Assembly: GCF_000165465.1 (NCBI RefSeq)
Contig: NC_017455.1
Span: 1,178,001 to 1,242,000, forward strand
From: Halanaerobium praevalens DSM 2228
GTDB lineage: Bacteria; Bacillota; Halanaerobiia; Halanaerobiales; Halanaerobiaceae
Length of the DNA: 64,000 nt
Direction: 5' to 3'
How positions within the stretch are numbered: position 1 is the first letter of the stretch; each line of letters opens with the position of its first letter. Positions 1 through 64,000 of this stretch are shown here, one piece after another. Under the pieces are notes generated by a model. It was not told the DNA's origin and did no database searches. It saw nothing but the letters and a program-made list of their open reading frames with translations. A program made the position numbers and the translations under genes.

Positions 1-420
1 TTGAATAGAACGATATTCTCCAGGAGCTCTATTTTGACCTCTAACACCATTACTCATTAAAATTTCATGTAATTTTTTGAATAGACGTGTTGATATAGGA
101 TATTTTTCTAAAGCACTCTCACCATAGTTTAATGCATCATAATAATTCAAAACTTCTTGAGCATCATTGTTTTTTTCATTTTTATCAATATCAAATTCTA
201 AAACTTCATCAAAAGTTACTTGTGTACCTTCAATTTTGCTGGACTGTACAGCTTCCTGTAAACTAAAAGGAGTAATAAGAAAATATTCATTAACTTTAGA
301 TTTTTTTAACATAATCTGATATTTGCCTACATTTGTACTTGCATTAATTAGTTCATTATAAAATTCCATAGGATTAATTTGTTCTTCTATTGGTAATTCA
401 AAGGGTTTAAAAGGTTTCAT
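1..420 (-). CDS. Fic family protein, N-terminal part (cut by window edge)
   Basis: The reading frame is open from an ATG at 418-420 to the window edge, giving 140 residues without a stop. A Shine-Dalgarno-like AGAGGATG lies just upstream. The protein matches the N-terminal half of Fic/DOC adenylyltransferases: SSKIEGTQVTFDEVLEFD near residue 65 contains the class II inhibitory motif pattern S-x-x-x-E-G, and NGVRGQNRAPGEYRSIQ is the conserved stretch ahead of the catalytic loop. The catalytic HPFxxGNGR motif would lie outside the window. Fic enzymes usually transfer AMP to target proteins, often as toxins or in conflict systems. It is the last visible cassette gene of the array, and its attC-like site would lie beyond the edge. 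Function is known at family level only. Confidence 0.85.
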   Translation of the reverse strand, partial: MKPFKPFELPIEEQINPMEFYNELINASTNVGKYQIMLKKSKVNEYFLITPFSLQEAVQSSKIEGTQVTFDEVLEFDIDKNEKNNDAQEVLNYYDALNYGESALEKYPISTRLFKKLHEILMSNGVRGQNRAPGEYRSIQ

Positions 421-550
421 TTAAATCATCCTCTCTTTTATTTTCATTTTATACATTTTATTATAATATAATTCGTTTTATATTGCAATTATTTTCATAT
501 TTTTAATTTATGAAAATAAAAAGAGGTTATTTGGTTTTATGATATGTCAC

Positions 551-676
551 ATAACGTTACTGGGATTTGCGCTCGTGCCTGGTTCTGGAAGAACTGGCGT
601 AAAGCTTGCTTCAATATTTCTTGCTGCTATTATTGCAAGCTTTATGACAGAAGTCATGACGCCAATCCCATGTTAT
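551..676 (-). repeat. attC-like site 1 (closes non-coding cassette 10)
   Basis: A 126-bp imperfect palindrome. The outer arms carry ATAAC, TGGGATT/AATCCCA and an inner AAGCTTGC/GCAAGCTT pair, with asymmetric unpaired segments between them, as in integron attC sites. It appears identical to site 8 at 6435-6560. Confidence 0.75.
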
Positions 677-1005
677 ATGCTGTAATAACTTGCCGCGTTA
701 AAAGTCATTCTTTACTTCAACTTACTGACTTCTGATATTAAATCTTGACCAGCAGATAAGTTCATAAATTCTGTACTATATTATATCTTCACGAAGTGCG
801 TGAAGATCGAACAGTGACTAATTTATCTTTTGATATATGTAAATAACTTTGTAGATCAAAATAATCCAGGTTAATTGGTAAAGCCGCTGAAAACTTACAA
901 TTATTATTTCCTTCATTTGCAGGAGTTAATACATCTCAGTTAGCGATGCCCCAACCCTTCTTTTATCTTTTTCTATTATTTGCTGATGTTTAGTTATTAT
1001 TGCAT
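677..1005 (-). other. Non-coding cassette body, copy A (cassette 10)
   Basis: This stretch of about 330 bp between two attC-like sites has no conserved reading frame on either strand. It contains a 9-bp perfect stem, ATCTTCACG/CGTGAAGAT, with a 5-nt loop at 785-807. Read on the minus strand it begins TGCAATAATAACTAAACATC and holds the family motif AGAAGGGTTGG...CATCG. The whole cassette 555-1009 appears identical to 6439-6893. Role unknown: it could be a small RNA, a promoter cassette or a structural spacer. Confidence 0.6.
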
Positions 1006-1160
1006 ATAACGTCCCTGGGATTTCCGACGTGCCTGTGCCCTTAGGCCTGGCGGAAAGATTGCCTTCCAGATTTCTTACTACCTTTATTGCAAGCTTTGTG
1101 ACAGAAGGCATGTCCCGAAGGGTAGGCTTGCTCTTTAGCCTAACGGCAATCCCATGTTAT
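1006..1160 (-). repeat. attC-like site 2 (closes non-coding cassette 9)
   Basis: A 155-bp palindromic site with outer arms CCTGGGATT/AATCCCA. It is longer than most because it carries extra sequence containing ATGTCCCGAAGGG, which is also present in site 4. Closest to site 4 in its central part. Confidence 0.7.
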
Positions 1161-1488
1161 ACGCTGTAATGATTTGCTGCGTAAAAGTTATTCCCTTCTT
1201 CAACTTACTGACTTTTGATATTAACTCTTACCCAGCAAAAAAGTTCATAAATTCTGTACTATATTACATCTTCACGAAGTGCGTGAAGATTGAACAGTGA
1301 CTAATTTTCTTTCTGATATATGTAAATAATTTTGTAAATTATAATTCTCCAAGTTCATTGTTAAAGCCACTTGAAACCTGCAATTATTATTTTCTTCATT
1401 TGCAGGAGTTAGTTCATGCCAGTTAGCGATGATCCAACCCTTCTCTTATCTTTTTCTCTTATTTGCTGATGTTTAATCATTATTGCGT
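1161..1488 (-). other. Non-coding cassette body, copy B (cassette 9)
   Basis: A diverged copy of the same non-coding family. The ATCTTCACG/CGTGAAGAT hairpin lies at 1268-1290, and the segment before it (TTCATAAATTCTGTACTATA) is unchanged between copies while other parts have drifted. No open frame is shared with the other copies. Confidence 0.6.
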
Positions 1489-1620
1489 ATAACGTCCCTG
1501 GCATCTTGCGACGTCAGTTGCTACTGCTATATAATCTTGATTGTCATACTAAATTTCATAAGTCATTGCCATATCCCAGCCATATCCTAGGCAACTGATG
1601 TCGTAAATGCCATGTTAAGC
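1489..1620 (-). repeat. attC-like site 3, divergent (closes nuclease cassette 8)
   Basis: A 132-bp site that keeps the layout but not the sequence of the others: outer arms TGGCAT/ATGCCA, inner arms CAGTTGC/GCAACTG, and junction bases TTAAGC rather than TTATnn at its 5' side. It lies 17 bp beyond the stop codon of the gene ending at 1638. Confidence 0.65.
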
Positions 1621-1637
1621 GACGTGCGTCTCTAATA

Positions 1638-2579
1638 TTAATTTCTTAATATATCTTTTATACTTTCACCATCTAGAAATTTTACTGGATAACTTTTATT
1701 GATTTTTTCTATAATTTTCTTTTTAGCATGATTTGTGTACTTACCAGAACAAATAATCAATAATTCTTTGATATGAAATCGATTATAAGAAGAATTTAAT
1801 TTTTTATCCACAGGAACATCAAAAGCATCTTCAATTTGATTAACAATTTCATTTAAATCACTTGTAGCGCTTCCTGACATATTACCTAACTTAACTTGAG
1901 CTCCACCATGAATTGTATTACCAAACTCATCTTCCTTTTTATAAAGAATATCCTTCCCAAATTCCTCTTTACCATGATTATATTCAACCTCTTTAAATAT
2001 TTTTTTTAAAGATGGAATAACTAAATTTAATGTGAATTCTTCTTCTGAATTAAAATCATTAATCTCTAATAAATTTTGATTTTCAGGAAAAATAGGATAG
2101 ATTATTTTTTTTAATATTTCACAGATAATATCTTCTATATTTCTTTTTTCAATATTATCTATTATATATTCAAAAGTTATAAGTTCTTCATCAGTATATA
2201 CATTTTGTATCATATCATTTTTTAAATTTATAAATTCTTCAATAAGATTAATCTTTTGAATTTCTTCATCTGAATCATTATTATTGCTAAATCCAAATTC
2301 ATAAATAATTTTATTACCTCTACGAACGATATCTCCCCAAAAATTATCCTGGTCAATTTGCACAGAAGTAAAATTCGTGCATGGAGTAATTTTTATATTT
2401 TCAGGTAAATATATAGCTTTAAATCCTTCTAAATAATCCTCTGTTATTGCTAAACAACCTTTTTCATAATAGAATTCTCTATCGTCTATCACAACGCCAA
2501 TTACTTCATCTAATATACTAACATTAGGATCTACAATACTTTCATCTTCTAAAATCAATCTAATTTGATTTTCTTTCAT
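1638..2579 (-). CDS. Mrr-like PD-(D/E)XK restriction endonuclease (cassette 8)
   Basis: A 313-residue protein with a good ribosome binding site (GGGGGA). The last 120 residues look like an Mrr-type nuclease domain: KEEFGKDILY supplies the acidic residue of the PD-(D/E)XK core and GAQVKLGN supplies the Q-x-K strand. The end, LLIICSGKYTNHAKKKI followed by VKFLDGESI, resembles the usual close of such domains. The first 190 residues are acidic and unrecognised, and may bind DNA or sense infection. It is the only gene between attC-like sites 3 and 4. By family it would cut foreign or modified DNA; the target is not predictable. The nuclease fold is a motif-based call. Confidence 0.75.
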   Translation of the reverse strand: MKENQIRLILEDESIVDPNVSILDEVIGVVIDDREFYYEKGCLAITEDYLEGFKAIYLPENIKITPCTNFTSVQIDQDNFWGDIVRRGNKIIYEFGFSNNNDSDEEIQKINLIEEFINLKNDMIQNVYTDEELITFEYIIDNIEKRNIEDIICEILKKIIYPIFPENQNLLEINDFNSEEEFTLNLVIPSLKKIFKEVEYNHGKEEFGKDILYKKEDEFGNTIHGGAQVKLGNMSGSATSDLNEIVNQIEDAFDVPVDKKLNSSYNRFHIKELLIICSGKYTNHAKKKIIEKINKSYPVKFLDGESIKDILRN

Positions 2580-2640
2580 TTGTTATTCCCCCTTATATAA
2601 TTAATTTCTAACATTATCTAAGAAAAATAATGCATGTCGC

Positions 2641-2816
2641 TTAACGTCCCGAGCATTTGCGACGTGGCTGTCCTGTTCTTTAGGTTGGCGCATCTCTTGC
2701 TCATCATCATTTTCAGCTTAAACAGCTGCAAGAGATGTGACAAAAGCCATGTCCCGAAGGGCGACGGCCGTTTTACTGCCAAATTTATAACTAAGTCAGC
2801 GCCAATGCTCTGTTAT
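2641..2816 (-). repeat. attC-like site 4 (closes non-coding cassette 7)
   Basis: At 176 bp this is the longest site. Its outer arms are GAGCATTTGCG/CGCCAATGCTC, its inner arms are CATCTCTTGC/GCAAGAGATG, and it includes an extra hairpin-prone insert with ATGTCCCGAAGGG as in site 2. Arm sequences differ from the other sites while complementarity is kept, which supports selection on structure. Confidence 0.7.
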
Positions 2817-3140
2817 GTGCTGTAATAATTTGCTGCGTTAAAAGTTACTCACTACTTCAACTTACTGAATGCTGATTTTAACTCTTAACCAGCAAAAAAG
2901 TTCATAAATTCTGTACTATATTAAATCTTCACGAAGTGCGTGAAGATCGAACAGTGACTAATTTACTCTCTGATATTTGTAAATATCTTTGTGAATTATA
3001 ATCATCCAAGTTAATTGTTAAAACCACTGAAAACTAACAATTATTATTTTCTTCATTTGCAGGAGTTAATCCATATCAGTTAGCGATGAACCAACCCTAT
3101 CACTTCTCTCTTTTTTGCTGATGTTCAATTATTATTGCAC
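2817..3140 (-). other. Non-coding cassette body, copy C (cassette 7)
   Basis: Third copy of the non-coding family, with the 23-nt hairpin at 2925-2947 and the GGGTTGG...CATCG motif (minus strand) near 3085-3100. It lies directly upstream of the nuclease gene of cassette 8. No conserved coding frame. Confidence 0.6.
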
Positions 3141-3269
3141 ATAACGTTACTGGGATTTGCGCTTGTGCCTGGTTCCGTTAGGAACTGGCGTAAAGCTTGC
3201 TTTTTCGTATCAGTGATTGGTTAGCCTGCAAGCTTTATGACAGAAGGCATGGCGCCAATCCCATGTTAT
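3141..3269 (-). repeat. attC-like site 5 (closes TPR cassette 6)
   Basis: A 129-bp member of the common type, with TGGGATT/AATCCCA outer arms and TAAAGCTTGC/GCAAGCTTTA inner arms. It begins 31 bp after the stop of the TPR gene. Confidence 0.75.
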
Positions 3270-3299
3270 ATGACGTACTTATCTATAAAAATCAAAAGA

Positions 3300-4877
3300 T
3301 TATTGTCTAGTTAATTTTTTAATAAAAAATTTATCAACATTATCTAGATTTATTATCATTATAAATAAAGTTTTTTCATTTTCTGATATATATAAATATC
3401 CTTTCTGGTTATCTTTTTTAAACTTCTCTGCACTACTAGAAAAATCAAATTTTTTAGTATACTTTTCTAAAGATGCTGCTCTATTAAACATTTCTCCATT
3501 AAACTTACATTCTTTACTACCCTGATACCAAAAACCTTGTATTATTTTTCCGGATTGCTTAATCTTTAATTCTTTTTCATTTTCAAATTTCCATAAACCG
3601 TCAATGATTATATTTTTATCAATAAGATTGAAATACGCTTTAGAATAATTTCTTAAAAACCTTTGTTTTATACCAGCATTTTTTATAATTTTTTCTTTTC
3701 TTTTTTCTTCATTATTTTCTAAATTTCTTAATCTATTAAGCTGATAACCTACATTTTCATGAGTATTATCTTCTAGCATCGCTTTATTAAGAACATCAGA
3801 AGCTTCTTTATAAAATCCAGAATTTATATAATCTTGAGCTAAATTTGCTGATGATAAAGTATTATTACATTTTTTTATAGATTTTTTATAGGCATCAATT
3901 TTCATTCCAGCTAAGTTTAATTTTCCATAAATTACACCAATATTGTTTAAAGCATAATTATACTCAAAATCAGAACTTACTAAATTATCATAATGTAATA
4001 ATGATAAATCATTAAATTCGCTTAAATTACTATATCCATACGCCATATTAAATATTTTTGATTTTTCTGATTTGAATTCCAATGCTTTTTCTAAAGCAAA
4101 CACTCTTAACTCTTTTTCATCAGCTTTTTTATAAAGCGAAGCAAGTGACTTATAATATATAAATAAAATATTTTCATCTGTTTCATTAGTTATTAATGAC
4201 ATGATCTTTTTATAAGCTTTTTTATTATTTAATTCAAAAACACACTCTGAACTAAAAATCATATCTTTTGCTTTTTGCAATAGATCAGTCGATTTTTCTG
4301 CTGCTTTTTCAAAATAATCTTTTGCTTTATTTAATCTATTATTTTTTTTATAACAGAAACCAATAATTCTCAATATATATTCTTCAACCTTAGGGTATTC
4401 ATTATTTTTTTCCAACTTTTTTAATTTTTCTAAAGCTTCTAAATCGCCTAAAAAGTAACTGAAATAAAGATAAATTGCAGTGTCTTCTGTTTTTTCTAAA
4501 CTTTCTGGTTTCTCTTCACTCATTTTTTTATATAAGTCATCTAATGACTCTTTATCTTTATCCAAGAATGCTATCTGTAATTTATCTTTCCAATTCTTAT
4601 CTTCTTCTTCATATTCTAAATTAATATCCATTTCTTCAGTTTCCATTAAACTAGAATCATCTTCTTGTGAAATATCTACTTCTTCACTAGTATTATTTTG
4701 TGAATCATTTTTGCTTTTTTTAACTTCTACTTCAGCATCTCTCATTTTAATTTTAAAATCTTTTCCTGTTAAAATCATTTTTAGTTCTTTTCTAAATATA
4801 ATGATAAGTATAAATACACAGATTATTAGAACTATTAACCATGATTCACCTATTGAAGTTATTAAGTCTTTAGACAT
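3300..4877 (-). CDS. Membrane-anchored TPR-repeat protein (cassette 6)
   Basis: Start chosen at the ATG at 4877 because GGGAGGAAA lies 8 nt upstream; the frame is open to 4910. The 525-residue protein starts MSKDLITS and has one membrane helix at about residues 8-28. A charged acidic linker follows, then about 250 residues of helical repeats with TPR-like spacing (for example NNEYPKVEEYILRIIGFCYK and NYALNNIGVIYGKLN), and a C-terminal part with alternating hydrophobic and charged residues that may be a small beta domain. No catalytic motif was seen. It probably sits in the membrane with the repeats in the cytoplasm as a protein-binding platform. Because its neighbours are nucleases and a HEPN protein, a role in phage sensing is possible but unproven. 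Confidence 0.6.
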   Translation of the reverse strand: MSKDLITSIGESWLIVLIICVFILIIIFRKELKMILTGKDFKIKMRDAEVEVKKSKNDSQNNTSEEVDISQEDDSSLMETEEMDINLEYEEEDKNWKDKLQIAFLDKDKESLDDLYKKMSEEKPESLEKTEDTAIYLYFSYFLGDLEALEKLKKLEKNNEYPKVEEYILRIIGFCYKKNNRLNKAKDYFEKAAEKSTDLLQKAKDMIFSSECVFELNNKKAYKKIMSLITNETDENILFIYYKSLASLYKKADEKELRVFALEKALEFKSEKSKIFNMAYGYSNLSEFNDLSLLHYDNLVSSDFEYNYALNNIGVIYGKLNLAGMKIDAYKKSIKKCNNTLSSANLAQDYINSGFYKEASDVLNKAMLEDNTHENVGYQLNRLRNLENNEEKRKEKIIKNAGIKQRFLRNYSKAYFNLIDKNIIIDGLWKFENEKELKIKQSGKIIQGFWYQGSKECKFNGEMFNRAASLEKYTKKFDFSSSAEKFKKDNQKGYLYISENEKTLFIMIINLDNVDKFFIKKLTRQ

Positions 4878-4910
4878 ATACATTTCCTCCCTATAAATTA
4901 AGTATGTCAT

Positions 4911-5040
4911 ATAACGTTACTGGGATTTTGCGCTCGTGCCTGTTTCCGCCAGGAACTGGCGTAAAGCTTGCGTTTTCATATCCGTTATTGGTTAACCTGC
5001 AAGCTTTATGACAGAAGGCATGGCGCCAATCCCATGTTAT
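4911..5040 (-). repeat. attC-like site 6 (closes nuclease cassette 5)
   Basis: A 130-bp member of the common type, very close to sites 5, 9 and 10. It lies 17 bp beyond the stop of the nuclease gene at 5058. Confidence 0.75.
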
Positions 5041-5057
5041 CGGAAGTTTATTTATTC

Positions 5058-5978
5058 TTATAATAAACCATAGCCAAATAAATCTTTTACTCTTTCTCTT
5101 TCTTTTTCAGTCATTTCTCTTAATACCTTTTGTCCTATTGCTGTAAAAAAATGTTTAATTTTTTCATCTGTAACATCAGTAATAATATTAGTATTATCCT
5201 TATAAATATTCATGATACCAAATAGATATCTTAAATATACTGTAGGTTTAATTATATCACCAATATCTTCCCAAGAGCTTGTAAAACCAGAATCAACATA
5301 ATTTTTTTCTAATTTTCTATCGCATTCACCCTTACAAGCCCAATATATATCTTTATAAATAGTTTTTTCTATTTCTGAATCTTCATTACGTTCAACTTTT
5401 TTTACAAAAACTATATTGCTTCCATATTGGTTATTATATAAATCAGGAAGTAGATCTTTACCACAAACACTACACTCTAAAGGTAAATATTCATCTACTA
5501 TTAGATGTAAGGGTTTGATTTCTTTATAGTTTTCAGGTAAATACCTCATTAAAAGTTTTGAAAACCCTATTCTAATTAAATAGTTTTCAATAAGTTTATG
5601 ATCAAATATTTTATAGTCTTTAATATTTTTATTATTTTTTAGATCAAATAAACGCTTATTTAAATTAGAAGATGCTATAGTAGAATAAAAGCCAATAAAA
5701 CCATCTGCTTTAAAACTTCTTACCCGTTCCAAAATATTTTGTTCATTACTTTCATTTACTGCTCTATTACTATTAGCAAAGTTTTTACAACTAACTAACC
5801 ATTTGAATTTATATTTACCTAAATTGCCTGATATTTCTTCAGATACAAGTATATCTTTTCCATGATCATTTCCTCTATCTGGAGTTGATTCTATATAAAA
5901 ACCTACTTCTTGAAGAAAATCTCGAGCAAATAACTCCCATACTTCTCCATCTGGATCCAATTCACTAAAATCAATCAT
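5058..5978 (-). CDS. Restriction-endonuclease-like protein with zinc-binding motif (cassette 5)
   Basis: 306 residues with ribosome binding site GAGGTG. The N-terminal 110 residues look like a PD-(D/E)XK nuclease: an early acidic helix (EVWELFARDFLQEVGF), GNDHGKDILV with the metal-binding Asp, and FKWLVSCKNF with the C-K strand typical of Mrr-like enzymes. The middle has CSVCGKDL and, later, CKGEC, together a likely four-cysteine zinc site. The C-terminal part is helical and unrecognised. This is the second nuclease of the array but is not closely related to the first outside the core motif. It probably acts on DNA in defence; substrate specificity is unknown. Confidence 0.72.
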   Translation of the reverse strand: MIDFSELDPDGEVWELFARDFLQEVGFYIESTPDRGNDHGKDILVSEEISGNLGKYKFKWLVSCKNFANSNRAVNESNEQNILERVRSFKADGFIGFYSTIASSNLNKRLFDLKNNKNIKDYKIFDHKLIENYLIRIGFSKLLMRYLPENYKEIKPLHLIVDEYLPLECSVCGKDLLPDLYNNQYGSNIVFVKKVERNEDSEIEKTIYKDIYWACKGECDRKLEKNYVDSGFTSSWEDIGDIIKPTVYLRYLFGIMNIYKDNTNIITDVTDEKIKHFFTAIGQKVLREMTEKERERVKDLFGYGLL

Positions 5979-6010
5979 ATATTATGCACCTCATTTTAAA
6001 TAAATTTCCG

Positions 6011-6134
6011 ATAACGATTCTGGGATTCGCGGTGTGCCCGGTGTCCACAGACCTGGAGCAAAGTTAGCTATCATATCCACAATTGTTTAAGTGCTGACTT
6101 TGTGCCAGAGGGCATGCCGTTAATCCCATGTTAT
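6011..6134 (-). repeat. attC-like site 7 (closes cassette 4)
   Basis: A 124-bp, more divergent site with outer arms TGGGATT/AATCCCA and a different centre (AAAGTTAGC on one side, GCTGACTTT on the other). The change in both inner arms keeps partial pairing. Confidence 0.68.
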
Positions 6135-6434
6135 CTGTCTGTTATGACAATATCGACTCTACTGCTTATCATTTATCTTCAAACTCCGAACCTCTATCTT
6201 CTTTTTTGCCACGGGCTTCCCGCAAAAAACCTTAACCATCAGTCGGAAGTTTTGAAGATAATGCTATAACCTATCATAAGATTGATCATGATCTTCCTCA
6301 GAGCACCAGGCTGAGATAAAAACTCTGCAGTTTCTATTTATCTTCCCCGAAGAAAGCTTAAAAATATCATCCACCGATGACCAAAAACCCTTCTCTTGGT
6401 CTTATTAGCTGCAGTGACATTGTCATAATGTCAG
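6135..6434 (-). other. Non-coding cassette body with large stem-loop (cassette 4)
   Basis: 300 bp with no credible gene on either strand. It contains a long composite hairpin (listed separately) and, on the minus strand at about 6384-6400, the motif GAGAAGGGTT...GG.CATCG shared with the other non-coding cassettes, here inside a GACCAA/TTGGTC stem. It looks like a distant member of the same non-coding group. Confidence 0.55.
6173..6261 (-). ncRNA. Possible structured RNA within cassette 4
   Basis: TTATCTTCAAACTCCGA at 6173-6189 pairs with TCGGAAGTTTTGAAGATAA at 6243-6261 over 17 bp with two single-base bulges. Inside it a second hairpin pairs TTTTTTGC with GCAAAAAA around GGG/CCC (6202-6229). 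The strand is taken from the orientation of the array; the structure itself would form on either strand. No promoter is assigned, and a DNA role is equally possible. Confidence 0.4.
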
Positions 6435-6560
6435 ATAACGTTACTGGGATTTGCGCTCGTGCCTGGTTCTGGAAGAACTGGCGTAAAGCTTGCTTCAATA
6501 TTTCTTGCTGCTATTATTGCAAGCTTTATGACAGAAGTCATGACGCCAATCCCATGTTAT
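6435..6560 (-). repeat. attC-like site 8 (closes non-coding cassette 3)
   Basis: A 126-bp common-type site, apparently identical to site 1. It belongs to the duplicated 455-bp cassette. Confidence 0.75.
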
Positions 6561-6889
6561 ATGCTGTAATAACTTGCCGCGTTAAAAGTCATTCTTTACT
6601 TCAACTTACTGACTTCTGATATTAAATCTTGACCAGCAGATAAGTTCATAAATTCTGTACTATATTATATCTTCACGAAGTGCGTGAAGATCGAACAGTG
6701 ACTAATTTATCTTTTGATATATGTAAATAACTTTGTAGATCAAAATAATCCAGGTTAATTGGTAAAGCCGCTGAAAACTTACAATTATTATTTCCTTCAT
6801 TTGCAGGAGTTAATACATCTCAGTTAGCGATGCCCCAACCCTTCTTTTATCTTTTTCTATTATTTGCTGATGTTTAGTTATTATTGCAT
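6561..6889 (-). other. Non-coding cassette body, copy D (cassette 3)
   Basis: Same sequence as 677-1005 by eye, including the hairpin (here 6669-6691). The identity covers the whole cassette 6439-6893 and stops at its borders. No coding frame is conserved with copies B and C. Confidence 0.6.
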
Positions 6890-7017
6890 ATAACGTTACT
6901 GGGATTTGCGCTCGTGTCTGGTTCCGCAGGAACTGGCGTAAAGCTTGCTTTTCCATATCCGTTATTGGTTAATCTGCAAGCTTTATGACAGAAGGCATGA
7001 CGCCAATCCCATGTTAT
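6890..7017 (-). repeat. attC-like site 9 (closes DUF4062 cassette 2)
   Basis: A 128-bp common-type site. It overlaps the end of the preceding gene: the TAA stop codon of the DUF4062 gene is the TAA within the ATAAC box of the site. Confidence 0.77.
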
Positions 7018-8135
7018 GCGTCGTTTTGCTGCACTTTATTATTAATATCATTGATAATATTATCTATCATTTTTTCTTTATAAATATCATATAAATCATT
7101 ATTTTTAATGATTTTATCTAACTCTAGATTTTTAAGTAGAAAAGTTTTAGGAAAATTGATTCCTTTTAAAGTTAAATTGATATCATTTTCTTTAAATTTA
7201 TTATTAATATTCTTTTTAGTTTCATCTCTCCATTTAGAAGTTATTTCGTCTTTTTCTTTTTCAGAAAATTTATCAACTGGTTTTTTGTAATTATTATAAA
7301 AATCATTACTTAAATATTCTTCTTCAATTATTTCAAGAATTTTTTCAGCTTTTTCTTGATCTATTTGAGCTTTTATTTCATTAAAGGTGAAGTTTGATAT
7401 AATTTTTTCTGAATAAAAACTAATTAATTTTTTATTTTGTTCTTCTAGTAATTTCTTATATTCTTCACTTTCATCTAATAATTGTTTCCCCATTTCATTA
7501 ACCATTTCATTAATACTATCTGTAACAATTTCTAATTTATCTATTGTATCAGTGATTCTGTTTTCCTTCTCATCTGTTCTTAATTTCTTTAAATATTGTT
7601 GAAATAATCCTGCCCATTGCTCTTTCAGTATTCTTTCAATGTCTTCAAATTTTTCAAATTTGAAAATAATATTATTGGCAAAATTCTCTTTTAATTCATC
7701 TACAAATTCATAAATATTAATACTATCTGAGTGAGCATAAGATATCTCTTCATTTCCTTTATTATTTAAGTATGTATAATATTCACTATTTACATTTTTT
7801 TCAATAAATATATATATTGGTATATTTTCCTGGTATGCAGTTCTATATTCTTGAGAAGTTATAGATGTGTATCTGTCATAAAATTTTTTCTTATCATTAT
7901 CATCTTCATCAATACTTGAGCCATATCTTCCCCCTACAATAAGTATTAACATATCGCAATTATCAATTTCATTAAAACATGATTTATCTAAAGATTGATT
8001 TGGTTCATATGTAATATTACCAAATTCATTTAGTATAGGTGTATAATTAAATTCTTCAATTAGTCTTTTCATATTTTCTCTTATGTATTTCAAATCATAA
8101 TATGTTGAACTAACAAAAATTCTTGGATTAGCCAT
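7014..8135 (-). CDS. DUF4062 domain protein (cassette 2)
   Basis: 373 residues with ribosome binding site GAGGGAGTG. The first 110 residues match the DUF4062 domain, a TIR-like flavodoxin-type fold: NPRIFVSSTYYDLKYIRE at the start, then CDMLILIVGGRYGS and TSITSQEYRTAY. Residues 180-370 are rich in Lys and Glu and likely form long helices or coiled coil, with no recognised effector domain. DUF4062 modules often form the N-terminus of NLR-like and other conflict proteins, so a sensing or signalling role against phage is plausible but inferred. Its stop codon lies inside attC-like site 9, showing how tightly gene and site are packed. Confidence 0.75.
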   Translation of the reverse strand: MANPRIFVSSTYYDLKYIRENMKRLIEEFNYTPILNEFGNITYEPNQSLDKSCFNEIDNCDMLILIVGGRYGSSIDEDDNDKKKFYDRYTSITSQEYRTAYQENIPIYIFIEKNVNSEYYTYLNNKGNEEISYAHSDSINIYEFVDELKENFANNIIFKFEKFEDIERILKEQWAGLFQQYLKKLRTDEKENRITDTIDKLEIVTDSINEMVNEMGKQLLDESEEYKKLLEEQNKKLISFYSEKIISNFTFNEIKAQIDQEKAEKILEIIEEEYLSNDFYNNYKKPVDKFSEKEKDEITSKWRDETKKNINNKFKENDINLTLKGINFPKTFLLKNLELDKIIKNNDLYDIYKEKMIDNIINDINNKVQQNDA

Positions 8136-8193
8136 TTTAACACTCCCTCATTAAATTAAGTTTAATAATCTATAACTGTTAGCAAAATGTCGC

Positions 8194-8322
8194 ATAACGT
8201 TACTGGGATTTGCGCTCGTGCCTGATTCCGTTAGGAACTGGCGTAAAGCTTGCTTTTTCGTATCCGTGATTGGTTAGCCTGCAAGCTTTATGACAGAAGG
8301 CATGGCGCCAATCCCATGTTAT
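8194..8322 (-). repeat. attC-like site 10 (closes HEPN cassette 1)
   Basis: A 129-bp common-type site following the first cassette gene. Plus-strand bases right after it, GTTATACGACGTCGAACT, mirror the first bases of the same cassette at about 10283-10301. Confidence 0.77.
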
Positions 8323-8336
8323 ACGACGTCGAACTC

Positions 8337-10202
8337 TTAAAGTCTAATATTCAAGAGATCTATATCTTCTTTTTGTTCTAATTTTTGCAAGAAATTTTGT
8401 AAGTTAACATAACTTTTAGTTAAGATTTCTTTAATACTAATATTTTTATCACTATATTCTTTTATAATTTTCCTTAAAAGATTACCTGAATATTCATTAG
8501 CTTTTTTTGCATAAAATGGAATAATAGTATTTTCATAATGTGCATTATGAACAATTTCATTTCTATACCTATATATCATTAAAATATCATTTTCAATTTG
8601 AGAAATTTGGTTGTCAATTTCTTTTTTAAGAAAATTATTATCTGAATAAAATTGTTTTGCATATTGAACTTTATCTTTTACTATTTTTCTTTCTACTTCA
8701 TTTTCAATTAAGGATAAAGAATCAATAAATTTAGAAAGATTAATTTTGGAATTGGGAGGGGGATCAAGATTTGATTTTTCTAATAATTCTTCTGACAGCT
8801 TTAGGTTGTATCTTCTCTCAGACGCTCCTTGAGAAGAATTTAATAAATGCCAGATATACCAATATAACTCCCATCCCATATTATATATAAAATTATTTAT
8901 TTCTATTGGGATTAATAGTTTTAATGAAAGATCAATAACTTTTTCATTATTACTAAAAACTCTTGATGAAAAATTTAATAAACTTTCTATAACAACCCAA
9001 TAATTAAGCAATTCATCTTCTTCTTTAAAAGTTTCTTCCCCTTTTCTTAACCAGTGTAAAGAATATATAATTTTCTTTTCAATCTCATTAAGATTATTAA
9101 TTGGTTTATACAAAAAATCACTAACTGATTCAAATAGTTGATTTAACTCAGGTTCTATTTTATTTTGTTTTAAATCAGGTGAATCATGCCATTTATGATA
9201 TTTTGTTATAGCAACACTGACATTATCTCTGATTAATCTACCATTTTTATCAACAACAATGCAAGCCTTATTCACTTTATAGTTGACCTTTTTAGGACTT
9301 TTATAAGATCGCAATAAATCTAAAGCACGTTCAATTAATTCTAAAGCTTTATTTTCACCTTCTTTTATATCAATTGTCTCAATTTTTACTGCTGCATTTA
9401 GAAAAAGTTTGTCGTCATTTTCATTATTAAAAAATTCGCTATTTCTTTTTTGTTTTTTATTTTTAATATATTTTTTTATTTTTGGATTATAAAAATTAAC
9501 CTTTCCTATATTAAAATTAACTTCACCTCTTAATCCAATTATTTCAAATATAAAATAGTACTCTTTTTTACCAGACCAATATTCATAAAACTTATTTAGT
9601 CTATCTTCAATTGATAAATTATCAATTATGGTCTTTATTTTTTCATTAAAAGCAGCTTGATCAAATTCTCCATTATTTTTGTAGTCTTCCCAGCTTTCAT
9701 TGTGCGGGAAATTAGTAGATATTACTTCACCATGATTATTATATTTGTCAAAAATATTCTCTGGTAATTTTTTGATAGTTTCTAAATTGTAACCTTTAAG
9801 TAATAACTCAACTATGAGGGTTTGACTCAAAGTACGAATTTTATTATAAGAACTTTCTTCATTATTAGAATTTAATAATATATTTTTTAACATACTAAAT
9901 GTTTTCTTGAAATATTTACCTTTTGTAAAGAATTCAAGTATTTCATAACATAATATTCTTAAAAAGTCGTTACTATTATTTTTAAATTCTTTTTTTAATA
10001 ATGAAAACTCTGATTTGAAATTACTTTTTAATATTGGATCTTGACTAGTCATTACCTTTAATTGATCATAAAAATAGTCATTATTATTTTTATTTTTTAA
10101 TTCATTAAAATTAATTTCATCAATTATTAATTGAGGATTTATTAGATCTAATCCATAATATTTTTTATTAAAATTATCAATTAAATCACTCCAAATATCC
10201 AC
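8337..10202 (-). CDS. Apea-like HEPN family protein (cassette 1)
   Basis: 621 residues from a GTG start. The C-terminal half resembles HEPN_Apea proteins: SLHWLRKGEETFKEEDELLN and YWVVIESLLNFSS, then YRYRNEIVHNAHYENT carrying the HEPN signature R-x4-H (RNEIVH). HEPN domains of this type are often RNases used in abortive infection. The N-terminal 250 residues are unrecognised. The start is uncertain: no ribosome binding site precedes the GTG, and the frame continues upstream to about 10280 with protein-like sequence (LFLWDYYEEDEINEKIKYW) but no ATG, GTG or TTG. Either a rare start codon is used, or a frameshift near the cassette junction removed the original start. Confidence 0.68.
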   Translation of the reverse strand: MDIWSDLIDNFNKKYYGLDLINPQLIIDEINFNELKNKNNNDYFYDQLKVMTSQDPILKSNFKSEFSLLKKEFKNNSNDFLRILCYEILEFFTKGKYFKKTFSMLKNILLNSNNEESSYNKIRTLSQTLIVELLLKGYNLETIKKLPENIFDKYNNHGEVISTNFPHNESWEDYKNNGEFDQAAFNEKIKTIIDNLSIEDRLNKFYEYWSGKKEYYFIFEIIGLRGEVNFNIGKVNFYNPKIKKYIKNKKQKRNSEFFNNENDDKLFLNAAVKIETIDIKEGENKALELIERALDLLRSYKSPKKVNYKVNKACIVVDKNGRLIRDNVSVAITKYHKWHDSPDLKQNKIEPELNQLFESVSDFLYKPINNLNEIEKKIIYSLHWLRKGEETFKEEDELLNYWVVIESLLNFSSRVFSNNEKVIDLSLKLLIPIEINNFIYNMGWELYWYIWHLLNSSQGASERRYNLKLSEELLEKSNLDPPPNSKINLSKFIDSLSLIENEVERKIVKDKVQYAKQFYSDNNFLKKEIDNQISQIENDILMIYRYRNEIVHNAHYENTIIPFYAKKANEYSGNLLRKIIKEYSDKNISIKEILTKSYVNLQNFLQKLEQKEDIDLLNIRL

Positions 10203-10291
10203 CCAATATTTTATTTTTTCATTAATTTCATCTTCCTCATAATAATCCCATAAAAATAGATTAATAAGTATCCCTCATAAAAAAGTTCGAT

Positions 10292-10340
10292 GTCGTATAA
10301 CTCAATTATTTGTGTAAAACATTTCATTATTTGTAGAAAT
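10292..10340 (-). other. attI-like recombination junction
   Basis: Between the recombinase remnant and the first cassette, the minus strand reads GTTATACGACATCG (10288-10301), the same core as the cassette junctions (GTTATnnGACAT). On the recombinase side two direct copies of ATTATTTGT lie at 10305-10313 and 10326-10334, 21 bp apart, where integron attI sites carry accessory binding repeats. There is no palindrome on this side, unlike the attC-like sites. The call rests on position and core sequence. Confidence 0.5.
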
Positions 10341-10387
10341 GCTGGATCTTCACGACTGTTATTTCGGTAAAATCTTTATTCTGTTAA

Positions 10388-11546
<1,159 letters not shown>

Positions 11547-11584
11547 AGGAAATTGATCTCTGTGGTCCCGGATAAAACCGTATA

Positions 11585-11893
11585 TTACTTCGGTTTTTTC
11601 GAAAAGATGCCCACTGCTTTTTTTAATATATCACGCTCTAATTTAGTTTCTCTAAGTTCATCTTCAAGCTCTTTTATTTTTTGTTGTTCAGGTGTTAGTT
11701 TTTGCTTTCCATTACCAGGAAAAGCATGTTCACCACTATCTCTATATTCTTTACGCCAGCGGGTTAAATTACCGTAATTTATTCCTAGATCATCAGCTAT
11801 TTCTTGTACTGTCTTATTTGAATTTATGCTAAGTTCAACAGCATCTCTTTTGAATTCTTCAGTGTAACTTCTTCTTTTTCCCATTTTGGGCAC
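11585..11893 (-). CDS. IS3-family transposase OrfA
   Basis: 102 residues. A helix-turn-helix DNA-binding domain ([15 protein letters not shown] through [14 protein letters not shown]) is followed by a leucine-zipper-like helix ([20 protein letters not shown]) and the usual IS3 ending [12 protein letters not shown]. It binds the IS ends and is the first half of the OrfAB transposase. Ribosome binding site AGGAGGTGCCC precedes it. Three to four residues before the stop the run of six A at 11594-11599 offers a -1 frameshift into OrfB, after which the frame reads [17 protein letters not shown]. Confidence 0.93.
11594..11599 (-). other. Probable -1 frameshift site of the IS
   Basis: Six consecutive A on the coding strand just before the OrfA stop. 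Slippage by one base joins ...GIFSKK to TEVIYGF, the joint expected for IS3-family OrfAB fusions. A longer run of seven A lies slightly upstream and could serve instead. Confidence 0.6.
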
Positions 11894-11948
11894 CTCCTGA
11901 GTTTATTATATATCTTAACTCAGTGTCCTACAAATTGGGGGAGGGTCA

Positions 11949-12730
11949 CTTACATAAAGCCTAAGCTTAGTTAAAGCTTCTTTAGATAGCAAAGTGTACC
12001 TATCTTTATATCCCTTAGCAGAACGAATATAAAGCAGCATTCGCTCTGAATCAATATCAGATAGTTTAAGCCTTACAACTTCACTTACTCTTAAACCAGC
12101 AGAATAAGTTAAAATCAAGATAAGTTGATGTTTTAAATTATCAACAGCTGCAATAATATCTTTAACCTCTTTTTTGTTTAAAACCTGAGGTAATTTCTTT
12201 TTCTTTTTTGGCCTCAGTAGTTTATTATTAATTCCATCTAATTTTAAAATCAAAGTATTAAAAGTTTTAAAAGCACTAATAAATTGATTAGCATAAGAAT
12301 GAGTATTATTTAATTCTTCTAATAAAAATAAAATATAATCATTAACATCATTCTTTTTGATACTAAACAGATCTTTTTTTAGATATCTAATAAATGACTT
12401 ATTATGATTTAAATAAGCTTTAATTGAGTTTGGAGAATAGCCTTTAATTTTTAGCTTTTTTTCAAATTGAGGTAAATAATAATTAATCAAATAATTAGCA
12501 ATCAGTTCTGGGCCAGCAAAGTTTTTTAGTTCTGAATCAAAAATCAGATAATGCTTTTTAAACATTTCCAAAAAAAGAGCCAGATTATTAGAATTATTGG
12601 CAAAAGTCCAATATCTTTTTTTAGGATTCCAGCGACTCCCCGGAATTGAATTAATTTTTTTAACCACTACTTTATCATAATCAAAGCTCAGACAAATTAA
12701 ATCTTTAGTTTTATTTAACTTTAACCTCAT
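11949..12730 (-). pseudogene. Tyrosine recombinase of the array, N-terminal fragment
   Basis: 260 residues, then 11 IS-encoded residues to a stop. Residues 1-60 are an extra domain with PGSRWNPKKRYWTF, reminiscent of the HARP-type motif found ahead of some XerA-like recombinases. A SAM-like core-binding domain (LKIKGYSPNSIKAYLNHNKS) follows, then the start of the catalytic domain with YSAGLRVSEVVRLKLSDID (catalytic Arg) and RSAKGYKDRYTLLS (Lys). With the C-terminal fragment it made a 361-residue enzyme. It reads in the same direction as the cassettes. It is the best candidate for the recombinase that built the array, and is now inactive unless the IS excises precisely. Confidence 0.85.
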
Positions 12731-12936
12731 TTAATTTATAAGCTCCTATCCCTTAATAGATTCCATATTCTTATATTTCTTCATCTGACTTATTTTTCCT
12801 TTATTTAGTTTAAATTAATTTCGTTCACCAAATTCAAATAAATTCTTATTTAATTAAATCTCCAAAAGGGCCAGCAACATAAAAAATACATTCTAACTAA
12901 AAAATACTTCAAACTAAATTAATTATCAAATTAAAT

Positions 12937-12967
12937 AAAAAAACAGGCCAGTAATTAAACCAGCCTG
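12937..12967 (-). terminator. Terminator of clpB
   Basis: On the minus strand CAGGCTGG and CTGGCCTG pair (two G-U pairs) around an 8-nt loop and are followed by seven T. It lies about 50 bp past the clpB stop. Confidence 0.75.
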
Positions 12968-13014
12968 CACCAATACTTAAAAAATTATTTAAAATGTTTA
13001 TTCAAATTAAAAAC

Positions 13015-15594
13015 CTATACAAACTTAAACTCTCCCTCTTTAAAATCAACCTCAATTTGATCTCCAGCCTTAATTTTTTCTTCTAATAATAACATAGCTA
13101 ATTCATCTTTAATCTGATTTTGAATAACCCTTCTTAAAGGTCTGGCTCCATAAGCGGGATCAAATCCTAATTCTAAAAGCTCTTCCTTAGCAGCTTTAGT
13201 TAGTTCAATTCCAATATCCTGCTCAGATAGGTTATCCTGCAGATATGAAATTTGAATATCAATAATTTCAAAAATATCTGCCTTAGTTAAAGAATGGAAA
13301 ATAATTTTTTCATCAATTCTATTTAAAAACTCAGGTCTAAACTGACCTTTTAATGCCTCATCAATTTCTTCTTTAATTTTTATTTCATCATCTAAGTCTT
13401 GAATATATTGTGAACCAATATTTGAAGTCATAATAATAACTGTATTTCTAAAATCAATTTCCTTACCCTGGCTGTCAGTTAAAACACCATCATCTAAAAT
13501 TTGCAGCAAAATATTAAAGACATCTGGATGAGCTTTTTCTATTTCATCAAATAGAATTACAGAATAAGGATTACGTCTTACCTGTTCTGTTAACTGTCCC
13601 CCATCTTCAAAACCTACATAACCAGGAGGTGAACCAATTAGTTTAGAAACAGCATGTCTTTCCATATACTCTGACATATCAATTCTAGTCAATGTTTTTT
13701 CATCATCAAAAAGATATTCAGCTAATGTTTTAGCAAGCTCAGTTTTGCCAACTCCAGTTGGCCCCATAAACATAAAGGAAGCAAGCGGGCGATCTGCATC
13801 CTGAAGTCCTGTCCGTGAACGCCTAATTGCATTACTTACTGCTTTAACAGCATCATGTTGACCAACAACCCTTTTTTCTAATTCGTCTTCTAAGTGAATT
13901 AATTTTTCTTTTTCTGCTTCCATCAGCTTCTGCAGTGGTATATCTGTCCACATAGAAACAATTTCTGCTATATCTTCTTCTGTAACTTCTTCTTTAACTA
14001 GATTATTTGAATCCTGCTGTGAAGCTTCTACTTTCTGGCTGACTTCTGCAAGTTCTTTACGCAGTTCATTTAATTTACCATAGCGAAGTCTAGCGGCTTC
14101 TTCGTAATTAGCTTCCCTTTCGGCTGCTTCTGCTTGATATTCAATCTGATCAATTTTTTCTTTTAATTCCTGCATTTTAGCCAGCTGATCTTTTTCATTT
14201 TTCCATTTTAAACGCAGTGGATCTCTTTTATCTTTTAAATTCTGCAGATTTTCTTCAATTTCTTTTAAACGCTCTTGGGCCTCATCGGTATTTTCATTTT
14301 TTAAGGCCTCTTTTTCTGTTTCCAGCCTTCTCACTCTGCGATCCAACTCATCAATCTCAATCGGCATCGAATCAATCTCAATTCTAATTTTAGATGCTGC
14401 CTCATCAATTAAATCAATTGCTTTATCAGGTAAAAACCTTTCTGTTAGATATCGATCAGAAAGCTTAGCTGCTGCTACTATTGCATTATCAGTAATTTTA
14501 ATTCCATGATGAATTTCATATTTTTCTTTTAAACCTCTTAAAATAGATACTGTATCTTCTAGATCAGGTTCAGCTACTTGTACAGGCTGAAATCTTCTTT
14601 CTAAAGCTGCATCTTTTTCAATATGCTTTTTATATTCAGTTAAAGTAGTTGCTCCTACACAGTGAAGTTCACCTCGGGCCAGCGCTGGCTTTAAAAGATT
14701 AGCTGCATCCATTGAACCTTCAGTTGCTCCCGCTCCAACTAGAGTATGCATTTCATCAATAAAAAGAATAATCTGGCCCTCTGCTTTTTTAATCTCTTTT
14801 AAAACTGACTTTAATCTTTCTTCAAACTCACCTCGAAACTTAGTACCGGCAACTAAAGACCCCATATCTAAAGAAATAACCTTTTTCCGCTTTAAACCTT
14901 CAGGTACATCTCCATTTACTATCCTCTGGGCCAGCCCCTCTACAATTGCAGTCTTACCTACACCAGGTTCTCCAATCAAAACTGGATTATTTTTACGCCG
15001 CCTCGATAGAACCTGCATTACTCTTCTAATTAAGTTATCACGACCAATTACAGGGTCCAACTTACCTTTTTTAGCCATTTTAGTGATATCAATAGTAAAT
15101 TTATCTAAAACATTAAATTCTTCCTCTCCTTGTTGAGACTCAATTTTACTACCTCCACGTACTTCTTTAATTATTTGTTTTAAATCATTATAGTTTAGAT
15201 TCTTTTGATAAAGCATTTTACCTAATTCATTTTTTCTATTTTTTAAAATAGCAAGCAAAAAATGCTCAGTCGATAGATACTGATCATCAAGTCCAGCTGC
15301 CTGTTTTTCTGCTTCCCGCATTATATCATTTAGTTGCTGAGACATATAAGCTTGTCCACCCTGATCTGAATAAACTTGTGGTAGTTTTTCTAAGATCTTT
15401 TTATTTTCTTTTTTCAACTCTGCTAAATTAGCCTCAGCCTTTTGGAGCAGTGGAATCACTATTCCATCATCTTGATTTAATAAAGCTTTAAACAAATGGG
15501 AAGGAAATATCTCTTGGTGCTGATAGTCCCTTGCTATATTTTGTGCTTCTACCAGACTTTGCTGTGCTTTACGTGTTAATTTTTCCATATCCAT
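13015..15594 (-). CDS. clpB: ATP-dependent disaggregase ClpB
   Basis: 859 residues, the normal length for ClpB. The N-terminal Clp_N repeats cover residues 1-145. The first AAA+ module has Walker A GEPGVGKT near 205 and Walker [16 protein letters not shown]. The coiled-coil middle domain, diagnostic of ClpB rather than ClpC, covers about 410-525, and the second AAA+ module has [10 protein letters not shown] near 605 and [15 protein letters not shown]. It forms a cytoplasmic hexamer that works with DnaK to dissolve protein aggregates after heat or salt stress. It is transcribed alone. A CtsR-like operator overlaps its promoter (separate entry), so heat-shock control is expected. Start chosen at the first ATG, with AAAGGAGGA upstream. 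Confidence 0.97.
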
Positions 15595-15665
15595 TTTTTA
15601 TTCCTCCTTTAAGCCTCAACAGATCTTAATATCTAATTTTTAATATTATTTTCTTCTCTATTTTC

Positions 15666-15695
15666 ATTATAATATAAAGGTCAGAGAAGGTCAAT
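15666..15695 (-). promoter_or_regulatory. clpB promoter with overlapping CtsR-like operator
   Basis: Minus strand: TTGACC (15689-15694), 17-bp spacer, TATAAT (15666-15671). Plus strand at 15679-15695 reads GGTCAGA-GAA-GGTCAAT, matching the CtsR direct heptad repeat GGTCAAA-N3-GGTCAAA at the correct spacing and covering the -35 box. Repression of clpB by CtsR under non-stress conditions follows by analogy. Confidence 0.8.
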
Positions 15696-15801
15696 AGCCA
15701 AAATAAAGGGTTTTGTACTTTTTAATTGAATAAATATAAGTATAGAAGTGATTATATTTTGGTACCTGGTTAAAAAGAAATAATTCACTAAGTCAAAGGA
15801 A

Positions 15802-16740
15802 GTGGTTAATATTTCAGAACTTAATTTTTTACAGGCTCTCAATAAATTTAAAAAATATTTAAAAGTAGAAAAAGGTTATTCTCAATTAACTATTAAAGAA
15901 TATAATAGTGATTTAAATCAATTACATAAATATCTTAAAGAAGAATTAGATTTTAAAGCTGACTTTAAACCAGCTGAGGTTGATCGCCTTGATATTTCAG
16001 AGTTTTTAGCTGATGCAGTAATTATTAATGATAATAAAGCTGTGACTAGAAATCGTAAGCTCTTTGCTATTCGCTCTTTTTACAAATACCTACTCCATTA
16101 TGGAATTGTTAATCAAAATCCAGCTGAAGCAATAGAAAGTAGTAAAACAGAAATAAGATTAGAACCAATTTATTTAAAATTAAAAGAAGCAAAACAGTTT
16201 ATTAATGCAATTAGTGAAAATGGAGGAATCAATCGTTTAAGAGATTTAGCTATAGTAAAACTCTTTTTATATGCAGGACTTCGAATTTCCGAATTAGTTA
16301 ATTTAGATTTTGATAACCTTGATTTCGAAGATTGCTCAATTAAATTCTATGGTAAAGGCAATAAAGAGCGTTATGTTCCTTTACATCATGACGTTATTTT
16401 AGCTATTAAAAAATATTTACCTGAAAGAAATTCAATTAAAATCAAAGAAAATGATGCTAGGCAAGCAATTTTTATTTCTCGCCATGGCAAAAGAATCAGT
16501 CCGCGTACTATTCAACTTTTTGTCAAAAAATATGCTAAAAAATCAGGTTTAGGTCGGGCAGATAAAATAACTCCTCATAAACTACGCCATACTTTTGCTT
16601 CTACTCTTTACCGCCAGACTAAAGATATTAAAGTTGTGCAAGATCTTTTAGGCCATGCTAATTTATCTACAACTCAAATTTATACTCATGTTGACACTGA
16701 AGAAAAGAAAAGTGCTATTGACGAAATGCCTGATTTTTAA
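15802..16740 (+). CDS. XerC/XerD-type tyrosine recombinase
   Basis: 312 residues, the standard Xer length. The N-terminal core-binding domain is KYLKVEKGYSQLTIKEYNSD. The catalytic residues are all present: Arg in LYAGLRISELVNL, Lys in YGKGNKERYVPL, H-x-x-R in HKLRHTFAST, and His plus Tyr in LLGHANLSTTQIYTHVD. By family it would resolve chromosome dimers at dif or act as a general integrase. It lacks the N-terminal extension of the array recombinase at 10388-12730 and is not obviously its paralogue. The start is uncertain: the only common start codon is the GTG at 15802, almost touching AAAGGA, whereas AGGAAGTGG would fit an ATT at 15811. Confidence 0.88.
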   Translation: MVNISELNFLQALNKFKKYLKVEKGYSQLTIKEYNSDLNQLHKYLKEELDFKADFKPAEVDRLDISEFLADAVIINDNKAVTRNRKLFAIRSFYKYLLHYGIVNQNPAEAIESSKTEIRLEPIYLKLKEAKQFINAISENGGINRLRDLAIVKLFLYAGLRISELVNLDFDNLDFEDCSIKFYGKGNKERYVPLHHDVILAIKKYLPERNSIKIKENDARQAIFISRHGKRISPRTIQLFVKKYAKKSGLGRADKITPHKLRHTFASTLYRQTKDIKVVQDLLGHANLSTTQIYTHVDTEEKKSAIDEMPDF

Positions 16741-16743
16741 ATA

Positions 16744-16791
16744 AAAAAAGACACTGACTCAATTTGTTTAAACTTTGAGTAGTGTCTTTTT
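16744..16791. terminator. Bidirectional terminator between xer and the dap operon
   Basis: AGACACTGACTCAA and TTGAGTAGTGTCT form a long stem with an A tract on the left and a T tract on the right. It can stop transcription from both converging genes. Confidence 0.8.
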
Positions 16792-16840
16792 CTAATCATA
16801 ATACTATTTTTATTGGCCTCTTTAAAATAAATATTTAAGC

Positions 16841-17959
16841 TTAAATTATTTTAGCTAATTTTTCTACAAGCTCATCAATTTCATTTTTAGTAATTGTTAA
16901 AGCTGGTAAAAGGCGAATAACTTTAGTTTGAACAATATTAAGTAGTAGACCTTCTGCTTGAGCTTTATCTCTTAAATTAGGAATTTCTTTTTTAAGTTCT
17001 ATACCTTTCATTAAGCCTAAACCTCTAATTTCTTTAATCTGAGTAGAATCTAATTCCTCTAATTTTTGAGCAAAATATTTCCCTTTTTCTAAGATAGCAG
17101 GCTGCATTTTTTTAAGCTTTTCTAAAACCACCCGAGACCCACTTAAAGCAAGAGGATTCGGAGCAAAGGTTGAACCATGATCACCTGGTTTTAAAACCTC
17201 TGTCATTTCTCCTTTCATAATAACTCCACCTAAAGGCAGTCCACCACCTAAGGCTTTAGCAACAGTAATTAAATCTGGTTTTAAGTTATAATGTTCATAA
17301 GCATATTTTTTAGCTGTTCTATAAAGACCTGCCTGAATTTCATCAGCTACTAAAATTAAGTTATTTGCTTGAATCTGTTTTTTAAGTTCTGCTGCAAATT
17401 CTGGACTAGCAGGTTGAACTCCACCTGAACCTTGAATTGGTTCAAAAAAGACTGCTTTTAAATCTGGATTATTGCTAATAACTTTTTTTAGGCTTTGCAG
17501 ATTATTAAATTCAGCTTCTACAATATTAGGCAATAAAGGTTTAAATTGATCTTTAAGTTTAGGAAAACCATTTACCGAAAGAGCACCTAAAGTCCTACCA
17601 TGAAAAGAATTATTAAAAAATAGAATTTTAGCTTGACCAATTTTCTTTTTAATAATTTTTAAAGCTAAATCAGTTGCTTCAGTTCCTGAATTAACAAAAA
17701 AGGCTTTATCACCTGGATCAGTTATTAATTCAGCTACTTTTTCAGTATCTTCATCTAAAAAAAAGTTAGATGTATGTGCATATCTATTTAATTTATTAGT
17801 AATTGCATTTATTACATCTAAATTACTATGGCCCAGGGCCAGCGCCCCAATCCCTGCAAAAGTATCAAAATACCTATTACCCTGTTGATCATAAATATAA
17901 ACACCTTGAGCTTTATCAATTTTAAAATCATAATTATCATAAAGTTTTAAATAACGCAT
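16841..17959 (-). CDS. Class III aminotransferase, probable N-acetyl-diaminopimelate aminotransferase
   Basis: 372 residues of the acetylornithine-aminotransferase (ArgD) type, PLP-dependent. Visible features are NSGTEATDLALKIIK (PLP phosphate binding), SFHGRTLGALSVNG, LVADEIQAGLYRT (the Asp that holds the PLP pyridine nitrogen) and VAKALGGGLPLGG with the Schiff-base Lys. It is the last gene of the dapA-dapB-dapH operon, 28 bp after dapH. That position suggests it converts N-acetyl-2-amino-6-oxopimelate to N-acetyl-LL-diaminopimelate. The usual enzyme of this step in Firmicutes is a class I PatA, so a class III enzyme here is less common. A role in arginine synthesis cannot be excluded. Confidence 0.85.
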   Translation of the reverse strand: MRYLKLYDNYDFKIDKAQGVYIYDQQGNRYFDTFAGIGALALGHSNLDVINAITNKLNRYAHTSNFFLDEDTEKVAELITDPGDKAFFVNSGTEATDLALKIIKKKIGQAKILFFNNSFHGRTLGALSVNGFPKLKDQFKPLLPNIVEAEFNNLQSLKKVISNNPDLKAVFFEPIQGSGGVQPASPEFAAELKKQIQANNLILVADEIQAGLYRTAKKYAYEHYNLKPDLITVAKALGGGLPLGGVIMKGEMTEVLKPGDHGSTFAPNPLALSGSRVVLEKLKKMQPAILEKGKYFAQKLEELDSTQIKEIRGLGLMKGIELKKEIPNLRDKAQAEGLLLNIVQTKVIRLLPALTITKNEIDELVEKLAKII

Positions 17960-17987
17960 CTATTAACATCCTTTATTAATTTTTTAT

Positions 17988-18686
17988 TTAAAGTTGACGC
18001 AAACTTGCCATTAGTTCAGTTTTTTGTTTAGTACTATCATCAACATCTTTAATTTTTTTGGCAGGAGAACCAGCATAAACACTGCCTGCAGGTACATCAT
18101 CAATCACAATTGACCCAGCAGCAATAACAGAGCCCTGGCCAATATGTACTCCCTCTAAGACAACACAATTAGCACCAATTAAGACATTATCTTCTACTAT
18201 TACTGGCTCAGCACTAGGTGGCTCAATAACTCCAGCTAAAACAGTCCCTGCTCCAATATGACAATTAGCACCTACTGTTGCTCTTCCACCAAGTACTGTG
18301 TTCATATCAATCATTGTTTCTGCTCCAATTTTTGCTCCAATATTGATTACAGCACCCATCATTAGGACACAGCCGTCTCCAATTTCAACCTGATCTCTAA
18401 TCTGCACTCCAGGTTCAATGCGGCAGTTGTACTGACTATAATCTGCTAAAGGTATAGCTGAGTTTAGTCTATCCATTTCAATTCTAGATTGTTTTATTTT
18501 AGTTCCCAATTTTTCTCTAATAGTTTTTAATTCTTTTTGCTCACAAAAAACAACCCCGGAATTATCATCACCATAATATTCATAGTTAGCTAAATCACTT
18601 TTTAGTTCTTTTCCTTGTAGATAAAATTTAACAGGTGTTTTTTTAGTAGCTTCAGAAATATAATCAATTAAATCATAAGAATTCAT
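17988..18686 (-). CDS. dapH: 2,3,4,5-tetrahydropyridine-2,6-dicarboxylate N-acetyltransferase
   Basis: 232 residues, typical for DapH. The N-terminal DapH_N domain (MNSYDLIDYISEATKKTPVK) is followed by a left-handed beta helix of hexapeptide repeats from about residue 95, such as IGDGCVLMMGAVINIGAKIG, and a C-terminal AGSPAKKIKDVDD. It acetylates tetrahydrodipicolinate using acetyl-CoA, the branch step of the acetyl variant of the lysine/diaminopimelate pathway. It sits between dapB and the aminotransferase in one operon, and GGAGG precedes the ATG. Confidence 0.94.
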   Translation of the reverse strand: MNSYDLIDYISEATKKTPVKFYLQGKELKSDLANYEYYGDDNSGVVFCEQKELKTIREKLGTKIKQSRIEMDRLNSAIPLADYSQYNCRIEPGVQIRDQVEIGDGCVLMMGAVINIGAKIGAETMIDMNTVLGGRATVGANCHIGAGTVLAGVIEPPSAEPVIVEDNVLIGANCVVLEGVHIGQGSVIAAGSIVIDDVPAGSVYAGSPAKKIKDVDDSTKQKTELMASLRQL

Positions 18687-18728
18687 TTTTTGACCTCCGA
18701 TTATTTATTTTAAGACTAGATAGTCCAT

Positions 18729-19373
18729 TTATTTTAAAATTTGACTGAATTTATAGAAACCTGGCTCCATGTTTATAATTTTTTGAGCACTAATTAAAAC
18801 TCCTTTGCTAAAAGCTTCTCGCGAATAAGCTCTATGTTTTAGAGTTAAAAGTTCACCAGTGCTTGCAAAATCAATTTCGTGTTCTCCAAATTCAGATCCA
18901 AGTCTTTTAGAATGCATTTCTGGATTTTGATCTAAAAGCTCACTCAGCATAATTGCTGTTCCAGAAGGTTTGTCTTTTTTAAAACGATGGTGAGTCTCAG
19001 AAATTTCTATATCCCAATCTTGATCAAGATAATTATTTACTTTTTGGATTAGCTCAGACAGGATATTAATTCCAATAGAAAAATTAAAGCTCTGAATTAC
19101 AGCTACTTCTGCTGCTAATTCTTTTAACTTAGCAAAATCTGCTGCTTCTAAACCAGTTGTACCAATGATTAAAGGTACCTCTTTAGCTTTAACTATTGCC
19201 ACAGTTTCTGCAAAAGCTTCCTTTAAAGAAAAATCAATTATTAATTCTGGTTTTTCTATTTCTTTTGTAGTCTTTTCGTCTTTTTTATAGACTAGCTGAT
19301 GTCCAGCTTCAGCAAATAATTCTTCTATTGCCTGGCCCATTCGACCAGAATAACCTATAATACCATATTTCAT
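18729..19373 (-). CDS. dapB: 4-hydroxy-tetrahydrodipicolinate reductase
   Basis: 214 residues, short for DapB (usually 240-270). It has the N-terminal Rossmann motif GYSGRMGQAIEEL, TTGLEAADF, and the signature ETHHRFKKDKPSGTA containing the catalytic His and Lys. It reduces the dapA product with NAD(P)H to tetrahydrodipicolinate. Its ATG overlaps the dapA stop by four bases (ATGA), so the two are translationally coupled. The shortening is in the loop regions of the Rossmann domain; all catalytic motifs are kept. Confidence 0.95.
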   Translation of the reverse strand: MKYGIIGYSGRMGQAIEELFAEAGHQLVYKKDEKTTKEIEKPELIIDFSLKEAFAETVAIVKAKEVPLIIGTTGLEAADFAKLKELAAEVAVIQSFNFSIGINILSELIQKVNNYLDQDWDIEISETHHRFKKDKPSGTAIMLSELLDQNPEMHSKRLGSEFGEHEIDFASTGELLTLKHRAYSREAFSKGVLISAQKIINMEPGFYKFSQILK

Positions 19374-20248
19374 AAAATATCAAGCTCCTTCATTTCAGTT
19401 AAAATTAAATTTTGATCTGCTTTACTTAAATTAACTAAAGGACGGCGCAAATTATTATTAGCAAGTCCCAGCTGCTGCATAGCAAACTTAATTGGAATTG
19501 GATTAACATCTATAAAAATTAAGCGCATCAACTTTAGATATTTATAATGTAATTTTCTAGCTGCTACATAATCCTCAGCCAAAATAAGAGAGCTTATCTC
19601 TTTCATTACCCCAGGTAATAAATTTGAAAAAACAGAAATAACTCCATCTCCTCCAGCCATCATTAAAGGTAATACTTGGTCATCATTACCAGAAAATATA
19701 GCTTGTTGAGAATCTGTAATTTCAATTAAATTTAAAATTTGACTAATATCACCACTAGCTTCTTTTAAAGCAACAATATTAGCTTCAGCTGCTGCCATTT
19801 TCTTAAAAGTTTCTGGTTCAATATTTACTCCAGTTCGCGAAGGAACATTATAAGCTATAATTGGTAATTTAGTTCTTTGAGCAATATAAGTATAATGATC
19901 AATTAAACCTCTTTGGTTTGTTTTATTATAGTAAGGTGTTACAATTAAAAGTCCATCTGCTCCATTTTTTTCAGCTAGTTGATTTAATTTAACAACTTTT
20001 GTAGTCTTATTAGTTCCAGTTCCTACAATTACTGGTATTTTACCAGCAGCTTTTTGAACAGCCATTTTAGTTAATTTTTCTCTTTCCTGAAGTTCAATTG
20101 TTGGTGATTCACCAGTAGTACCTAAGACAATTAAAGCATCAATTTCATTTTCTAATTGCTGCTCTAAAAGATTTTCAAAGATCTGATAATCAATTTCCCC
20201 ATTATCTTTAAATGGAGTAATTAAAGCAGTACCTACACCTTTAAACAT
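19370..20248 (-). CDS. dapA: 4-hydroxy-tetrahydrodipicolinate synthase
   Basis: 292 residues, the standard length. It is a TIM barrel with the start GVGTALITPFKDNGEIDY, LGTTGESPTI, the YNVPSRTGVNI motif with the catalytic Tyr/Arg region, and ALKEASGD carrying the Schiff-base Lys. It condenses pyruvate and aspartate semialdehyde, the first committed step to diaminopimelate and lysine. It is the first gene of the operon, with TAGGAGG upstream. The gap to the divergent gdh gene is about 250 bp and shows no lysine riboswitch. Confidence 0.96.
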   Translation of the reverse strand: MFKGVGTALITPFKDNGEIDYQIFENLLEQQLENEIDALIVLGTTGESPTIELQEREKLTKMAVQKAAGKIPVIVGTGTNKTTKVVKLNQLAEKNGADGLLIVTPYYNKTNQRGLIDHYTYIAQRTKLPIIAYNVPSRTGVNIEPETFKKMAAAEANIVALKEASGDISQILNLIEITDSQQAIFSGNDDQVLPLMMAGGDGVISVFSNLLPGVMKEISSLILAEDYVAARKLHYKYLKLMRLIFIDVNPIPIKFAMQQLGLANNNLRRPLVNLSKADQNLILTEMKELDIL

Positions 20249-20430
20249 TTTAAATGCCTCCTATTTATAATATTTATCTAAGTATTGAAACTTTTTTAGC
20301 TTCAGCCAATTTTTAATTTTACACTTAAAATTATTTTATCATAGTTTCTTAAAAAATAAAAGTTGATATGTTAAAATAAGCCTTTTTTAAAATAAAAAAT
20401 ATCCATGTATACAAGAAAACATCCATCTAT

Positions 20431-20458
20431 TTGATTGATTTAAGAAGCTTGTTATATT
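20431..20458 (+). promoter_or_regulatory. Probable promoter of glutamate dehydrogenase gene
   Basis: TTGATT (20431-20436), 16-bp spacer, TATATT (20453-20458), about 50 bp before the start codon. Confidence 0.5.
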
Positions 20459-20473
20459 AAGATTAGTCTATAA

Positions 20474-21847
<1,374 letters not shown>

Positions 21848-21875
21848 TTCAGACTTAAATTAAGCTTAAATATAG

Positions 21876-21914
21876 AAAATCCCCACTTAAATTTTTATTA
21901 AGTGGGGATTTTTA
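21876..21914. terminator. Terminator after gdhA (works both ways)
   Basis: AAAATCCCCACTTAA and TTAAGTGGGGATTTTT form a near-perfect stem followed by T. It lies between the converging gdhA and glycine-betaine operons. Confidence 0.88.
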
Positions 21915-21961
21915 TTTATATTTTTTTATTTATAATTAAATTTTAGTTTTAAGCTAAATTT

Positions 21962-22801
21962 TTAATCTCTACCAAAAATTCTATCTAATACCATCGCTAT
22001 AATTACTACTCCTAAACCAGCTTCAAAACCTAAACCAATATTAACTGTATTTAAAGATCTTAATACAGGTTTACCTAGGCCTCCAACTCCAATCATAGCT
22101 GCTATAACAACCATAGATAAAGAAAGCATTATACATTGATTAATCCCCATCATAATTGAGGGCATTGCACCTGGTAGTTCAATTTTAAATAAAATTTGCC
22201 ACCACTTAGCTCCAAAAGCATGACCTGCTTCTTTTAATTCTTCATCAACTTGTTGAATTCCCAAATAAGTTAGTCTAATTGGAGGTGCAATTGCAAAAAC
22301 TACTGTTGCAATTACTCCAGAAACATTTCCTAAACCAAAAAACATTAAAGCAGGAATTAAATAAACAAAAGGTGGAATGGTCTGCATAAAATCTAAAATT
22401 GGTCTTGTAATTAAATCTAAAGTTTTATTATGAGCCTTAATTATTCCAACTGGAATCCCAACTATTAAAGCAATAAAAACTGAAGTCATAATTGAAGCTA
22501 AAGTTACAATCAAGGGATCCCACATTTGTAGATTTAAAACTAAACCTAAGCCTAAACCAGCAAATAAGGCCATTCTTTTACCCTTAAGCTTCCAGGCTAT
22601 TAAAGCAAATATTGCAATTAAAACTAAAGGGTGTGGAAACTCCAAAATTGCTTCTACTCCACTCACAATACCACCTATAAAATCAGAAAAACTATTTAGT
22701 GGTCCTTGAAAATTATTTATTAAAAAATTAACTAAATTTTCTACCCAGTTCCCTAGAGGGATTTTAGTAGTTAATAAATTTATTATATTGTTAATAATCA
22801 T
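21962..22801 (-). CDS. proW: Glycine betaine/proline ABC transporter permease
   Basis: 279 residues from the ATG at 22801, chosen because AAGGATGGTG precedes it; the longer frame to 22849 would begin inside a hairpin. About six to seven membrane helices are visible (for example HPLVLIAIFALIAWKL and VVFAIAPPIRLTYLGI), and the ABC coupling loop EAGHAFGAKWWQILFKIELP is the expected EAA motif. It forms the membrane channel of a ProU/OpuA-type importer with the two upstream genes and takes up compatible solutes under salt stress. It is the last gene of the operon, separated from the binding-protein gene by a hairpin. Confidence 0.94.
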   Translation of the reverse strand: MIINNIINLLTTKIPLGNWVENLVNFLINNFQGPLNSFSDFIGGIVSGVEAILEFPHPLVLIAIFALIAWKLKGKRMALFAGLGLGLVLNLQMWDPLIVTLASIMTSVFIALIVGIPVGIIKAHNKTLDLITRPILDFMQTIPPFVYLIPALMFFGLGNVSGVIATVVFAIAPPIRLTYLGIQQVDEELKEAGHAFGAKWWQILFKIELPGAMPSIMMGINQCIMLSLSMVVIAAMIGVGGLGKPVLRSLNTVNIGLGFEAGLGVVIIAMVLDRIFGRD

Positions 22802-22823
22802 CACCATCCTTATTAAATTATTA

Positions 22824-22852
22824 CTGGTGGCACCATAAATTGATGCCACCAG
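22824..22852 (-). other. Intercistronic hairpin between binding protein and permease genes
   Basis: CTGGTGGCA and TGCCACCAG pair perfectly (9 bp) with an 11-nt loop. There is no strong T tract in the transcript direction, so it more likely stabilises or processes the mRNA, keeping binding protein above permease, than terminates it. Confidence 0.6.
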
Positions 22853-22908
22853 CCTTTATTTTATTTGGTATTAATTAATATTAAATTGATACTATATTTT
22901 ACTTTAGT

Positions 22909-23850
22909 TTAGTTATTATTTATTTTATTAGAAATAGCTTTTCTTGCCATTTGACCATCAGTTGTTTTTACTCCAAATACCCATTGATTAACAATATCTA
23001 AATTATTCGCAATCCATTCTTCAGCAACTTCTTCTGGATCGCGTCCTTTATTTTGATACTCATCAATCCATTTATTTTGAATTGGAGCTGGAACTGCAAA
23101 CTGCTCTAAAAACTTATAGAAATTAGGATTTTCAGCCTGATATCCATTTCTAGCTACAGTATGAACACTATCATTTTCTCCCCAAATACCTTCAGGATCT
23201 TTTAAATATTTTAAGTCAAAAAGAACATTCATATAATGTGGCTTCCAACCATTAAAAGCAATCCATTCTTCATTTCTATATGCTCTTTTAACTGAAGAAA
23301 GCATACCAGCAGTACTACTTTCTCTTAAAGTCCAATCTTCTAAATTATAGGTATTATTTTTAATTGCTTCTTGAATAATTAAATTACCATCATTTCCTGG
23401 CTCAATCCCATAAATTTCTTGATCAAATTTATCAGCATGTTCATTTAAGTCAGCTAGAGAACGAACACCAGCTTCCCAAACATACTTCGGCACAGCAGTT
23501 CTATAAACAACATCTTCTAAATTAACTCTAACATTGTGTACAGCACCTTTTTCTTGATATTTATCAAAATGCATTTTCATTGTTGGTAACCAATTACCTA
23601 AAAATACATCTAAATCTTTTGTTTCTAAACTCTTAAAAATTATTGCCTGAGAAGCAGCAGTCATTTTAGTTTCATAACCTAAATAATCAGCTATTTTTGC
23701 TGCAACATGAGTTTTAATAGTTACTCCAGGCCACTGCACATAACCAAAGTTAATAGTATCATCAGCTGCATTAACTTGTGGCACGATGGTAAAAACTCCA
23801 AAAGCTAACAGAACAATTAGTAGACTCGAAATTAATTTTATTTTTTTCAT
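22909..23850 (-). CDS. proX: Glycine betaine/proline ABC transporter substrate-binding protein
   Basis: 313 residues. A Sec signal peptide (MKKIKLISSLLIVLLAFGVF, cut near VNA-ADD) has no lipobox Cys, so the protein would be periplasmic or cell-surface rather than a standard lipoprotein. The OpuAC-type binding domain starts TINFGYVQWPGVTIK and is rich in Trp (FLGNWLPTMK, IAFNGWKPHYMN, KWIDEYQNKG), consistent with a tryptophan cage for quaternary ammonium compounds. A secreted soluble binding protein fits a diderm cell such as Halanaerobium. It lies between the ATPase and permease genes, with GGAGGG upstream. Confidence 0.94.
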   Translation of the reverse strand: MKKIKLISSLLIVLLAFGVFTIVPQVNAADDTINFGYVQWPGVTIKTHVAAKIADYLGYETKMTAASQAIIFKSLETKDLDVFLGNWLPTMKMHFDKYQEKGAVHNVRVNLEDVVYRTAVPKYVWEAGVRSLADLNEHADKFDQEIYGIEPGNDGNLIIQEAIKNNTYNLEDWTLRESSTAGMLSSVKRAYRNEEWIAFNGWKPHYMNVLFDLKYLKDPEGIWGENDSVHTVARNGYQAENPNFYKFLEQFAVPAPIQNKWIDEYQNKGRDPEEVAEEWIANNLDIVNQWVFGVKTTDGQMARKAISNKINNN

Positions 23851-23887
23851 TGATATCCCTCCAAGTTATTTTTATTTAACTAAAAAA

Positions 23888-25066
23888 TTATATATCTTCT
23901 GAAGCTAAATTAGCCACTACATTAGTTTTTACAATTACTCCTCTTAACTTCTTTTGCTCATCTAAAACTGGTAAAGGAGTATTAATATCAGCAATTTTAG
24001 CAAAGAGATCATTTACACTCTCTTCTGGCTTTGCTGTAGGTGAACTTTGGATAATTGAATCCAAATTCTTTTCTTTTTTATTAATTGATTCTACAACATC
24101 TTCAATTGTTACAATACCTCTATATTTTTGACCTTCTCCTAAAACAAAGATACTGCCTAATTCATTTCTTCTCATCTTGTGTAAAGCAGTTCTTAAACCA
24201 TCTTGTTTATATAAAACTGCGCGTGGATTATCCATAATATCCTCTGCATTTAAAACACGAGAACGATTAACATCTTGGACAAATTCAGCCACATAATCAT
24301 TTTCAGCATTTGTTAAAATTTCTTCATGGTTTCCAATTTGAACAATTTCTCCATCTTTCATAATTGCGATTCTATCACCTAATTTTAAGGCTTCATCTAA
24401 ATCATGAGTTATAAAGACTATTGTTTTATCAAGATGTTCATATAAATCTAGTAATTTATCCTGCATATCTTTTTTAATCAGTGGATCAAGAGCACTAAAA
24501 GGCTCATCCATTAATAAAATATCAGTATCAACTGCTAAAGCTCTTGCTAAGCCAACACGCTGCTGCATACCTCCACTTAATTGATCAGGTTTTTGATCTT
24601 CATAACCTTCCAGTCCCACCTGACTTAAGGCAGTTAAAGCTTTTTCTCTGCGAGTTTTTTTATCAGCACCCTGAATTTCTAGACCAAATTCAGCATTTTC
24701 TAAAATAGTTCGGTACGGAAAAAGAGCAAAATTTTGAAAAACCATCCCAAATTTTTCTTTTCTTACTTCTCTTAGTTCTTCTTTACTTAAATCTACAATA
24801 TCTTGGCCATCAACTTTAACTGAACCAGCAGTTGGATCTACTAATCTATTTAAACAGCGAAGTAAAGTAGATTTTCCACTACCGGAAAGACCCATAATGA
24901 CAAAAATTTCCCCTTCTTTAACTTCAAAACTAGCATTATTAATTCCAACAGTTGCCCCTGTTTTTTCTAAAATATCTTCTTTAGACATTCCATCTTTAAG
25001 CATTTCTATTTCTTTTTGACCATTTCCGTTGAAAACCTTATATAGATTTTTGGCTTCTATTTTCAA
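23888..25066 (-). CDS. proV: Glycine betaine/proline ABC transporter ATP-binding protein
   Basis: 392 residues from the TTG at 25066 (AGAGGTG 7 nt upstream); a GTG at 25075 overlaps the ribosome binding site. ABC motifs: Walker A GLSGSGKST, Q-loop FQNFALFPYRT, signature LSGGMQQR, Walker B LLMDEPFSALD. The C-terminal 110 residues carry tandem CBS domains (EDIMDNPRAVLYKQDGLRTA and SSPTAKPEESVNDL), which in OpuA and ProV sense ionic strength or nucleotides and gate transport. First gene of the operon, behind a structured leader. Confidence 0.95.
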   Translation of the reverse strand: MKIEAKNLYKVFNGNGQKEIEMLKDGMSKEDILEKTGATVGINNASFEVKEGEIFVIMGLSGSGKSTLLRCLNRLVDPTAGSVKVDGQDIVDLSKEELREVRKEKFGMVFQNFALFPYRTILENAEFGLEIQGADKKTRREKALTALSQVGLEGYEDQKPDQLSGGMQQRVGLARALAVDTDILLMDEPFSALDPLIKKDMQDKLLDLYEHLDKTIVFITHDLDEALKLGDRIAIMKDGEIVQIGNHEEILTNAENDYVAEFVQDVNRSRVLNAEDIMDNPRAVLYKQDGLRTALHKMRRNELGSIFVLGEGQKYRGIVTIEDVVESINKKEKNLDSIIQSSPTAKPEESVNDLFAKIADINTPLPVLDEQKKLRGVIVKTNVVANLASEDI

Positions 25067-25112
25067 TATTTTCACCTCTTTATTTTATTTTATTTAAAAA
25101 TTAAATCACATT

Positions 25113-25155
25113 AAAAAAGGCTTAGAAACTGTTCCTTAGAACAAATCCTAAACCT
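25113..25155 (-). terminator. Terminator-like hairpin in the proV leader
   Basis: On the minus strand AAGGTTTAGGATTTGTTC pairs with GAACAGTTTCTAAGCCTT over most of its length around TAAG, and six T follow. It lies between the promoter at 25254-25282 and the proV start, about 45 bp before the gene, so it may attenuate the operon. Confidence 0.65.
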
Positions 25156-25253
25156 TATCTAGATTCACATAATTATAATATATTTTTATCAGCTTTAAAT
25201 ACAAACTGATAACTAGTTGAAATTAAGCCAAGTCAGATCTTAACTTCTATTTT

Positions 25254-25282
25254 AGAATAACAAAAGAAAACTACCCTGTCAA
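25254..25282 (-). promoter_or_regulatory. Promoter of the glycine-betaine operon
   Basis: Minus strand TTGACA (25277-25282), exact 17-bp spacer, TATTCT (25254-25259). Transcription from here gives a leader of roughly 180 nt before proV. Confidence 0.72.
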
Positions 25283-25360
25283 ACCACAGCAATAATTATA
25301 AATTATCATTATATTTTTAATTTACAGTCATCTTTTTGATTATTTTTGGTGCTTAAAGAT

Positions 25361-25389
25361 TTGACTTTTTTTAAAAATTAGGATATACT
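25361..25389 (+). promoter_or_regulatory. Sigma-A-like promoter upstream of cshA
   Basis: TTGACT (25361-25366), 17-bp spacer, TATACT (25384-25389). The next downstream element is the terminator hairpin at 25445-25479, then cshA. Confidence 0.72.
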
Positions 25390-25393
25390 TAAA

Positions 25394-25479
25394 AAGCTGA
25401 CTAAAAAATTAGTGTTTAATAACTTAATAGATAATATAGCAACTAAGCCCTGACTATATAAATTTAGTCGGGGCTTTTT
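25394..25479 (+). promoter_or_regulatory. Leader attenuator or short terminated RNA upstream of cshA
   Basis: AAGCCCTGACTA (25445-25456) and TAGTCGGGGCTT (25465-25476) form a 12-bp stem followed by T5, an intrinsic terminator about 85 nt after the promoter's -10 box. AAGCTGACTA at 25394-25403 resembles the 5' arm and could pair with the 3' arm instead, which would be an antiterminator. Transcripts stopping here would also make a small RNA of about 85 nt. Confidence 0.55.
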
Positions 25480-25596
25480 ACGTATAGGTATAAAATTGAC
25501 AACCGGCTGCAGTATTATTTGTTAAGAAAATGTGTGGTCGGTAGATTCAATTTGTTGAATTGAATAATATAATTAAAAAAGGAAGTGGAAGTTAAT

Positions 25597-27186
25597 TTGC
25601 AAAAGATTAAATTTAATGAATTAAACGTCTCCGATGAAATTTTAAAAGCAGTTGAAGAAATGGGTTTTGAAGAAACAACTCCTATTCAGACAAATGCTAT
25701 TCCAGCAGTGCTTAATGGTCAAGATATTGTAGGACAAGCTCAAACAGGTACAGGTAAAACAGCCGCTTTTGGGATCCCTCTTTTAGAAGAAATGGATTCT
25801 GAAAATAAAAATCCACAGGCTATTATACTTTGCCCCACAAGAGAACTTGCCATTCAGGTTTCTGAGGAATTAAAAAGATTGGCTAAATATAAAAGAAGAA
25901 TTTATACTCTCCCAGTTTATGGAGGTCAATCAATTGGTAGACAAATAAAAGCTTTAAAAAAGGGTGTTCAAATCGTAATTGGTACACCTGGTAGAGTAAT
26001 GGATCATATTCGTCGTAAAACTTTAAAACTTGATAATATAAATTATTTTGTACTTGATGAAGCAGATGTAATGCTTGATATGGGTTTTATTGATGATATA
26101 GAAACTGTGCTAAGAGATATTCCTGATGATAGACAAACTCTCTTCTTCTCAGCTACTATTCCTAAATCAATTAAAAGGTTAAGTAAAAAGTATCAGAAAA
26201 ACTCAAAGTTTTTAAGAGTAGCGCATGAAAATCTTACTGTTCCTTCTATTGATCAGTATTACTATGAAATTAGAAGAAATGATAAGTTAAAAGCTTTAAC
26301 TAGAATTATGGACTTAAGTAATCCCGAATTAGCCATTGTTTTTTGTAATACTAGAAAAATGGTTGATGAATTGAATATTAAACTTCAAGCTCGTGGCTAT
26401 CTTTCTGATGCTATCCATGGTGGTTTAAATCAAAACCAACGTGATCGCGTGATGAAGAAATTCAGATCAGGAATCATCGAAGTCTTAGTAGCTACTGATG
26501 TGGCAGCTAGAGGTATTGATGTTGATGATGTTGAAGCAGTATTTAACTATGATCTACCGCAGGATACTGACTATTATGTACACAGAATCGGTCGTACAGG
26601 TAGAGCTGGCAAAAGTGGTGAAGCTCATAACTTTGTAGTTGGAAAAGATATCTATAAATTAAGAGATATTCAAAAATATACTAAATCCAAAATAAAAAGA
26701 GCTCAAATCCCTAGTCAAGATGATATTCAGGCAGCTAAATTTGAACAATTTAGTCAAGAATTAAGTGCTTATATGGATTCTGCTGATTTAGGTAAATATA
26801 TTGATCTAATTGAAGAACTAATTGATGAGCAGTATTCTGCTATAGAAATTGCTGCTGCTTTAATGAAAAAATCTGTAGATAAAAAAGAGGAAGCACAAGA
26901 ACCAGAAAATTCTGGTCAAAACTTTGGTGATACTGGAGCAGAGCCTGGAATGGTAAGATTATTTATTAATATTGGTAAAAAAGATAGAGTATCTCCTCGC
27001 CACATTGTAGGAGCTATTGCTGGTGAAACAGGAATGCCTGGTGGCTTAATTGGAGCAATTGATATTTATGACAACTTTACCTTTGTTGAAGTTCCTAGAG
27101 AAAAAGGTCATGAAGTACTACAAATCATGAAAGATAATTATATTAAAGGAACTAAAATCAATATTGAAGCAGCTAGATCTAAATAA
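25597..27186 (+). CDS. cshA: DEAD-box ATP-dependent RNA helicase
   Basis: 529 residues from the TTG at 25597 (GGAAGTGG 8 nt upstream; GTG at 25585 overlaps it). All helicase motifs are in order: Q motif TTPIQTNAIPAVLNGQDIVG, motif I AQTGTGKTAAFG, DEAD as VLDEADVMLDMGF, SAT, and motif VI YVHRIGRTGRAGKSGEAHNF. A C-terminal RNA-binding domain of the DbpA/CsdA type (VRLFINIGKKDRVSPRHIVG) ends the protein. Such helicases remodel ribosomal and messenger RNA, notably in the cold. It stands alone behind a long leader with its own hairpin terminator. The exact orthologue name (cshA or deaD) is by similarity of layout. Confidence 0.9.
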   Translation: MQKIKFNELNVSDEILKAVEEMGFEETTPIQTNAIPAVLNGQDIVGQAQTGTGKTAAFGIPLLEEMDSENKNPQAIILCPTRELAIQVSEELKRLAKYKRRIYTLPVYGGQSIGRQIKALKKGVQIVIGTPGRVMDHIRRKTLKLDNINYFVLDEADVMLDMGFIDDIETVLRDIPDDRQTLFFSATIPKSIKRLSKKYQKNSKFLRVAHENLTVPSIDQYYYEIRRNDKLKALTRIMDLSNPELAIVFCNTRKMVDELNIKLQARGYLSDAIHGGLNQNQRDRVMKKFRSGIIEVLVATDVAARGIDVDDVEAVFNYDLPQDTDYYVHRIGRTGRAGKSGEAHNFVVGKDIYKLRDIQKYTKSKIKRAQIPSQDDIQAAKFEQFSQELSAYMDSADLGKYIDLIEELIDEQYSAIEIAAALMKKSVDKKEEAQEPENSGQNFGDTGAEPGMVRLFINIGKKDRVSPRHIVGAIAGETGMPGGLIGAIDIYDNFTFVEVPREKGHEVLQIMKDNYIKGTKINIEAARSK

Positions 27187-27202
27187 AAAATAATTAAATC
27201 TT

Positions 27203-27236
27203 AAAAATGCCTGGAGCTAATTCCAGGCATTTTTTT
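27203..27236. terminator. Terminator after cshA (works both ways)
   Basis: AAAATGCCTGGA and TCCAGGCATTTT pair perfectly around GCTAAT, followed by T. It separates the converging cshA and glycosyltransferase genes. Confidence 0.9.
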
Positions 27237-27238
27237 AT

Positions 27239-29458
27239 TTACTGATATTTATTAAGTTTTAAAATTTTATAATAAAGCCTTTCAGCTTCTTTTCCCATCT
27301 CAGCTATAGAATAGTCTTCTGCTACTTTTCGAGCTGCTTTCGAATTTTCTTCATATTTTCCATGTTCCTGCAGCAACTCTTCTATTTTAGCACTCCACTT
27401 TTCTAGATCTTCTTCTGTCTTATAACCATTTTTACCATTTTCAATTACATCATCTATTCCACTTGATTTAACAGCAACAACTGGATTATAGCCAGCCATA
27501 GCCTCTAATAAAACCATGCCTTGAGTTTCAGTTGTTGAAGCAAAAACAAATAAGTCAGCTGCTAAATAATAAAGTGGTATTTCTCGAAAATCAACTGCTC
27601 CAATTAATTCAATTTGCTTTTCTAAATTATTTTTTTTAATCATTTTTTCCAAATTATCTTTTTCAGAGCCAGTACCAATTATAATTAACTTAAACTTAAA
27701 CTCTGTTTTTTCTTTTAATTTTTTAATTCCATTAACTAAAAAATATAAGTTTTTTTCTTTAGACAATCTAGAAACAGAAATTAAAAGTCGATCAGCTTCA
27801 CCAATTAATTTTTCTCTTAAGCTTTTAATTTCAGCTTGGTCACGCTCATAATAATCAAAATCTATTCCTGTCGGTAAAACTTTTATATATCTACTAACTC
27901 CAATATTTCTTAAATATTCTTTAGTAGATTTAGTAGGAGTAAAGACTGCATCAGTATTATTAGCAAAATTTTCGATTAAAAAATGTGATAAACGATTAGC
28001 AAAAAATTTACGCAGAAATAGAATATCAGGTACATAATGAGCATATTTTTCTAAACGAGTATGATAAGTAAAAGCAATTGGTAATTGAAATTTATCTGCT
28101 AATTTACGCCCTTTATTGCCTAACCAAAAAGGATGATGAGCATGAACTAAATCAAAATCAAAAGCTGCAAAATCTTTTTTTATTTGGGTTGAAAAAATAT
28201 TTGTTACAGGAAACTCTAAACCAGATTCTTGATAGTGATATAATGATTTACAACGAATAATATTTTCTTCTTCTTGACTTTTTTCCTTATATTCAGGTGC
28301 AAAAATTTTAACTTCATGCCCTCTTTTTCTTAAAGCTTTAGCTAGTCTTTTAATTGAGATAGGAACTCCACCGATAACTGGAAAATAATTATTTGTAAAC
28401 ATTGCTATCTTTAACTTTTTAGCTTCAAATTCATTTTCAGCATAAGCAAAATCTCGATAATAATCAACCTCTTTGTTTATTTCACGGTGTAAAATATAAA
28501 AAACAGTTAAAGCAATAAATAAAACTAACAAAATATTAATATAGTTGGCATAGAAAAAAGATTGTAAAGCTACCCAAAGGCTAACAACAAGTTTTGACAA
28601 AGAACTTGGATTAGTTTCTAAACGCTTCATTGTAAGTTCTATTCCTTGTGGTGAAACATTAACAACTAAATAATGATAAAAGCTTTTATCATTATCAAAT
28701 ATCAATTCCCCTCCTGCTCCACCACTAATTGTATAGTGTACACCATTTATAGACTCTTGGTGATAAAGACTAAGATTAGAAGAAAATACTTGATCAACAT
28801 TAAATTTTGAAAATATATTTTGATAAAATTCCCTAGTTTTTTTAGAATTAATATACTTAGTCTTATTATCTAGTAGATAATCTGGATTTAACTTGATGGG
28901 AGCTTTATTCATAATTACAATTTTTTTCTGATACCCCTTTGCCATTTCTAATTGATTATGCAGCCATTTTTTCTGCCAATTTAAATTTGTATTAGCAGTT
29001 GTATCTAGAAAAATAAAATAGGAATCACCTAATTCGAAGGCAAAGTAAAAAGGACCAAAATATTTATAAAAGTTTTGATTACCACCATCATCAAACTCTT
29101 TTTCTCCAATTGCAGTTAAAAAAGGTAAATTTAATTTTGCTAAAGTTCTATAAAAAACTCGATATTTACTTTCATCACCATCTCTAAGATTATTACCTGT
29201 AGAAACTATAAAATCAACTTGACTTTTAGTTATTTGAGGTAAAATCTGATTATCAAAAATAGAAATTGAATTTTCTATATTCCCAACTACAGCAAAACTA
29301 TATTCTTCTTTTTTAAGATTTGCTTGTAACTTCTCTACATTTTTAATATTAACTGCCTTAAAATCTTGAATTGTATAGGGAGCATAAATTTTATAACTAA
29401 TTATAATTAAAATAATAATGACTAAAATTGATAAATATAATTTACTTCTATTTCTCAC
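27239..29458 (-). CDS. Phosphoesterase-like domain fused to GT4 glycosyltransferase
   Basis: 739 residues from a GTG with GGGGGAG upstream. There is a membrane helix at residues 7-27. Residues 50-280 look like a calcineurin-type phosphoesterase in outline, but the metal-binding positions are changed (VVGN for G-D-x-H, STGNN for G-D, GEKE for GNHD), so this part is probably not a phosphatase. A second helix near 300-320 precedes a family 4 glycosyltransferase: KIAMFTNNYFPVIGGVPISI, VHAHHPFWLG, and ASTTETQGMVLLEAMAGYNP with the E-x7-E pattern. The transferase resembles diacylglycerol glucosyltransferases that make membrane glycolipids. It overlaps the flippase-like gene upstream by 11 bp, pointing to a shared lipid or polysaccharide job. 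Confidence 0.82.
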   Translation of the reverse strand: MRNRSKLYLSILVIIILIIISYKIYAPYTIQDFKAVNIKNVEKLQANLKKEEYSFAVVGNIENSISIFDNQILPQITKSQVDFIVSTGNNLRDGDESKYRVFYRTLAKLNLPFLTAIGEKEFDDGGNQNFYKYFGPFYFAFELGDSYFIFLDTTANTNLNWQKKWLHNQLEMAKGYQKKIVIMNKAPIKLNPDYLLDNKTKYINSKKTREFYQNIFSKFNVDQVFSSNLSLYHQESINGVHYTISGGAGGELIFDNDKSFYHYLVVNVSPQGIELTMKRLETNPSSLSKLVVSLWVALQSFFYANYINILLVLFIALTVFYILHREINKEVDYYRDFAYAENEFEAKKLKIAMFTNNYFPVIGGVPISIKRLAKALRKRGHEVKIFAPEYKEKSQEEENIIRCKSLYHYQESGLEFPVTNIFSTQIKKDFAAFDFDLVHAHHPFWLGNKGRKLADKFQLPIAFTYHTRLEKYAHYVPDILFLRKFFANRLSHFLIENFANNTDAVFTPTKSTKEYLRNIGVSRYIKVLPTGIDFDYYERDQAEIKSLREKLIGEADRLLISVSRLSKEKNLYFLVNGIKKLKEKTEFKFKLIIIGTGSEKDNLEKMIKKNNLEKQIELIGAVDFREIPLYYLAADLFVFASTTETQGMVLLEAMAGYNPVVAVKSSGIDDVIENGKNGYKTEEDLEKWSAKIEELLQEHGKYEENSKAARKVAEDYSIAEMGKEAERLYYKILKLNKYQ

Positions 29459-30515
29459 CTTCTACTCCCCCTTTAATAATTAAATAAAAAAAGACAAAAA
29501 TACCTATAAAAATACCTATATATTTACTTAAAAATCTCCAATAAAATAAAAGTGGAAACAAATCTTTTTTGGCTATTAAACCTGCAAAAAGTAGTGAATA
29601 CCCTCCTTCAGCAATTCCAGCAGCCCCAGGAGTAGGAGCAAAATACATTATAAAAACAACTAAAATTTGAAGAGCTAGTATTTTTGAAAAAGCAATTTGA
29701 TAACCTAAACCTTTAATTATGAGATAAGAAAATGAAAACTCTGCTAATAAAAATACTGTTGTAAAGAAAAAAGATAAAAAAACAAAAATCTTTTTACCCT
29801 GAATAAAAAAAACTAGATCATTTGAAAAAAGCTCTAAATGTTTAAAAATATATCTGATTATTTTTCTAAACCTTTTTTTAGTTAAAAGATGTTTATTTTT
29901 TAAAAAATAAAAGAATTTATAAGCCATTTTCATAATCAATCTAACTCTAAAAATTATTAAATAGAAAATTAAAAGATAAAGAGCCAGAAAAATTCCTAAA
30001 TAAATAAAAACATAATTACCTGGTAATAAGTTAAGCATTGATTGGTGAGTTAAAACAATAAATGGTACACTCAAAAAAAGCATTGTAGCAGATAATAAGG
30101 TTCTAATTAAGACTGCAGCAGAAGATTTGCCAAGTTCTACTCCTTTTTTCTGTAAAAAATAAACCTGAGCAAAACCGCCTCCAGTTGCAAGTGGAGTGAT
30201 ATTTGAAATAAAAATATTAATAAATACTAATTGATAAATATTCCAAAATGAAATGTCTGCTTTTAAAGTTTTTAAAACAAAATATAGTCTAAGAGCATCT
30301 AAAATAAAATATAAAAAAACTAATAGCAAAAGTGAAACTAAAATATTTTTGGAAAATGAAAAAATAATATCTAGGTTATTACCTTCAGCAAAAAATTTAT
30401 TAAGATAATACATTGAAACAGCAGAAATTAAAACAAAAATTCCAAAGTAAAGCAGTGAACTTTTTAAATTAAAATATTTATCAATAAATGAGTTATTATC
30501 TTCTTGCTTAATCAA
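29448..30515 (-). CDS. Lysylphosphatidylglycerol synthase-type (UPF0104) membrane protein
   Basis: 355 residues from the TTG at 30515, chosen because AAAGGAG lies 9 nt upstream; the frame extends to 30590. Eight or so membrane helices are visible. The motifs ITPLATGGGFAQVYFL and APTPGAAGIAEGGYSLLFAG are the two conserved signatures of the LPG_synthase_TM (AglD2/GtrA-neighbour) family, which moves glycolipids across membranes. The soluble lysyl-transferase domain of true MprF is absent, so it is unlikely to make lysyl-PG. It overlaps and precedes the glycosyltransferase gene; the two probably form an operon that makes and flips a glycolipid. Confidence 0.85.
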   Translation of the reverse strand: MIKQEDNNSFIDKYFNLKSSLLYFGIFVLISAVSMYYLNKFFAEGNNLDIIFSFSKNILVSLLLLVFLYFILDALRLYFVLKTLKADISFWNIYQLVFINIFISNITPLATGGGFAQVYFLQKKGVELGKSSAAVLIRTLLSATMLFLSVPFIVLTHQSMLNLLPGNYVFIYLGIFLALYLLIFYLIIFRVRLIMKMAYKFFYFLKNKHLLTKKRFRKIIRYIFKHLELFSNDLVFFIQGKKIFVFLSFFFTTVFLLAEFSFSYLIIKGLGYQIAFSKILALQILVVFIMYFAPTPGAAGIAEGGYSLLFAGLIAKKDLFPLLFYWRFLSKYIGIFIGIFVFFYLIIKGGVEGEK

Positions 30516-30679
30516 AATTAAATTCTCCTTTACTAGAAATAATTCTAATAATTGACTAAATCTATTTATTAGCTTAAAAGCTTTAAACAAATAAAAATCC
30601 CCAATAAATATAATTATCGACTCAATTATATTATATTGAGGAGTAAAAGTAAAAGTTAATTAATGATTGAGATTATAAT

Positions 30680-31699
30680 TTATTTAATTTTTTGACAAGA
30701 AGATCTTTTGACTAACTTAGTTGGTACAATAGTATTTTGAGGAGTTTTGATCTTTTTATTAATCACTCCAATTAAAAGTTCAGTTGCCTTATTACCTAAA
30801 AGATAGGTATTGATATCAACAGTTGTTAAAGGAGGAGAAATAATTTTAGACATTGGATTATTATTAAAACCAATTATCGAAATATCTTGTGGTATTTTTA
30901 AATTTAAATCATTAAGAGCTTGGATAATAGTATAAGCTATTATATCACTCATTCCATAAAAAGCAGTAATTTCTGGCTGAGTTTTAATTATATTTTGAGT
31001 GAGTCGATAAATACTTTGATGATCTATTTTAGCTGATTGAATAATTAATTCTTCTTTAACTCTTAAATTATTTTTAATAAAAGATTTTTTATAACCACTT
31101 AAACGATCTTGATTTACAGTATAATTAGTATCTCCCAAAATAATAGCAATCTTGTGGTGTCCTTTTTTAATTAAATAATCAACTACCTTTTCACTTGCAG
31201 TAATATTATCATTATTAACCCAATAATATTTATCTTTTGCCTCTGGTCGACCTACAATTACAAATGGGAAGTTTATTGTATTTAACTCCTTAATTAACTG
31301 ATCATCTTTTTTAGCTCTCAAAAGTAAAACACCATCAATTTGTTTACTGCGCACTGCTTTTAAAACAGTTTTCTTTTCTTCTACTTCTCCATTACTGGTT
31401 AATAATAGCAGATTAAAACCTTTAGAATGGGCCAGAACTCCAATAGCTCTTAAAATCTCCGAATAAAAAGGATCAGCAAAAGCTTCTTCTGTTGAATAAG
31501 GAATTACTAAACCTAAATTGTGTGAACGCTGTTTAACTAAATTACGAGCATTAATATTAGGATGGTAACCAAGCTCATCCATTATCTTTTTAACTTTAAC
31601 TTTAGTTTGCTCGCTAATTCTTGGACTATTATTAATTACTCTAGAAACAGTAGATGGAGCTACCCCAGCTTTTTTAGCTATATCTTTTAAAGTAGGCAT
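30680..31699 (-). CDS. LacI-family transcriptional regulator of the maltodextrin-type operon
   Basis: 339 residues from the ATG at 31699, with AAAGGATGAT upstream. It has the N-terminal LacI helix-turn-helix MPTLKDIAKKAGVAPSTVSR and hinge helix NINARNLVKQ, followed by a periplasmic-binding-protein-like sensor domain (GLVIPYSTEEAFADPFYSEI, YGMSDIIAYTIIQALNDL, SIIGFNNNPMSKIISPPLTT). It is the last gene of the operon, starting 5 bp after malG. It probably represses the operon until a sugar binds; the palindrome at 37382-37393 is the likely operator. Confidence 0.92.
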   Translation of the reverse strand: MPTLKDIAKKAGVAPSTVSRVINNSPRISEQTKVKVKKIMDELGYHPNINARNLVKQRSHNLGLVIPYSTEEAFADPFYSEILRAIGVLAHSKGFNLLLLTSNGEVEEKKTVLKAVRSKQIDGVLLLRAKKDDQLIKELNTINFPFVIVGRPEAKDKYYWVNNDNITASEKVVDYLIKKGHHKIAIILGDTNYTVNQDRLSGYKKSFIKNNLRVKEELIIQSAKIDHQSIYRLTQNIIKTQPEITAFYGMSDIIAYTIIQALNDLNLKIPQDISIIGFNNNPMSKIISPPLTTVDINTYLLGNKATELLIGVINKKIKTPQNTIVPTKLVKRSSCQKIK

Positions 31700-31703
31700 T
31701 TTA

Positions 31704-32579
31704 TCATCCTTTAACTCCACCTAAGGTTAAACCGCCAACTAAATAACGAGAAAGTAATAAGAAAATAGCCATAACTGGAATCATAATTAAAACAGAAGCA
31801 GCAGCAAATTGAGACCAGGCTGTATTAAATTCACCTGCTAAGTTTGTTAAACCAACAGGTAAAGTATATAAACTATTATCTGTCATTACAACCCTAGCTA
31901 CCATATATTCATTCCAAGCTGTCATAAAAGAAAATAAAGCAGTAATTACTAAAGCTGGTTTAGCTAAGGGGAGAATGATTTTGTAAAAAGCCTGAAACTG
32001 ATTTAAACCATCAACCAAAGCAGCTTCTTCTAAACTTTCAGGTATAGTATCATAATAACCTTTCATCTGCCAAACACATAAAGGTAAAGCAGTAGATGAA
32101 TACATAATTATCAAACCAAGATGGGCTTTAGCCAGACCTAAAAAAGGAACAACTATTGTTTGTTGAGTTAAACCAAACTGTGATAAAAGTAAATACATTG
32201 GTAATAATAACATAGTAGCTGGAAACATTTGAGTTACTAAAAAGAAAGTTAATCCAGATTTACGCCCTGGAAATCTTTTGCGAGAAAAAACATAACCAGC
32301 TGTTGCTGCCAGAGAGACTCCAATTGTAACAGTAAAAAAAGTAACTAATAAAGAATTTCTAAGCCAAATTAAAAAATCTTTTTCAAAAATTAATTCTCGA
32401 TAAGCTTTAAAAGTAGCATTTGGAGGAATAATTCTTAAGCTTTTAGAATGTAGTGCATCATCTGGTCTCAGTGAAGTTCCAAAAACTCTTAAAGCAGGGT
32501 ATAAGGCAATAATTACAGATATAATTAAAATAAGATGAAAGACAATTTTTTTCCATTTAGAATCTTTTTTAACTGACAT
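31704..32579 (-). CDS. malG: Maltodextrin-type sugar ABC transporter permease (MalG-like)
   Basis: 291 residues with six predicted membrane helices. The EAA loop ESLEEAALVDGLNQFQAFYKI contacts the ATPase, and the C-terminus YLVGGLTLGGVKG is the typical MalG ending. It forms the channel together with the MalF-like protein. AAAGGAGG precedes the ATG. No ATPase gene is in the operon, so a shared MsmX/MalK-type ATPase encoded elsewhere must energise it, as is common in this group. Confidence 0.92.
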   Translation of the reverse strand: MSVKKDSKWKKIVFHLILIISVIIALYPALRVFGTSLRPDDALHSKSLRIIPPNATFKAYRELIFEKDFLIWLRNSLLVTFFTVTIGVSLAATAGYVFSRKRFPGRKSGLTFFLVTQMFPATMLLLPMYLLLSQFGLTQQTIVVPFLGLAKAHLGLIIMYSSTALPLCVWQMKGYYDTIPESLEEAALVDGLNQFQAFYKIILPLAKPALVITALFSFMTAWNEYMVARVVMTDNSLYTLPVGLTNLAGEFNTAWSQFAAASVLIMIPVMAIFLLLSRYLVGGLTLGGVKG

Positions 32580-32592
32580 TTAAAAACCTCCT

Positions 32593-33534
32593 TTAATTTT
32601 CATTAATGTAATCAATAAAACTAATTGCCCAAACTAATAAAATAATAAAAATTATTAAAGAAAAAGCGGCTGCATAACCATAACGATAAAATTCAAAAGC
32701 TGAGCGGTAAACATGGGTAACTAAAATATCAATTTTATTTGTCAGAGTATTTTTAGTTAATAAGTAAATTACTCGCAAATTATTAAAAGTCCAAACTACT
32801 CCCAGAATAACTGCTGGTAACATAACTGGCTTTAATAAAGGCAAGGTAATATGTTTAATTTGCTGCCAGCTGTTAGCACCATCAATTTCTGCTGCTTCGT
32901 AAAAATTAGGATCAATGCTCTGGAGTCCACCTAAAGCAATCATCATCATAAAAGGTATTCCTAACCAAATATTAACAATTAGAGCAGCTATAAAACCAGT
33001 ATTTGCCTGACTTAACCAAGCTACTCCTTCAACTCCTAATTTTCTTAAAAATAAGTTAACTGCTCCATAGCGATAATTAAACATTCCTTTCCAAATCAAA
33101 ACTACAATGTATTGGGGAATGGCCCAAGGAATTACTAATAAAGTTCTATAAACAGATTTAAACATTAAATCTCGGTCAAGTATAATAGCATAAAAAATAC
33201 CAAAACTAACATGAGCTGTAACATTAATAACAGTCCAGGCAACTGTTCTTAAAAGAATCAACCAAAAAGAACTTTCAGTAATAATTCGGACAAAATTTTC
33301 AAAGCCAATATAAGTCAAATCTCCATTTTGAATAAATTGTCGCATATTATACATATTTAGATTAGAAAAAGCTAATTTAAAATTATAAAAAAATGGATAA
33401 ATAACTACAAATAAAACTACTAAAAAAGCAGGTAATAACATTAAATATGAAAATTTATGTTCTCTCCAAAAATCTTTTAAAGAAAAATTAGCTAAACCAG
33501 ATTGAAAATTCAATTTTTGCTCAGACTCGTTCAT
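32593..33534 (-). CDS. malF: Maltodextrin-type sugar ABC transporter permease (MalF-like)
   Basis: 313 residues with six predicted membrane helices (first: YLMLLPAFLVVLFVVIYPFF). The EAA motif NFYEAAEIDGANSWQQIKHI is followed by TLPLLKPVMLP. It pairs with the MalG-like permease, whose gene starts 13 bp downstream. The domain composition is that of carbohydrate-uptake CUT1 permeases. The sugar is inferred from the operon's glucosidase. Confidence 0.92.
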   Translation of the reverse strand: MNESEQKLNFQSGLANFSLKDFWREHKFSYLMLLPAFLVVLFVVIYPFFYNFKLAFSNLNMYNMRQFIQNGDLTYIGFENFVRIITESSFWLILLRTVAWTVINVTAHVSFGIFYAIILDRDLMFKSVYRTLLVIPWAIPQYIVVLIWKGMFNYRYGAVNLFLRKLGVEGVAWLSQANTGFIAALIVNIWLGIPFMMMIALGGLQSIDPNFYEAAEIDGANSWQQIKHITLPLLKPVMLPAVILGVVWTFNNLRVIYLLTKNTLTNKIDILVTHVYRSAFEFYRYGYAAAFSLIIFIILLVWAISFIDYINEN

Positions 33535-33560
33535 CTAAATAACCTCCCATTATTTAGCCT

Positions 33561-33597
33561 AAAAGAAAGGGGGCTTTATTTAAACCCCCTCTTTTTA
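33561..33597 (-). other. Stem-loop between malE and malF
   Basis: GGGGGTTT and AAGCCCCC pair around ATAA and are followed by TTTCTTTT on the transcript strand. Within the operon it probably acts as a partial terminator or mRNA stabiliser, so that binding protein exceeds permease. Confidence 0.7.
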
Positions 33598-33617
33598 ATT
33601 GCAATTAAAGTCTTTAA

Positions 33618-34898
33618 TTAGCGCATACTTTTAATATTTTTTTCTGCTTCTTCTTGCATTTGTTCAGCTGCTGCCTCAGGTGTTAAATCATCACTCATCA
33701 CACTTTGTAAAGCAGGTCTAATAGCATCCCAAATTCCTCTCATTTCAGGAATTACAGGCATTGGTCGTCCATTGCGTAAGGCTTTGGAAGACCCTTTCAT
33801 AATTGGATCATTCTGAATTTGAGGTAATTGATATGCCTGAGCATTACTTGGTAAAAAGTTACTATCTACAAATAATTCTTGAGCTGCTAGATCTGTCATA
33901 AAATCAATAAATTTCAAAACAGCAATTTGTTTTTCTTGACTAAGATTTCTTAACATAATAAAGCCTTTACCACTTGTCATTGGCTGACCATATTTACCTG
34001 TTTTTTTAAATTTAGGTAAAGGTGCAACTCCTAAGTCAATATTATCATTCTGCTGATAACTATCAATTATCCAGTCACCACTAATTATAAAAGCCACATC
34101 GCCGTCTTTAAATAAGCTATCAGCCATTTTATCATCGGCTTCTTTGGGTACAATTTGATATTTATATTTAAGGTCATGGGCAAACTGTAAGGCGTCTACT
34201 GTTGCTTCAGTATTTAAAGTTGGATTATATTCTTCATCAAAAACCCAGCCTCCAAAACCACCTTGGAAAGTAATCCACCAAAAAGGTTCATTTAAATTAT
34301 AAGCTAAACCATATTTATCAGCTAAACCATCTCCATCCTGATCAATAGTATTTTCTTGAGCAATGGCAATTAAGTCTTCCCAGGTTGCTGGAGGTTGATC
34401 GACAATATTTTTATTATACATTAACATTAAATGATTGCCCATTGTAACTGGAACTCCATAATTTTTACCGTTTAAACTCATTCCAGCTAAGGCAGAATTA
34501 ATATATTTATTTTTCATTTTATCACTCATCAAATTATCAAGAGGTTGAGCTAAGCCCATTATTGAAAATGGTCCAATATGATCAAAAGGACTTAAAACTA
34601 CATCTGGACCCTGTCCTCCCATATAAGCAGTTTGAGTATTTTGTCTTAAGTCTTCTACTCCTTGATGAGTAGCCTCAACCTTTATATTTGGATATTTAGA
34701 CTCAAATTTTTTGATTAACCCGTCTGTCAAAACAGAGTCTAAAGTAGCATCAATTGACTCCCAGTATTTAATTGTTACTTTTTGACTTAGATCTTTTTGA
34801 TCAAGGCTTTGAGAAGTAGTTTCTGCTAAAACTCCTAAACTTAGACTGCAAATTAAAATCAAAACTAAAATGGAAATTTTGAAAATTGAATTTTTCAT
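33618..34898 (-). CDS. malE: Maltodextrin-type sugar-binding protein (MalE-like)
   Basis: 426 residues. A signal peptide (SILVLILICSLSLGVLAE) is cut near LAE-TTS, and no mature lipobox Cys follows, so it is likely periplasmic. It is an SBP family 1 protein: VTIKYWESIDATLDSVLTDG, YMGGQGPDVVLSPFDHIG, DVAFIISGDWIIDSYQ, MTSGKGFIMLR. It captures an oligosaccharide, probably an alpha-glucan, for the MalF/MalG channel. It lies 37 bp after the glucosidase gene and is followed by a hairpin. Confidence 0.92.
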   Translation of the reverse strand: MKNSIFKISILVLILICSLSLGVLAETTSQSLDQKDLSQKVTIKYWESIDATLDSVLTDGLIKKFESKYPNIKVEATHQGVEDLRQNTQTAYMGGQGPDVVLSPFDHIGPFSIMGLAQPLDNLMSDKMKNKYINSALAGMSLNGKNYGVPVTMGNHLMLMYNKNIVDQPPATWEDLIAIAQENTIDQDGDGLADKYGLAYNLNEPFWWITFQGGFGGWVFDEEYNPTLNTEATVDALQFAHDLKYKYQIVPKEADDKMADSLFKDGDVAFIISGDWIIDSYQQNDNIDLGVAPLPKFKKTGKYGQPMTSGKGFIMLRNLSQEKQIAVLKFIDFMTDLAAQELFVDSNFLPSNAQAYQLPQIQNDPIMKGSSKALRNGRPMPVIPEMRGIWDAIRPALQSVMSDDLTPEAAAEQMQEEAEKNIKSMR

Positions 34899-34934
34899 TA
34901 ATAATTCCTCCTTTAAATTTTGATAAATCTAAAC

Positions 34935-37337
34935 TTATTCTATGGTAATTTTATTTATAAGAGCTGGAATTTTAATCTCCAGAGTCTTATCAGAATAAAT
35001 AAAGTTAGTTATTTTTTGGCCATCAGCATAGATTTTATTTGGAGTCTGATGAAAATTATTAAAAATCAATTTATATCTTTTAAATTCTTGCTGATAATTA
35101 TTAACTACTTGATCTATTTTAAAAACTAATTTATTTCCAGCAGATTGATAGTTGAATTCAGTCATCTTATAATTTCCATTTTGATAATCATAAGATAGAC
35201 CATCATCATTATATAATTTATAATTTTCTCTGCTCTCAGATTGATCTAAAAATATATTTAGTTCTAATTTTTCCAGCTTTTTTTCTCCAATATAATTTAA
35301 TTTTTCATTCAGAGGAATAATACTTCCAGCTTTAATAAAAATAGGCAATTTAGCCAAAGGAGCATCAATAATAATATATTTTTGGCCTTGATAAACTTTT
35401 TTATTCCAAAAATCAAACCATTTACCCTGGGGTAAATAGACCATTCTCTTTTTTTGATCAGGTTTATAAACTGGAGCAATTAGAATACTATCTCCAACCA
35501 TAAATTGATCAGAAAGATTTTGACATTCCTCATCTGAGGGAAATTCCATAATTAAAGGTCTCAGCATCGGTAATCCAGTTTTAGAACTTTGATAAAAAAG
35601 ATTATAAATATGAGTTATAAATTTATATCTTAATTCAATATATTTTTTAATAATTTTTTCATATTTAGGGCCAAAAGACCACGGTTCTTGCTGGATAGCC
35701 CTTACTTCACAATGATTTCTAAAAAAAGGCATAAAAGCTCCAAGTTGAGTCCAGCGGCATAATAGTTCACCATTACTATTACCAGTAAAACCACCAACAT
35801 CTGTACCACAAAAATTTATACCAGAAAGTCCCATATTCATCAACATTGGCATTGCTAATTTAAGATGATCCCAAAAACTTCTATTATCACCAGTCCAAAC
35901 AGCAGCATAACGCTGAATTCCCGCAAAACCAGCTCTTGTTAAAACAAATGGCCTCTCATTTTTTAAAGTTGATTTCAAACCTTTATAAGTAGCTTTATTT
36001 TCCAAAAAACCATATAAATTATGAAACTGACGGTGTGTTCCAATATCTCCATCATTTTGATGTATTACTTCAGTATCCATAGTATCTTTTTTATTAAAAA
36101 CAGCAGGTTCATTCATATCATTCCAGATTCCTTTAACTCCTTGTTTAACAAAATCTTTTTGTAACTTAGCCCACCATTTCCTAACTTTGCTTTGAGTAAA
36201 ATCGGGAAAAGCACAGTCCCCAGGCCAAACTTCATCTATAAATACTTTACCATCAAGATATTTACAGAAATAATCATTTTTTATTCCCTCTTGATATAAT
36301 TTGTATTCTGGATCTTTTTTCACTCCAGGATCAATAATTGTAACTGGTTTAATTCCATTTTTATTTAATTTAGCTAACATAGTTTCTGGATTTGGAAATC
36401 GTTTTCGATCCCAAGTATAAATTTTATATTGATCCATATAGTGGATATCAAAATGGAAAGAATCACAAGGTATTTCTTTATTTCTAAAATCTGCTAAAAG
36501 AGATTCGACTTCAGCTTGAGGATAATAACTATATCGAGATTGATGATAACCAAGTGACCATTTAGGTGGTAAAGGCATTTTGCCTGTAATTTGAGTATAT
36601 TTACTAACAACTTCTTTTAAAGATGGACCATTAATAAAATAATAATCTAATTTTCCACCTTCAGCCCAAAAAGAAAAATAAGCTTGACCTTCACTACCTA
36701 AATCAAAAAAACTTTTATATGAATTATCAAAGTAAATTCCGTAACTATTTTGACTATTAAAACTAATTAAAAAAGGTATTGACTGATAAAGAGGATCTGT
36801 ATCACTAACATGAGGAACAAAGGTATCATGATTCCACATTTGATAACGCTTCCCTTTTTTATCTAGCCAGCCTGTTTTTTCACCTAAACCATAAAATCTT
36901 TCAGTATTTAAAAAAGATTTCCAGGCTCTAACTTTTTTGCCCTGCCAGCCTAAGGCATGTTTAGTATAATCTTGGTGAATTAACTCTCCTGCCTGATTAA
37001 AAACTTTAAGAGCAAATTTATCTTTTCTTATTTTAAGTACTAAACTACTTGTTTTAATAATAAGTTGATTTTCTTTAGATTGTATTTTGAAATCTTGATA
37101 ATTTAAATTATGTTCTACTACTGCCTCAGTTCTTTTTAAATCTATTTTTTTAGTTAAGGGTACCATAATTAATCTAAAAATATCAGCTTTTAAAAATTTA
37201 ATAATTAATTTAGCATTTTTAAATTTTAATTTTATTAAATTTTCTTTAATTTCATAATCTGAGATTGCCTTTAATTTGTCATAATCAGAACTTGTATCTT
37301 TAGTTTTAGTAGTTAATAAAGCTTGGCTGTTATCCAT
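34935..37337 (-). CDS. Family 31 alpha-glucosidase
   Basis: 800 residues from the ATG at 37337 (AAAGGGG upstream; an in-frame TTG at 37355 lacks spacing). It has an N-terminal beta-sandwich, then the GH31 catalytic barrel. KGIWNDMNEPAVF carries the nucleophile Asp, and RYAAVWTGDNRSFWDHLKLA carries the acid/base region. No signal peptide, so it is cytoplasmic. It releases glucose from the non-reducing ends of alpha-linked oligosaccharides delivered by the downstream ABC transporter. First gene of the operon; alpha-xylosidase activity is an alternative within the family. Confidence 0.93.
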   Translation of the reverse strand: MDNSQALLTTKTKDTSSDYDKLKAISDYEIKENLIKLKFKNAKLIIKFLKADIFRLIMVPLTKKIDLKRTEAVVEHNLNYQDFKIQSKENQLIIKTSSLVLKIRKDKFALKVFNQAGELIHQDYTKHALGWQGKKVRAWKSFLNTERFYGLGEKTGWLDKKGKRYQMWNHDTFVPHVSDTDPLYQSIPFLISFNSQNSYGIYFDNSYKSFFDLGSEGQAYFSFWAEGGKLDYYFINGPSLKEVVSKYTQITGKMPLPPKWSLGYHQSRYSYYPQAEVESLLADFRNKEIPCDSFHFDIHYMDQYKIYTWDRKRFPNPETMLAKLNKNGIKPVTIIDPGVKKDPEYKLYQEGIKNDYFCKYLDGKVFIDEVWPGDCAFPDFTQSKVRKWWAKLQKDFVKQGVKGIWNDMNEPAVFNKKDTMDTEVIHQNDGDIGTHRQFHNLYGFLENKATYKGLKSTLKNERPFVLTRAGFAGIQRYAAVWTGDNRSFWDHLKLAMPMLMNMGLSGINFCGTDVGGFTGNSNGELLCRWTQLGAFMPFFRNHCEVRAIQQEPWSFGPKYEKIIKKYIELRYKFITHIYNLFYQSSKTGLPMLRPLIMEFPSDEECQNLSDQFMVGDSILIAPVYKPDQKKRMVYLPQGKWFDFWNKKVYQGQKYIIIDAPLAKLPIFIKAGSIIPLNEKLNYIGEKKLEKLELNIFLDQSESRENYKLYNDDGLSYDYQNGNYKMTEFNYQSAGNKLVFKIDQVVNNYQQEFKRYKLIFNNFHQTPNKIYADGQKITNFIYSDKTLEIKIPALINKITIE

Positions 37338-37381
37338 AAAACTTTCCCCTTTCAAAACTTAAACTAGAATTTAAAATTTGC

Positions 37382-37393
37382 GCAATCGTTTGC
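37382..37393. promoter_or_regulatory. LacI-type operator upstream of the glucosidase gene
   Basis: GCAATCGTTTGC is a near-perfect palindrome centred on CG, the form bound by LacI-family regulators. Another half-site, GTTTGC, follows 4 bp on. A weak promoter, TTGCAA with TAATAT at 17-bp spacing, lies about 50 bp upstream on the minus strand, so the operator would sit just after the transcription start. Confidence 0.6.
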
Positions 37394-37514
37394 ACAGTTT
37401 GCAAAAAAATAATAATCTTTTTATTTAATCCAATTATATATTAATATATAAATCTAAAATTTGCAAGTTTTCTAGCCATTTATTTTCAAATTATTTAAAA
37501 AATTCAATTTAAAC

Positions 37515-37578
37515 ATAAAAAACCTCCTCAATTAAAAACAAATCTAATTAAGCTGATTTGAGCTAAAATATGAGGAGA
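37515..37578 (-). terminator. Terminator of the ADP-ribosylglycohydrolase operon
   Basis: On the minus strand CTCCTCA pairs with TGAGGAG and, inside, CAAATC pairs with GATTTG around AGCTTAATTA; six T follow. It lies 40 bp after the stop codon at 37615. Confidence 0.65.
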
Positions 37579-37614
37579 TCTTTAAAACTAATAGTCTTTA
37601 TTTAACTTTTATAG

Positions 37615-38562
37615 TTAACTTTGATATAAATTTTCAGCAATTTTTTGAATCTGTTCTAATTTTGTCAATTTATTCAACCATTTTTCTGGAATTGAATTAT
37701 AGCCATAATAAGCACCTGCTAATTGACCAGTTACTGCTGCTACAGTATCTGAATCACCACCGAGATTAGCTGCTTTTAAAACAGCTTTTTCAAATGAATC
37801 ACTATTTATAAAAGACCAAAGACTGGCTTCTAAAGTATTGATTACAAAACCATCTGATTTAATATCTTCTCTTTTTTTATTAAAAGCACCTTCTACTGCT
37901 TTAATTACTCTTTGATCTAAATTTAAGTCAGCTGCAGTATCTTTTAAAACTTTCTGCTTAAAAACTTTCATTTGAATCCGAGAATTAATAAACTGCTGTA
38001 ATAAACCACCGAAATAACGGCAGCTATCAACAGCCATTTGATTATTATGAGTAGTTAAAGAACTTTTTCCAGAAAAATCAATTGCTTTTTCAAAATCATT
38101 TTTAAAATAAATTGGAACTGGAGCTAATCTCATCAAAGAACCATTACCAGCTGCTCTATCTCTTTGAGGTGGTAATTCTTTGTTTTCTGCAAAATATTCT
38201 AAAGATCTAGCTGTATTTGCACCTATACTAAAGCATTCTCCAGTTGAACTCAAATAACCTTCTTCATACCATTTAAGATATTTATGACATTGATTTTCAA
38301 GATCATAACCCTTTTCACTTAAGCTTTCTGCTAAACAAAGAGCCATTGAACTATCGTCTGTCCAAAAACCTGCTGCAAGAGCATTAGGCCCACCTGCTCT
38401 CATATCTTTAAGTTTAGGAAAAGAATCTCTTTTTTTAAATTCAACTGCTGCTCCAAGTGCATCTCCAATTATTAAGCCAAAAAAAGAACCAAAAGCTTTA
38501 TTTTTTCTCTCTTTTTCAATTTCTTGCATTAATTCTTGATTATCAGATGGAGTTTGATTCAT
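37615..38562 (-). CDS. ADP-ribosylglycohydrolase family protein
   Basis: 315 residues of the DraG type. Metal-binding motifs are kept: GLIIGDALGAAVEF at the start, AAGFWTDDSSMALCLAE (T-D-D-S), and AANLGGDSDTVAAVTGQLAG near the end with the two Asp of the dinuclear magnesium site. The family removes ADP-ribose from arginine, serine or small molecules. It follows the PRPP-synthase-like gene by 13 bp and shares its transcript. No ADP-ribosyltransferase gene is nearby, so the substrate may be a nucleotide metabolite rather than a modified protein. Confidence 0.9.
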   Translation of the reverse strand: MNQTPSDNQELMQEIEKERKNKAFGSFFGLIIGDALGAAVEFKKRDSFPKLKDMRAGGPNALAAGFWTDDSSMALCLAESLSEKGYDLENQCHKYLKWYEEGYLSSTGECFSIGANTARSLEYFAENKELPPQRDRAAGNGSLMRLAPVPIYFKNDFEKAIDFSGKSSLTTHNNQMAVDSCRYFGGLLQQFINSRIQMKVFKQKVLKDTAADLNLDQRVIKAVEGAFNKKREDIKSDGFVINTLEASLWSFINSDSFEKAVLKAANLGGDSDTVAAVTGQLAGAYYGYNSIPEKWLNKLTKLEQIQKIAENLYQS

Positions 38563-38575
38563 TTAATTTCACCTC

Positions 38576-39727
38576 TTATTTTCCAAATATATTTTTAATT
38601 TTATTTGTTGCATCTAAGAGTGGACTAATAGAATCATCATAATTAACTGTATCAATTAAAAGTGATATCAGTTTTGACATATCAACTTCTTCAAACCATT
38701 CTGCCTGCTTAAACTTTTCTGGAATATAAGTTAAGTTAGTAGAGAATAATTTAGAAATATAACCTTTTTCATAGTATTCATCCATTTTCTCTATTCCATT
38801 AGTAAAGAAGGTAAAAGACACTGCTACATAAATATTTCTAGCATTTTTTTGTTTTAACTCTTTCGCAATATCAAAAACTGAACCACCAGAAGCAATCATA
38901 TCATCAACGATTAAGATATCTTTACCTGCTACTTCAGCTCCCATATACTCATGCTGAATAATTGGATTTCTACCATCTACAATTTTTTTATAATCTCTAC
39001 GTTTATAAAAAAGACCAACATCTAAACCTAAAACACTGGCATAATAAATAGCCCGATCCATAGCTCCAGTATCTGGAGAAATAACCATCATTTGTTCATT
39101 ACCAAAACAAACTTCTTCATCTAAGCCATTCATTGCTTTAATAATTTGATAAGTAGAATGTAGACTCTCAAAACCTGTTTGTGGAATAGCATTTTGAACT
39201 CTAGTTTCATGTGCATCAAAAGTAAAAATATTTTCTACTCCTAATTTCTCTAATTCTTGTAATGCCATAGCACAGTCTAGAGATTCTCTTGTATTTCTTT
39301 TATCCTGACGACTCTCATACAAAAGTGGCATAATAATATGTATCCGTCTAGCTTTACCTGCAATAGCTGAAATTAAACGCTTTACATCCTGAAAATGGTC
39401 ATCAGGACTCATTCTATTTTCAATTCCAAACATATTATATTTCACATTATAATTGCCAATATCAGCTAAAATAAAAATATCTTTACCACGAATAGATTCT
39501 TTTAAGTGTGCTTTTGCTTCCCCATTAGCAAAGCGAATAATATCACTGTCAATAATATAAGAATCCTTAATTTCATCTAAGTGATATTCACTACATCTAT
39601 CTGAAAACTCCTCTCTTCTCCTGTTTACAATATAATCGTCAACTTTCTGCCCAAGCTCTTTACAGCTTTTATGTACAATAACTCCTAGCTGCCCAAATGG
39701 TATTTTGGTTATCTTTTGTTCTTCCAC
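38576..39727 (-). CDS. Ribose-phosphate pyrophosphokinase-like protein
   Basis: 383 residues, longer than standard PRPP synthases (about 315) because of an N-terminal extension and small insertions. It has FANGEAKAHLKESIRGKDIFI at the start of the fold, MPLLYESRQDKR (the P-Y-x-R-x-D-R region), FYKRRDYKK with the catalytic-loop K-R-R, and the PRPP-binding loop LIVDDMIASGGSVFDIAKEL, where A-S-G-G-S replaces the more usual D-T-G-G-T. It would make PRPP from ribose 5-phosphate and ATP for nucleotide and NAD synthesis. Start GTG at 39727. It may be a specialised paralogue of the housekeeping enzyme. Confidence 0.85.
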   Translation of the reverse strand: MEEQKITKIPFGQLGVIVHKSCKELGQKVDDYIVNRRREEFSDRCSEYHLDEIKDSYIIDSDIIRFANGEAKAHLKESIRGKDIFILADIGNYNVKYNMFGIENRMSPDDHFQDVKRLISAIAGKARRIHIIMPLLYESRQDKRNTRESLDCAMALQELEKLGVENIFTFDAHETRVQNAIPQTGFESLHSTYQIIKAMNGLDEEVCFGNEQMMVISPDTGAMDRAIYYASVLGLDVGLFYKRRDYKKIVDGRNPIIQHEYMGAEVAGKDILIVDDMIASGGSVFDIAKELKQKNARNIYVAVSFTFFTNGIEKMDEYYEKGYISKLFSTNLTYIPEKFKQAEWFEEVDMSKLISLLIDTVNYDDSISPLLDATNKIKNIFGK

Positions 39728-39876
39728 TTTAATATTAACACCTCATTTATATATTTTTTTCTTGCCACTACTATTATTTCAAGATTAATTTATAAAACCC
39801 TTTTTCTATCGCAAATTAAAACAAAGTTTATATATTAATTATATTCTTACATTAAAAATATTATAAAAAATTACAA

Positions 39877-41226
39877 TTAAATTAAATAAATTAAAAATGT
39901 TTTTGCTAAACCTAAAAATACAAAAAAGCCAAAAACATCAGTAACGGTTGTTAAAAAAATGGCTGATGCTAAAGCTGGATCAATTCCTAATGATTGGAGA
40001 GCAAGTGGAATTAAAAAACCAAACATGCCAGCAATTAATAAATTTAAAATCATTGCTAAAAAGATAATTAAACCTAAATAATAATTGCCATACATTAGAT
40101 ATAAAATAAAACCAGTCACTAAACCTGTGGCTGCACCATTAATTATACCAACTAAAGCTTCCTTAAATAACAATTTCCAATTATCTTTAAAATCTATTTC
40201 TCCTAAAGCAATACCTCTAATTACAATTGATAAAGTTTGAGTACCTGCATTACCTCCCATTCCAGCTACTATTGGCATTGCAGCAGCTAAGGCAACAACC
40301 TGTGAAATAACATCTTGAAATAAGGCAACAGTAAAAGTAGCTAAAAAAGCTGTGGCTAAATTAATAAACATCCAGGGCAATCTACTTTTAACAGATTTTA
40401 ATAAGCTAGTATCAGAACTCTCTTCTTCATCAACACCATGCATTTTATACAAATCTTCTGTGTTTTCAGCTTCAATTACATCAATAATATCATCAACTGT
40501 TATAATTCCAACTAAAATATCACTTTTATTGACTACCGGAATTACTGTTAAATCATATTTAGCAACTTGCTGAGCAACGATTTCCTGATCAACATCAACA
40601 GCTACTTTAATTAAATTATCAGCCATTAAAGATTCTAATTTTTTATCATCAGCTGAACTCAAAATATCTCTTAAGTCAACTCTACCAACTAATTTTTTAT
40701 TATTATCAGAAATAAAAATTGTATCTATAATTTCAGTATCAGGAGCAATATTTTTTATTTTTTTTAAAGCTTCTGTAGTAGTTAAATTTTTATTTAATAA
40801 TAAATATTCAGTTGTCATTATTCCACCAGCAGATTCTTTATCATATCCCAGCAAATTTCGAACTACTAAGGCATCATCTTGTTTCATATGTCTTAATAAT
40901 TCTTTTCTTTTGCGAATAGTTAATAAGCCTAAAATATCAGTAATATCATCAGCTGCCATATGAGAAAAAATCTCAATTATTGCTTGTGAACTCTTAGTTT
41001 TTAAAATATCAATTTGTAAATCTTCTTCTGCTTCTTCAAAAATATCAGCCAAATTCTCAGTTTTTAGTAATCCAGTAAATTCCTTTAGCCTAGAACTATC
41101 TAGTTCTGAAAGAGCCTCAGCAATATCAATTGGATGGTGTTCTTCTAACCATTTTTCTTTAAATTTTTCTTCCTCTTTAAGATGTTTATTTATATCTGCT
41201 TTTATGTTATTATTTTTTTCTACCAT
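39877..41226 (-). CDS. mgtE: Magnesium transporter MgtE
   Basis: 449 residues with the three MgtE parts: a helical N-domain (residues 30-130, HHPIDIAEALSELDSSRLKE), tandem CBS domains (about 135-260, MTTEYLLLNKNLTTTEALK) that sense cytoplasmic magnesium, and five membrane helices after 280 with GGNAGTQTLSIVIRGIALGE, the pore signature. It imports Mg2+. Divergent from the cNMP/DUF2225 gene. GGAGGTG precedes the ATG. The upstream gap is too short for an M-box riboswitch. Confidence 0.95.
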   Translation of the reverse strand: MVEKNNNIKADINKHLKEEEKFKEKWLEEHHPIDIAEALSELDSSRLKEFTGLLKTENLADIFEEAEEDLQIDILKTKSSQAIIEIFSHMAADDITDILGLLTIRKRKELLRHMKQDDALVVRNLLGYDKESAGGIMTTEYLLLNKNLTTTEALKKIKNIAPDTEIIDTIFISDNNKKLVGRVDLRDILSSADDKKLESLMADNLIKVAVDVDQEIVAQQVAKYDLTVIPVVNKSDILVGIITVDDIIDVIEAENTEDLYKMHGVDEEESSDTSLLKSVKSRLPWMFINLATAFLATFTVALFQDVISQVVALAAAMPIVAGMGGNAGTQTLSIVIRGIALGEIDFKDNWKLLFKEALVGIINGAATGLVTGFILYLMYGNYYLGLIIFLAMILNLLIAGMFGFLIPLALQSLGIDPALASAIFLTTVTDVFGFFVFLGLAKTFLIYLI

Positions 41227-41401
41227 TTAAGCACCTCCAGTCAAATAATTTTAAAACATCTACTTTTTATTATAACAGTAAATAGAAAGAGATAAAAGGA
41301 TCTTAAGCTATTTTCTCAATTATTATAAATATAATCAAATTTATGTTATAATTAAAATAGTTTAACTTAAAATTATTAAAAAAAGAAAGGATTGTTAAGT
41401 T

Positions 41402-42655
41402 GTGGATAAAAATACTACTTTAAAAGATTTATTAGCAAAATATAGCGAAATGGTTGATTTTAAGGCAGGGGAAAAACTATTTGACTATGAAGAAAAAGCT
41501 GATAAAATCTATTTTATTTTAAGTGGTTTAATTAGAGTATTTATAAAAGATAAAAATGAAACAAAAGAAATTAAAAGAAATAAAAATGGAGATTTTGTAG
41601 GAGAAACAGCCTTTACAGCTGCTAAATATAGTTCACAAGCAAAAGTTCATTTAGATAGTACAGTTTTAAAATTTAAAGTAGCTGATTTAAGAAAAATAAT
41701 GGAGAATAATAATGAATTCGCCAATAAAATGATTAATAATCTTGCTAATTATATCGAAATATTACAAAGTAAAGATCAGATTCAGCTGACTCCTATCGCT
41801 GAGATTGATAAAAAAATTGCAAATGAAAAAGAAATTAAAAAAAATATTGAGACTAAAAAAAGTAAAAAATCATATGTTAAAAAAGCAGCTTCTGAAATCA
41901 AAAAATCAAATTTCTTTTATTTAGAAGGCCATAGCACTTATCATCAAAAAGCTAAAGCAAATGATCAATATTATCTTTATGATAAAGAAATAGAATGTCC
42001 TGTTTGTTCAACTGAGCTTGCTATCAAAAAATTAAGGAATTCTAGACTGCGAGTTTATGATATCAGAGCAGATTTAAGACCTATTTACAAAGACTTTAAT
42101 CTCTATTATTACAGTGTTATTAGCTGTACCAATTGTCTTTTTACAGCCCGTCGCAAAGATTTCTTTGATTTTTCTAAAAGAAAAAGGAAAAAAATTAAAA
42201 ATAATTTCAAAAAAATAATCACTAAAGAACTAAATTCTAAATTTAAAGTCAATTATAGTCAACCTAGATCTATCAATGAAGCTTTTGATGCCCATTATTT
42301 GGCGCTAAAATTATATAATTATTTAGATTTAGATAATGATAAAAGAGCTTTTCTATGGCGTGAATTAAGCTGGATGTACGAAGATTTAGAAGAAGAAGAT
42401 TTAGCAAATAAAGCTTCTTTAGCTGCCTTAGAAAATTTAGAAGAATTTTATTTTCAAGATGATAGTAGTACCTCAAAAAAAGAAAGTGATAATTTAAGTC
42501 TTTTATTGGCTGTTTTATATTATAAACATGGACAAGCTAATAATGCTCTACCTTTATTAGATAATTTAATTAGAGATTCTCGAGTTCATTTGCGCCAAAA
42601 AAATAAAGCTAGAGAATTATTTCAAAAAATTAGAGAAGAACAAAAGCAAAAATAA
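41402..42655 (+). CDS. Cyclic-nucleotide-binding-like domain fused to DUF2225
   Basis: 417 residues from a GTG (AAAGGA upstream). Residues 10-125 look like a Crp-type effector domain (KIYFILSGLIRVFIKDK, GDFVGETAF), but no helix-turn-helix follows. From about 190 the DUF2225 domain begins: IECPVCSTELAIKKLRNSRLRV and SVISCTNCLFTARRKDFFD give two C-x2-C pairs that likely bind zinc. The C-terminal part is helical and TPR-like. Proteins of this kind are found in Firmicutes without known function. With no DNA-binding part it is more likely a signalling or scaffold protein than a transcription factor. Confidence 0.75.
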   Translation: MDKNTTLKDLLAKYSEMVDFKAGEKLFDYEEKADKIYFILSGLIRVFIKDKNETKEIKRNKNGDFVGETAFTAAKYSSQAKVHLDSTVLKFKVADLRKIMENNNEFANKMINNLANYIEILQSKDQIQLTPIAEIDKKIANEKEIKKNIETKKSKKSYVKKAASEIKKSNFFYLEGHSTYHQKAKANDQYYLYDKEIECPVCSTELAIKKLRNSRLRVYDIRADLRPIYKDFNLYYYSVISCTNCLFTARRKDFFDFSKRKRKKIKNNFKKIITKELNSKFKVNYSQPRSINEAFDAHYLALKLYNYLDLDNDKRAFLWRELSWMYEDLEEEDLANKASLAALENLEEFYFQDDSSTSKKESDNLSLLLAVLYYKHGQANNALPLLDNLIRDSRVHLRQKNKARELFQKIREEQKQK

Positions 42656-42657
42656 AG

Positions 42658-42686
42658 CAAAAAAAGTGCGGTTTCCGCACTTTTTT
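42658..42686. terminator. Terminator after the DUF2225 gene
   Basis: AAAAAGTGCGG and CCGCACTTTTTT pair perfectly around a TTT loop. It serves both converging genes. Confidence 0.9.
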
Positions 42687-42694
42687 ACTTTCCT

Positions 42695-45313
42695 TTATAA
42701 ACTTAAATAATTAAATAATTTTTGCGAACTACTTAATTCAAACTTGCCTGAATCTAATTTCCAGAATTGAATTGAATTAGAAATTTCAGCTAAATAAGAT
42801 ATGAGTTTGGGATGACAAGTCAAAATAAAAATTTGGTGTTTTGGAGCCAAAGTAGCAATTAATTTAAGGGTATTATAAAGATGTTGACTATCAAAATTAA
42901 CCAAAGCATCATCTAAAAAGAGTGGTAAACTTGGTTTTATTTCTTTAATTCTACTGATCCTTAAAGCTAAAAATAATTGTTCTAAACTACCCTGACTTAA
43001 TTCTTTTATACTTGTGATTTTTTTACCAGCTTTAGTTTTAAGTTTAAAATCCTGCTTTGTAAAATCTGCTGTTGTTTCTAATTTCTGATAATTTAATTCA
43101 CTAATCTGATTCAAAATATCAGTAGCTGGTTTTAATAATTCTTTTTCTGCTTTTTTAATCATTTCTGATCTTAATTTTTTAAAAAGAAATTTAGTAGTTT
43201 GATTAAGTGCATATCTATCAGCTTTTTTCTCTAAATCATTTTGAGCTGAACTAATTTTAGTTTGAGCCTGTTCAAGTTTAGCTGAAGTTGACAACTCTTT
43301 TATTTTATTTTTTAAAGTTGTAATTTTTTCTTCTAGCTTCTCTTTTCTTGCTTTTAATTTGGTCAAAGTTTTAACAATATTTTTATTTTCTTTTTCTACA
43401 GCTTCCAAATCAGCAAATTGAGTTTTAAATTTCACTAAAGCCTGATAATTATTTTTATTTTTTATAAGATTATTGAGGGCTTTTTTTATTTCTGCAGCAG
43501 CATTTAAACTATAGCTTATTTGATCTTTTTTAGTTTGATAATTAATAACCAATTCTTTTAATTTATTTGCCAAAGCCAATTTTTCTAATAAAATCTGACT
43601 TTTAGAGCTTAAATAATTTGCTTTGCTTAAATTAAAATCAAAATCTGAATTTAAATATTTATTTAACTGCTGAGTAAAATTATAGATCTTATTTAATTCT
43701 GATTTCAAATTTTCTTTTTCTTTTTCATTTTCTTTTTCTTCTAATTTTAAATTTTGATAGCTTCTTTTTTTAGTTTTAATCTCTTTAAAATAAGAAGCTA
43801 ATAAATAAAAATCAGAATTCAAATCTAAACCTAATTTTTTAGCTATTTCTGTTAAATAAGCTTTTATTTGCTTTTTTTCTTTTATTTTACTAGCTAATTC
43901 TAAATTTAAGTCTTTTAATTTTGTGTTTTTATGTTTTATTTCTATTTTTAAATCTTTTTTATTTTGAGCTTCAAACTTAGCATTTTTATAATTTGAAGCA
44001 TAATAAATATAAGCTGTTAACAGGGAAATTAAGCTGAAATATTTAATTTGATCATAATCTAAAAAAAGAGATAAAGCTAAAATTAAAAAAGAAATAAATA
44101 AAATAAAATAAGTTTTTTTCAAAATTACAGCTGGAGCTTTTCTTTTAAAATTTAATAATTTATTTTCTTTTACTTCAATCTCAGTTTTTAACTCAGTAAT
44201 TTTGTTTTTTAGCTCTTCTATTTCTTTTGCTAATTTTGTTTTTAATTTTAAATTTTGAGTTAATTTTTTTTCTTTAATTAAATCTAATTTTATTGCTTCT
44301 AAATTAGTAAAAGGAGCTTTCCAATTTGAATTAATTTCTTTTAAATCTAAAATTAAATTATCATATTTTTTATTTATTTTTTCTTCAATAAAATAATAAT
44401 TTTCTATTTTTTCATCTAAAAACTTTATTTTTTGATTATAGTTTGTAATTTTTTCTTTATTTGCTTGAATAAAATTAATTAGCTTTTTTAATTTCTGCTC
44501 TAATTTTAAATTAGTTTTAGTATTATCAGTTTGATAATTACTCTGTTTTTTAATTTCTAATTTTATAACTTCTATTTGCTGAAGAGTTTTATAATTATTC
44601 ATTAATAAATCAACTAAAATATACTTATTTTCATTTTCTGTTATTTTAGTTTTAATATTGGCTAATTCTGCTTTTTTATTTACTAATAACTCTCTTTTAT
44701 TTTTAAATTCACTTACTTCCAGTAATGCTTCTGCTCTTAAATCTTGGCCAGTTTTAATTTCTTTAAAATAAGGTTTAAAAGAAGCCACAGCTGGATCACC
44801 TAAAATTCCTCCAATTGTTTTAGCTTGCTTAAAATATTTAGCAGCTAATTCTGGTATTTTGCTTAACTCAGATATTCCTGCTCCTAATAATAAAGAATAT
44901 AAACTCTTTTTTTCTTTTTTACCTTTTGCAATTTGAGCTAAACTTTGTAATTCATTTAAACTAATTGTATATAACTGCTGATAACTTTGGGGATCTAAAT
45001 TGTTAAATATTTGAGCTGGATCATAATTTTTATGTTTTTTATCCTTTATTTTAGGAGCTGAAAAACCTGTTAAATTCAAATTATAATCCTTATTTTTTCT
45101 TTCTAGATCTACTTCTATATAATATTCATTTTTAGCTTGCGGAAGTGAATTTTTAGCAGTTAAACCAAAAGGTAAATACTGCATTAATTTTAAAAAAGTA
45201 CTTTTACCTGCTCTATTTTTCCCACCAATTACAACTATATTCTTAGATAATTCATTTAAATGTTGATTAGCAAAAATACCAAAATCACGAATATAAATAT
45301 TTTTATAATGCAT
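42695..45313 (-). CDS. SbcC/YhaN-like AAA ATPase with long coiled coil (pair 1)
   Basis: 872 residues. Walker A GGKNRAGKSTFLKLMQ lies near residue 31. A very long coiled coil is interrupted near 395-445 by two membrane-like segments (YFILFISFLILALSLFLDY, YFSLISLLTAYIYYAS), a hallmark of YhaN rather than SbcC. The C-terminus has the signature ELSQGSLEQLFLALRI and Walker B PLFLDDALVNFD. No zinc-hook C-x-x-C was seen. It starts immediately after the stop of the SbcD-like gene, so the two are co-translated. Such pairs act on DNA ends or in recombination repair; the membrane hairpin suggests action at the membrane. Confidence 0.87.
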   Translation of the reverse strand: MHYKNIYIRDFGIFANQHLNELSKNIVVIGGKNRAGKSTFLKLMQYLPFGLTAKNSLPQAKNEYYIEVDLERKNKDYNLNLTGFSAPKIKDKKHKNYDPAQIFNNLDPQSYQQLYTISLNELQSLAQIAKGKKEKKSLYSLLLGAGISELSKIPELAAKYFKQAKTIGGILGDPAVASFKPYFKEIKTGQDLRAEALLEVSEFKNKRELLVNKKAELANIKTKITENENKYILVDLLMNNYKTLQQIEVIKLEIKKQSNYQTDNTKTNLKLEQKLKKLINFIQANKEKITNYNQKIKFLDEKIENYYFIEEKINKKYDNLILDLKEINSNWKAPFTNLEAIKLDLIKEKKLTQNLKLKTKLAKEIEELKNKITELKTEIEVKENKLLNFKRKAPAVILKKTYFILFISFLILALSLFLDYDQIKYFSLISLLTAYIYYASNYKNAKFEAQNKKDLKIEIKHKNTKLKDLNLELASKIKEKKQIKAYLTEIAKKLGLDLNSDFYLLASYFKEIKTKKRSYQNLKLEEKENEKEKENLKSELNKIYNFTQQLNKYLNSDFDFNLSKANYLSSKSQILLEKLALANKLKELVINYQTKKDQISYSLNAAAEIKKALNNLIKNKNNYQALVKFKTQFADLEAVEKENKNIVKTLTKLKARKEKLEEKITTLKNKIKELSTSAKLEQAQTKISSAQNDLEKKADRYALNQTTKFLFKKLRSEMIKKAEKELLKPATDILNQISELNYQKLETTADFTKQDFKLKTKAGKKITSIKELSQGSLEQLFLALRISRIKEIKPSLPLFLDDALVNFDSQHLYNTLKLIATLAPKHQIFILTCHPKLISYLAEISNSIQFWKLDSGKFELSSSQKLFNYLSL

Positions 45314-46636
45314 CTAATCAGCTCCCTCTAACAATTCAGAAATTATATTATTTTTAGCTTCTCTTAAAATTTCTCTAATTATTTTTTGATCCGGATAAAA
45401 CTTGAAATTAGATCGATTTTCTGAATCAGAACTTCCATTCCATATTTCTCCCCATTCTGCTAAAAGCTCAGCTTCTAAGTCAGGATCAGTTTTTATTCTA
45501 TTAATCAAATCATCTAAATGTTGATAAATAGGATTATTTTCTAATTCAGCTGCCAAAGAATCTAAAGCAGGAGCTGTTTTTAAATAAAGTGAATTAGGAT
45601 ATAAATACGGTTCTTTTTCTAAACACCTATTTTTAAGATAATCTTTTAAAGTAGCAGCAATTTCTGCTCTATTATTTTCAAGATAATTATTTATTTCACT
45701 TCGACCTTTAATTAAAATTCTTAAAATCACTGCCTTAATTTGATATTTATTATTTTGATTTTTTATTTTTAAGTTTTTGCTTAAACTCTCAGTTTTTTCG
45801 GCTAAAAGTATTTGTAAATCACTTAGATTTTCAATTTTCTTTTCTTTTTCTAATTCAATTTCTAGTTTTTGAAAAATAACTGGAGCCAAAGATATAAATT
45901 GTTCTTTTATTTTTAAATTTTGATCAACTTCTACTAAAATTGCCCCTTTTACGCCTTCTTCGCGAATATTATGAGCTTGTAAAGTACCAGGAAAAAAGAT
46001 AGCTGGATTTTCTTTTTTTATTTTTTGATATTGATGTAAATGACCTAAAGCCCAATAATTAATATTTTTTTTAGTTAAAAGCTCAGTCTTATTAGTTGGC
46101 ACATAACGCTTATTATTTTTATTTAAGGCTGTATGTAATAAAGCTATATTAAAAACAGATTGATCTGGAGCATTATAATTTTGATACATTTTTCTAGCTT
46201 CAAATTTTTGCTGATAGGATTGACCTAAAATTCTAGCTTTTAATTTAGAATTTTTATAATAATTTTTGATTTCAACTTCAGTACTAGAAAAGTAAAAAAC
46301 ATTAGCAGGTAAAGAAAATACTTCTTTTTCCACCCCTGCTGGATCATGGTTGCCAGATATAATATATATTTTAATATTTTTTTGTTCTAAATATTTAGCC
46401 TGTTTTAAAAAAAAGCGGCTAGCCTTAATTGATCTTGCTGCCTGATCATAAAGGTCACCAGCTATTAAAATAAAATCAACTTCTTCTTTTATGGCTAAAT
46501 CTACTAAATTTTGCAAAGCTTTCTTAGCGGCCTGCTGCAGTATTTGCTTTAGCTTCTTATTTTCTGGTTGGTTATAACTTAAGTTTTGTCCCAAATGAAT
46601 ATCAGCTGTATGAATAAATTTTATTTTTTCTGCCAT
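45314..46636 (-). CDS. SbcD/YhaO-like metallophosphoesterase (pair 1)
   Basis: 440 residues. The calcineurin-type core with its metal ligands is complete: FIHTADIHLGQNL (D-x-H), ILIAGDLYDQ, ISGNHDPAGVE (GNHD) and ALGHLHQYQKI (G-H-x-H). The C-terminal 180 residues are helical and would contact the coiled-coil partner encoded next to it. By family it is a Mre11-like DNA exo/endonuclease subunit. GAGGGAG precedes the ATG. Order and coupling are the same as in the second pair at 59426-62961. Confidence 0.9.
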   Translation of the reverse strand: MAEKIKFIHTADIHLGQNLSYNQPENKKLKQILQQAAKKALQNLVDLAIKEEVDFILIAGDLYDQAARSIKASRFFLKQAKYLEQKNIKIYIISGNHDPAGVEKEVFSLPANVFYFSSTEVEIKNYYKNSKLKARILGQSYQQKFEARKMYQNYNAPDQSVFNIALLHTALNKNNKRYVPTNKTELLTKKNINYWALGHLHQYQKIKKENPAIFFPGTLQAHNIREEGVKGAILVEVDQNLKIKEQFISLAPVIFQKLEIELEKEKKIENLSDLQILLAEKTESLSKNLKIKNQNNKYQIKAVILRILIKGRSEINNYLENNRAEIAATLKDYLKNRCLEKEPYLYPNSLYLKTAPALDSLAAELENNPIYQHLDDLINRIKTDPDLEAELLAEWGEIWNGSSDSENRSNFKFYPDQKIIREILREAKNNIISELLEGAD

Positions 46637-46688
46637 CTTTAACTCCCTCTTTAAATTTTATCTCTTTAAACTATTTTTTAAATTTTTA

Positions 46689-47159
46689 TTATTGACTATA
46701 ATCTCTTTCAGTTCTATTTTCCCATTTAGCAAAAAACCAGCTAAAAACAAAAATTTGAATTGTTACTTCTGGTATTCTAATTAAATGTTCTGTTAAAGAC
46801 AAATCTGTATAAATGAAGCCTTCAATTGAACCTGGGATTGGAGCAACCGCCCCAACTAAAGAGAATCCCCAAATTAAACAAAATAGTTTAAGCCAATTAT
46901 AATCACTTTTTATAATAATTTGATAAAATGGATATAAAATAAAAGCAAAAAAAGCAGCTCTAAAGATTTGAAAAAAAGGTGCCCATTGAATAATCTTTGC
47001 AGCTGGATCCCGAAAATTAGAAAACTCTTCAATCTGAATAAAAGCACTAGCATAATTCTCAAAATTCATAAAAATGACTCCAATAAAAATATAAGTTAGA
47101 ACATAAACAAGAATAAAACGAATTGTAAAATAAACTAATTTTTTAGATGGTTTTAACAT
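46689..47159 (-). CDS. Predicted four-helix membrane protein, unknown function
   Basis: 156 residues with four hydrophobic segments (FTIRFILVYVLTYIFIGVIF near 11-30, then around 65-85, 90-110 and 130-148). No family was recognised. GAAGGGG precedes the start. It lies between pyruvate carboxylase and the SbcD-like gene on the same strand, but a terminator separates it from pyc, so it is likely expressed alone or with the SbcDC pair. Composition is like its neighbours. Confidence 0.7.
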   Translation of the reverse strand: MLKPSKKLVYFTIRFILVYVLTYIFIGVIFMNFENYASAFIQIEEFSNFRDPAAKIIQWAPFFQIFRAAFFAFILYPFYQIIIKSDYNWLKLFCLIWGFSLVGAVAPIPGSIEGFIYTDLSLTEHLIRIPEVTIQIFVFSWFFAKWENRTERDYSQ

Positions 47160-47182
47160 TTTATTCCCCTTCTTTTAATATG

Positions 47183-47219
47183 ATAAAGCCCATCTGCAAT
47201 TTATAATTTACAGATGGGC
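47183..47219 (-). terminator. Terminator of pyruvate carboxylase gene
   Basis: GCCCATCTG and CAGATGGGC pair perfectly on the minus strand, followed by TTTATC; the T tract is short. It lies about 30 bp past the pyc stop. Confidence 0.75.
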
Positions 47220-47248
47220 CTCTAAATTAAGTTTAAACTTAATTTAAT

Positions 47249-50200
47249 TTATTCTAATTCTAAAATTAATTCTCCTGATTCAAGCTGCTGACCTGCTTGA
47301 GCATGAATAGCTACTACTTTAGCTGCTTTAGGAGCAGTTATATTAGTTTCCATTTTCATAGCTTCCATAATAACTAAACTTTGATTTTCTGCAACTTCTT
47401 CCCCTTCTTCAACTAAAATTTCAACAATATTACCAGGGAGACTAGCTCCAATCTCCATTTCATTTTTGGGATCAGCCATCTGTTTAGCTTGAGAATCATT
47501 AGCAGCTGTACTTGCTTCATCATAAACTTTGATTTCTCTTCTAAAACCATTAACTTCAAAATCAAGTCGACGATAACCCTGAGAATTAACTTTACCTATT
47601 TCTAAGAGTTTAATTACAAGTGTATTACCTTCTTCAACCTTTATTTCACTAGTTTCACCTTCTCTAAGAGCATGGAAATAGACATCACTTCCCATATGAC
47701 TTAAATCTCCATATTCTTTAAGATAAGCTAAATAATCCTTATACACTTTTGGATAAAGGGCATAAGCTAATAAGTCTTTTTGACTTGGCTTAAAATCATA
47801 TTCTGCTTCTAACTCAGTTTTTGCTGCTTCAAAATCATAAGCAGGCAGTAAAGTCCCTGGTCTAACTGTTATAGGCTCTTCACCTTTGAGTACAATTTCT
47901 TGTAGTTCTTTTGGGAAACCCCCAGGAGGCTGACCAAGCATTCCTTTAAAGTAAGCTTCTACAGAATCAGGAAAAGCCATATTTTTTGCCTTTTCACAAA
48001 TATTAGCAGGAGTTAAATCATTTTTAAGCATAAAAATTGCTAAGTCTCCTACAACTTTGGAAGAAGGAGTAACTTTAGGAATATCTCCTAACATAAAGTT
48101 TACTTTACAATACATTTCTTTAAACTCTTTAAAGCGATGACCTAAACCTAGACTTGCCACCTGTGGTTTTAAATTAGAATATTGACCACCTGGAATTTCG
48201 TATTTATAAATTTCTGCTGTTCCAGACTTTAATTCTGATTCAAATTGAAAATAAACAGGTCTAACTGCTCCCCAATAGTTTGATATTTTCTGCATATCTT
48301 CTAGATTCATTTCTGGATCACGATAAGTATTAGTTAAAGCTGCTACAATTGAATTTAATGGTGGTTGACTTGTTAAACCAGCCATAGTATTAAAAGCAGT
48401 ATCTATAATGTCTACCCCTGCTTCTGCAGCCATTAAAAGGGTTGCTCCACCATTACCACTTGTATCATGTGTGTGTAAATGAATTGGAATTGAAATTTCT
48501 GCTTTTAAAGCTTTAATTAGTTCATAAGCAGCATATGGCTTTAAAAGTCCTGCCATATCTTTAATTCCTAAAATATGAGCTCCCATTTCCTCAATTTTTT
48601 TAGCTAAATCTAAATAATAATCTAAGTCATACTTATCTCTTTGATCATCTAGAATATCACCTGTATAGCACATTGAAACTTCAGCTATTTTACCTTGCTT
48701 AATAACTTCAGCCACTGAAACTTCCATTCCTGGTAACCAGTTTAAAGAATCAAAAATTCTAAAAACATCAATTCCAGATTTAGCAGCTTCAGCTACTAAT
48801 TTTTTAATTACATTATCAGGATAATTTTTATAGCCAACTCCATTTGAACCTCTTAAAAGCATTTGAAATAAGATATTTGGTATTTTTTCTCTTAATCTTT
48901 TTATTCTATCCCAAGGAGACTCTTTTAAGAATCTATATGCTACATCAAAGGTTGCTCCACCCCACATTTCAAGTGAAAATAGATCTTTAGCCAAGTGTGA
49001 TGTTGCCTCAGCAATTTTTTCCATATCAATAGTTCTCATTCTAGTTGCCATTAAAGACTGGTGAGCATCTCTATAAGTTGTATCTGTCAAAAGAATTTTT
49101 TCTTTATTTTTTATCCAGTTAATTACAGCTTCTGGTCCACCTTGATCTAAAATTTGTTTTGTTCCTTCTAGACCATCAATTTTTTCAAATTCTGGTACTT
49201 TTGGTACATCAAATTCTGGTTTATGACCTCTAGTTTCATTAACAATTTTTTCTCCTAAATAACTTAGGATTTTTTGTTCTTGATCAGAACCAGGGATAAT
49301 ATCCAATAATTCTGGGTTTTTAGCTATAAAACTAGTATTACAATCTCCTTTTTTAAATTCACTGTGATTTAAAACATTAATTAAAAAAGAAGCATTTGTT
49401 TTAACACCTCTAACTTTAATTTCTTCAACTGAGCGAATAGCTTTTCTAATTGCATCTTCAAAACTACGCGACCAGGATACTGTTTTAACTAAAAGACTAT
49501 CATAATAAGGGTTAATTATAGCTCCTGTATAACCATTTCCACCATCAAGCCTAATTCCATAACCTGAACCAGTTCTATACTGATCAAGTCGACCTGTATC
49601 TGGAATAAAGTTATTAGCTGGATCTTCAGTAGTAACTCGACACTGAATAGAATAACCATTCATTTTGATAGATGCTTGAGAAGGAATATTTATTTTTTTA
49701 GAAGCTAAACTATAACCTTCTGCAATTAAAACTTGAGCCTGAACTATATCAATCCCAGTTACCATTTCACTAACTGTATGTTCAACTTGAATTCTCGGAT
49801 TTACTTCAATAAAGTAATGATTATTGGCTTGGTCAACTAAAAATTCAACTGTACCAGCATTTTTATAACCTGCACCTTCACATAATTTAAGTGCATCTTG
49901 CAAAATTTCTTCTCTTTTTTGGTCACTTAAAGAGACAGCAGGTGTAAACTCTACAATTTTTTGGTGACGTCGCTGGATTGAGCAATCTCTTTCAAATAAA
50001 TGCACAATATTACCTTGCTCATCACCTAAAATTTGAACTTCTATATGTTTTGGAGCTTCTAAATATCTTTCTACAAAAATATCATCAACTCCAAAAGCTT
50101 TACGGGCTTCTTCTTTAGCATCTCTAAACTGAGAAATTAGTTCTTTATCTGAGCGAACAATTCTCATTCCTCGGCCACCACCACCAGCAGCAGCTTTGAG

Positions 50201-50680
50201 CATTAAAGGATAACCATGTTTTTCAGCAAACTTTTTTATTTCATCTTCTTTTTTTATCGGTTTTTCTAAACCTGGAATTGTAGGTACCCCAAATTCTTGT
50301 GCTAAAATTTTAGATTTTATTTTATCACCTAATTTTTCCATCACTTCTGCATCAGGTCCAATAAATTTTATTCCAGCTTCTTCACACTGACGAACAAATT
50401 CTGGGTTTTCTGCTAAAAAGCCATAGCCAGGATGAATTGCATCAACATCTTTTTTCAAAGCTAAATCAATAATTTCATCAATAGCTAAATAGGCCTCAAT
50501 TGGACCTTTATTATTTCCAATTTGATAAGCTTCATCAGCTTTAGTTCTAAAAAGGGCAGTTCTATCCTCCTCAGAGTAAATTGCTACAGTTCTAATACCT
50601 AATTCTTTACAGGCTCTAATTACTCTAATCGCAATTTCTCCACGATTGGCTACTAAAACTCTCTTAAACTTTTTCGTCAT
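47249..50680 (-). CDS. pyc: Pyruvate carboxylase
   Basis: 1143 residues, full length for single-chain Pyc. The N-terminal biotin carboxylase has LMLKAAAGGGGRGMRIV (ATP grasp) and FIEVNPRIQVEHTVSE. The central carboxyltransferase is an HMGL-like barrel with TTYRDAHQSLMATRMRT, and HLHTHDTSGNGGATLLMAAE supplies metal-binding His residues. A PYC_OADA region follows, and a biotin carrier domain ends the protein with IMEAMKMETNI, where the Lys is biotinylated. It makes oxaloacetate from pyruvate, bicarbonate and ATP, refilling the TCA branch that feeds aspartate and thus the dap pathway. It is transcribed singly. Confidence 0.98.
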   Translation of the reverse strand: MTKKFKRVLVANRGEIAIRVIRACKELGIRTVAIYSEEDRTALFRTKADEAYQIGNNKGPIEAYLAIDEIIDLALKKDVDAIHPGYGFLAENPEFVRQCEEAGIKFIGPDAEVMEKLGDKIKSKILAQEFGVPTIPGLEKPIKKEDEIKKFAEKHGYPLMLKAAAGGGGRGMRIVRSDKELISQFRDAKEEARKAFGVDDIFVERYLEAPKHIEVQILGDEQGNIVHLFERDCSIQRRHQKIVEFTPAVSLSDQKREEILQDALKLCEGAGYKNAGTVEFLVDQANNHYFIEVNPRIQVEHTVSEMVTGIDIVQAQVLIAEGYSLASKKINIPSQASIKMNGYSIQCRVTTEDPANNFIPDTGRLDQYRTGSGYGIRLDGGNGYTGAIINPYYDSLLVKTVSWSRSFEDAIRKAIRSVEEIKVRGVKTNASFLINVLNHSEFKKGDCNTSFIAKNPELLDIIPGSDQEQKILSYLGEKIVNETRGHKPEFDVPKVPEFEKIDGLEGTKQILDQGGPEAVINWIKNKEKILLTDTTYRDAHQSLMATRMRTIDMEKIAEATSHLAKDLFSLEMWGGATFDVAYRFLKESPWDRIKRLREKIPNILFQMLLRGSNGVGYKNYPDNVIKKLVAEAAKSGIDVFRIFDSLNWLPGMEVSVAEVIKQGKIAEVSMCYTGDILDDQRDKYDLDYYLDLAKKIEEMGAHILGIKDMAGLLKPYAAYELIKALKAEISIPIHLHTHDTSGNGGATLLMAAEAGVDIIDTAFNTMAGLTSQPPLNSIVAALTNTYRDPEMNLEDMQKISNYWGAVRPVYFQFESELKSGTAEIYKYEIPGGQYSNLKPQVASLGLGHRFKEFKEMYCKVNFMLGDIPKVTPSSKVVGDLAIFMLKNDLTPANICEKAKNMAFPDSVEAYFKGMLGQPPGGFPKELQEIVLKGEEPITVRPGTLLPAYDFEAAKTELEAEYDFKPSQKDLLAYALYPKVYKDYLAYLKEYGDLSHMGSDVYFHALREGETSEIKVEEGNTLVIKLLEIGKVNSQGYRRLDFEVNGFRREIKVYDEASTAANDSQAKQMADPKNEMEIGASLPGNIVEILVEEGEEVAENQSLVIMEAMKMETNITAPKAAKVVAIHAQAGQQLESGELILELE

Positions 50681-50965
50681 ACAATAATCTCCCTTCGTTA
50701 TTAATAAAGTTTTATATTCAATAAATTCTACCTAAATTTGGTAGAAAATATCAGCAAAATAATTTTAGTCAGCCATAACTGACCAAAAGTCTAATTTGGA
50801 TACTGTAAGATATTATAACATAATTATCAGATAATATCTAATCAAAAAAACAATTAATATTTAGTTTTAAATTATTTATTTTTATTTGTGTGAAGGATAT
50901 TTTTTAGATTTAAAGAATATAAATATTAGATAGCAAAAGTAAGACTGTTAAAGAGGTGGCGAAAA

Positions 50966-52240
50966 ATGAAAAGAATAAATAAGTTAAGTCAAAATTTAAA
51001 AGCGCTGATCTCTTTTGATTTAATAATATTATTTATAAAAAGAGTTTATCAAAAAGCAAAAGAAAATGATATTTTTATTCATGCGATGGGAATGGTCTAT
51101 ATAACTACTCTTTCGATTGTTCCTTTTTTAATTTTTTCTTTTTATATTATAACCATTTTTAATTTTTTTGGTAAAGTTAATATTATTATTGATGAAGTTA
51201 AATCATTAATTTTAACTAATTTAGCTGCAGGCACTGGTGAAAGCTTAATTGATTATTTAGAAGTCTATATTTTAAATGTTGATTTAGAGCAATTAGGTAC
51301 TATTAGTTTTGTTTCTTTAATTTTTATTATTGTTTTTATGCTGGCCCGAGTAGAAATGACTTTCAATAATATCTGGAATTTAAAAGAACATCGTGATTTA
51401 TTCAAAAGATTTGTTTCTTTTTGGACTTTTATTACTTTAGGAACTTTTTCTATAACTCTTTTATTAACTTTGAGCTTGCTTTTTGTAGAGAAATATTTAG
51501 GCTTATGGCTTAGTGGTGATCAAATAAGTCAAAGTAATATTTTAAGTCACATTCTATTTTCTTTTAATTTTTTATTTTTTATCAGTATTTATTATTTTGT
51601 TCCAAATACAGATGTAAAACCAAAAGCAGCTATTTTAGCAGGTCTATTTAGTGGATTACTGTTTATCTTATCAAAAAACTTATATGCTATTTATACAGCT
51701 AATATTATAACTTATAATCAGATTTATGGACCTTTATCAATAATTCCTATTTTTCTACTCTGGCTCTATTTAATTTGGTTAATTATATTGTTAGGAGCTG
51801 TTATTTCTTATGTCTTACAAAACATTTCCAGTCTGAAATATTTAATTAAACAAAAAAAGATTAATCAAAGTTTAAAAGCACTTATTCCTACTGCTATTTT
51901 ATTAGCCCTATATAAAAATTATGATAAGGACCATTCTCAACCCTTAACTTTTAGTGATTTATTAACTAAGATTAAACTCCCAGCTGAAGACATTAAAGCA
52001 GCAATAAAAAAGTTAAAAAATAAAAATATTATAGTAGAAACAGAAAATGGTGGATTTTTAGCTTTAACTAAGGCAGATAAAATATCAATTTGGGATAGTT
52101 ATTATGCTAATTACTCAAAGCAAGATTTTATTATTGAAGATATTTTTAAAGATCAAGAAATGCAAAAATTATATAAAAAAATTAAAGAAAAAGAAAAAAA
52201 GAATTTTGAGAAACTTAATTTTGCCGATTTTTTAAATTAA
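50966..52240 (+). CDS. YihY/virulence factor BrkB family membrane protein
   Basis: 424 residues with six membrane helices in the first 290 residues. The family pattern is visible in MGMVYITTLSIVPFLIFSFY near the N-terminus and YGPLSIIPIFLLWLYLIWLI near 265. The C-terminal 130 residues are soluble and resemble a winged-helix domain (LTFSDLLTKIKLPAEDIKAA), as in longer members of the family. The old annotation as ribonuclease BN is not supported. AGAGGTGG precedes the ATG. The gene runs into rpoD 83 bp downstream on the same strand. Confidence 0.88.
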   Translation: MKRINKLSQNLKALISFDLIILFIKRVYQKAKENDIFIHAMGMVYITTLSIVPFLIFSFYIITIFNFFGKVNIIIDEVKSLILTNLAAGTGESLIDYLEVYILNVDLEQLGTISFVSLIFIIVFMLARVEMTFNNIWNLKEHRDLFKRFVSFWTFITLGTFSITLLLTLSLLFVEKYLGLWLSGDQISQSNILSHILFSFNFLFFISIYYFVPNTDVKPKAAILAGLFSGLLFILSKNLYAIYTANIITYNQIYGPLSIIPIFLLWLYLIWLIILLGAVISYVLQNISSLKYLIKQKKINQSLKALIPTAILLALYKNYDKDHSQPLTFSDLLTKIKLPAEDIKAAIKKLKNKNIIVETENGGFLALTKADKISIWDSYYANYSKQDFIIEDIFKDQEMQKLYKKIKEKEKKNFEKLNFADFLN

Positions 52241-52323
52241 TTTTCAAAAAGACTTTAAATTTATTAATATTTATGTTACAATTAATGATTGTGTCAGGCA
52301 TTATGTATTGAGGAGGAATTTAA

Positions 52324-53256
52324 ATGGTTAAAAAAGCTAATAATGAAGATAATGATAACCAAAATGAAAATACTGAAGAAGAAGAACAGGATTTAGATCT
52401 TTCCATTCCTGATGGAGCTGGTATCGATGATTCAGTCCGTGTTTATTTAAAAGAAATGGGAAAAGTTGATCTGCTTGACAAAGAAGAAGAAGTAGAACTT
52501 GCTAAAAGAATAGAACAAGGTGATCAAAGAGCTAGAGAGCAATTAACAGAAGCAAATTTAAGACTTGTGGTAAGTATTGCTAAAAAATATATAGGTCAGG
52601 GCATGTCTTTTCTTGATTTAATTCAAGAGGGAAATAAAGGTTTAATGAAAGCAGTAGAGAAGTTTGATTATACTAAAGGTTATAAGTTTAGTACCTATGC
52701 AACCTGGTGGATTAGACAATCAATTACTAGAGCTTTAGCTGATCAAGCTCGAACAATTAGAATTCCAGTGCATATGGTAGAAACCATGAATAAGTTGAGA
52801 AGAATTGAAAAAAGATTGAAAAAAGATTTAGAAAGAGAACCAACTTTAGAAGAAATTGGCGAAGAAATGAATATGGAACCTGAAAAAGTATTAGAAATTC
52901 AAAAACTTGCTATGAACCAACAGCCTACTTCTTTAGATACTCCTATTGGTGAAGAAAAAGATAGCCATTTAAAAGATTTTATAGAAGATCAAGATGCACC
53001 GGCTCCTGAAATGTTAGCCTCATCTGAACTTTTAAAAGATCAATTAGAAACAGTACTTGATACTTTAACAGATAGAGAAAAAAGAATTATTAAATTAAGA
53101 TTTGGACTTGAGGATGGTCGTCAGAGAACTTTAAAGGAAGTTGGAAGCCAGTTTGGAGTTACTAGAGAAAGAATTAGACAAATCCAAGCTAAGGCCTTAA
53201 GAAAGCTAAGACATCCTACCAGAAGTAAAGAATTAAGAGGCTATTTAAATAACTAA
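52324..53256 (+). CDS. RNA polymerase primary-type sigma-70 factor
   Basis: 310 residues, compact compared with most RpoD/SigA (about 370). Region 1.1 is reduced to an acidic N-terminus. Region 1.2 is [20 protein letters not shown]. Region 2 is complete ([34 protein letters not shown]). Regions 3 and 4 follow, ending [20 protein letters not shown]. It binds core polymerase and reads -10/-35 promoters of the type seen in this window. It is not next to dnaG, the usual partner of rpoD in Firmicutes, so it may be the main sigma factor relocated or a SigA paralogue. GAGGAGGA precedes the ATG. Confidence 0.88.
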
Positions 53257-53310
53257 ATTTTTAACTAAAGGGCACAAATTTTAAAATATAAAAATATAGA
53301 GTATATTAGA

Positions 53311-53364
53311 TAAAAAAAGACTAACTAGCTTTTTCAACTTAAAAGCCTGTTAGTCTTTTTTCTT
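53311..53364. terminator. Terminator after the sigma factor gene (works both ways)
   Basis: AAAAAGACTAAC pairs with GTTAGTCTTTTT, with an inner GCTTTT/AAAAGC stem and flanking A and T runs. It separates the converging sigma factor and pepC genes. Confidence 0.85.
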
Positions 53365-53370
53365 TTTAAT

Positions 53371-54720
53371 TTATTTTTTAGCTAAAGATCCCATTGGATC
53401 CCAAGGTTTTAAAACAATTGGTTCTTTTTGATAAGCTTTTAGATCAGCTTCAGATAAATATTTTTTATGAATAACTACCTCATAATTAAACTCTTTAAAC
53501 CAGTCATTACTCATAATAAAAAATCCATCCTCACCAACTTTTTCACCCCAGCTATTTTGAACTTTCCAGCGTTCAGCCTGATTATGATCGTCAATATTTA
53601 CTCCTGTAAAGACCATAGCATGTGTTAAAATGCTCTCACCATACTGCAGACGCTGTCCTTTATCTAAAGCAAATTTAGTATTTAAAAGATCTTCATAATT
53701 AAATAATGCAGTATCCATAATTCCTAAATCTCTATCAGACCATTGGCCAACATCACAGCCAAACCAAACAGGTTCTCCGTTTTTCAATTGTTCTTGACTG
53801 TAATTAACAAGCTTTTCAATTGGCAGATTTAAATAATGAATCTGCTGACCTTCTTTTATATTACCTAAAAATTCTACTGTATATGTTTGGTTAAATTCTT
53901 TATCAGAAGTAGGAGCATTAATAATACTTACATAATCAGTCATTTTAAAATTAGAATATTTATTATAAAAATCTTGAGGAGTCAATCCACTATCACGATA
54001 AAATTCTCCCTCTTGATCTTTATATTCAAAATCAAACTTTTGTGGGGGCTCTCCTAAAAAGTAAGCAAGTATCGAGTAAATTTCTGCTAACATATCTGCT
54101 TTTTCTTCTCTCAAGCTCTCTTTATCTGCACCTAATTTAAAATCTTTTCGCAAACGCTGAGCAAGATCTCTTAATTTTAAATTCAAAATTTTATTTAAAC
54201 CACTCGAATTACTACTATGATAACTTTCGGGCATTACATATTTAGGTACTATTCCATATTTCTCAATTAAAGCCGTAAACATATCCCACTGGCCACCATC
54301 ATTTGTAGGCTCTTTTAAAAGCCACATTACTTTACGACTATCAATTTCTAATTCAATGGTTTCAATTATATTTTCTAAAAAATAATTTGCTTTTTCTAAT
54401 TTATCCCAAAACATGGTATAACTCTGAGATAACTCAAACTCTTTATCTTTTATTTTTAAATCTTGTGCAATATCATAGCGAATATTATTTAAAGCTGCAA
54501 ACATCCAGCAGCGGCCACTTTTTTGCTGGTTTGTTACTTTACCAACATCAATTTCTTCCGAAAAATCATAATGCATTTTTTTAACTGATTCATTATTTAA
54601 AGAACTATTATTAATTCCATTTTTGATAACTGTATTAGCTATAATTTCATTATTTTTTCTGCTCTGAAAATTTTCCTGAAATTTTTTCAACTTTGACTGA
54701 TCAATTATTTTTCTATTCAC
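53371..54720 (-). CDS. pepC: C1B cysteine aminopeptidase (bleomycin hydrolase type)
   Basis: 449 residues from a GTG with AAGGAGG upstream. The papain-like catalytic triad is visible: Cys in QKSGRCWMFAALN, His in ILTHAMVFTGVNI and Asn in KVQNSWGEKVG. Length and motifs match PepC/bleomycin hydrolase, a cytoplasmic hexameric aminopeptidase that trims peptides. No signal peptide. It stands alone between terminators. Confidence 0.95.
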   Translation of the reverse strand: MNRKIIDQSKLKKFQENFQSRKNNEIIANTVIKNGINNSSLNNESVKKMHYDFSEEIDVGKVTNQQKSGRCWMFAALNNIRYDIAQDLKIKDKEFELSQSYTMFWDKLEKANYFLENIIETIELEIDSRKVMWLLKEPTNDGGQWDMFTALIEKYGIVPKYVMPESYHSSNSSGLNKILNLKLRDLAQRLRKDFKLGADKESLREEKADMLAEIYSILAYFLGEPPQKFDFEYKDQEGEFYRDSGLTPQDFYNKYSNFKMTDYVSIINAPTSDKEFNQTYTVEFLGNIKEGQQIHYLNLPIEKLVNYSQEQLKNGEPVWFGCDVGQWSDRDLGIMDTALFNYEDLLNTKFALDKGQRLQYGESILTHAMVFTGVNIDDHNQAERWKVQNSWGEKVGEDGFFIMSNDWFKEFNYEVVIHKKYLSEADLKAYQKEPIVLKPWDPMGSLAKK

Positions 54721-54791
54721 TTTAAATCCTCCTTTTATTTTTAAGCTAAATACTATTTTCTTATTTAAGATAAGACAAAATAAAAGCTAAA

Positions 54792-55961
54792 TTAAAGATT
54801 TAAAAATCTAATAAAAGTTCTAATCACACTTGCACCACCAATAGCAGTCCCAATTACACTGCCTAAATTAGCTAAAATAACTATTAGAAGTATATGAGTA
54901 ACTTTATTTGTATAAATTTCCTTAATACTAATTCCTTCAGAAAGCTTTTGAAAATCTTTAACTTGTGGTTTCTTTAAATAAGCCTCTGCTAAACCTGCAA
55001 ACCAACCAGCAGCTAAAGCTGGATTTAAAGAGCTTAAAGGTGCTACAAAAAATGCAGTTAAAATTGTTAAAATATGGCCTCTAGCTAAAAGAACTCCTAA
55101 AGCAGAAAGGGAACCATTCCAGATAAACCAAGCTTTAGTTACTTCTAAACCTGTACTTAAGTTATTAATAAAACTTGAAATAATAATAACTAAAATTACA
55201 GCTGGTATACCCCAAGAAAAAATTTTACCCCACTTAGCTTTTGGCATTAATTTAGTTATTGCAGCCAGATCTTGTTCTTTATAAATTTCTTTTTTAACCC
55301 CTGGTACATGAGCTGCACCTAAAACTGCAACAATTTTATTACCTGGGGCGTTTTTTATTTTATTTGCTAAATATTGATCTCTTTCATCTAGCAAATGTTT
55401 TTTTATGCCAGGAAAAGACTTACCCATTTCTTCTAACATCATATTTAAGGCATTACCATTTTTTAATTGATCCATTTCTGCTTCAGTTATTTCTTCATCT
55501 ACAAAAAGCATGGAAATAATTTGGAAAATAAGCTTTAACTTTTCCCAAAGCCCAAGCCCTCCCCAAACTCTTTTAAAAGTTATTTGAATATTTCTATCAG
55601 CCAAAACAAGTTCTGCTCCTAATTCTTTAGCAGATTCAATTCCTTGTCTCATTTCTTGGCCTGCATTAATACCTAATTTTTGGGCCATTCTAGTTTGAAA
55701 AGAACTAATTATTAAATTAACTAATAATAATAATGATTTCTTTTCTTTGATTACCTGAAAAATATTCATCTCACTCCATTTATCATTATTATCTATAGAA
55801 TCATATCTTTCTTGATCAAGTTCAACACAAACACTATCAGGTTCTTCAGTTTCTATAACTTCTTTTACCTGTTCTGCACTTTTTTTAGAAATATGAGCAG
55901 TAGGAATTAAAATTATTTCTTTATCTTCATAATTAAGTCTTTCAAGATTCTCTTCGTCCAT
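54792..55961 (-). CDS. TraB/PrgY family membrane protein
   Basis: 389 residues. The N-terminal TraB domain shows LIPTAHISKKSAEQVKEVI (the G/P-T-A-H motif) and VCVELDQERYDS, with a later VAVLGAAHVPGVKKEIY. About four membrane helices follow after residue 245. Relatives include the pheromone-shutdown protein PrgY, and the fold is distantly peptidase-like, so it may be a membrane protease. GAAGGAG precedes the ATG. It belongs to a minus-strand run with the SDR and alarmone synthetase genes, but each has its own spacing. Confidence 0.88.
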   Translation of the reverse strand: MDEENLERLNYEDKEIILIPTAHISKKSAEQVKEVIETEEPDSVCVELDQERYDSIDNNDKWSEMNIFQVIKEKKSLLLLVNLIISSFQTRMAQKLGINAGQEMRQGIESAKELGAELVLADRNIQITFKRVWGGLGLWEKLKLIFQIISMLFVDEEITEAEMDQLKNGNALNMMLEEMGKSFPGIKKHLLDERDQYLANKIKNAPGNKIVAVLGAAHVPGVKKEIYKEQDLAAITKLMPKAKWGKIFSWGIPAVILVIIISSFINNLSTGLEVTKAWFIWNGSLSALGVLLARGHILTILTAFFVAPLSSLNPALAAGWFAGLAEAYLKKPQVKDFQKLSEGISIKEIYTNKVTHILLIVILANLGSVIGTAIGGASVIRTFIRFLNL

Positions 55962-56024
55962 TAAAAAAACAGCTCCTTCTTAAAGTAATCTCACTAGTCT
56001 ATTATAACACTTCTTAAATAATTA

Positions 56025-56849
56025 TCAAAAAAATTTGTTAGTAAAATAATCATAGATTCTATCTGGTAAAAGCCAACGTAAAAATAAAATTAGTTTAGCA
56101 TGGAAAGGAACTGCATATCTAGCTTTAGGCTTAGAAATAGTTAAAACTTTGCTTATTTTAGCTGCAACTACCTCTGGCTTAGCAATTAAACTACTTTGAC
56201 CATACATTTCTTTATATTTAGCTGCTTTTCTGGCCGCCTGTTTTTTATAAATGCCATTACCTGAGCTAGCAATTAAATTTTCACCTGCTTTATCTGCCCA
56301 ATTAGTTTCAATTGCTCCAGGCTGAATTAAAATAACATCAATTCCAAATTCTTTTAATTCATTTCTTAAACAATCACTTAAACCTTCTAAAGCAAATTTA
56401 CTGGCATGGTACCAACCACCCAAAGGTGTCCAGGTTTTACCTGCAATAGAAGAAATATTTATAATCTTAGCAGAATTATTTTCTCTCATTTTAGGAATTA
56501 CAAGTTTAGTTAGTTCTGAAAGCCCAAATAAATTGACTGCAAACTGTTTTTTTACTTCTGCAATTGGTACCTCTTCTATTGCTCCATAAGCACCATAACC
56601 TGCATTATTAATTAAAATATCAATAGTTTTTTCTTTGGCTAAAATCTTTTCAATACAATTTTTTCTCATTTCTGCTTTAGTAATATCCATTAAAATATAA
56701 TTTCCATTTTCATAGTTCTCTAAATATTTCAAATCTTTTTCAGTTCTAGCAGCCCCATAAACTCTATAATTTTGTTCTAAAAGTTTTTTAGCTGTTGCTT
56801 TACCAATTCCACTAGAGGCTCCTGTAATTAAAACAACTTTCTGCTGCAT
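56025..56849 (-). CDS. Short-chain dehydrogenase/reductase
   Basis: 274 residues of the classical SDR type: coenzyme motif TGASSGIGKATAKKL at the start, DILINNAGYGAYG, and the catalytic Y-x3-K in WYHASKFALEGLSD, with the Ser in KIINISSIAGKTW. A hydrophobic C-terminus (LILFLRWLLP) suggests membrane association and resembles retinol-dehydrogenase-like members. The substrate is unknown. It starts 20 bp after the alarmone synthetase gene, probably on one transcript. Confidence 0.92.
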   Translation of the reverse strand: MQQKVVLITGASSGIGKATAKKLLEQNYRVYGAARTEKDLKYLENYENGNYILMDITKAEMRKNCIEKILAKEKTIDILINNAGYGAYGAIEEVPIAEVKKQFAVNLFGLSELTKLVIPKMRENNSAKIINISSIAGKTWTPLGGWYHASKFALEGLSDCLRNELKEFGIDVILIQPGAIETNWADKAGENLIASSGNGIYKKQAARKAAKYKEMYGQSSLIAKPEVVAAKISKVLTISKPKARYAVPFHAKLILFLRWLLPDRIYDYFTNKFF

Positions 56850-56868
56850 AATTAGACCTCACCTTCTA

Positions 56869-57504
56869 TTAACTATTTTTTTGACGATATCTTTCTACTG
56901 CTTCTGATAAACTATTAAATTCTTTATCAGCAATCTCCAACATTCCAGCTAAGGCATAAAAGCGACGCTGTAATCTTTTAGGTAATTCTCCTTTAAATTT
57001 ATAATTTCTATCATGCTCAATTTCTGCCCAGGCATGTTGTAAAATACTGCGAATTTGAATCTCAAATTTAAGTCCTTTAAAATTTTCAAGTTCTGTTTTA
57101 GCTATTTTTTCATCACTTAACTCAGCAATATAATGGATTGATTTATAGCCCATTTTATCTGCATCAAGCAAATCAGCTTTATCTTCACTTCTTGCATAAT
57201 CAATCTTAAATAATTCTTTAAGTACATCACTAATCTGATGTATTTCCTTTTCAAATAAAGTTATAATTCTTATTCCAGTTAAATCTGTTATTTGTTTGAC
57301 AGGATTTGTATATTTATTTCTTTTTGCCTTACTTTTAAAGCTCTCAACTGATTTAACTCGGCTTTCTATACTGTGAAAAGTTAAATTATTTTCGTTTAAA
57401 GCTTCTTTTAAAATCATTTCCACTTTTTCTCTTAATTCTATGTAATCCTGCCTTTGTTTTTTATATAATTTTACAGCTTCTTTTACAATTTTCTGATTGG
57501 CCAT
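56869..57504 (-). CDS. Small alarmone synthetase (RelA/SpoT domain GTP pyrophosphokinase)
   Basis: 211 residues from the ATG at 57504 with GGAGGG 7 nt upstream; the frame extends slightly further. Only the synthetase domain is present: ITDLTGIRIITLFEKEI, GYKSIHYIAEL and EIQIRSILQHAWAEIEHDR, all diagnostic of RelA/SpoT synthetases. The hydrolase HD domain and TGS/ACT regulatory parts are missing, as in YjbM/YwaC (RelQ/RelP). It would make (p)ppGpp during stress. A hydrolase must be encoded elsewhere. It leads the SDR gene. Confidence 0.92.
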   Translation of the reverse strand: MANQKIVKEAVKLYKKQRQDYIELREKVEMILKEALNENNLTFHSIESRVKSVESFKSKAKRNKYTNPVKQITDLTGIRIITLFEKEIHQISDVLKELFKIDYARSEDKADLLDADKMGYKSIHYIAELSDEKIAKTELENFKGLKFEIQIRSILQHAWAEIEHDRNYKFKGELPKRLQRRFYALAGMLEIADKEFNSLSEAVERYRQKNS

Positions 57505-57603
57505 TAATAAACCCTCCAATTAATTATTAAGCCCTTAAATTAATAATCTAATTAAATTGATACTCTTAACTATAATTCCGCATTTAATTAAAAAAACCTT
57601 TTT

Positions 57604-57647
57604 AAAAAATAAAATCCCTACTTTCAAATTAAGAAAGCAAGGATTTT
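57604..57647 (-). terminator. Hairpin with T tract downstream of the 30-residue peptide gene
   Basis: AAAATCCTTGCTTTC and GAAAGTAGGGATTTT pair (with G-U pairs) and are followed by ATTTTTT on the minus strand. It can end the transcript of the small membrane-peptide gene at 57737-57829. Confidence 0.65.
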
Positions 57648-57736
57648 ATTAAAGTTTTTATTCAATTTTTAAACTTAAAATTTGAAGGCTAAAAGAGCCT
57701 CTTTTTTCAAATAAATTTATATAATTTAAATTAAAC

Positions 57737-57829
57737 TTAAGTCCACATTTGGACTAAAAAAGCACTAAATGCCGCAACAGCTAAAACAGCCATTCCAAAT
57801 CCTAAAGTTTTCATTATAATATTTTTCAT
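57737..57829 (-). CDS. Small 30-residue membrane peptide
   Basis: A short frame with a strong ribosome binding site (AAAGGATG before the ATG) encodes MKNIIMKTLGFGMAVLAVAA followed by ten more residues ending QMWT. Residues 8-26 form one membrane helix, preceded by two lysines. It is followed by a terminator hairpin and sits in an otherwise empty gap of about 540 bp. No family was recognised. Small single-helix peptides of this form can be stress proteins, type I toxins or subunits of membrane complexes. Nothing here decides between these. Confidence 0.6.
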   Translation of the reverse strand: MKNIIMKTLGFGMAVLAVAAFSAFLVQMWT

Positions 57830-58041
57830 TCTATCATCCTTTCTTATTACCTTATAAAATTATTAGATGTTTTTAAAATACATATTAATTATATAGATTT
57901 TTAATTTGAAGTCAAGGTTCTTTTTTTACAATTTAATTTTACAAATAATTTCAAATTTTCAACTAAAACAAAGGTCTTTTAATTTTCATCTATAACTAAC
58001 TATATATAGCAAACTTTAAAATTTAGAAAGGGGTTTTTATT

Positions 58042-58386
58042 ATGAAAAAAATATTGATTATGACAATGATCTTAGTTCTTGGCCTAACAATTAATGTTTT
58101 TGCTCATCCACCTGGAAATATTGAAATGAATTTTAACTCTTCAAATCAAATGATCGAAGTTTCTATTTCACACTCTTCTAAAAATAATAGTGAACATTTT
58201 GTAAATGAGGTTGAAATTTATTTAAATGGTAATTTACAAATTGAACAAAATTTTATAATGCAAACAAATGCTAAGAGTCAGTATTTACATTATATGCTTC
58301 CTGGAGCAAAATCAGGAGATACCATAAAATTAGTAGCAAAGTGTAATAAATATGGAGACCTAGAAAGCGAGTTAAAAGTTGATTAA
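58042..58386 (+). CDS. Small secreted beta-sandwich protein, unknown function
   Basis: 114 residues with signal peptide KKILIMTMILVLGLTINVFA, cut before HPPGN. The mature part of about 93 residues alternates hydrophobic and polar residues in short strands (MIEVSISHSSKN, NEVEIYLNGNLQIEQNF, SGDTIKLVAKCNKYGD). It resembles small exported proteins that begin HPP and have a SoxZ or desulfoferrodoxin-like sandwich, but iron ligands are not evident. GAAAGGGG precedes the ATG. It is monocistronic with its own terminator. Confidence 0.75.
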   Translation: MKKILIMTMILVLGLTINVFAHPPGNIEMNFNSSNQMIEVSISHSSKNNSEHFVNEVEIYLNGNLQIEQNFIMQTNAKSQYLHYMLPGAKSGDTIKLVAKCNKYGDLESELKVD

Positions 58387-58434
58387 TTTTTAAACTCTAT
58401 AATCTGTATTCTAATTAATTAGAAAAAATAAATT

Positions 58435-58472
58435 ATAAAAACCGGTTTTAGAAAAATAAATCGGTTTTTATA
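58435..58472. terminator. Terminator after the secreted protein gene
   Basis: ATAAAAACCG pairs with CGGTTTTTAT, extended inward by GTTT/AAAT pairs. T follows on the plus strand and A precedes, so it can work in both directions. Confidence 0.75.
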
Positions 58473-58556
58473 ATTTTAATTTCAATCTATTTAAAAATAT
58501 CTCTAACTACCTCTTTAAACTCAGCATACATTTAGCTCACCTCTTTAATTATATTA

Positions 58557-59393
58557 TTATCTTCCTTTATTTTTATACATGTTTTTATCAGCCTGATTAT
58601 AAATTTCAAAAAGATCTTTTTTGATTGCAGCAGCTGTTGCAAATCCAAGTGAAATTTTAAAGTCATTTAAATATTTATTCTCCGAATTATAATTTTTAAA
58701 TTGATTAATAATTCTTTTACAAATAATTTTAGCTGCTTTAGTACCAGTTTTAGGTAATAAAACAGCAAATTCATCTCCTCCAATTCTGGCTATTATATCT
58801 TCAGTTCTTAAAGTCTTTTTTAAAATTTCAGCGGACTTTTTTAAATATTGATCACCATTAAGATGACCATAAGTATCATTAATAATTTTCAAATTATCTA
58901 AATCACCAATAATAATACTAATTGGATAATTACGCGAATGATTCATTCTTTCCATTTCAGCTTCAAAATAGCGTCGATTATACAAATTAGTTAAACCATC
59001 ATGATAAGAAAGATATTTGATTTCCGCTTCTTGTTCAACTCTTTTGCTAACATCCATTAAATTAACTAATAAATAGCCATTTTCAAGTGGATTAACTCTA
59101 AATTCTATAAATTTATTTTTATTATTTTTAGTTCTAATATTTATTACTTGATTATAATGTTTTCCTTTAGCTATTTTATTTTTAAAATTTTCTCTAACTT
59201 CATTTCTTTTCTCAAAATTAGGAAATGCCAATTTAAAAGCTACATCTAGATTTTTAATATCAGCTAAAGTATAACCAGTTATTTTAGTAGTTAAATCATT
59301 AATATAGATAAATTTTCTATTTTTATCTAAAATAGCTATTCCCATTGTTAAATTATTGAGTATTGTTTTTAAACTTAAATCATTTAACATCAT
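58557..59393 (-). CDS. PAS-GGDEF diguanylate cyclase
   Basis: 278 residues. A PAS domain covers about 8-125 (MGIAILDKNRKFIYINDLTT) and a GGDEF domain about 125-278 (YHDGLTNLYNRRYFEAEM, GDLDNLKIINDTYGHLNGD, ARIGGDEFAVLLPK). The active-site GGDEF is intact, and an RTED five residues before it matches the inhibitory I-site R-x-x-D. No membrane helix, so it is cytoplasmic. It makes cyclic di-GMP in response to whatever the PAS domain senses. Transcribed separately from the upstream ATPase gene. Confidence 0.94.
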   Translation of the reverse strand: MMLNDLSLKTILNNLTMGIAILDKNRKFIYINDLTTKITGYTLADIKNLDVAFKLAFPNFEKRNEVRENFKNKIAKGKHYNQVINIRTKNNKNKFIEFRVNPLENGYLLVNLMDVSKRVEQEAEIKYLSYHDGLTNLYNRRYFEAEMERMNHSRNYPISIIIGDLDNLKIINDTYGHLNGDQYLKKSAEILKKTLRTEDIIARIGGDEFAVLLPKTGTKAAKIICKRIINQFKNYNSENKYLNDFKISLGFATAAAIKKDLFEIYNQADKNMYKNKGR

Positions 59394-59425
59394 ATCACCT
59401 TCTTAGAACATTATTAAATTTTAAC

Positions 59426-61855
59426 TTAAATTTTTATTATATTACCATTTAATTCAGCTGCCCGCTCTGGCTCACAAGTTGTATATAAAATTTGATATTT
59501 TTTTTGATACTGATTAATTAATTTGATAGCATTTTTTCTTCTTTTTGGGTCAAGATTAACTAAACAGTCATCTAAAATAATAAAACCACCTGTTTGCTTA
59601 AATAAATTATCAAAAATTGCAAATCGTAAAGCTAGAGCTGCTGCATCATAAGTACCATAAGATAATAACTCTAATTTACCAGGTAGCTTTTTATTCTTAT
59701 TTGTTTGAATTTGAATTGAAAAATCATCTTCAATTATTCCTTGCTCATACTTGCCGGCAGTTAAAATTTCTAAATTTTTACTAAAGCTCTTAGTTAAAGG
59801 ACTAAAAGAATTTTGATCCATTTCTTTTAATTTTTTTTCAAAAACTTCTTTGATTTTAACTAATTTAGAAGCTCTAGTTTTAGCTTTTTCTAATTTTTCT
59901 TTTAAATTTTCTAATTTATTTTCCATTTCTGGAGTAGATTCTACAGGAAGTAAATTTTCTAGCTCTTTATACTTTTCTATTTTAAGTCTTAAATTTTGAT
60001 TAATTTTCTCTCTTTCTTCTCTTTTTGCTTGCAAACTAGTGACAAATTCTTGTGAGTTCTCATATTGAGCAGGAAGTGAAGCAAGCTGCTCAAGTTTTTT
60101 TGCTAAATTTATTTTTGCTTCTACTTGCTCAGCTAATTTTAATTTCAAATTAGCTAAGTTTTGATAATCAATTTTCCATTCTTCTTTTTTATTTTCTCTA
60201 ATTTTAATTTCAGTTTTCAAATTAGCTAAATCATCTTTTATTTTTTCAATTTCTTTGTCTATGATCTCAATCTCTCTAGCTGCTTTTACTTTTGCTAGTT
60301 GATCTAAATTATTTTCTAGAGAATCTAAGTTAGCACCAGCTAATAATTCTCTAAGCTCTGTATTTTGCCTATTTAGTTCTCTTGCAGCCTCATCTTTTTC
60401 AGCTAACTTTTGTTTTGCTTCTTTTAAATCACTAACTTTCATTTTTCTTTTTAAATTCAAAAACTCTTTTTGATAGCTGTTAAGTTCTTCTTTTAAACTA
60501 GCAAAGTTAATTTCTGCAGATTCAATTTCAATTTCAATTTGATCAGTTTTAATTTTTAAATAGCCATCTGCCTCAATGATTTGGTCCTTGGGAACTGTTT
60601 TTTCTCTATCTACTCCAGCTGTAACTTTTATTTTATCTGATTCAGAAAAATTTATTTTAGCCTTTAATTTAGAAGCTTTGAGACTTGCCTTATTTTGAGC
60701 AATTTTATTTTTAGCTTTTTCTAATTTTTCTAAGTCTTTTTTAGTAAAATTTATTTTTGCTAATATTTCTTTTTGCTTAAGTTTTTCACTTTTGAGCTGC
60801 TTAATTTTTTTTATTTTAACTTCCAATTCTTCTTTTTGGGATAATTTTTGAGACCTTTGTTTTTCTGCTTCTAATTTTTGTGATTTTAATTCTTGTGCTT
60901 GCTTTGTTGATTGCAGTTCAGCTAGTTGCTGTTCTAATTGAGGCCATTTTTCTTTAATTTTTTCTAAAGACTCAATTCTTTCTCTTTTATTTGCTAGTTT
61001 TAATTCGATTTCTACTCTTTGATTAATTTCAGCCTCTATTTTTGCTAATTTTTCTATATCTTTAATTAATTTTTGTTCTTCTTCTTTTAATTTTCTAATT
61101 TCCGAACTTATTTTTTCATATTCTTTTTCATTAATTTTACTTTCTTTAATTTTTAAACGCAGCTTTTCTTTAGCTATAAAAAGATCATAAATTTTGCCAG
61201 TACCAACTTGATAAGGGTTATTAACTCCACGCGCACTATTACTGATAGTATCGGCCTTTAATTTCCATCTTTTTGTTAACTCAGTTAAATTTTCATTTAA
61301 TTTTTGTCTAAATTTATCTATAGAGACTCCGTCTAATTCCATTACAGCTTTTCTTAAAAAAGAATTAATCGTATTAATTAACTCAGGATTCTGCTCAGCG
61401 TTAATCCTAGCTAAGGTTGATTTAATATCTTCCTGACTACTGAAAACTATATTATTATAAGTGCTTTTAGCATATGGAAAAAGATCTTTTTTATAAGCAG
61501 CAATTTTATTTGTCTTTTCAATTCTACGACCATCACTTAGCTCTAAATAACCAGAATAATTATTATTACTCCATTTTTTATAAATTTTATAAGTCTGAGT
61601 CTCAATCTCAAATTTAAGTTCTGCTTCTGCATAATCACCATCAGGATAAGGAAAATAATATTTTTGAAACTCTTTTCCTTCAGTTGTATTTAACTTTATT
61701 TGTGGATTAATAAATAAAGAAGCATAAATAGCATTAATCAGAGTACTTTTGCCAGCTTCATTAGCACCTAAAATGATATTTAAACCATTTTCAAATTTAT
61801 AACTTCGATTATTAATTCCAGCAAATATTTCAGTTTTAAATTCTCTTAATTTCAT
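59426..61855 (-). CDS. SbcC-like AAA ATPase with long coiled coil (pair 2)
   Basis: 809 residues. Walker A ILGANEAGKSTLINAIYA is at the start; two long coiled-coil arms follow; the end has LELLSYGTYDAAALALRFAI (signature) and GGFIILDDCLVNLDPKRR (Walker B). In place of a zinc hook, residues about 390-440 form a short non-coiled segment rich in beta-type residues (INFSESDKIKVTAGVDREK). No C-x-x-C was seen. Its ATG overlaps the stop of the SbcD-like gene by four bases. It is not a close copy of the 872-residue protein of pair 1, which has membrane segments here. Likely a DNA-end processing complex subunit. Confidence 0.87.
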   Translation of the reverse strand: MKLREFKTEIFAGINNRSYKFENGLNIILGANEAGKSTLINAIYASLFINPQIKLNTTEGKEFQKYYFPYPDGDYAEAELKFEIETQTYKIYKKWSNNNYSGYLELSDGRRIEKTNKIAAYKKDLFPYAKSTYNNIVFSSQEDIKSTLARINAEQNPELINTINSFLRKAVMELDGVSIDKFRQKLNENLTELTKRWKLKADTISNSARGVNNPYQVGTGKIYDLFIAKEKLRLKIKESKINEKEYEKISSEIRKLKEEEQKLIKDIEKLAKIEAEINQRVEIELKLANKRERIESLEKIKEKWPQLEQQLAELQSTKQAQELKSQKLEAEKQRSQKLSQKEELEVKIKKIKQLKSEKLKQKEILAKINFTKKDLEKLEKAKNKIAQNKASLKASKLKAKINFSESDKIKVTAGVDREKTVPKDQIIEADGYLKIKTDQIEIEIESAEINFASLKEELNSYQKEFLNLKRKMKVSDLKEAKQKLAEKDEAARELNRQNTELRELLAGANLDSLENNLDQLAKVKAAREIEIIDKEIEKIKDDLANLKTEIKIRENKKEEWKIDYQNLANLKLKLAEQVEAKINLAKKLEQLASLPAQYENSQEFVTSLQAKREEREKINQNLRLKIEKYKELENLLPVESTPEMENKLENLKEKLEKAKTRASKLVKIKEVFEKKLKEMDQNSFSPLTKSFSKNLEILTAGKYEQGIIEDDFSIQIQTNKNKKLPGKLELLSYGTYDAAALALRFAIFDNLFKQTGGFIILDDCLVNLDPKRRKNAIKLINQYQKKYQILYTTCEPERAAELNGNIIKI

Positions 61856-62961
61856 TCTTGCACCTCTTTTAACATTTTATAAGCTAGATCTAGAGCCTGA
61901 CTATCTGTTTCTAATTCAGCTAGAAGTTGATAAGGAAAAGAATTTTCAGCAAAATCTTGAGCAATTGATTCTCTATCTAATTTTCTTTGTAAGTCACTTT
62001 GATCTATTTTAGCATAAAAACAATTATCTTTAAGTTGATTAATTAACTTTTCTCGCTGACAAAACTCTTCTTTAGTTAACTCTCCTTTTAATTTTAAACG
62101 CAATACTTTTTTAGAAACAGCTTGAGCCATTATTTTTTCAACTAAATTTTCTAATTCTAGAAGTGAATCTATTTTTACTTCTAAATCAGAAAAGTGATAA
62201 TTACCTGTTTTTATTCTTTCAGCTTTAACTTCTTTATTTGCTTGTAGTTCTAGATACCAAGCATAACCAGGATGTTTACAATCCATACCATCTGGCTCTG
62301 GAGTTCCATTATTAAATATTTTTTGATTAATAACTTTATCTTGTTGGGGATAAGTTAAATGAGAATGGCCTAATAAACAGAGATCCATTTCCAAATTTAG
62401 AAGTTCTGCTTTGGTCATTTTAAAATAATTATCTCTTAAATCAGGTGAAAAACCAGCTAGAGCTCCATGGGCTAATAATAAATGATAGTTAGCAGCTGCT
62501 TTTTCCTTTAAATTTTTAATCCAAGTTAAGTTATTTTCCGAAGAAAGTTTAGAAGCACAAGGAGCAGGATAAATGGCGGCAGAAATACCAAAATCATGAA
62601 GTAAATAAACTTTTGGTTCAGCTAAAATTAACATCCGACCTTTAATATTTTCTTTAAAATACTGCCATAATTTAGTCATCTCATCTTTATAATCATGATT
62701 TCCAGGTAAAATTAAGATTGCATCTCCAGCAAAGCTATCTAGAATATTAATTGTCTTTTTGATATTTTCTTCTTTAATATTTAATTTGTCAAACAAATCA
62801 CCAGCTACAACTAATAAGTTAGTATTTCTTTTATTAGCCTCTATAATTACATTTTCTAAAGCAAGATAACGAGCGTTTTCCAATTTTTTACTAATTTGAG
62901 GATATTGATTAAACTTCATCCCTAAATGAATATCCCCTGTATGCATAATTTTTAAAGTCAT
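61852..62961 (-). CDS. SbcD-like metallophosphoesterase (pair 2)
   Basis: 369 residues. Metal-binding motifs are intact: IMHTGDIHLGMKF (D-x-H), VVAGDLFDKLN, ILPGNHDYKDEM (GNHD) and LLGHSHLTYPQ (G-H-x-H). By family it is the Mre11-like nuclease partner of the ATPase that follows with a four-base ATGA overlap. GAAGGAGG precedes the ATG. A gene for a protein with a Cys zinc motif lies upstream on the same strand, about 100 bp away. Confidence 0.92.
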   Translation of the reverse strand: MTLKIMHTGDIHLGMKFNQYPQISKKLENARYLALENVIIEANKRNTNLLVVAGDLFDKLNIKEENIKKTINILDSFAGDAILILPGNHDYKDEMTKLWQYFKENIKGRMLILAEPKVYLLHDFGISAAIYPAPCASKLSSENNLTWIKNLKEKAAANYHLLLAHGALAGFSPDLRDNYFKMTKAELLNLEMDLCLLGHSHLTYPQQDKVINQKIFNNGTPEPDGMDCKHPGYAWYLELQANKEVKAERIKTGNYHFSDLEVKIDSLLELENLVEKIMAQAVSKKVLRLKLKGELTKEEFCQREKLINQLKDNCFYAKIDQSDLQRKLDRESIAQDFAENSFPYQLLAELETDSQALDLAYKMLKEVQE

Positions 62962-63059
62962 TACTTCCTCCTTCTAAACTAAGAAATTTAAGCTTATCTA
63001 ATTTTTAAATTGTTGATGCTCCTTGGGCCAAGCCGCTCAGGTTTTCTAGTGCCTAACTT

Positions 63060-63977
63060 CTATAACTCTAGTTCTTCTTTAAAATTATCACATTTAAGAT
63101 TATTACAACGAGCTGCTTTTACTTTATAAACAGCAGTTTTTTTAGAATAATCTAAATCATAATCTAATCTTTGTCCACATTTTTTACAATTAAGCTGATT
63201 TCTAAGCTGATTAAGATAGTTGACATGCTGGCTTAAAGCATTCATATATTCTTTAGTAGAATTAATTTTATTATCTGCAAATAAATTTAAATCTTCAAAA
63301 TTTATTTTGATAGAATAATGTTTAAAAATTTCGACTAAAGAATATTCTATTAGTTTTAAATTTTCCTTTATCTCTTCTTTTCTCGAATCAACTGCTGGAA
63401 TCACAGGCTTTAATTCTAATTTTTTATTTTTTTCTAATGCTTGTTTAGTTAACTCATCAATTAATTGATAATGGAATTTTTCAAATAAATTATTAATACT
63501 TGCTTGTGATTCACCAACTTTTTCTTGAATAAGATTAAATAATATTCGATTAAAAACTGGGTTTTTACGTGTTTTTAAATAATATAAATAATTTTGAAAC
63601 TTCAACTCACCTTTATTGACTAAATTATTTATTTTATCTTTAATTAAAGTTGGGATTTGCGGCCAATAATTAACTATTTCTTGGTCTATAATTTCTATTT
63701 TATTATCTGCAAGCTGCATGAGTTTTTTATAATAACTATTTTCAGGATAAGAGTTAACTGGCTTTAAATCCCAATATTTTAGGATTAACTCTGCAGTTAA
63801 ATCTTGATCTATATTTTCATTTTCCCAAAAATCAGAAGCAGCTAAAATATCATTTTTTAAAAGTTCAATAATTGCAAGATCTATTTCTTGATCATTAATT
63901 TTAATTTTAATCAAAGAATTAATAAAACTTTTGAGACTAGATAAATCATAGGCATAATCAAAATTAGATATATACAT
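63060..63977 (-). CDS. Uncharacterised protein with C-terminal zinc motif
   Basis: 305 residues if translation starts at the ATG at 63977; the frame is open to the window edge, so the true start may lie outside. Mostly helical and acidic, with no recognised family. The C-terminus has NCKKCGQRLDYDL and ARCNNLKCDNF, two C-x2-C/C-x4-C pairs spaced about 25 residues apart that likely bind zinc. It is upstream of the SbcD/SbcC-like pair 2 on the same strand and may be co-transcribed, which makes a DNA-related role possible but unproven. Confidence 0.6.
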   Translation of the reverse strand: MYISNFDYAYDLSSLKSFINSLIKIKINDQEIDLAIIELLKNDILAASDFWENENIDQDLTAELILKYWDLKPVNSYPENSYYKKLMQLADNKIEIIDQEIVNYWPQIPTLIKDKINNLVNKGELKFQNYLYYLKTRKNPVFNRILFNLIQEKVGESQASINNLFEKFHYQLIDELTKQALEKNKKLELKPVIPAVDSRKEEIKENLKLIEYSLVEIFKHYSIKINFEDLNLFADNKINSTKEYMNALSQHVNYLNQLRNQLNCKKCGQRLDYDLDYSKKTAVYKVKAARCNNLKCDNFKEELEL

Positions 63978-64000
63978 TTTCTTATTAATTAATTTCCACT

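Follow-up and report, generated by a model that had tools for sequence, protein, structure and literature searches.

Gene-less cassettes with an attI-like dyad in an integron-like cassette array of Halanaerobium praevalens

Why mobile arrays hold gene-less cassettes is an open question, to which the answer shown elsewhere is that they supply promoters. Promoter activity of such cassettes is well established (PMC11014356, PMC6557892), and their promoters are not reliably predicted in silico (PMC11014356). The gene-less cassettes of Vibrio superintegrons and of oral Treponema integrons are bounded by attC sites, hold no open reading frame (ORF) of useful size and lie among coding cassettes (PMC11014356, PMC6557892). 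Cassettes with attI-derived sequence are also known, as the delta-attI-type cassettes of mobile integrons, in which that sequence is the recombining site of resistance cassettes (PMC12901181). Integrons and integrases are not mentioned in the report of the Halanaerobium praevalens GSL genome (PMC3156398). Here, we analyzed a window of 64,000 nucleotides of H. praevalens DSM 2228 (NC_017455.1, positions 1,178,001 to 1,242,000), in which a first-pass annotation had pointed out four repeats of ~330 bp with a conserved hairpin.

According to our analysis, the four repeats are gene-less cassettes belonging to an integron-like array. Sequence comparison within the window and the genome confirmed the four bodies at 677-1005, 1161-1488, 2817-3140, and 6561-6889 and identified them as real cassette bodies, here named family F1. 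The units of F1 and a neighboring second gene-less family, F2, are as follows.

552 to 675, minus strand: attC-like site of F1 copy 1
676 to 1006, minus strand: F1 copy 1, gene-less cassette body, identical to 6560-6890
1007 to 1159, minus strand: attC-like site of F1 copy 2
1160 to 1489, minus strand: F1 copy 2, gene-less cassette body
2642 to 2815, minus strand: attC-like site of F1 copy 3, with the L box GAGCATT
2816 to 3141, minus strand: F1 copy 3, gene-less cassette body, identical to the copy at G000:C1:1175092-1175417
6134 to 6435, minus strand: second gene-less family, F2
6436 to 6559, minus strand: attC-like site of F1 copy 4
6560 to 6890, minus strand: F1 copy 4, gene-less cassette body

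The bodies at 677-1005 and 6561-6889 are 100% identical, and the other two are 85 to 87% identical to them. In this genome (G000, 2,309,262 bases), F1 is present in 17 nearly full-length copies split over two arrays and accounts for roughly a third of the ~54 cassettes; the remainder of the ~45 copies lie in six other Halanaerobium genomes, and the alignment set comprised 46 placements, corresponding to 41 distinct sequences. Some copies are identical duplicates, others degenerate or partial. Among 61 related genomes, we found F1 in none outside Halanaerobium, nor did it turn up in the plasmid, phage, and IMG/VR searches, the last queried with a 20-base core; in the genome collection, the named contigs carrying this core all belong to Halanaerobium. 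The earlier claim that the repeats share no conserved reading frame is borne out: whichever of the six frames is read, the median open stretch through the hairpin does not exceed 31 codons and the shortest is 13 codons or fewer, and no ORF longer than ~70 amino acids lies between the attC-like sites. A short conserved peptide near the right end of F1 (ATGCCCCAACCCTTC...) was discarded because its start codon and length vary across the aligned copies, and no tRNA was found. Each repeat had further been placed upstream of a coding cassette or of another of its kind, a statement that required correction: the sense strand of the array is the minus strand, and the downstream neighbor of copy 4 (6561-6889) is F2 at 6134-6435, neither a coding cassette nor a further F1 copy. 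A two-cassette block consisting of F1 and a cassette for a 536-amino-acid TPR-like protein occurs twice in the same array (2816-4911 and G000:C1:1175092-1177187). A preference of F1 for the first position was dropped, since about 4 of 10 arrays have F1 beside attI, which is close to the overall frequency of F1.

Array 1 spans ~1159.6-1186.3 kb of G000:C1, with its recombinase end in the window, while array 2 spans ~1510-1539.9 kb and has an attI at its end. This terminal attI match (G000:C1:1539873-1539949) scores 57 bits, with an F1 cassette in first position; no recombinase gene was found beside it. Each of the four F1 bodies in the window lies exactly between two hairpin-forming sites of ~90 to 180 bp with TAACG at the 5' end and GTTA at the 3' end, and each unit reads on the minus strand as the body followed by its own attC-like site. 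Across the loci examined, motif rules called 132 attC-like sites with AAC/GTT boxes and hairpin folds, as expected of an integron. Their geometry differs from that of canonical attC sites, relative to which the extra base and the spacer asymmetry are presumably reversed here. From the start of the attC-like site through the end of the body, no difference separates copies 1 and 4, which diverge at both boundaries; identity confined between unit boundaries is the behavior expected of mobile units and, as far as sequence can tell, matches that of integron cassettes. The suggestion of a noncoding cassette spread by recombination is thereby upheld, F1 forming precise cassette units in many contexts and several species. 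A feature that sets the cassettes studied here apart from integron cassettes is an 18-bp terminal stem containing a fixed G-T pair, in which the first ~18 bases of a cassette pair with its own last ~18 bases. Among 66 coding cassettes, pairing with the own end at positions 13 to 16 amounts to 0.80 to 0.91, compared with 0.23 to 0.29 for random partners; 11.6 of the 16 outer positions pair with the own end and 6.2 with the ends of others. At position 11, 92% of the cassettes have a G-T pair and none has a Watson-Crick pair. The cassette genes at 7014-8135 and 5058-5978, which gave a DUF4062 protein (Pfam, above the cut-off) and a weak match to Mrr_cat (restriction-endonuclease-like), are possibly defense genes; the PADLOC defense-family models matched none of five cassette proteins.

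At its recombinase end, the window array contains the following features.

10297 to 10375, minus strand: attI of the window array, with half-sites and crossover ..GAGTTATACGAC, located with the attI profile
10388 to 10720, minus strand: C-terminal part of a XerA-like tyrosine recombinase whose gene is interrupted by an insertion sequence
11915 to 12730, minus strand: N-terminal part of the same recombinase gene, with an extra N-terminal domain

The recombinase gene (10388-12730) is split by an IS3-type insertion sequence, in which 10713-11893 encodes the apparent transposase; the same element truncates an F1 copy at G000:C1 ~1162007. Intact relatives of the recombinase have 361 to 368 residues. 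In its core-binding and catalytic domains, the recombinase matches XerA-like proteins best. The known counterparts are XerA/XerC-like recombinases of archaeal type (PDB 4a8e, 5hxy; NF040815), from which the array recombinase differs in being tied to cassette arrays and in its extra ~85 N-terminal residues, whose weak likeness to a HARP domain is below the Pfam cut-off. The segment specific to IntI is absent: the alignment of IntI4 (PDB 2a3v) with a profile built from seven relatives falls into two pieces, with 22 recombinase residues facing IntI4 residues 178-239 (60 residues), and the matches of TIGR02249 to the array recombinases are below the cut-off and broken between ~177-188 and ~230. 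As in IntI-attI-attC integrons, a recombinase gene, an adjacent attI with several half-sites, and cassettes ending in foldable sites with AAC/GTT boxes are present; unlike in integrons, the recombinase is devoid of the IntI insert, carries the extra N-terminal domain, and is encoded by a gene pointing towards the array. Relatives were detected in 26 of 59 genomes of the class (E <= 1e-40) and in 18 of 299 genomes sampled from the phylum (E <= 1e-65), and most of the arrays examined beside them share GTTAnnnGA terminal repeats and the fixed mismatch. Integron-like platforms that combine this recombinase family with GTTAnnnGA cassettes whose ends keep a fixed mismatch occur in many Bacillota genera (loci L125-L135 and L145-L151).

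As in integrons, attI corresponds to the stretch from the recombinase stop codon to the first cassette, both in Halanaerobium and in further genera. It is conserved across nine arrays of Halanaerobium, including one whose recombinase gene has been lost, and reads in sense direction TTAACGAAAT..CGTGAAGAT..TAATGAA..TTCGCAAA..GTTAT. In many other genera, attI has related ACGAA/TTCG pairs adjoining the GTTA crossover, ATCTTCACGAAATACGTAAAGAT in G025 being one example, with a half-site a few bases from GTTA. Inspection of the aligned attIs by eye for a Pc promoter revealed no conserved -35/-10 pair. The elements of F1 to be compared with attI are located as follows.

785 to 807, strand unspecified: 23-bp recombinase-type dyad ATCTTCACGAAGTGCGTGAAGAT in F1 copy 1, the hairpin of the first-pass annotation
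1268 to 1290: same dyad in F1 copy 2
2925 to 2947: same dyad in F1 copy 3
6669 to 6691: same dyad in F1 copy 4
775 to 804, minus (sense) strand: TTCACG-18-TATAGT in copy 1, overlapping the dyad
1258 to 1287: TTCACG-18-TATAGT in copy 2
2915 to 2944: TTCACG-18-TATAGT in copy 3
6659 to 6688: TTCACG-18-TATAGT in copy 4

The hairpin is laid out as ATCTTCACG-AAGTG-CGTGAAGAT. That its arms ATCTTCACG/CGTGAAGAT and the block TACTATATT stay nearly unchanged was confirmed, their mean pairwise column identity being 0.96 and 0.97, respectively, versus 0.78 for the rest, and no other 23-column window of F1 is conserved as well as the dyad. A profile of the nine Halanaerobium attIs matches all 31 non-redundant F1 copies, with a mean best score of 9.0 bits compared with 0.02 (sd 0.59, maximum 3.2) in 300 column-block shuffles, and 26 of the 31 best matches share one location on the sense strand. 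Over ~65 bp including three half-sites, the F1 consensus can be aligned with the attI of G013, a member of another genus (score 59 versus a maximum of 52 in 2000 shuffles), and the half-sites of F1 follow the order and orientation found in attI. When the nine Halanaerobium attIs were compared singly with the F1 consensus, only three clearly exceeded the shuffles, and those designated ownA and ownB did not align there. In our view, the F1 hairpin looks like an attI-type recombinase-binding dyad, that is, a DNA docking site rather than a functional RNA, and its position and conservation suggest that the recombinase would bind it. F1 is deemed less likely to be a working internal entry site, since many copies have lost the attI-like crossover GTTA and none was seen to be split by a cassette inserted at the attI-like site, the one truncated copy inspected being cut by an insertion sequence. 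In carrying attI-derived sequence F1 resembles the delta-attI-type cassettes (PMC12901181), from which it is distinguished by the location of this stretch inside the body, its decayed crossover, and its attC-like flanks.

The exact half-site TTCGTGAAGAT has 16 matches in the 2.3-Mb genome, all inside the two arrays. It occurs 20 times in 7.1 kb of F1 and 7 times in 5.9 kb of a further gene-less family, F3, and was absent from 70 coding cassettes (93 kb) and from 47 kb of flanks; no half-site was found within one mismatch upstream of the recombinase gene. A host regulator with a wider regulon was rejected in view of this restriction of exact TTCGTGAAGAT to arrays and of the lack of any half-site within one mismatch upstream of the recombinase. 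F3 is ~800 bp long, unrelated to F1, and present in four genomes (G001, G005, G006, and G011), with a related unit in this genome; its half-sites are spaced as in attI. At L086, L088, L092, and L081, F3 resembles a fused dimer in which each unit has recombinase-type half-sites. F2, which had no TTCGTRAAGAT half-site within two mismatches, measures 302 to 316 bp and occurs in several Halanaerobium genomes; it has the right end in common with F1 and contains a spaced inverted repeat (ATTTATCTTCAAACTCCGA / TCGGAAGTTTTGAAGATAA).

F1 might instead be a plain promoter cassette, whose dyad would be an operator or an incidental overlap with no role in recombinase binding, a reading that we rate below an even chance. 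A promoter-bearing cassette had been proposed in the first-pass annotation, and its conserved part stands: TTCACG-18-TATAGT is kept on the sense strand in every window copy, and the -10-like part (TACTATATT) is conserved as strongly as the dyad. By consensus the element is weak (9/12 matches to sigma-70, with a poor -35-like hexamer, 4/6), and promoter-like sites are no commoner than in shuffles; the predicted promoter is a possible one. Nearly all long cassette ORFs lie on one common strand, the gene-less cassettes of Vibrio mostly have sense-strand promoters (PMC11014356), and those of oral Treponema have promoters (PMC6557892); a promoter reading into the next cassette, predicted in the case of F1, may be common to these systems and F1. 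What promoter function leaves unexplained is that attI and F3 share the half-sites with F1 and not the -10/-35 arrangement, and that the exact half-site is restricted to arrays, with no wider regulon. Since nothing resembling the -10-like arrangement is conserved in attI or was seen in F3, it looks like an addition specific to F1.

A structured regulatory RNA with the hairpin as its functional part, also suggested earlier, is deemed very improbable. Integron-borne regulatory RNAs do exist (reviewed in PMC8876359), and for both strands the F1 consensus folds more stably than column-shuffled alignments do (z of -4.9 and -6.7). However, the Rfam scan of F1 was empty, and in the covariance analysis with more copies the hairpin pairs never covary. 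Convincing compensatory pairs are confined to the cassette ends, where their total is within the shuffle range, and since this covariation of the end-to-end stem is also seen in all coding cassettes, it is a property of the recombination site rather than of an RNA made from F1. Furthermore, F3 and attI hold the same motif without the hairpin arrangement of F1, and a riboswitch proposed in another integron context turned out to be the attI1 site (PMC8876359).

The high copy number, the identical duplicates, and the degenerate or partial copies would suit a neutral or selfish passenger, namely a captured attI fragment spread by cassette duplication with no host function. We consider this unlikely, since a 34-bp block is near-invariant while the rest drifts to 0.78 identity and since the same half-sites are kept in two unrelated gene-less families; selfish spread and recombinase docking are nevertheless compatible, and docking could be the route of spreading.

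On balance, we think it fairly probable that F1 is a gene-less cassette with a captured attI-like recombinase-binding module, serving as a docking site and perhaps as a recombinase-controlled promoter. The captured module would comprise a pair of inverted half-sites for the tyrosine recombinase of the array itself; past them, on the sense strand, come the conserved -10-like element and the decayed remainder of attI. F1 would act in cis, on DNA, with the recombinase docking on the dyad within the array. A promoter directed into the next downstream cassette probably overlaps the docking site and could be controlled by the docking. This reading draws on features visible in the sequence, namely the cassette status of F1, its similarity to attI, and the conservation and array restriction of its half-sites, to which binding of the dyad by the recombinase and promoter activity are added by inference. 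The interruption of the window array's own recombinase gene by an insertion sequence counts against this reading, as do the lack of a half-site within one mismatch upstream of that gene, the small number of single attIs that clearly exceed shuffles, the decayed crossover, and the poor -35-like hexamer.

In ordinary terms, F1 is a gene-less integron-type cassette, a known kind. Unlike the gene-less cassettes of Vibrio and Treponema, it is one family of ~45 copies in seven Halanaerobium genomes, with an attI-like dyad. The unusual aspects are the attI-like module common to two unrelated gene-less families and the platform itself, of which we found no description in the open-access literature, subscription papers being outside the scope of the search. 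The presence of an apparent recombinase-binding motif in both families suggests a role in recruiting or sensing the recombinase. More speculatively, and on balance doubtfully, gene-less cassettes across Bacillota may be portable attI binding modules that recruit the recombinase in arrays and couple shuffling to transcription; if so, these cassettes would be recombinase-controlled mobile promoters, on a platform whose XerA-like recombinase lacks the IntI insert. The host platform is integron-like, differing from integrons in its recombinase and in the architecture of its cassette ends, and is found in many Bacillota genera; since searches requiring the IntI-specific domain would miss its recombinase, cassette arrays in Bacillota may be undercounted.

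Follow-up and report, generated by a model that had tools for sequence, protein, structure and literature searches.

How cells match lipid synthesis at the inner face of a membrane to delivery at its outer face is poorly understood. In a 64,000-nucleotide stretch of Halanaerobium praevalens DSM 2228 (the window; contig NC_017455.1, positions 1,178,001–1,242,000), a gene starting with GTG encodes a 739-amino-acid protein in which an N-terminal domain (N-domain) between two transmembrane (TM) segments is followed by a GT4 glycosyltransferase, and this gene overlaps by 11 nt a gene for a flippase-like protein. An earlier note, made from the nucleotide sequence, had described the N-domain as a membrane-anchored phosphoesterase lacking most metal ligands, and had suggested that it may hold a phosphorylated lipid head group for presentation to the transferase. 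What, then, does a phosphoesterase domain without a metal site do when joined to this transferase and paired with a putative flippase? Coordinates of the features are collected in Table 1.

Table 1. Features of the fusion gene and its flippase-like partner, in window coordinates; residue numbers refer to the 739-residue protein
Feature	Coordinates	Strand	Evidence
Fusion gene, 739 aa: TM1, pseudo-phosphoesterase, TM2, GT4	27239..29458	minus	ORF list, Pfam, NCBIfam, hydropathy
TM1 (aa 7-25)	29384..29440	minus	hydropathy; equivalent in 15/15 fusion proteins
Purple acid phosphatase (PAP)-like pseudo-phosphoesterase domain (aa 28-302)	28553..29377	minus	PDB profile search, Foldseek, VIA-align
Motif I ligand, Asp to Asn60	29279..29281	minus	Asn (12) or Glu (3) in the 15 fusions; Asp in 9/9 relatives
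Motif II bridging Asp to Asn89	29192..29194	minus	N in 15/15 fusions; D in 9/9 relatives
Motif III (GNHD/E in relatives) to G-E-K-E	29096..29104	minus	Asn to E119, His to K120; last acidic residue, E121, kept
Motif IV His to Asn184	28907..28909	minus	Asn (11) or Gly (4) in the 15 fusions
Motif V (GHxH in relatives) to Asn228, Ser230	28769..28777	minus	alignment
TM2 (aa 306-324)	28487..28543	minus	hydropathy; equivalent in 15/15 fusion proteins
GT4 catalytic region (aa 346-739)	27242..28423	minus	Pfam, NCBIfam, PDB sequence matches
Flippase-like gene (LPG_synthase_TM / TIGR00374)	29448..30590	minus	PF03706, 7.6e-35, 121.3 bits against a gathering cut-off of 33.4 bits

The glycosyltransferase domain and its lipid context

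The Pfam matches above cut-off in the 739-residue protein were glycosyltransferase domains only (PF13439, residues 362–535; PF00534, residues 548–711). They make up a complete GT4 domain in which both glutamates of the GT4 motif E-x7-E (E644 and E652) were invariant in the seven sequences aligned (7/7). Its nearest solved sequence relatives are group 1 glycosyltransferases, e.g. 2jjm and the GlcNAc-malate synthase entry 5d00. The best NCBIfam match, covering nearly the full profile length, was alpha-monoglucosyldiacylglycerol synthase (NF049988, E = 7.7e-57), reached at 193.4 bits, short of the equivalog cut-off of 400 bits, while the GlcN-PG synthase/flippase equivalogs NF053787 and NF053789 (cut-offs 480 and 320) gave only 106.5 and 60.7 bits. 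Relative to NF049988, the fusion has an extra N-terminal membrane domain. Hydropathy of the Roseobacter fusions showed a few additional weak hydrophobic segments, which lie inside the soluble domains.

For the lipids of the genus, excerpts of two H. congolense lipidome papers (PMC10782966, PMC9687094) name no glycosyl diacylglycerol, and those of the former record HexCer species and unusually high diacylglycerol, both of which might bear on a diacylglycerol-using glycosyltransferase. These lipidomic data and the excerpted Halanaerobium isolate paper (PMC13340142) leave glycosyl diacylglycerol production unsettled.

The flippase-like partner

A flippase-like gene lies directly upstream, with 4–17 nt of overlap, in 14 of the 15 fusion loci (the window, L001–L008, L037, L039 and L080–L082), the assignment resting on PF03706 scores for the window gene and that of L040, on annotation for the plasmid genes and on similarity or position for the others. 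No flippase gene adjoins the fusion in the Halomonas copy. The window gene is the only PF03706 gene in its own genome, and its TTG start is perhaps placed too far upstream, orthologues being 353–364 residues long. GT4 genes that are not fused occur in another family of the class, where four of the five readable loci (L040–L043) have the GT4 following a flippase gene and L044 does not. The window and Sulfitobacter flippase-like proteins scored 179 bits against each other, more than either reached against those beside non-fused GT4 genes (up to 139 and 126 bits, respectively).

A phosphoesterase fold

Searched as a single sequence, the window N-domain gave no Pfam phosphoesterase match and nothing significant; PF00149 matched in only 2 of 11 relatives (best 7.7e-5). 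A profile built from 11 N-domains retrieved PAPs from the PDB (1kbp and others) at E = 7e-6. An AlphaFold2 model of the N-domain, made from a 9-sequence alignment and of middling confidence (pLDDT 65.4, pTM 0.70), was searched with Foldseek, which returned Rv0805 as best match (4e-7) and GAP50 (7e-7), with GpdQ and Vps29 also among the structural matches. By VIA-align, the model superposed on GpdQ with Z of 14.1 (rmsd 3.7, 204 aligned), on PAPs with Z of about 13 and on Rv0805 with Z of 13–14. Sequence profile and structure model agree, and on these two lines a calcineurin-like, PAP-like fold is confirmed as the predicted fold of the N-domain. The model of the full-length fusion was poor (pTM 0.44), leaving the domain interface and inter-domain geometry unreadable.

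Elsewhere in the window, two further PF00149 matches, both on the minus strand and well above cut-off, lie at 46028–46624 and 62359–62955. PF00149 was matched at 10 places in the whole genome, none of them the fusion locus.

Complete loss of the metal site

The 15 fusion proteins were aligned with nine non-fused Bacillota relatives. All seven metal or catalytic positions (D, D, NH, H, HxH) are intact in 9/9 relatives, a count in which two relatives with LSHIH in place of GHxH and two with ANH in place of GNH are taken as intact, and 0/7 are kept in any of the fusions, so that by alignment the loss is complete, not partial. Several of the vacated positions vary. The motif III Asn (position 119) is replaced by E in six fusions, R in three, S in two and otherwise by T, K, V or Q, and the His (position 120) by R in six, N in six, K in two and Q in one, with the closing acidic residue (E121) being E in all 15. 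In motif V, the first His (position 228) has become N in 12 and G in three, and the second (position 230) E in eight, T in two, A in two and S, G or D in the remainder. H262 is invariant in the 15 fusions and equally conserved in the nine intact relatives. At the level of sequence, the fusion alignment shows no obvious substitute cluster of conserved Asp and His residues.

Much of the earlier description therefore stands: the degenerate phosphoesterase domain, which fold searches, the structure prediction it had proposed and the ligand comparison all bear out, the membrane anchoring, the complete GT4 domain, the overlapping flippase-like gene and the lipid-glycosylation context. Of the two findings that the earlier note said would refute it, a predicted structure lacking the phosphoesterase fold and another intact metal site, neither emerged from the model or the alignment. 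Three of the five motifs had been named as altered, correctly; that most ligands were missing understated the loss, which extends to motifs IV and V.

Constraint on the N-domain

Pairwise NG86 dN/dS was 0.07–0.22 for the N-domain (27 of 28 pairs computable) and 0.04–0.11 for the GT4 domain (25 of 28), values that are rough, synonymous sites being near saturation. The N-domains of the other 14 fusions are 29–68% identical to that of the window protein. The dead domain is not decaying, because it is under purifying selection; a decaying gene was ruled out, all 15 proteins being open and dN/dS low. Invariant positions made up 17/62 of the former active-site loops, as against 18/166 elsewhere (Fisher p = 0.0035; ligand positions were excluded and the loop intervals were picked by the analyst). 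Conserved residues near the pocket that are specific to the fusions are S64, S86, N89, E96, K98 and G250. Since the fusion recurs in distantly related marine bacteria, mostly next to a predicted lipid flippase gene, the domain has probably been retained for some function, for instance sensing or docking.

Distribution and ancestry of the fusion

The N-domain profile was run over 61 genomes (the source genome and relatives), of which 11 carry the fusion, 10 of them at full length; the eleventh copy (G010) ends at contig ends. The carriers are 9 of 12 genomes of the genus, one of the two remaining genomes of the family, and one genome (G051) of another family in the class. Weak partial matches only were seen in two further genomes, and one weak extra match in G009. 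A sample of 398 genomes of the phylum gave matches in 36, and at full length only in its three fusion carriers. A tblastn search beyond Bacillota recovered the N-domain from 33 plasmid records (30 from Pseudosulfitobacter and one each from Halomonas, Sulfitobacter and Alloyangia) of PLSDB, a biased set in that 30 of the 33 matches come from one Pseudosulfitobacter species. In all four records opened, the N-domain is fused to GT4 and the protein is named glycosyltransferase only. The fusion is found in Halomonas and three Roseobacter genera and, truncated, in Desulfosarcina.

That the fusion is unique to Halanaerobiales is ruled out by the copies on Halomonas, Roseobacter and Desulfosarcina plasmids; a survey limited to that order, as proposed earlier, would not have reached the fusions outside it. 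A phage origin was searched for among 50,697 phage records and a defence link with PADLOC, with no match in either.

In the N-domain tree, in which nine of 17 loci from relatives not in the class (L062–L078) were included, all 15 fusions form one clade (100/100), split into Proteobacteria and Halanaerobiia. Eleven of the 17 loci were read, with ligands intact, and the other six were unread. The GT4 tree gives the same two groups with weak union (65/50; 63% of 200 bootstrap trees). Of the 19 non-fused loci listed, 8 went into it and 11 were dropped when the motif filter gave no ORF. Because of this weak support and the dropped loci, it is the N-domain tree, not the GT4 tree, that carries the case for a single origin. 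Two intact relatives (L062 and L074) have a hydrophobic segment on both sides of the phosphoesterase domain, the layout of the N-terminal half of the fusion. The likely history, we infer, is that an anchored phosphoesterase joined a cytosolic GT4 already travelling with a flippase gene, and that the metal site was lost before the fusion lineages parted.

Proposed role and alternatives

The N-terminus and the GT4 domain are predicted to lie in the cytosol and the pseudo-phosphoesterase outside, because the sequence has two TM segments and a positively charged N-terminus, and GT4 needs a cytosolic nucleotide sugar. On present evidence the most likely reading, although we hold it at slightly less than even confidence, is a glycolipid synthase–flippase cassette whose exofacial domain has no catalytic role and serves for binding or docking. 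At the cytosolic face, the GT4 domain would glycosylate a membrane lipid, of which diacylglycerol or a phospholipid is the likeliest, and the LPG_synthase_TM protein would carry the resulting glycolipid across to the outer leaflet. The domain outside would descend from a membrane-anchored PAP-like enzyme whose whole metal site was lost once, and may now bind a lipid head group or dock on the flippase, which would link synthesis inside to conditions in the outer leaflet. Against this reading stand the Halomonas copy with no adjoining flippase gene, the equivalog scores far below their cut-offs and the lipidome excerpts that name no glycosyl diacylglycerol. Were the outer domain to read the outer leaflet or dock on the flippase, the cassette would offer a compact, testable model of such coupling, and a protein annotated merely as a glycosyltransferase now has a lipid-related hypothesis attached to it. 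A more specific version, rather unlikely as it stands, is that of a cassette shared horizontally across phyla in which the exofacial pseudo-phosphatase senses a flipped glycolipid, or else a phosphorylated head group, in the outer leaflet and gates the cytosolic lipid glycosyltransferase via the two membrane helices; if true, the cassette would carry within it a feedback sensor that reads glycolipid asymmetry across the bilayer.

The domain could instead be purely structural, orienting, dimerising or stabilising the transferase at the membrane without a ligand. The variation of former ligand positions among lineages (N/E, N/G) fits such a role, as does the presence among the structural matches of GAP50 and Vps29, degenerate members of the fold that serve as anchors or scaffolds; the enrichment of invariant residues at the former active-site rim, several of them fusion-specific, argues against it, and we regard it as unlikely, if worth serious consideration. 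Head-group presentation to the fused transferase, as the earlier note had it, starts from a fold, an anchor, a transferase and a flippase that are all real. It is met by TM segments flanking the domain in 15/15 fusions, which predict domain and transferase on opposite faces of the membrane, and is the least probable of the readings weighed here. Residual catalysis, metal-free or with a relocated metal, e.g. head-group exchange using E121 and H262, would account for the invariance of both residues in all 15 fusions, but the standard ligands are all gone and H262 is no less conserved in intact relatives (9/9), which makes it very doubtful. Improbable too is that the fusion is left over from a phosphate-starvation module of the PlcP-Agt type whose phospholipase C and glycosyltransferase were fused and whose lipase died. 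Excerpts of two papers (PMC4796936, PMC8231724) place the gene for PlcP, a Mn-dependent metallophosphoesterase, beside that for a lipid glycosyltransferase of family GT4 in marine bacteria, and Roseobacters are among the carriers of the fusion; on the other side, the closest relatives recovered with an intact site resemble PAPs, two of these having membrane anchors in a fusion-like layout, and purifying selection argues against a relic.

Comparison with known systems

In PlcP-Agt, as in the fusion, a protein of the calcineurin superfamily is linked to a lipid glycosyltransferase of family GT4. By its published description, PlcP is a catalytically active Mn enzyme with a gene of its own, whereas the fused domain is PAP-like, metal-less and predicted to be exofacial. 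With the PAP/GpdQ/Rv0805 family, the N-domain has in common the fold (Z 13–14) and sequence homology (E = 7e-6), but all seven metal or catalytic positions of that family are lost. Vps29 is a degenerate member of the phosphoesterase fold that serves as anchor or scaffold. GAP50 of Plasmodium is, to our knowledge, not fused to a glycosyltransferase. It shares the PAP-like fold with the N-domain and acts as a membrane anchor (entry title 3tgh), with no close relation between the two shown.

The pairing of genes has its closest counterparts in gpgSDF of Pseudomonas aeruginosa, a GT4 and flippase operon making GlcN-PG (PMC12713373), and hexSDF of Clostridioides difficile, a glycosyltransferase and flippase operon for an aminohexosyl glycolipid (PMC10128005). 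As excerpted, both papers describe what the cassette also has, a lipid glycosyltransferase and a predicted MprF-like/YbhN flippase in one operon, and GpgS, like the transferase of the fusion, was assigned to GT4 (by CD-Search). The cassette differs in that no deacetylase gene adjoins the window pair, and no phosphoesterase domain is mentioned in the excerpts for GpgSDF or HexSDF. No paper on the fusion was found in the open-licence PMC literature, and excerpts of a Desulfovibrio study (PMC5193443) and of a paper on the lipocone (PMC12419801) do not describe it.

Neighbouring genes and further copies

In the window, the pair is neighboured by genes for a LacI-type regulator and a DEAD-box helicase, named by reading their translations. 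Two cassette copies in differing surroundings are present in both H. congolense and H. saccharolyticum WC1 (L002/L005 and L003/L004), and in L004 a second flippase-like gene (2905–3945), 42% identical to that of the window, stands directly before the cassette flippase gene. Sodium/calcium exchanger genes lie beside or near the cassette in Halanaerobium (L003, 7253–8272; L005, 7260–8276; L009, 1802–2821) and, by annotation, near it on Roseobacter plasmids (L080, 4731–5696; L081, 5464–6429). An exchanger is a possible third functional member of the cassette, but the two exchanger kinds compared are only 31% identical, and most cassette loci are without an exchanger. The Desulfosarcina plasmid has a truncated copy of 500 residues (L086, 5962–7461), the open part of which begins near the N-domain end and which adjoins recombinase and Tn3 transposase genes, and the truncated copy on a Sagittula plasmid (L087, 5079–5741) consists of a GT4 fragment only. 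An intact relative with a TM-phosphoesterase-TM layout (L089, 6084–9041) adjoins PAP2 phosphatase and DedA/VTT genes, and a VTT gene is found downstream of the Halomonas fusion (L079, 10264–10812).
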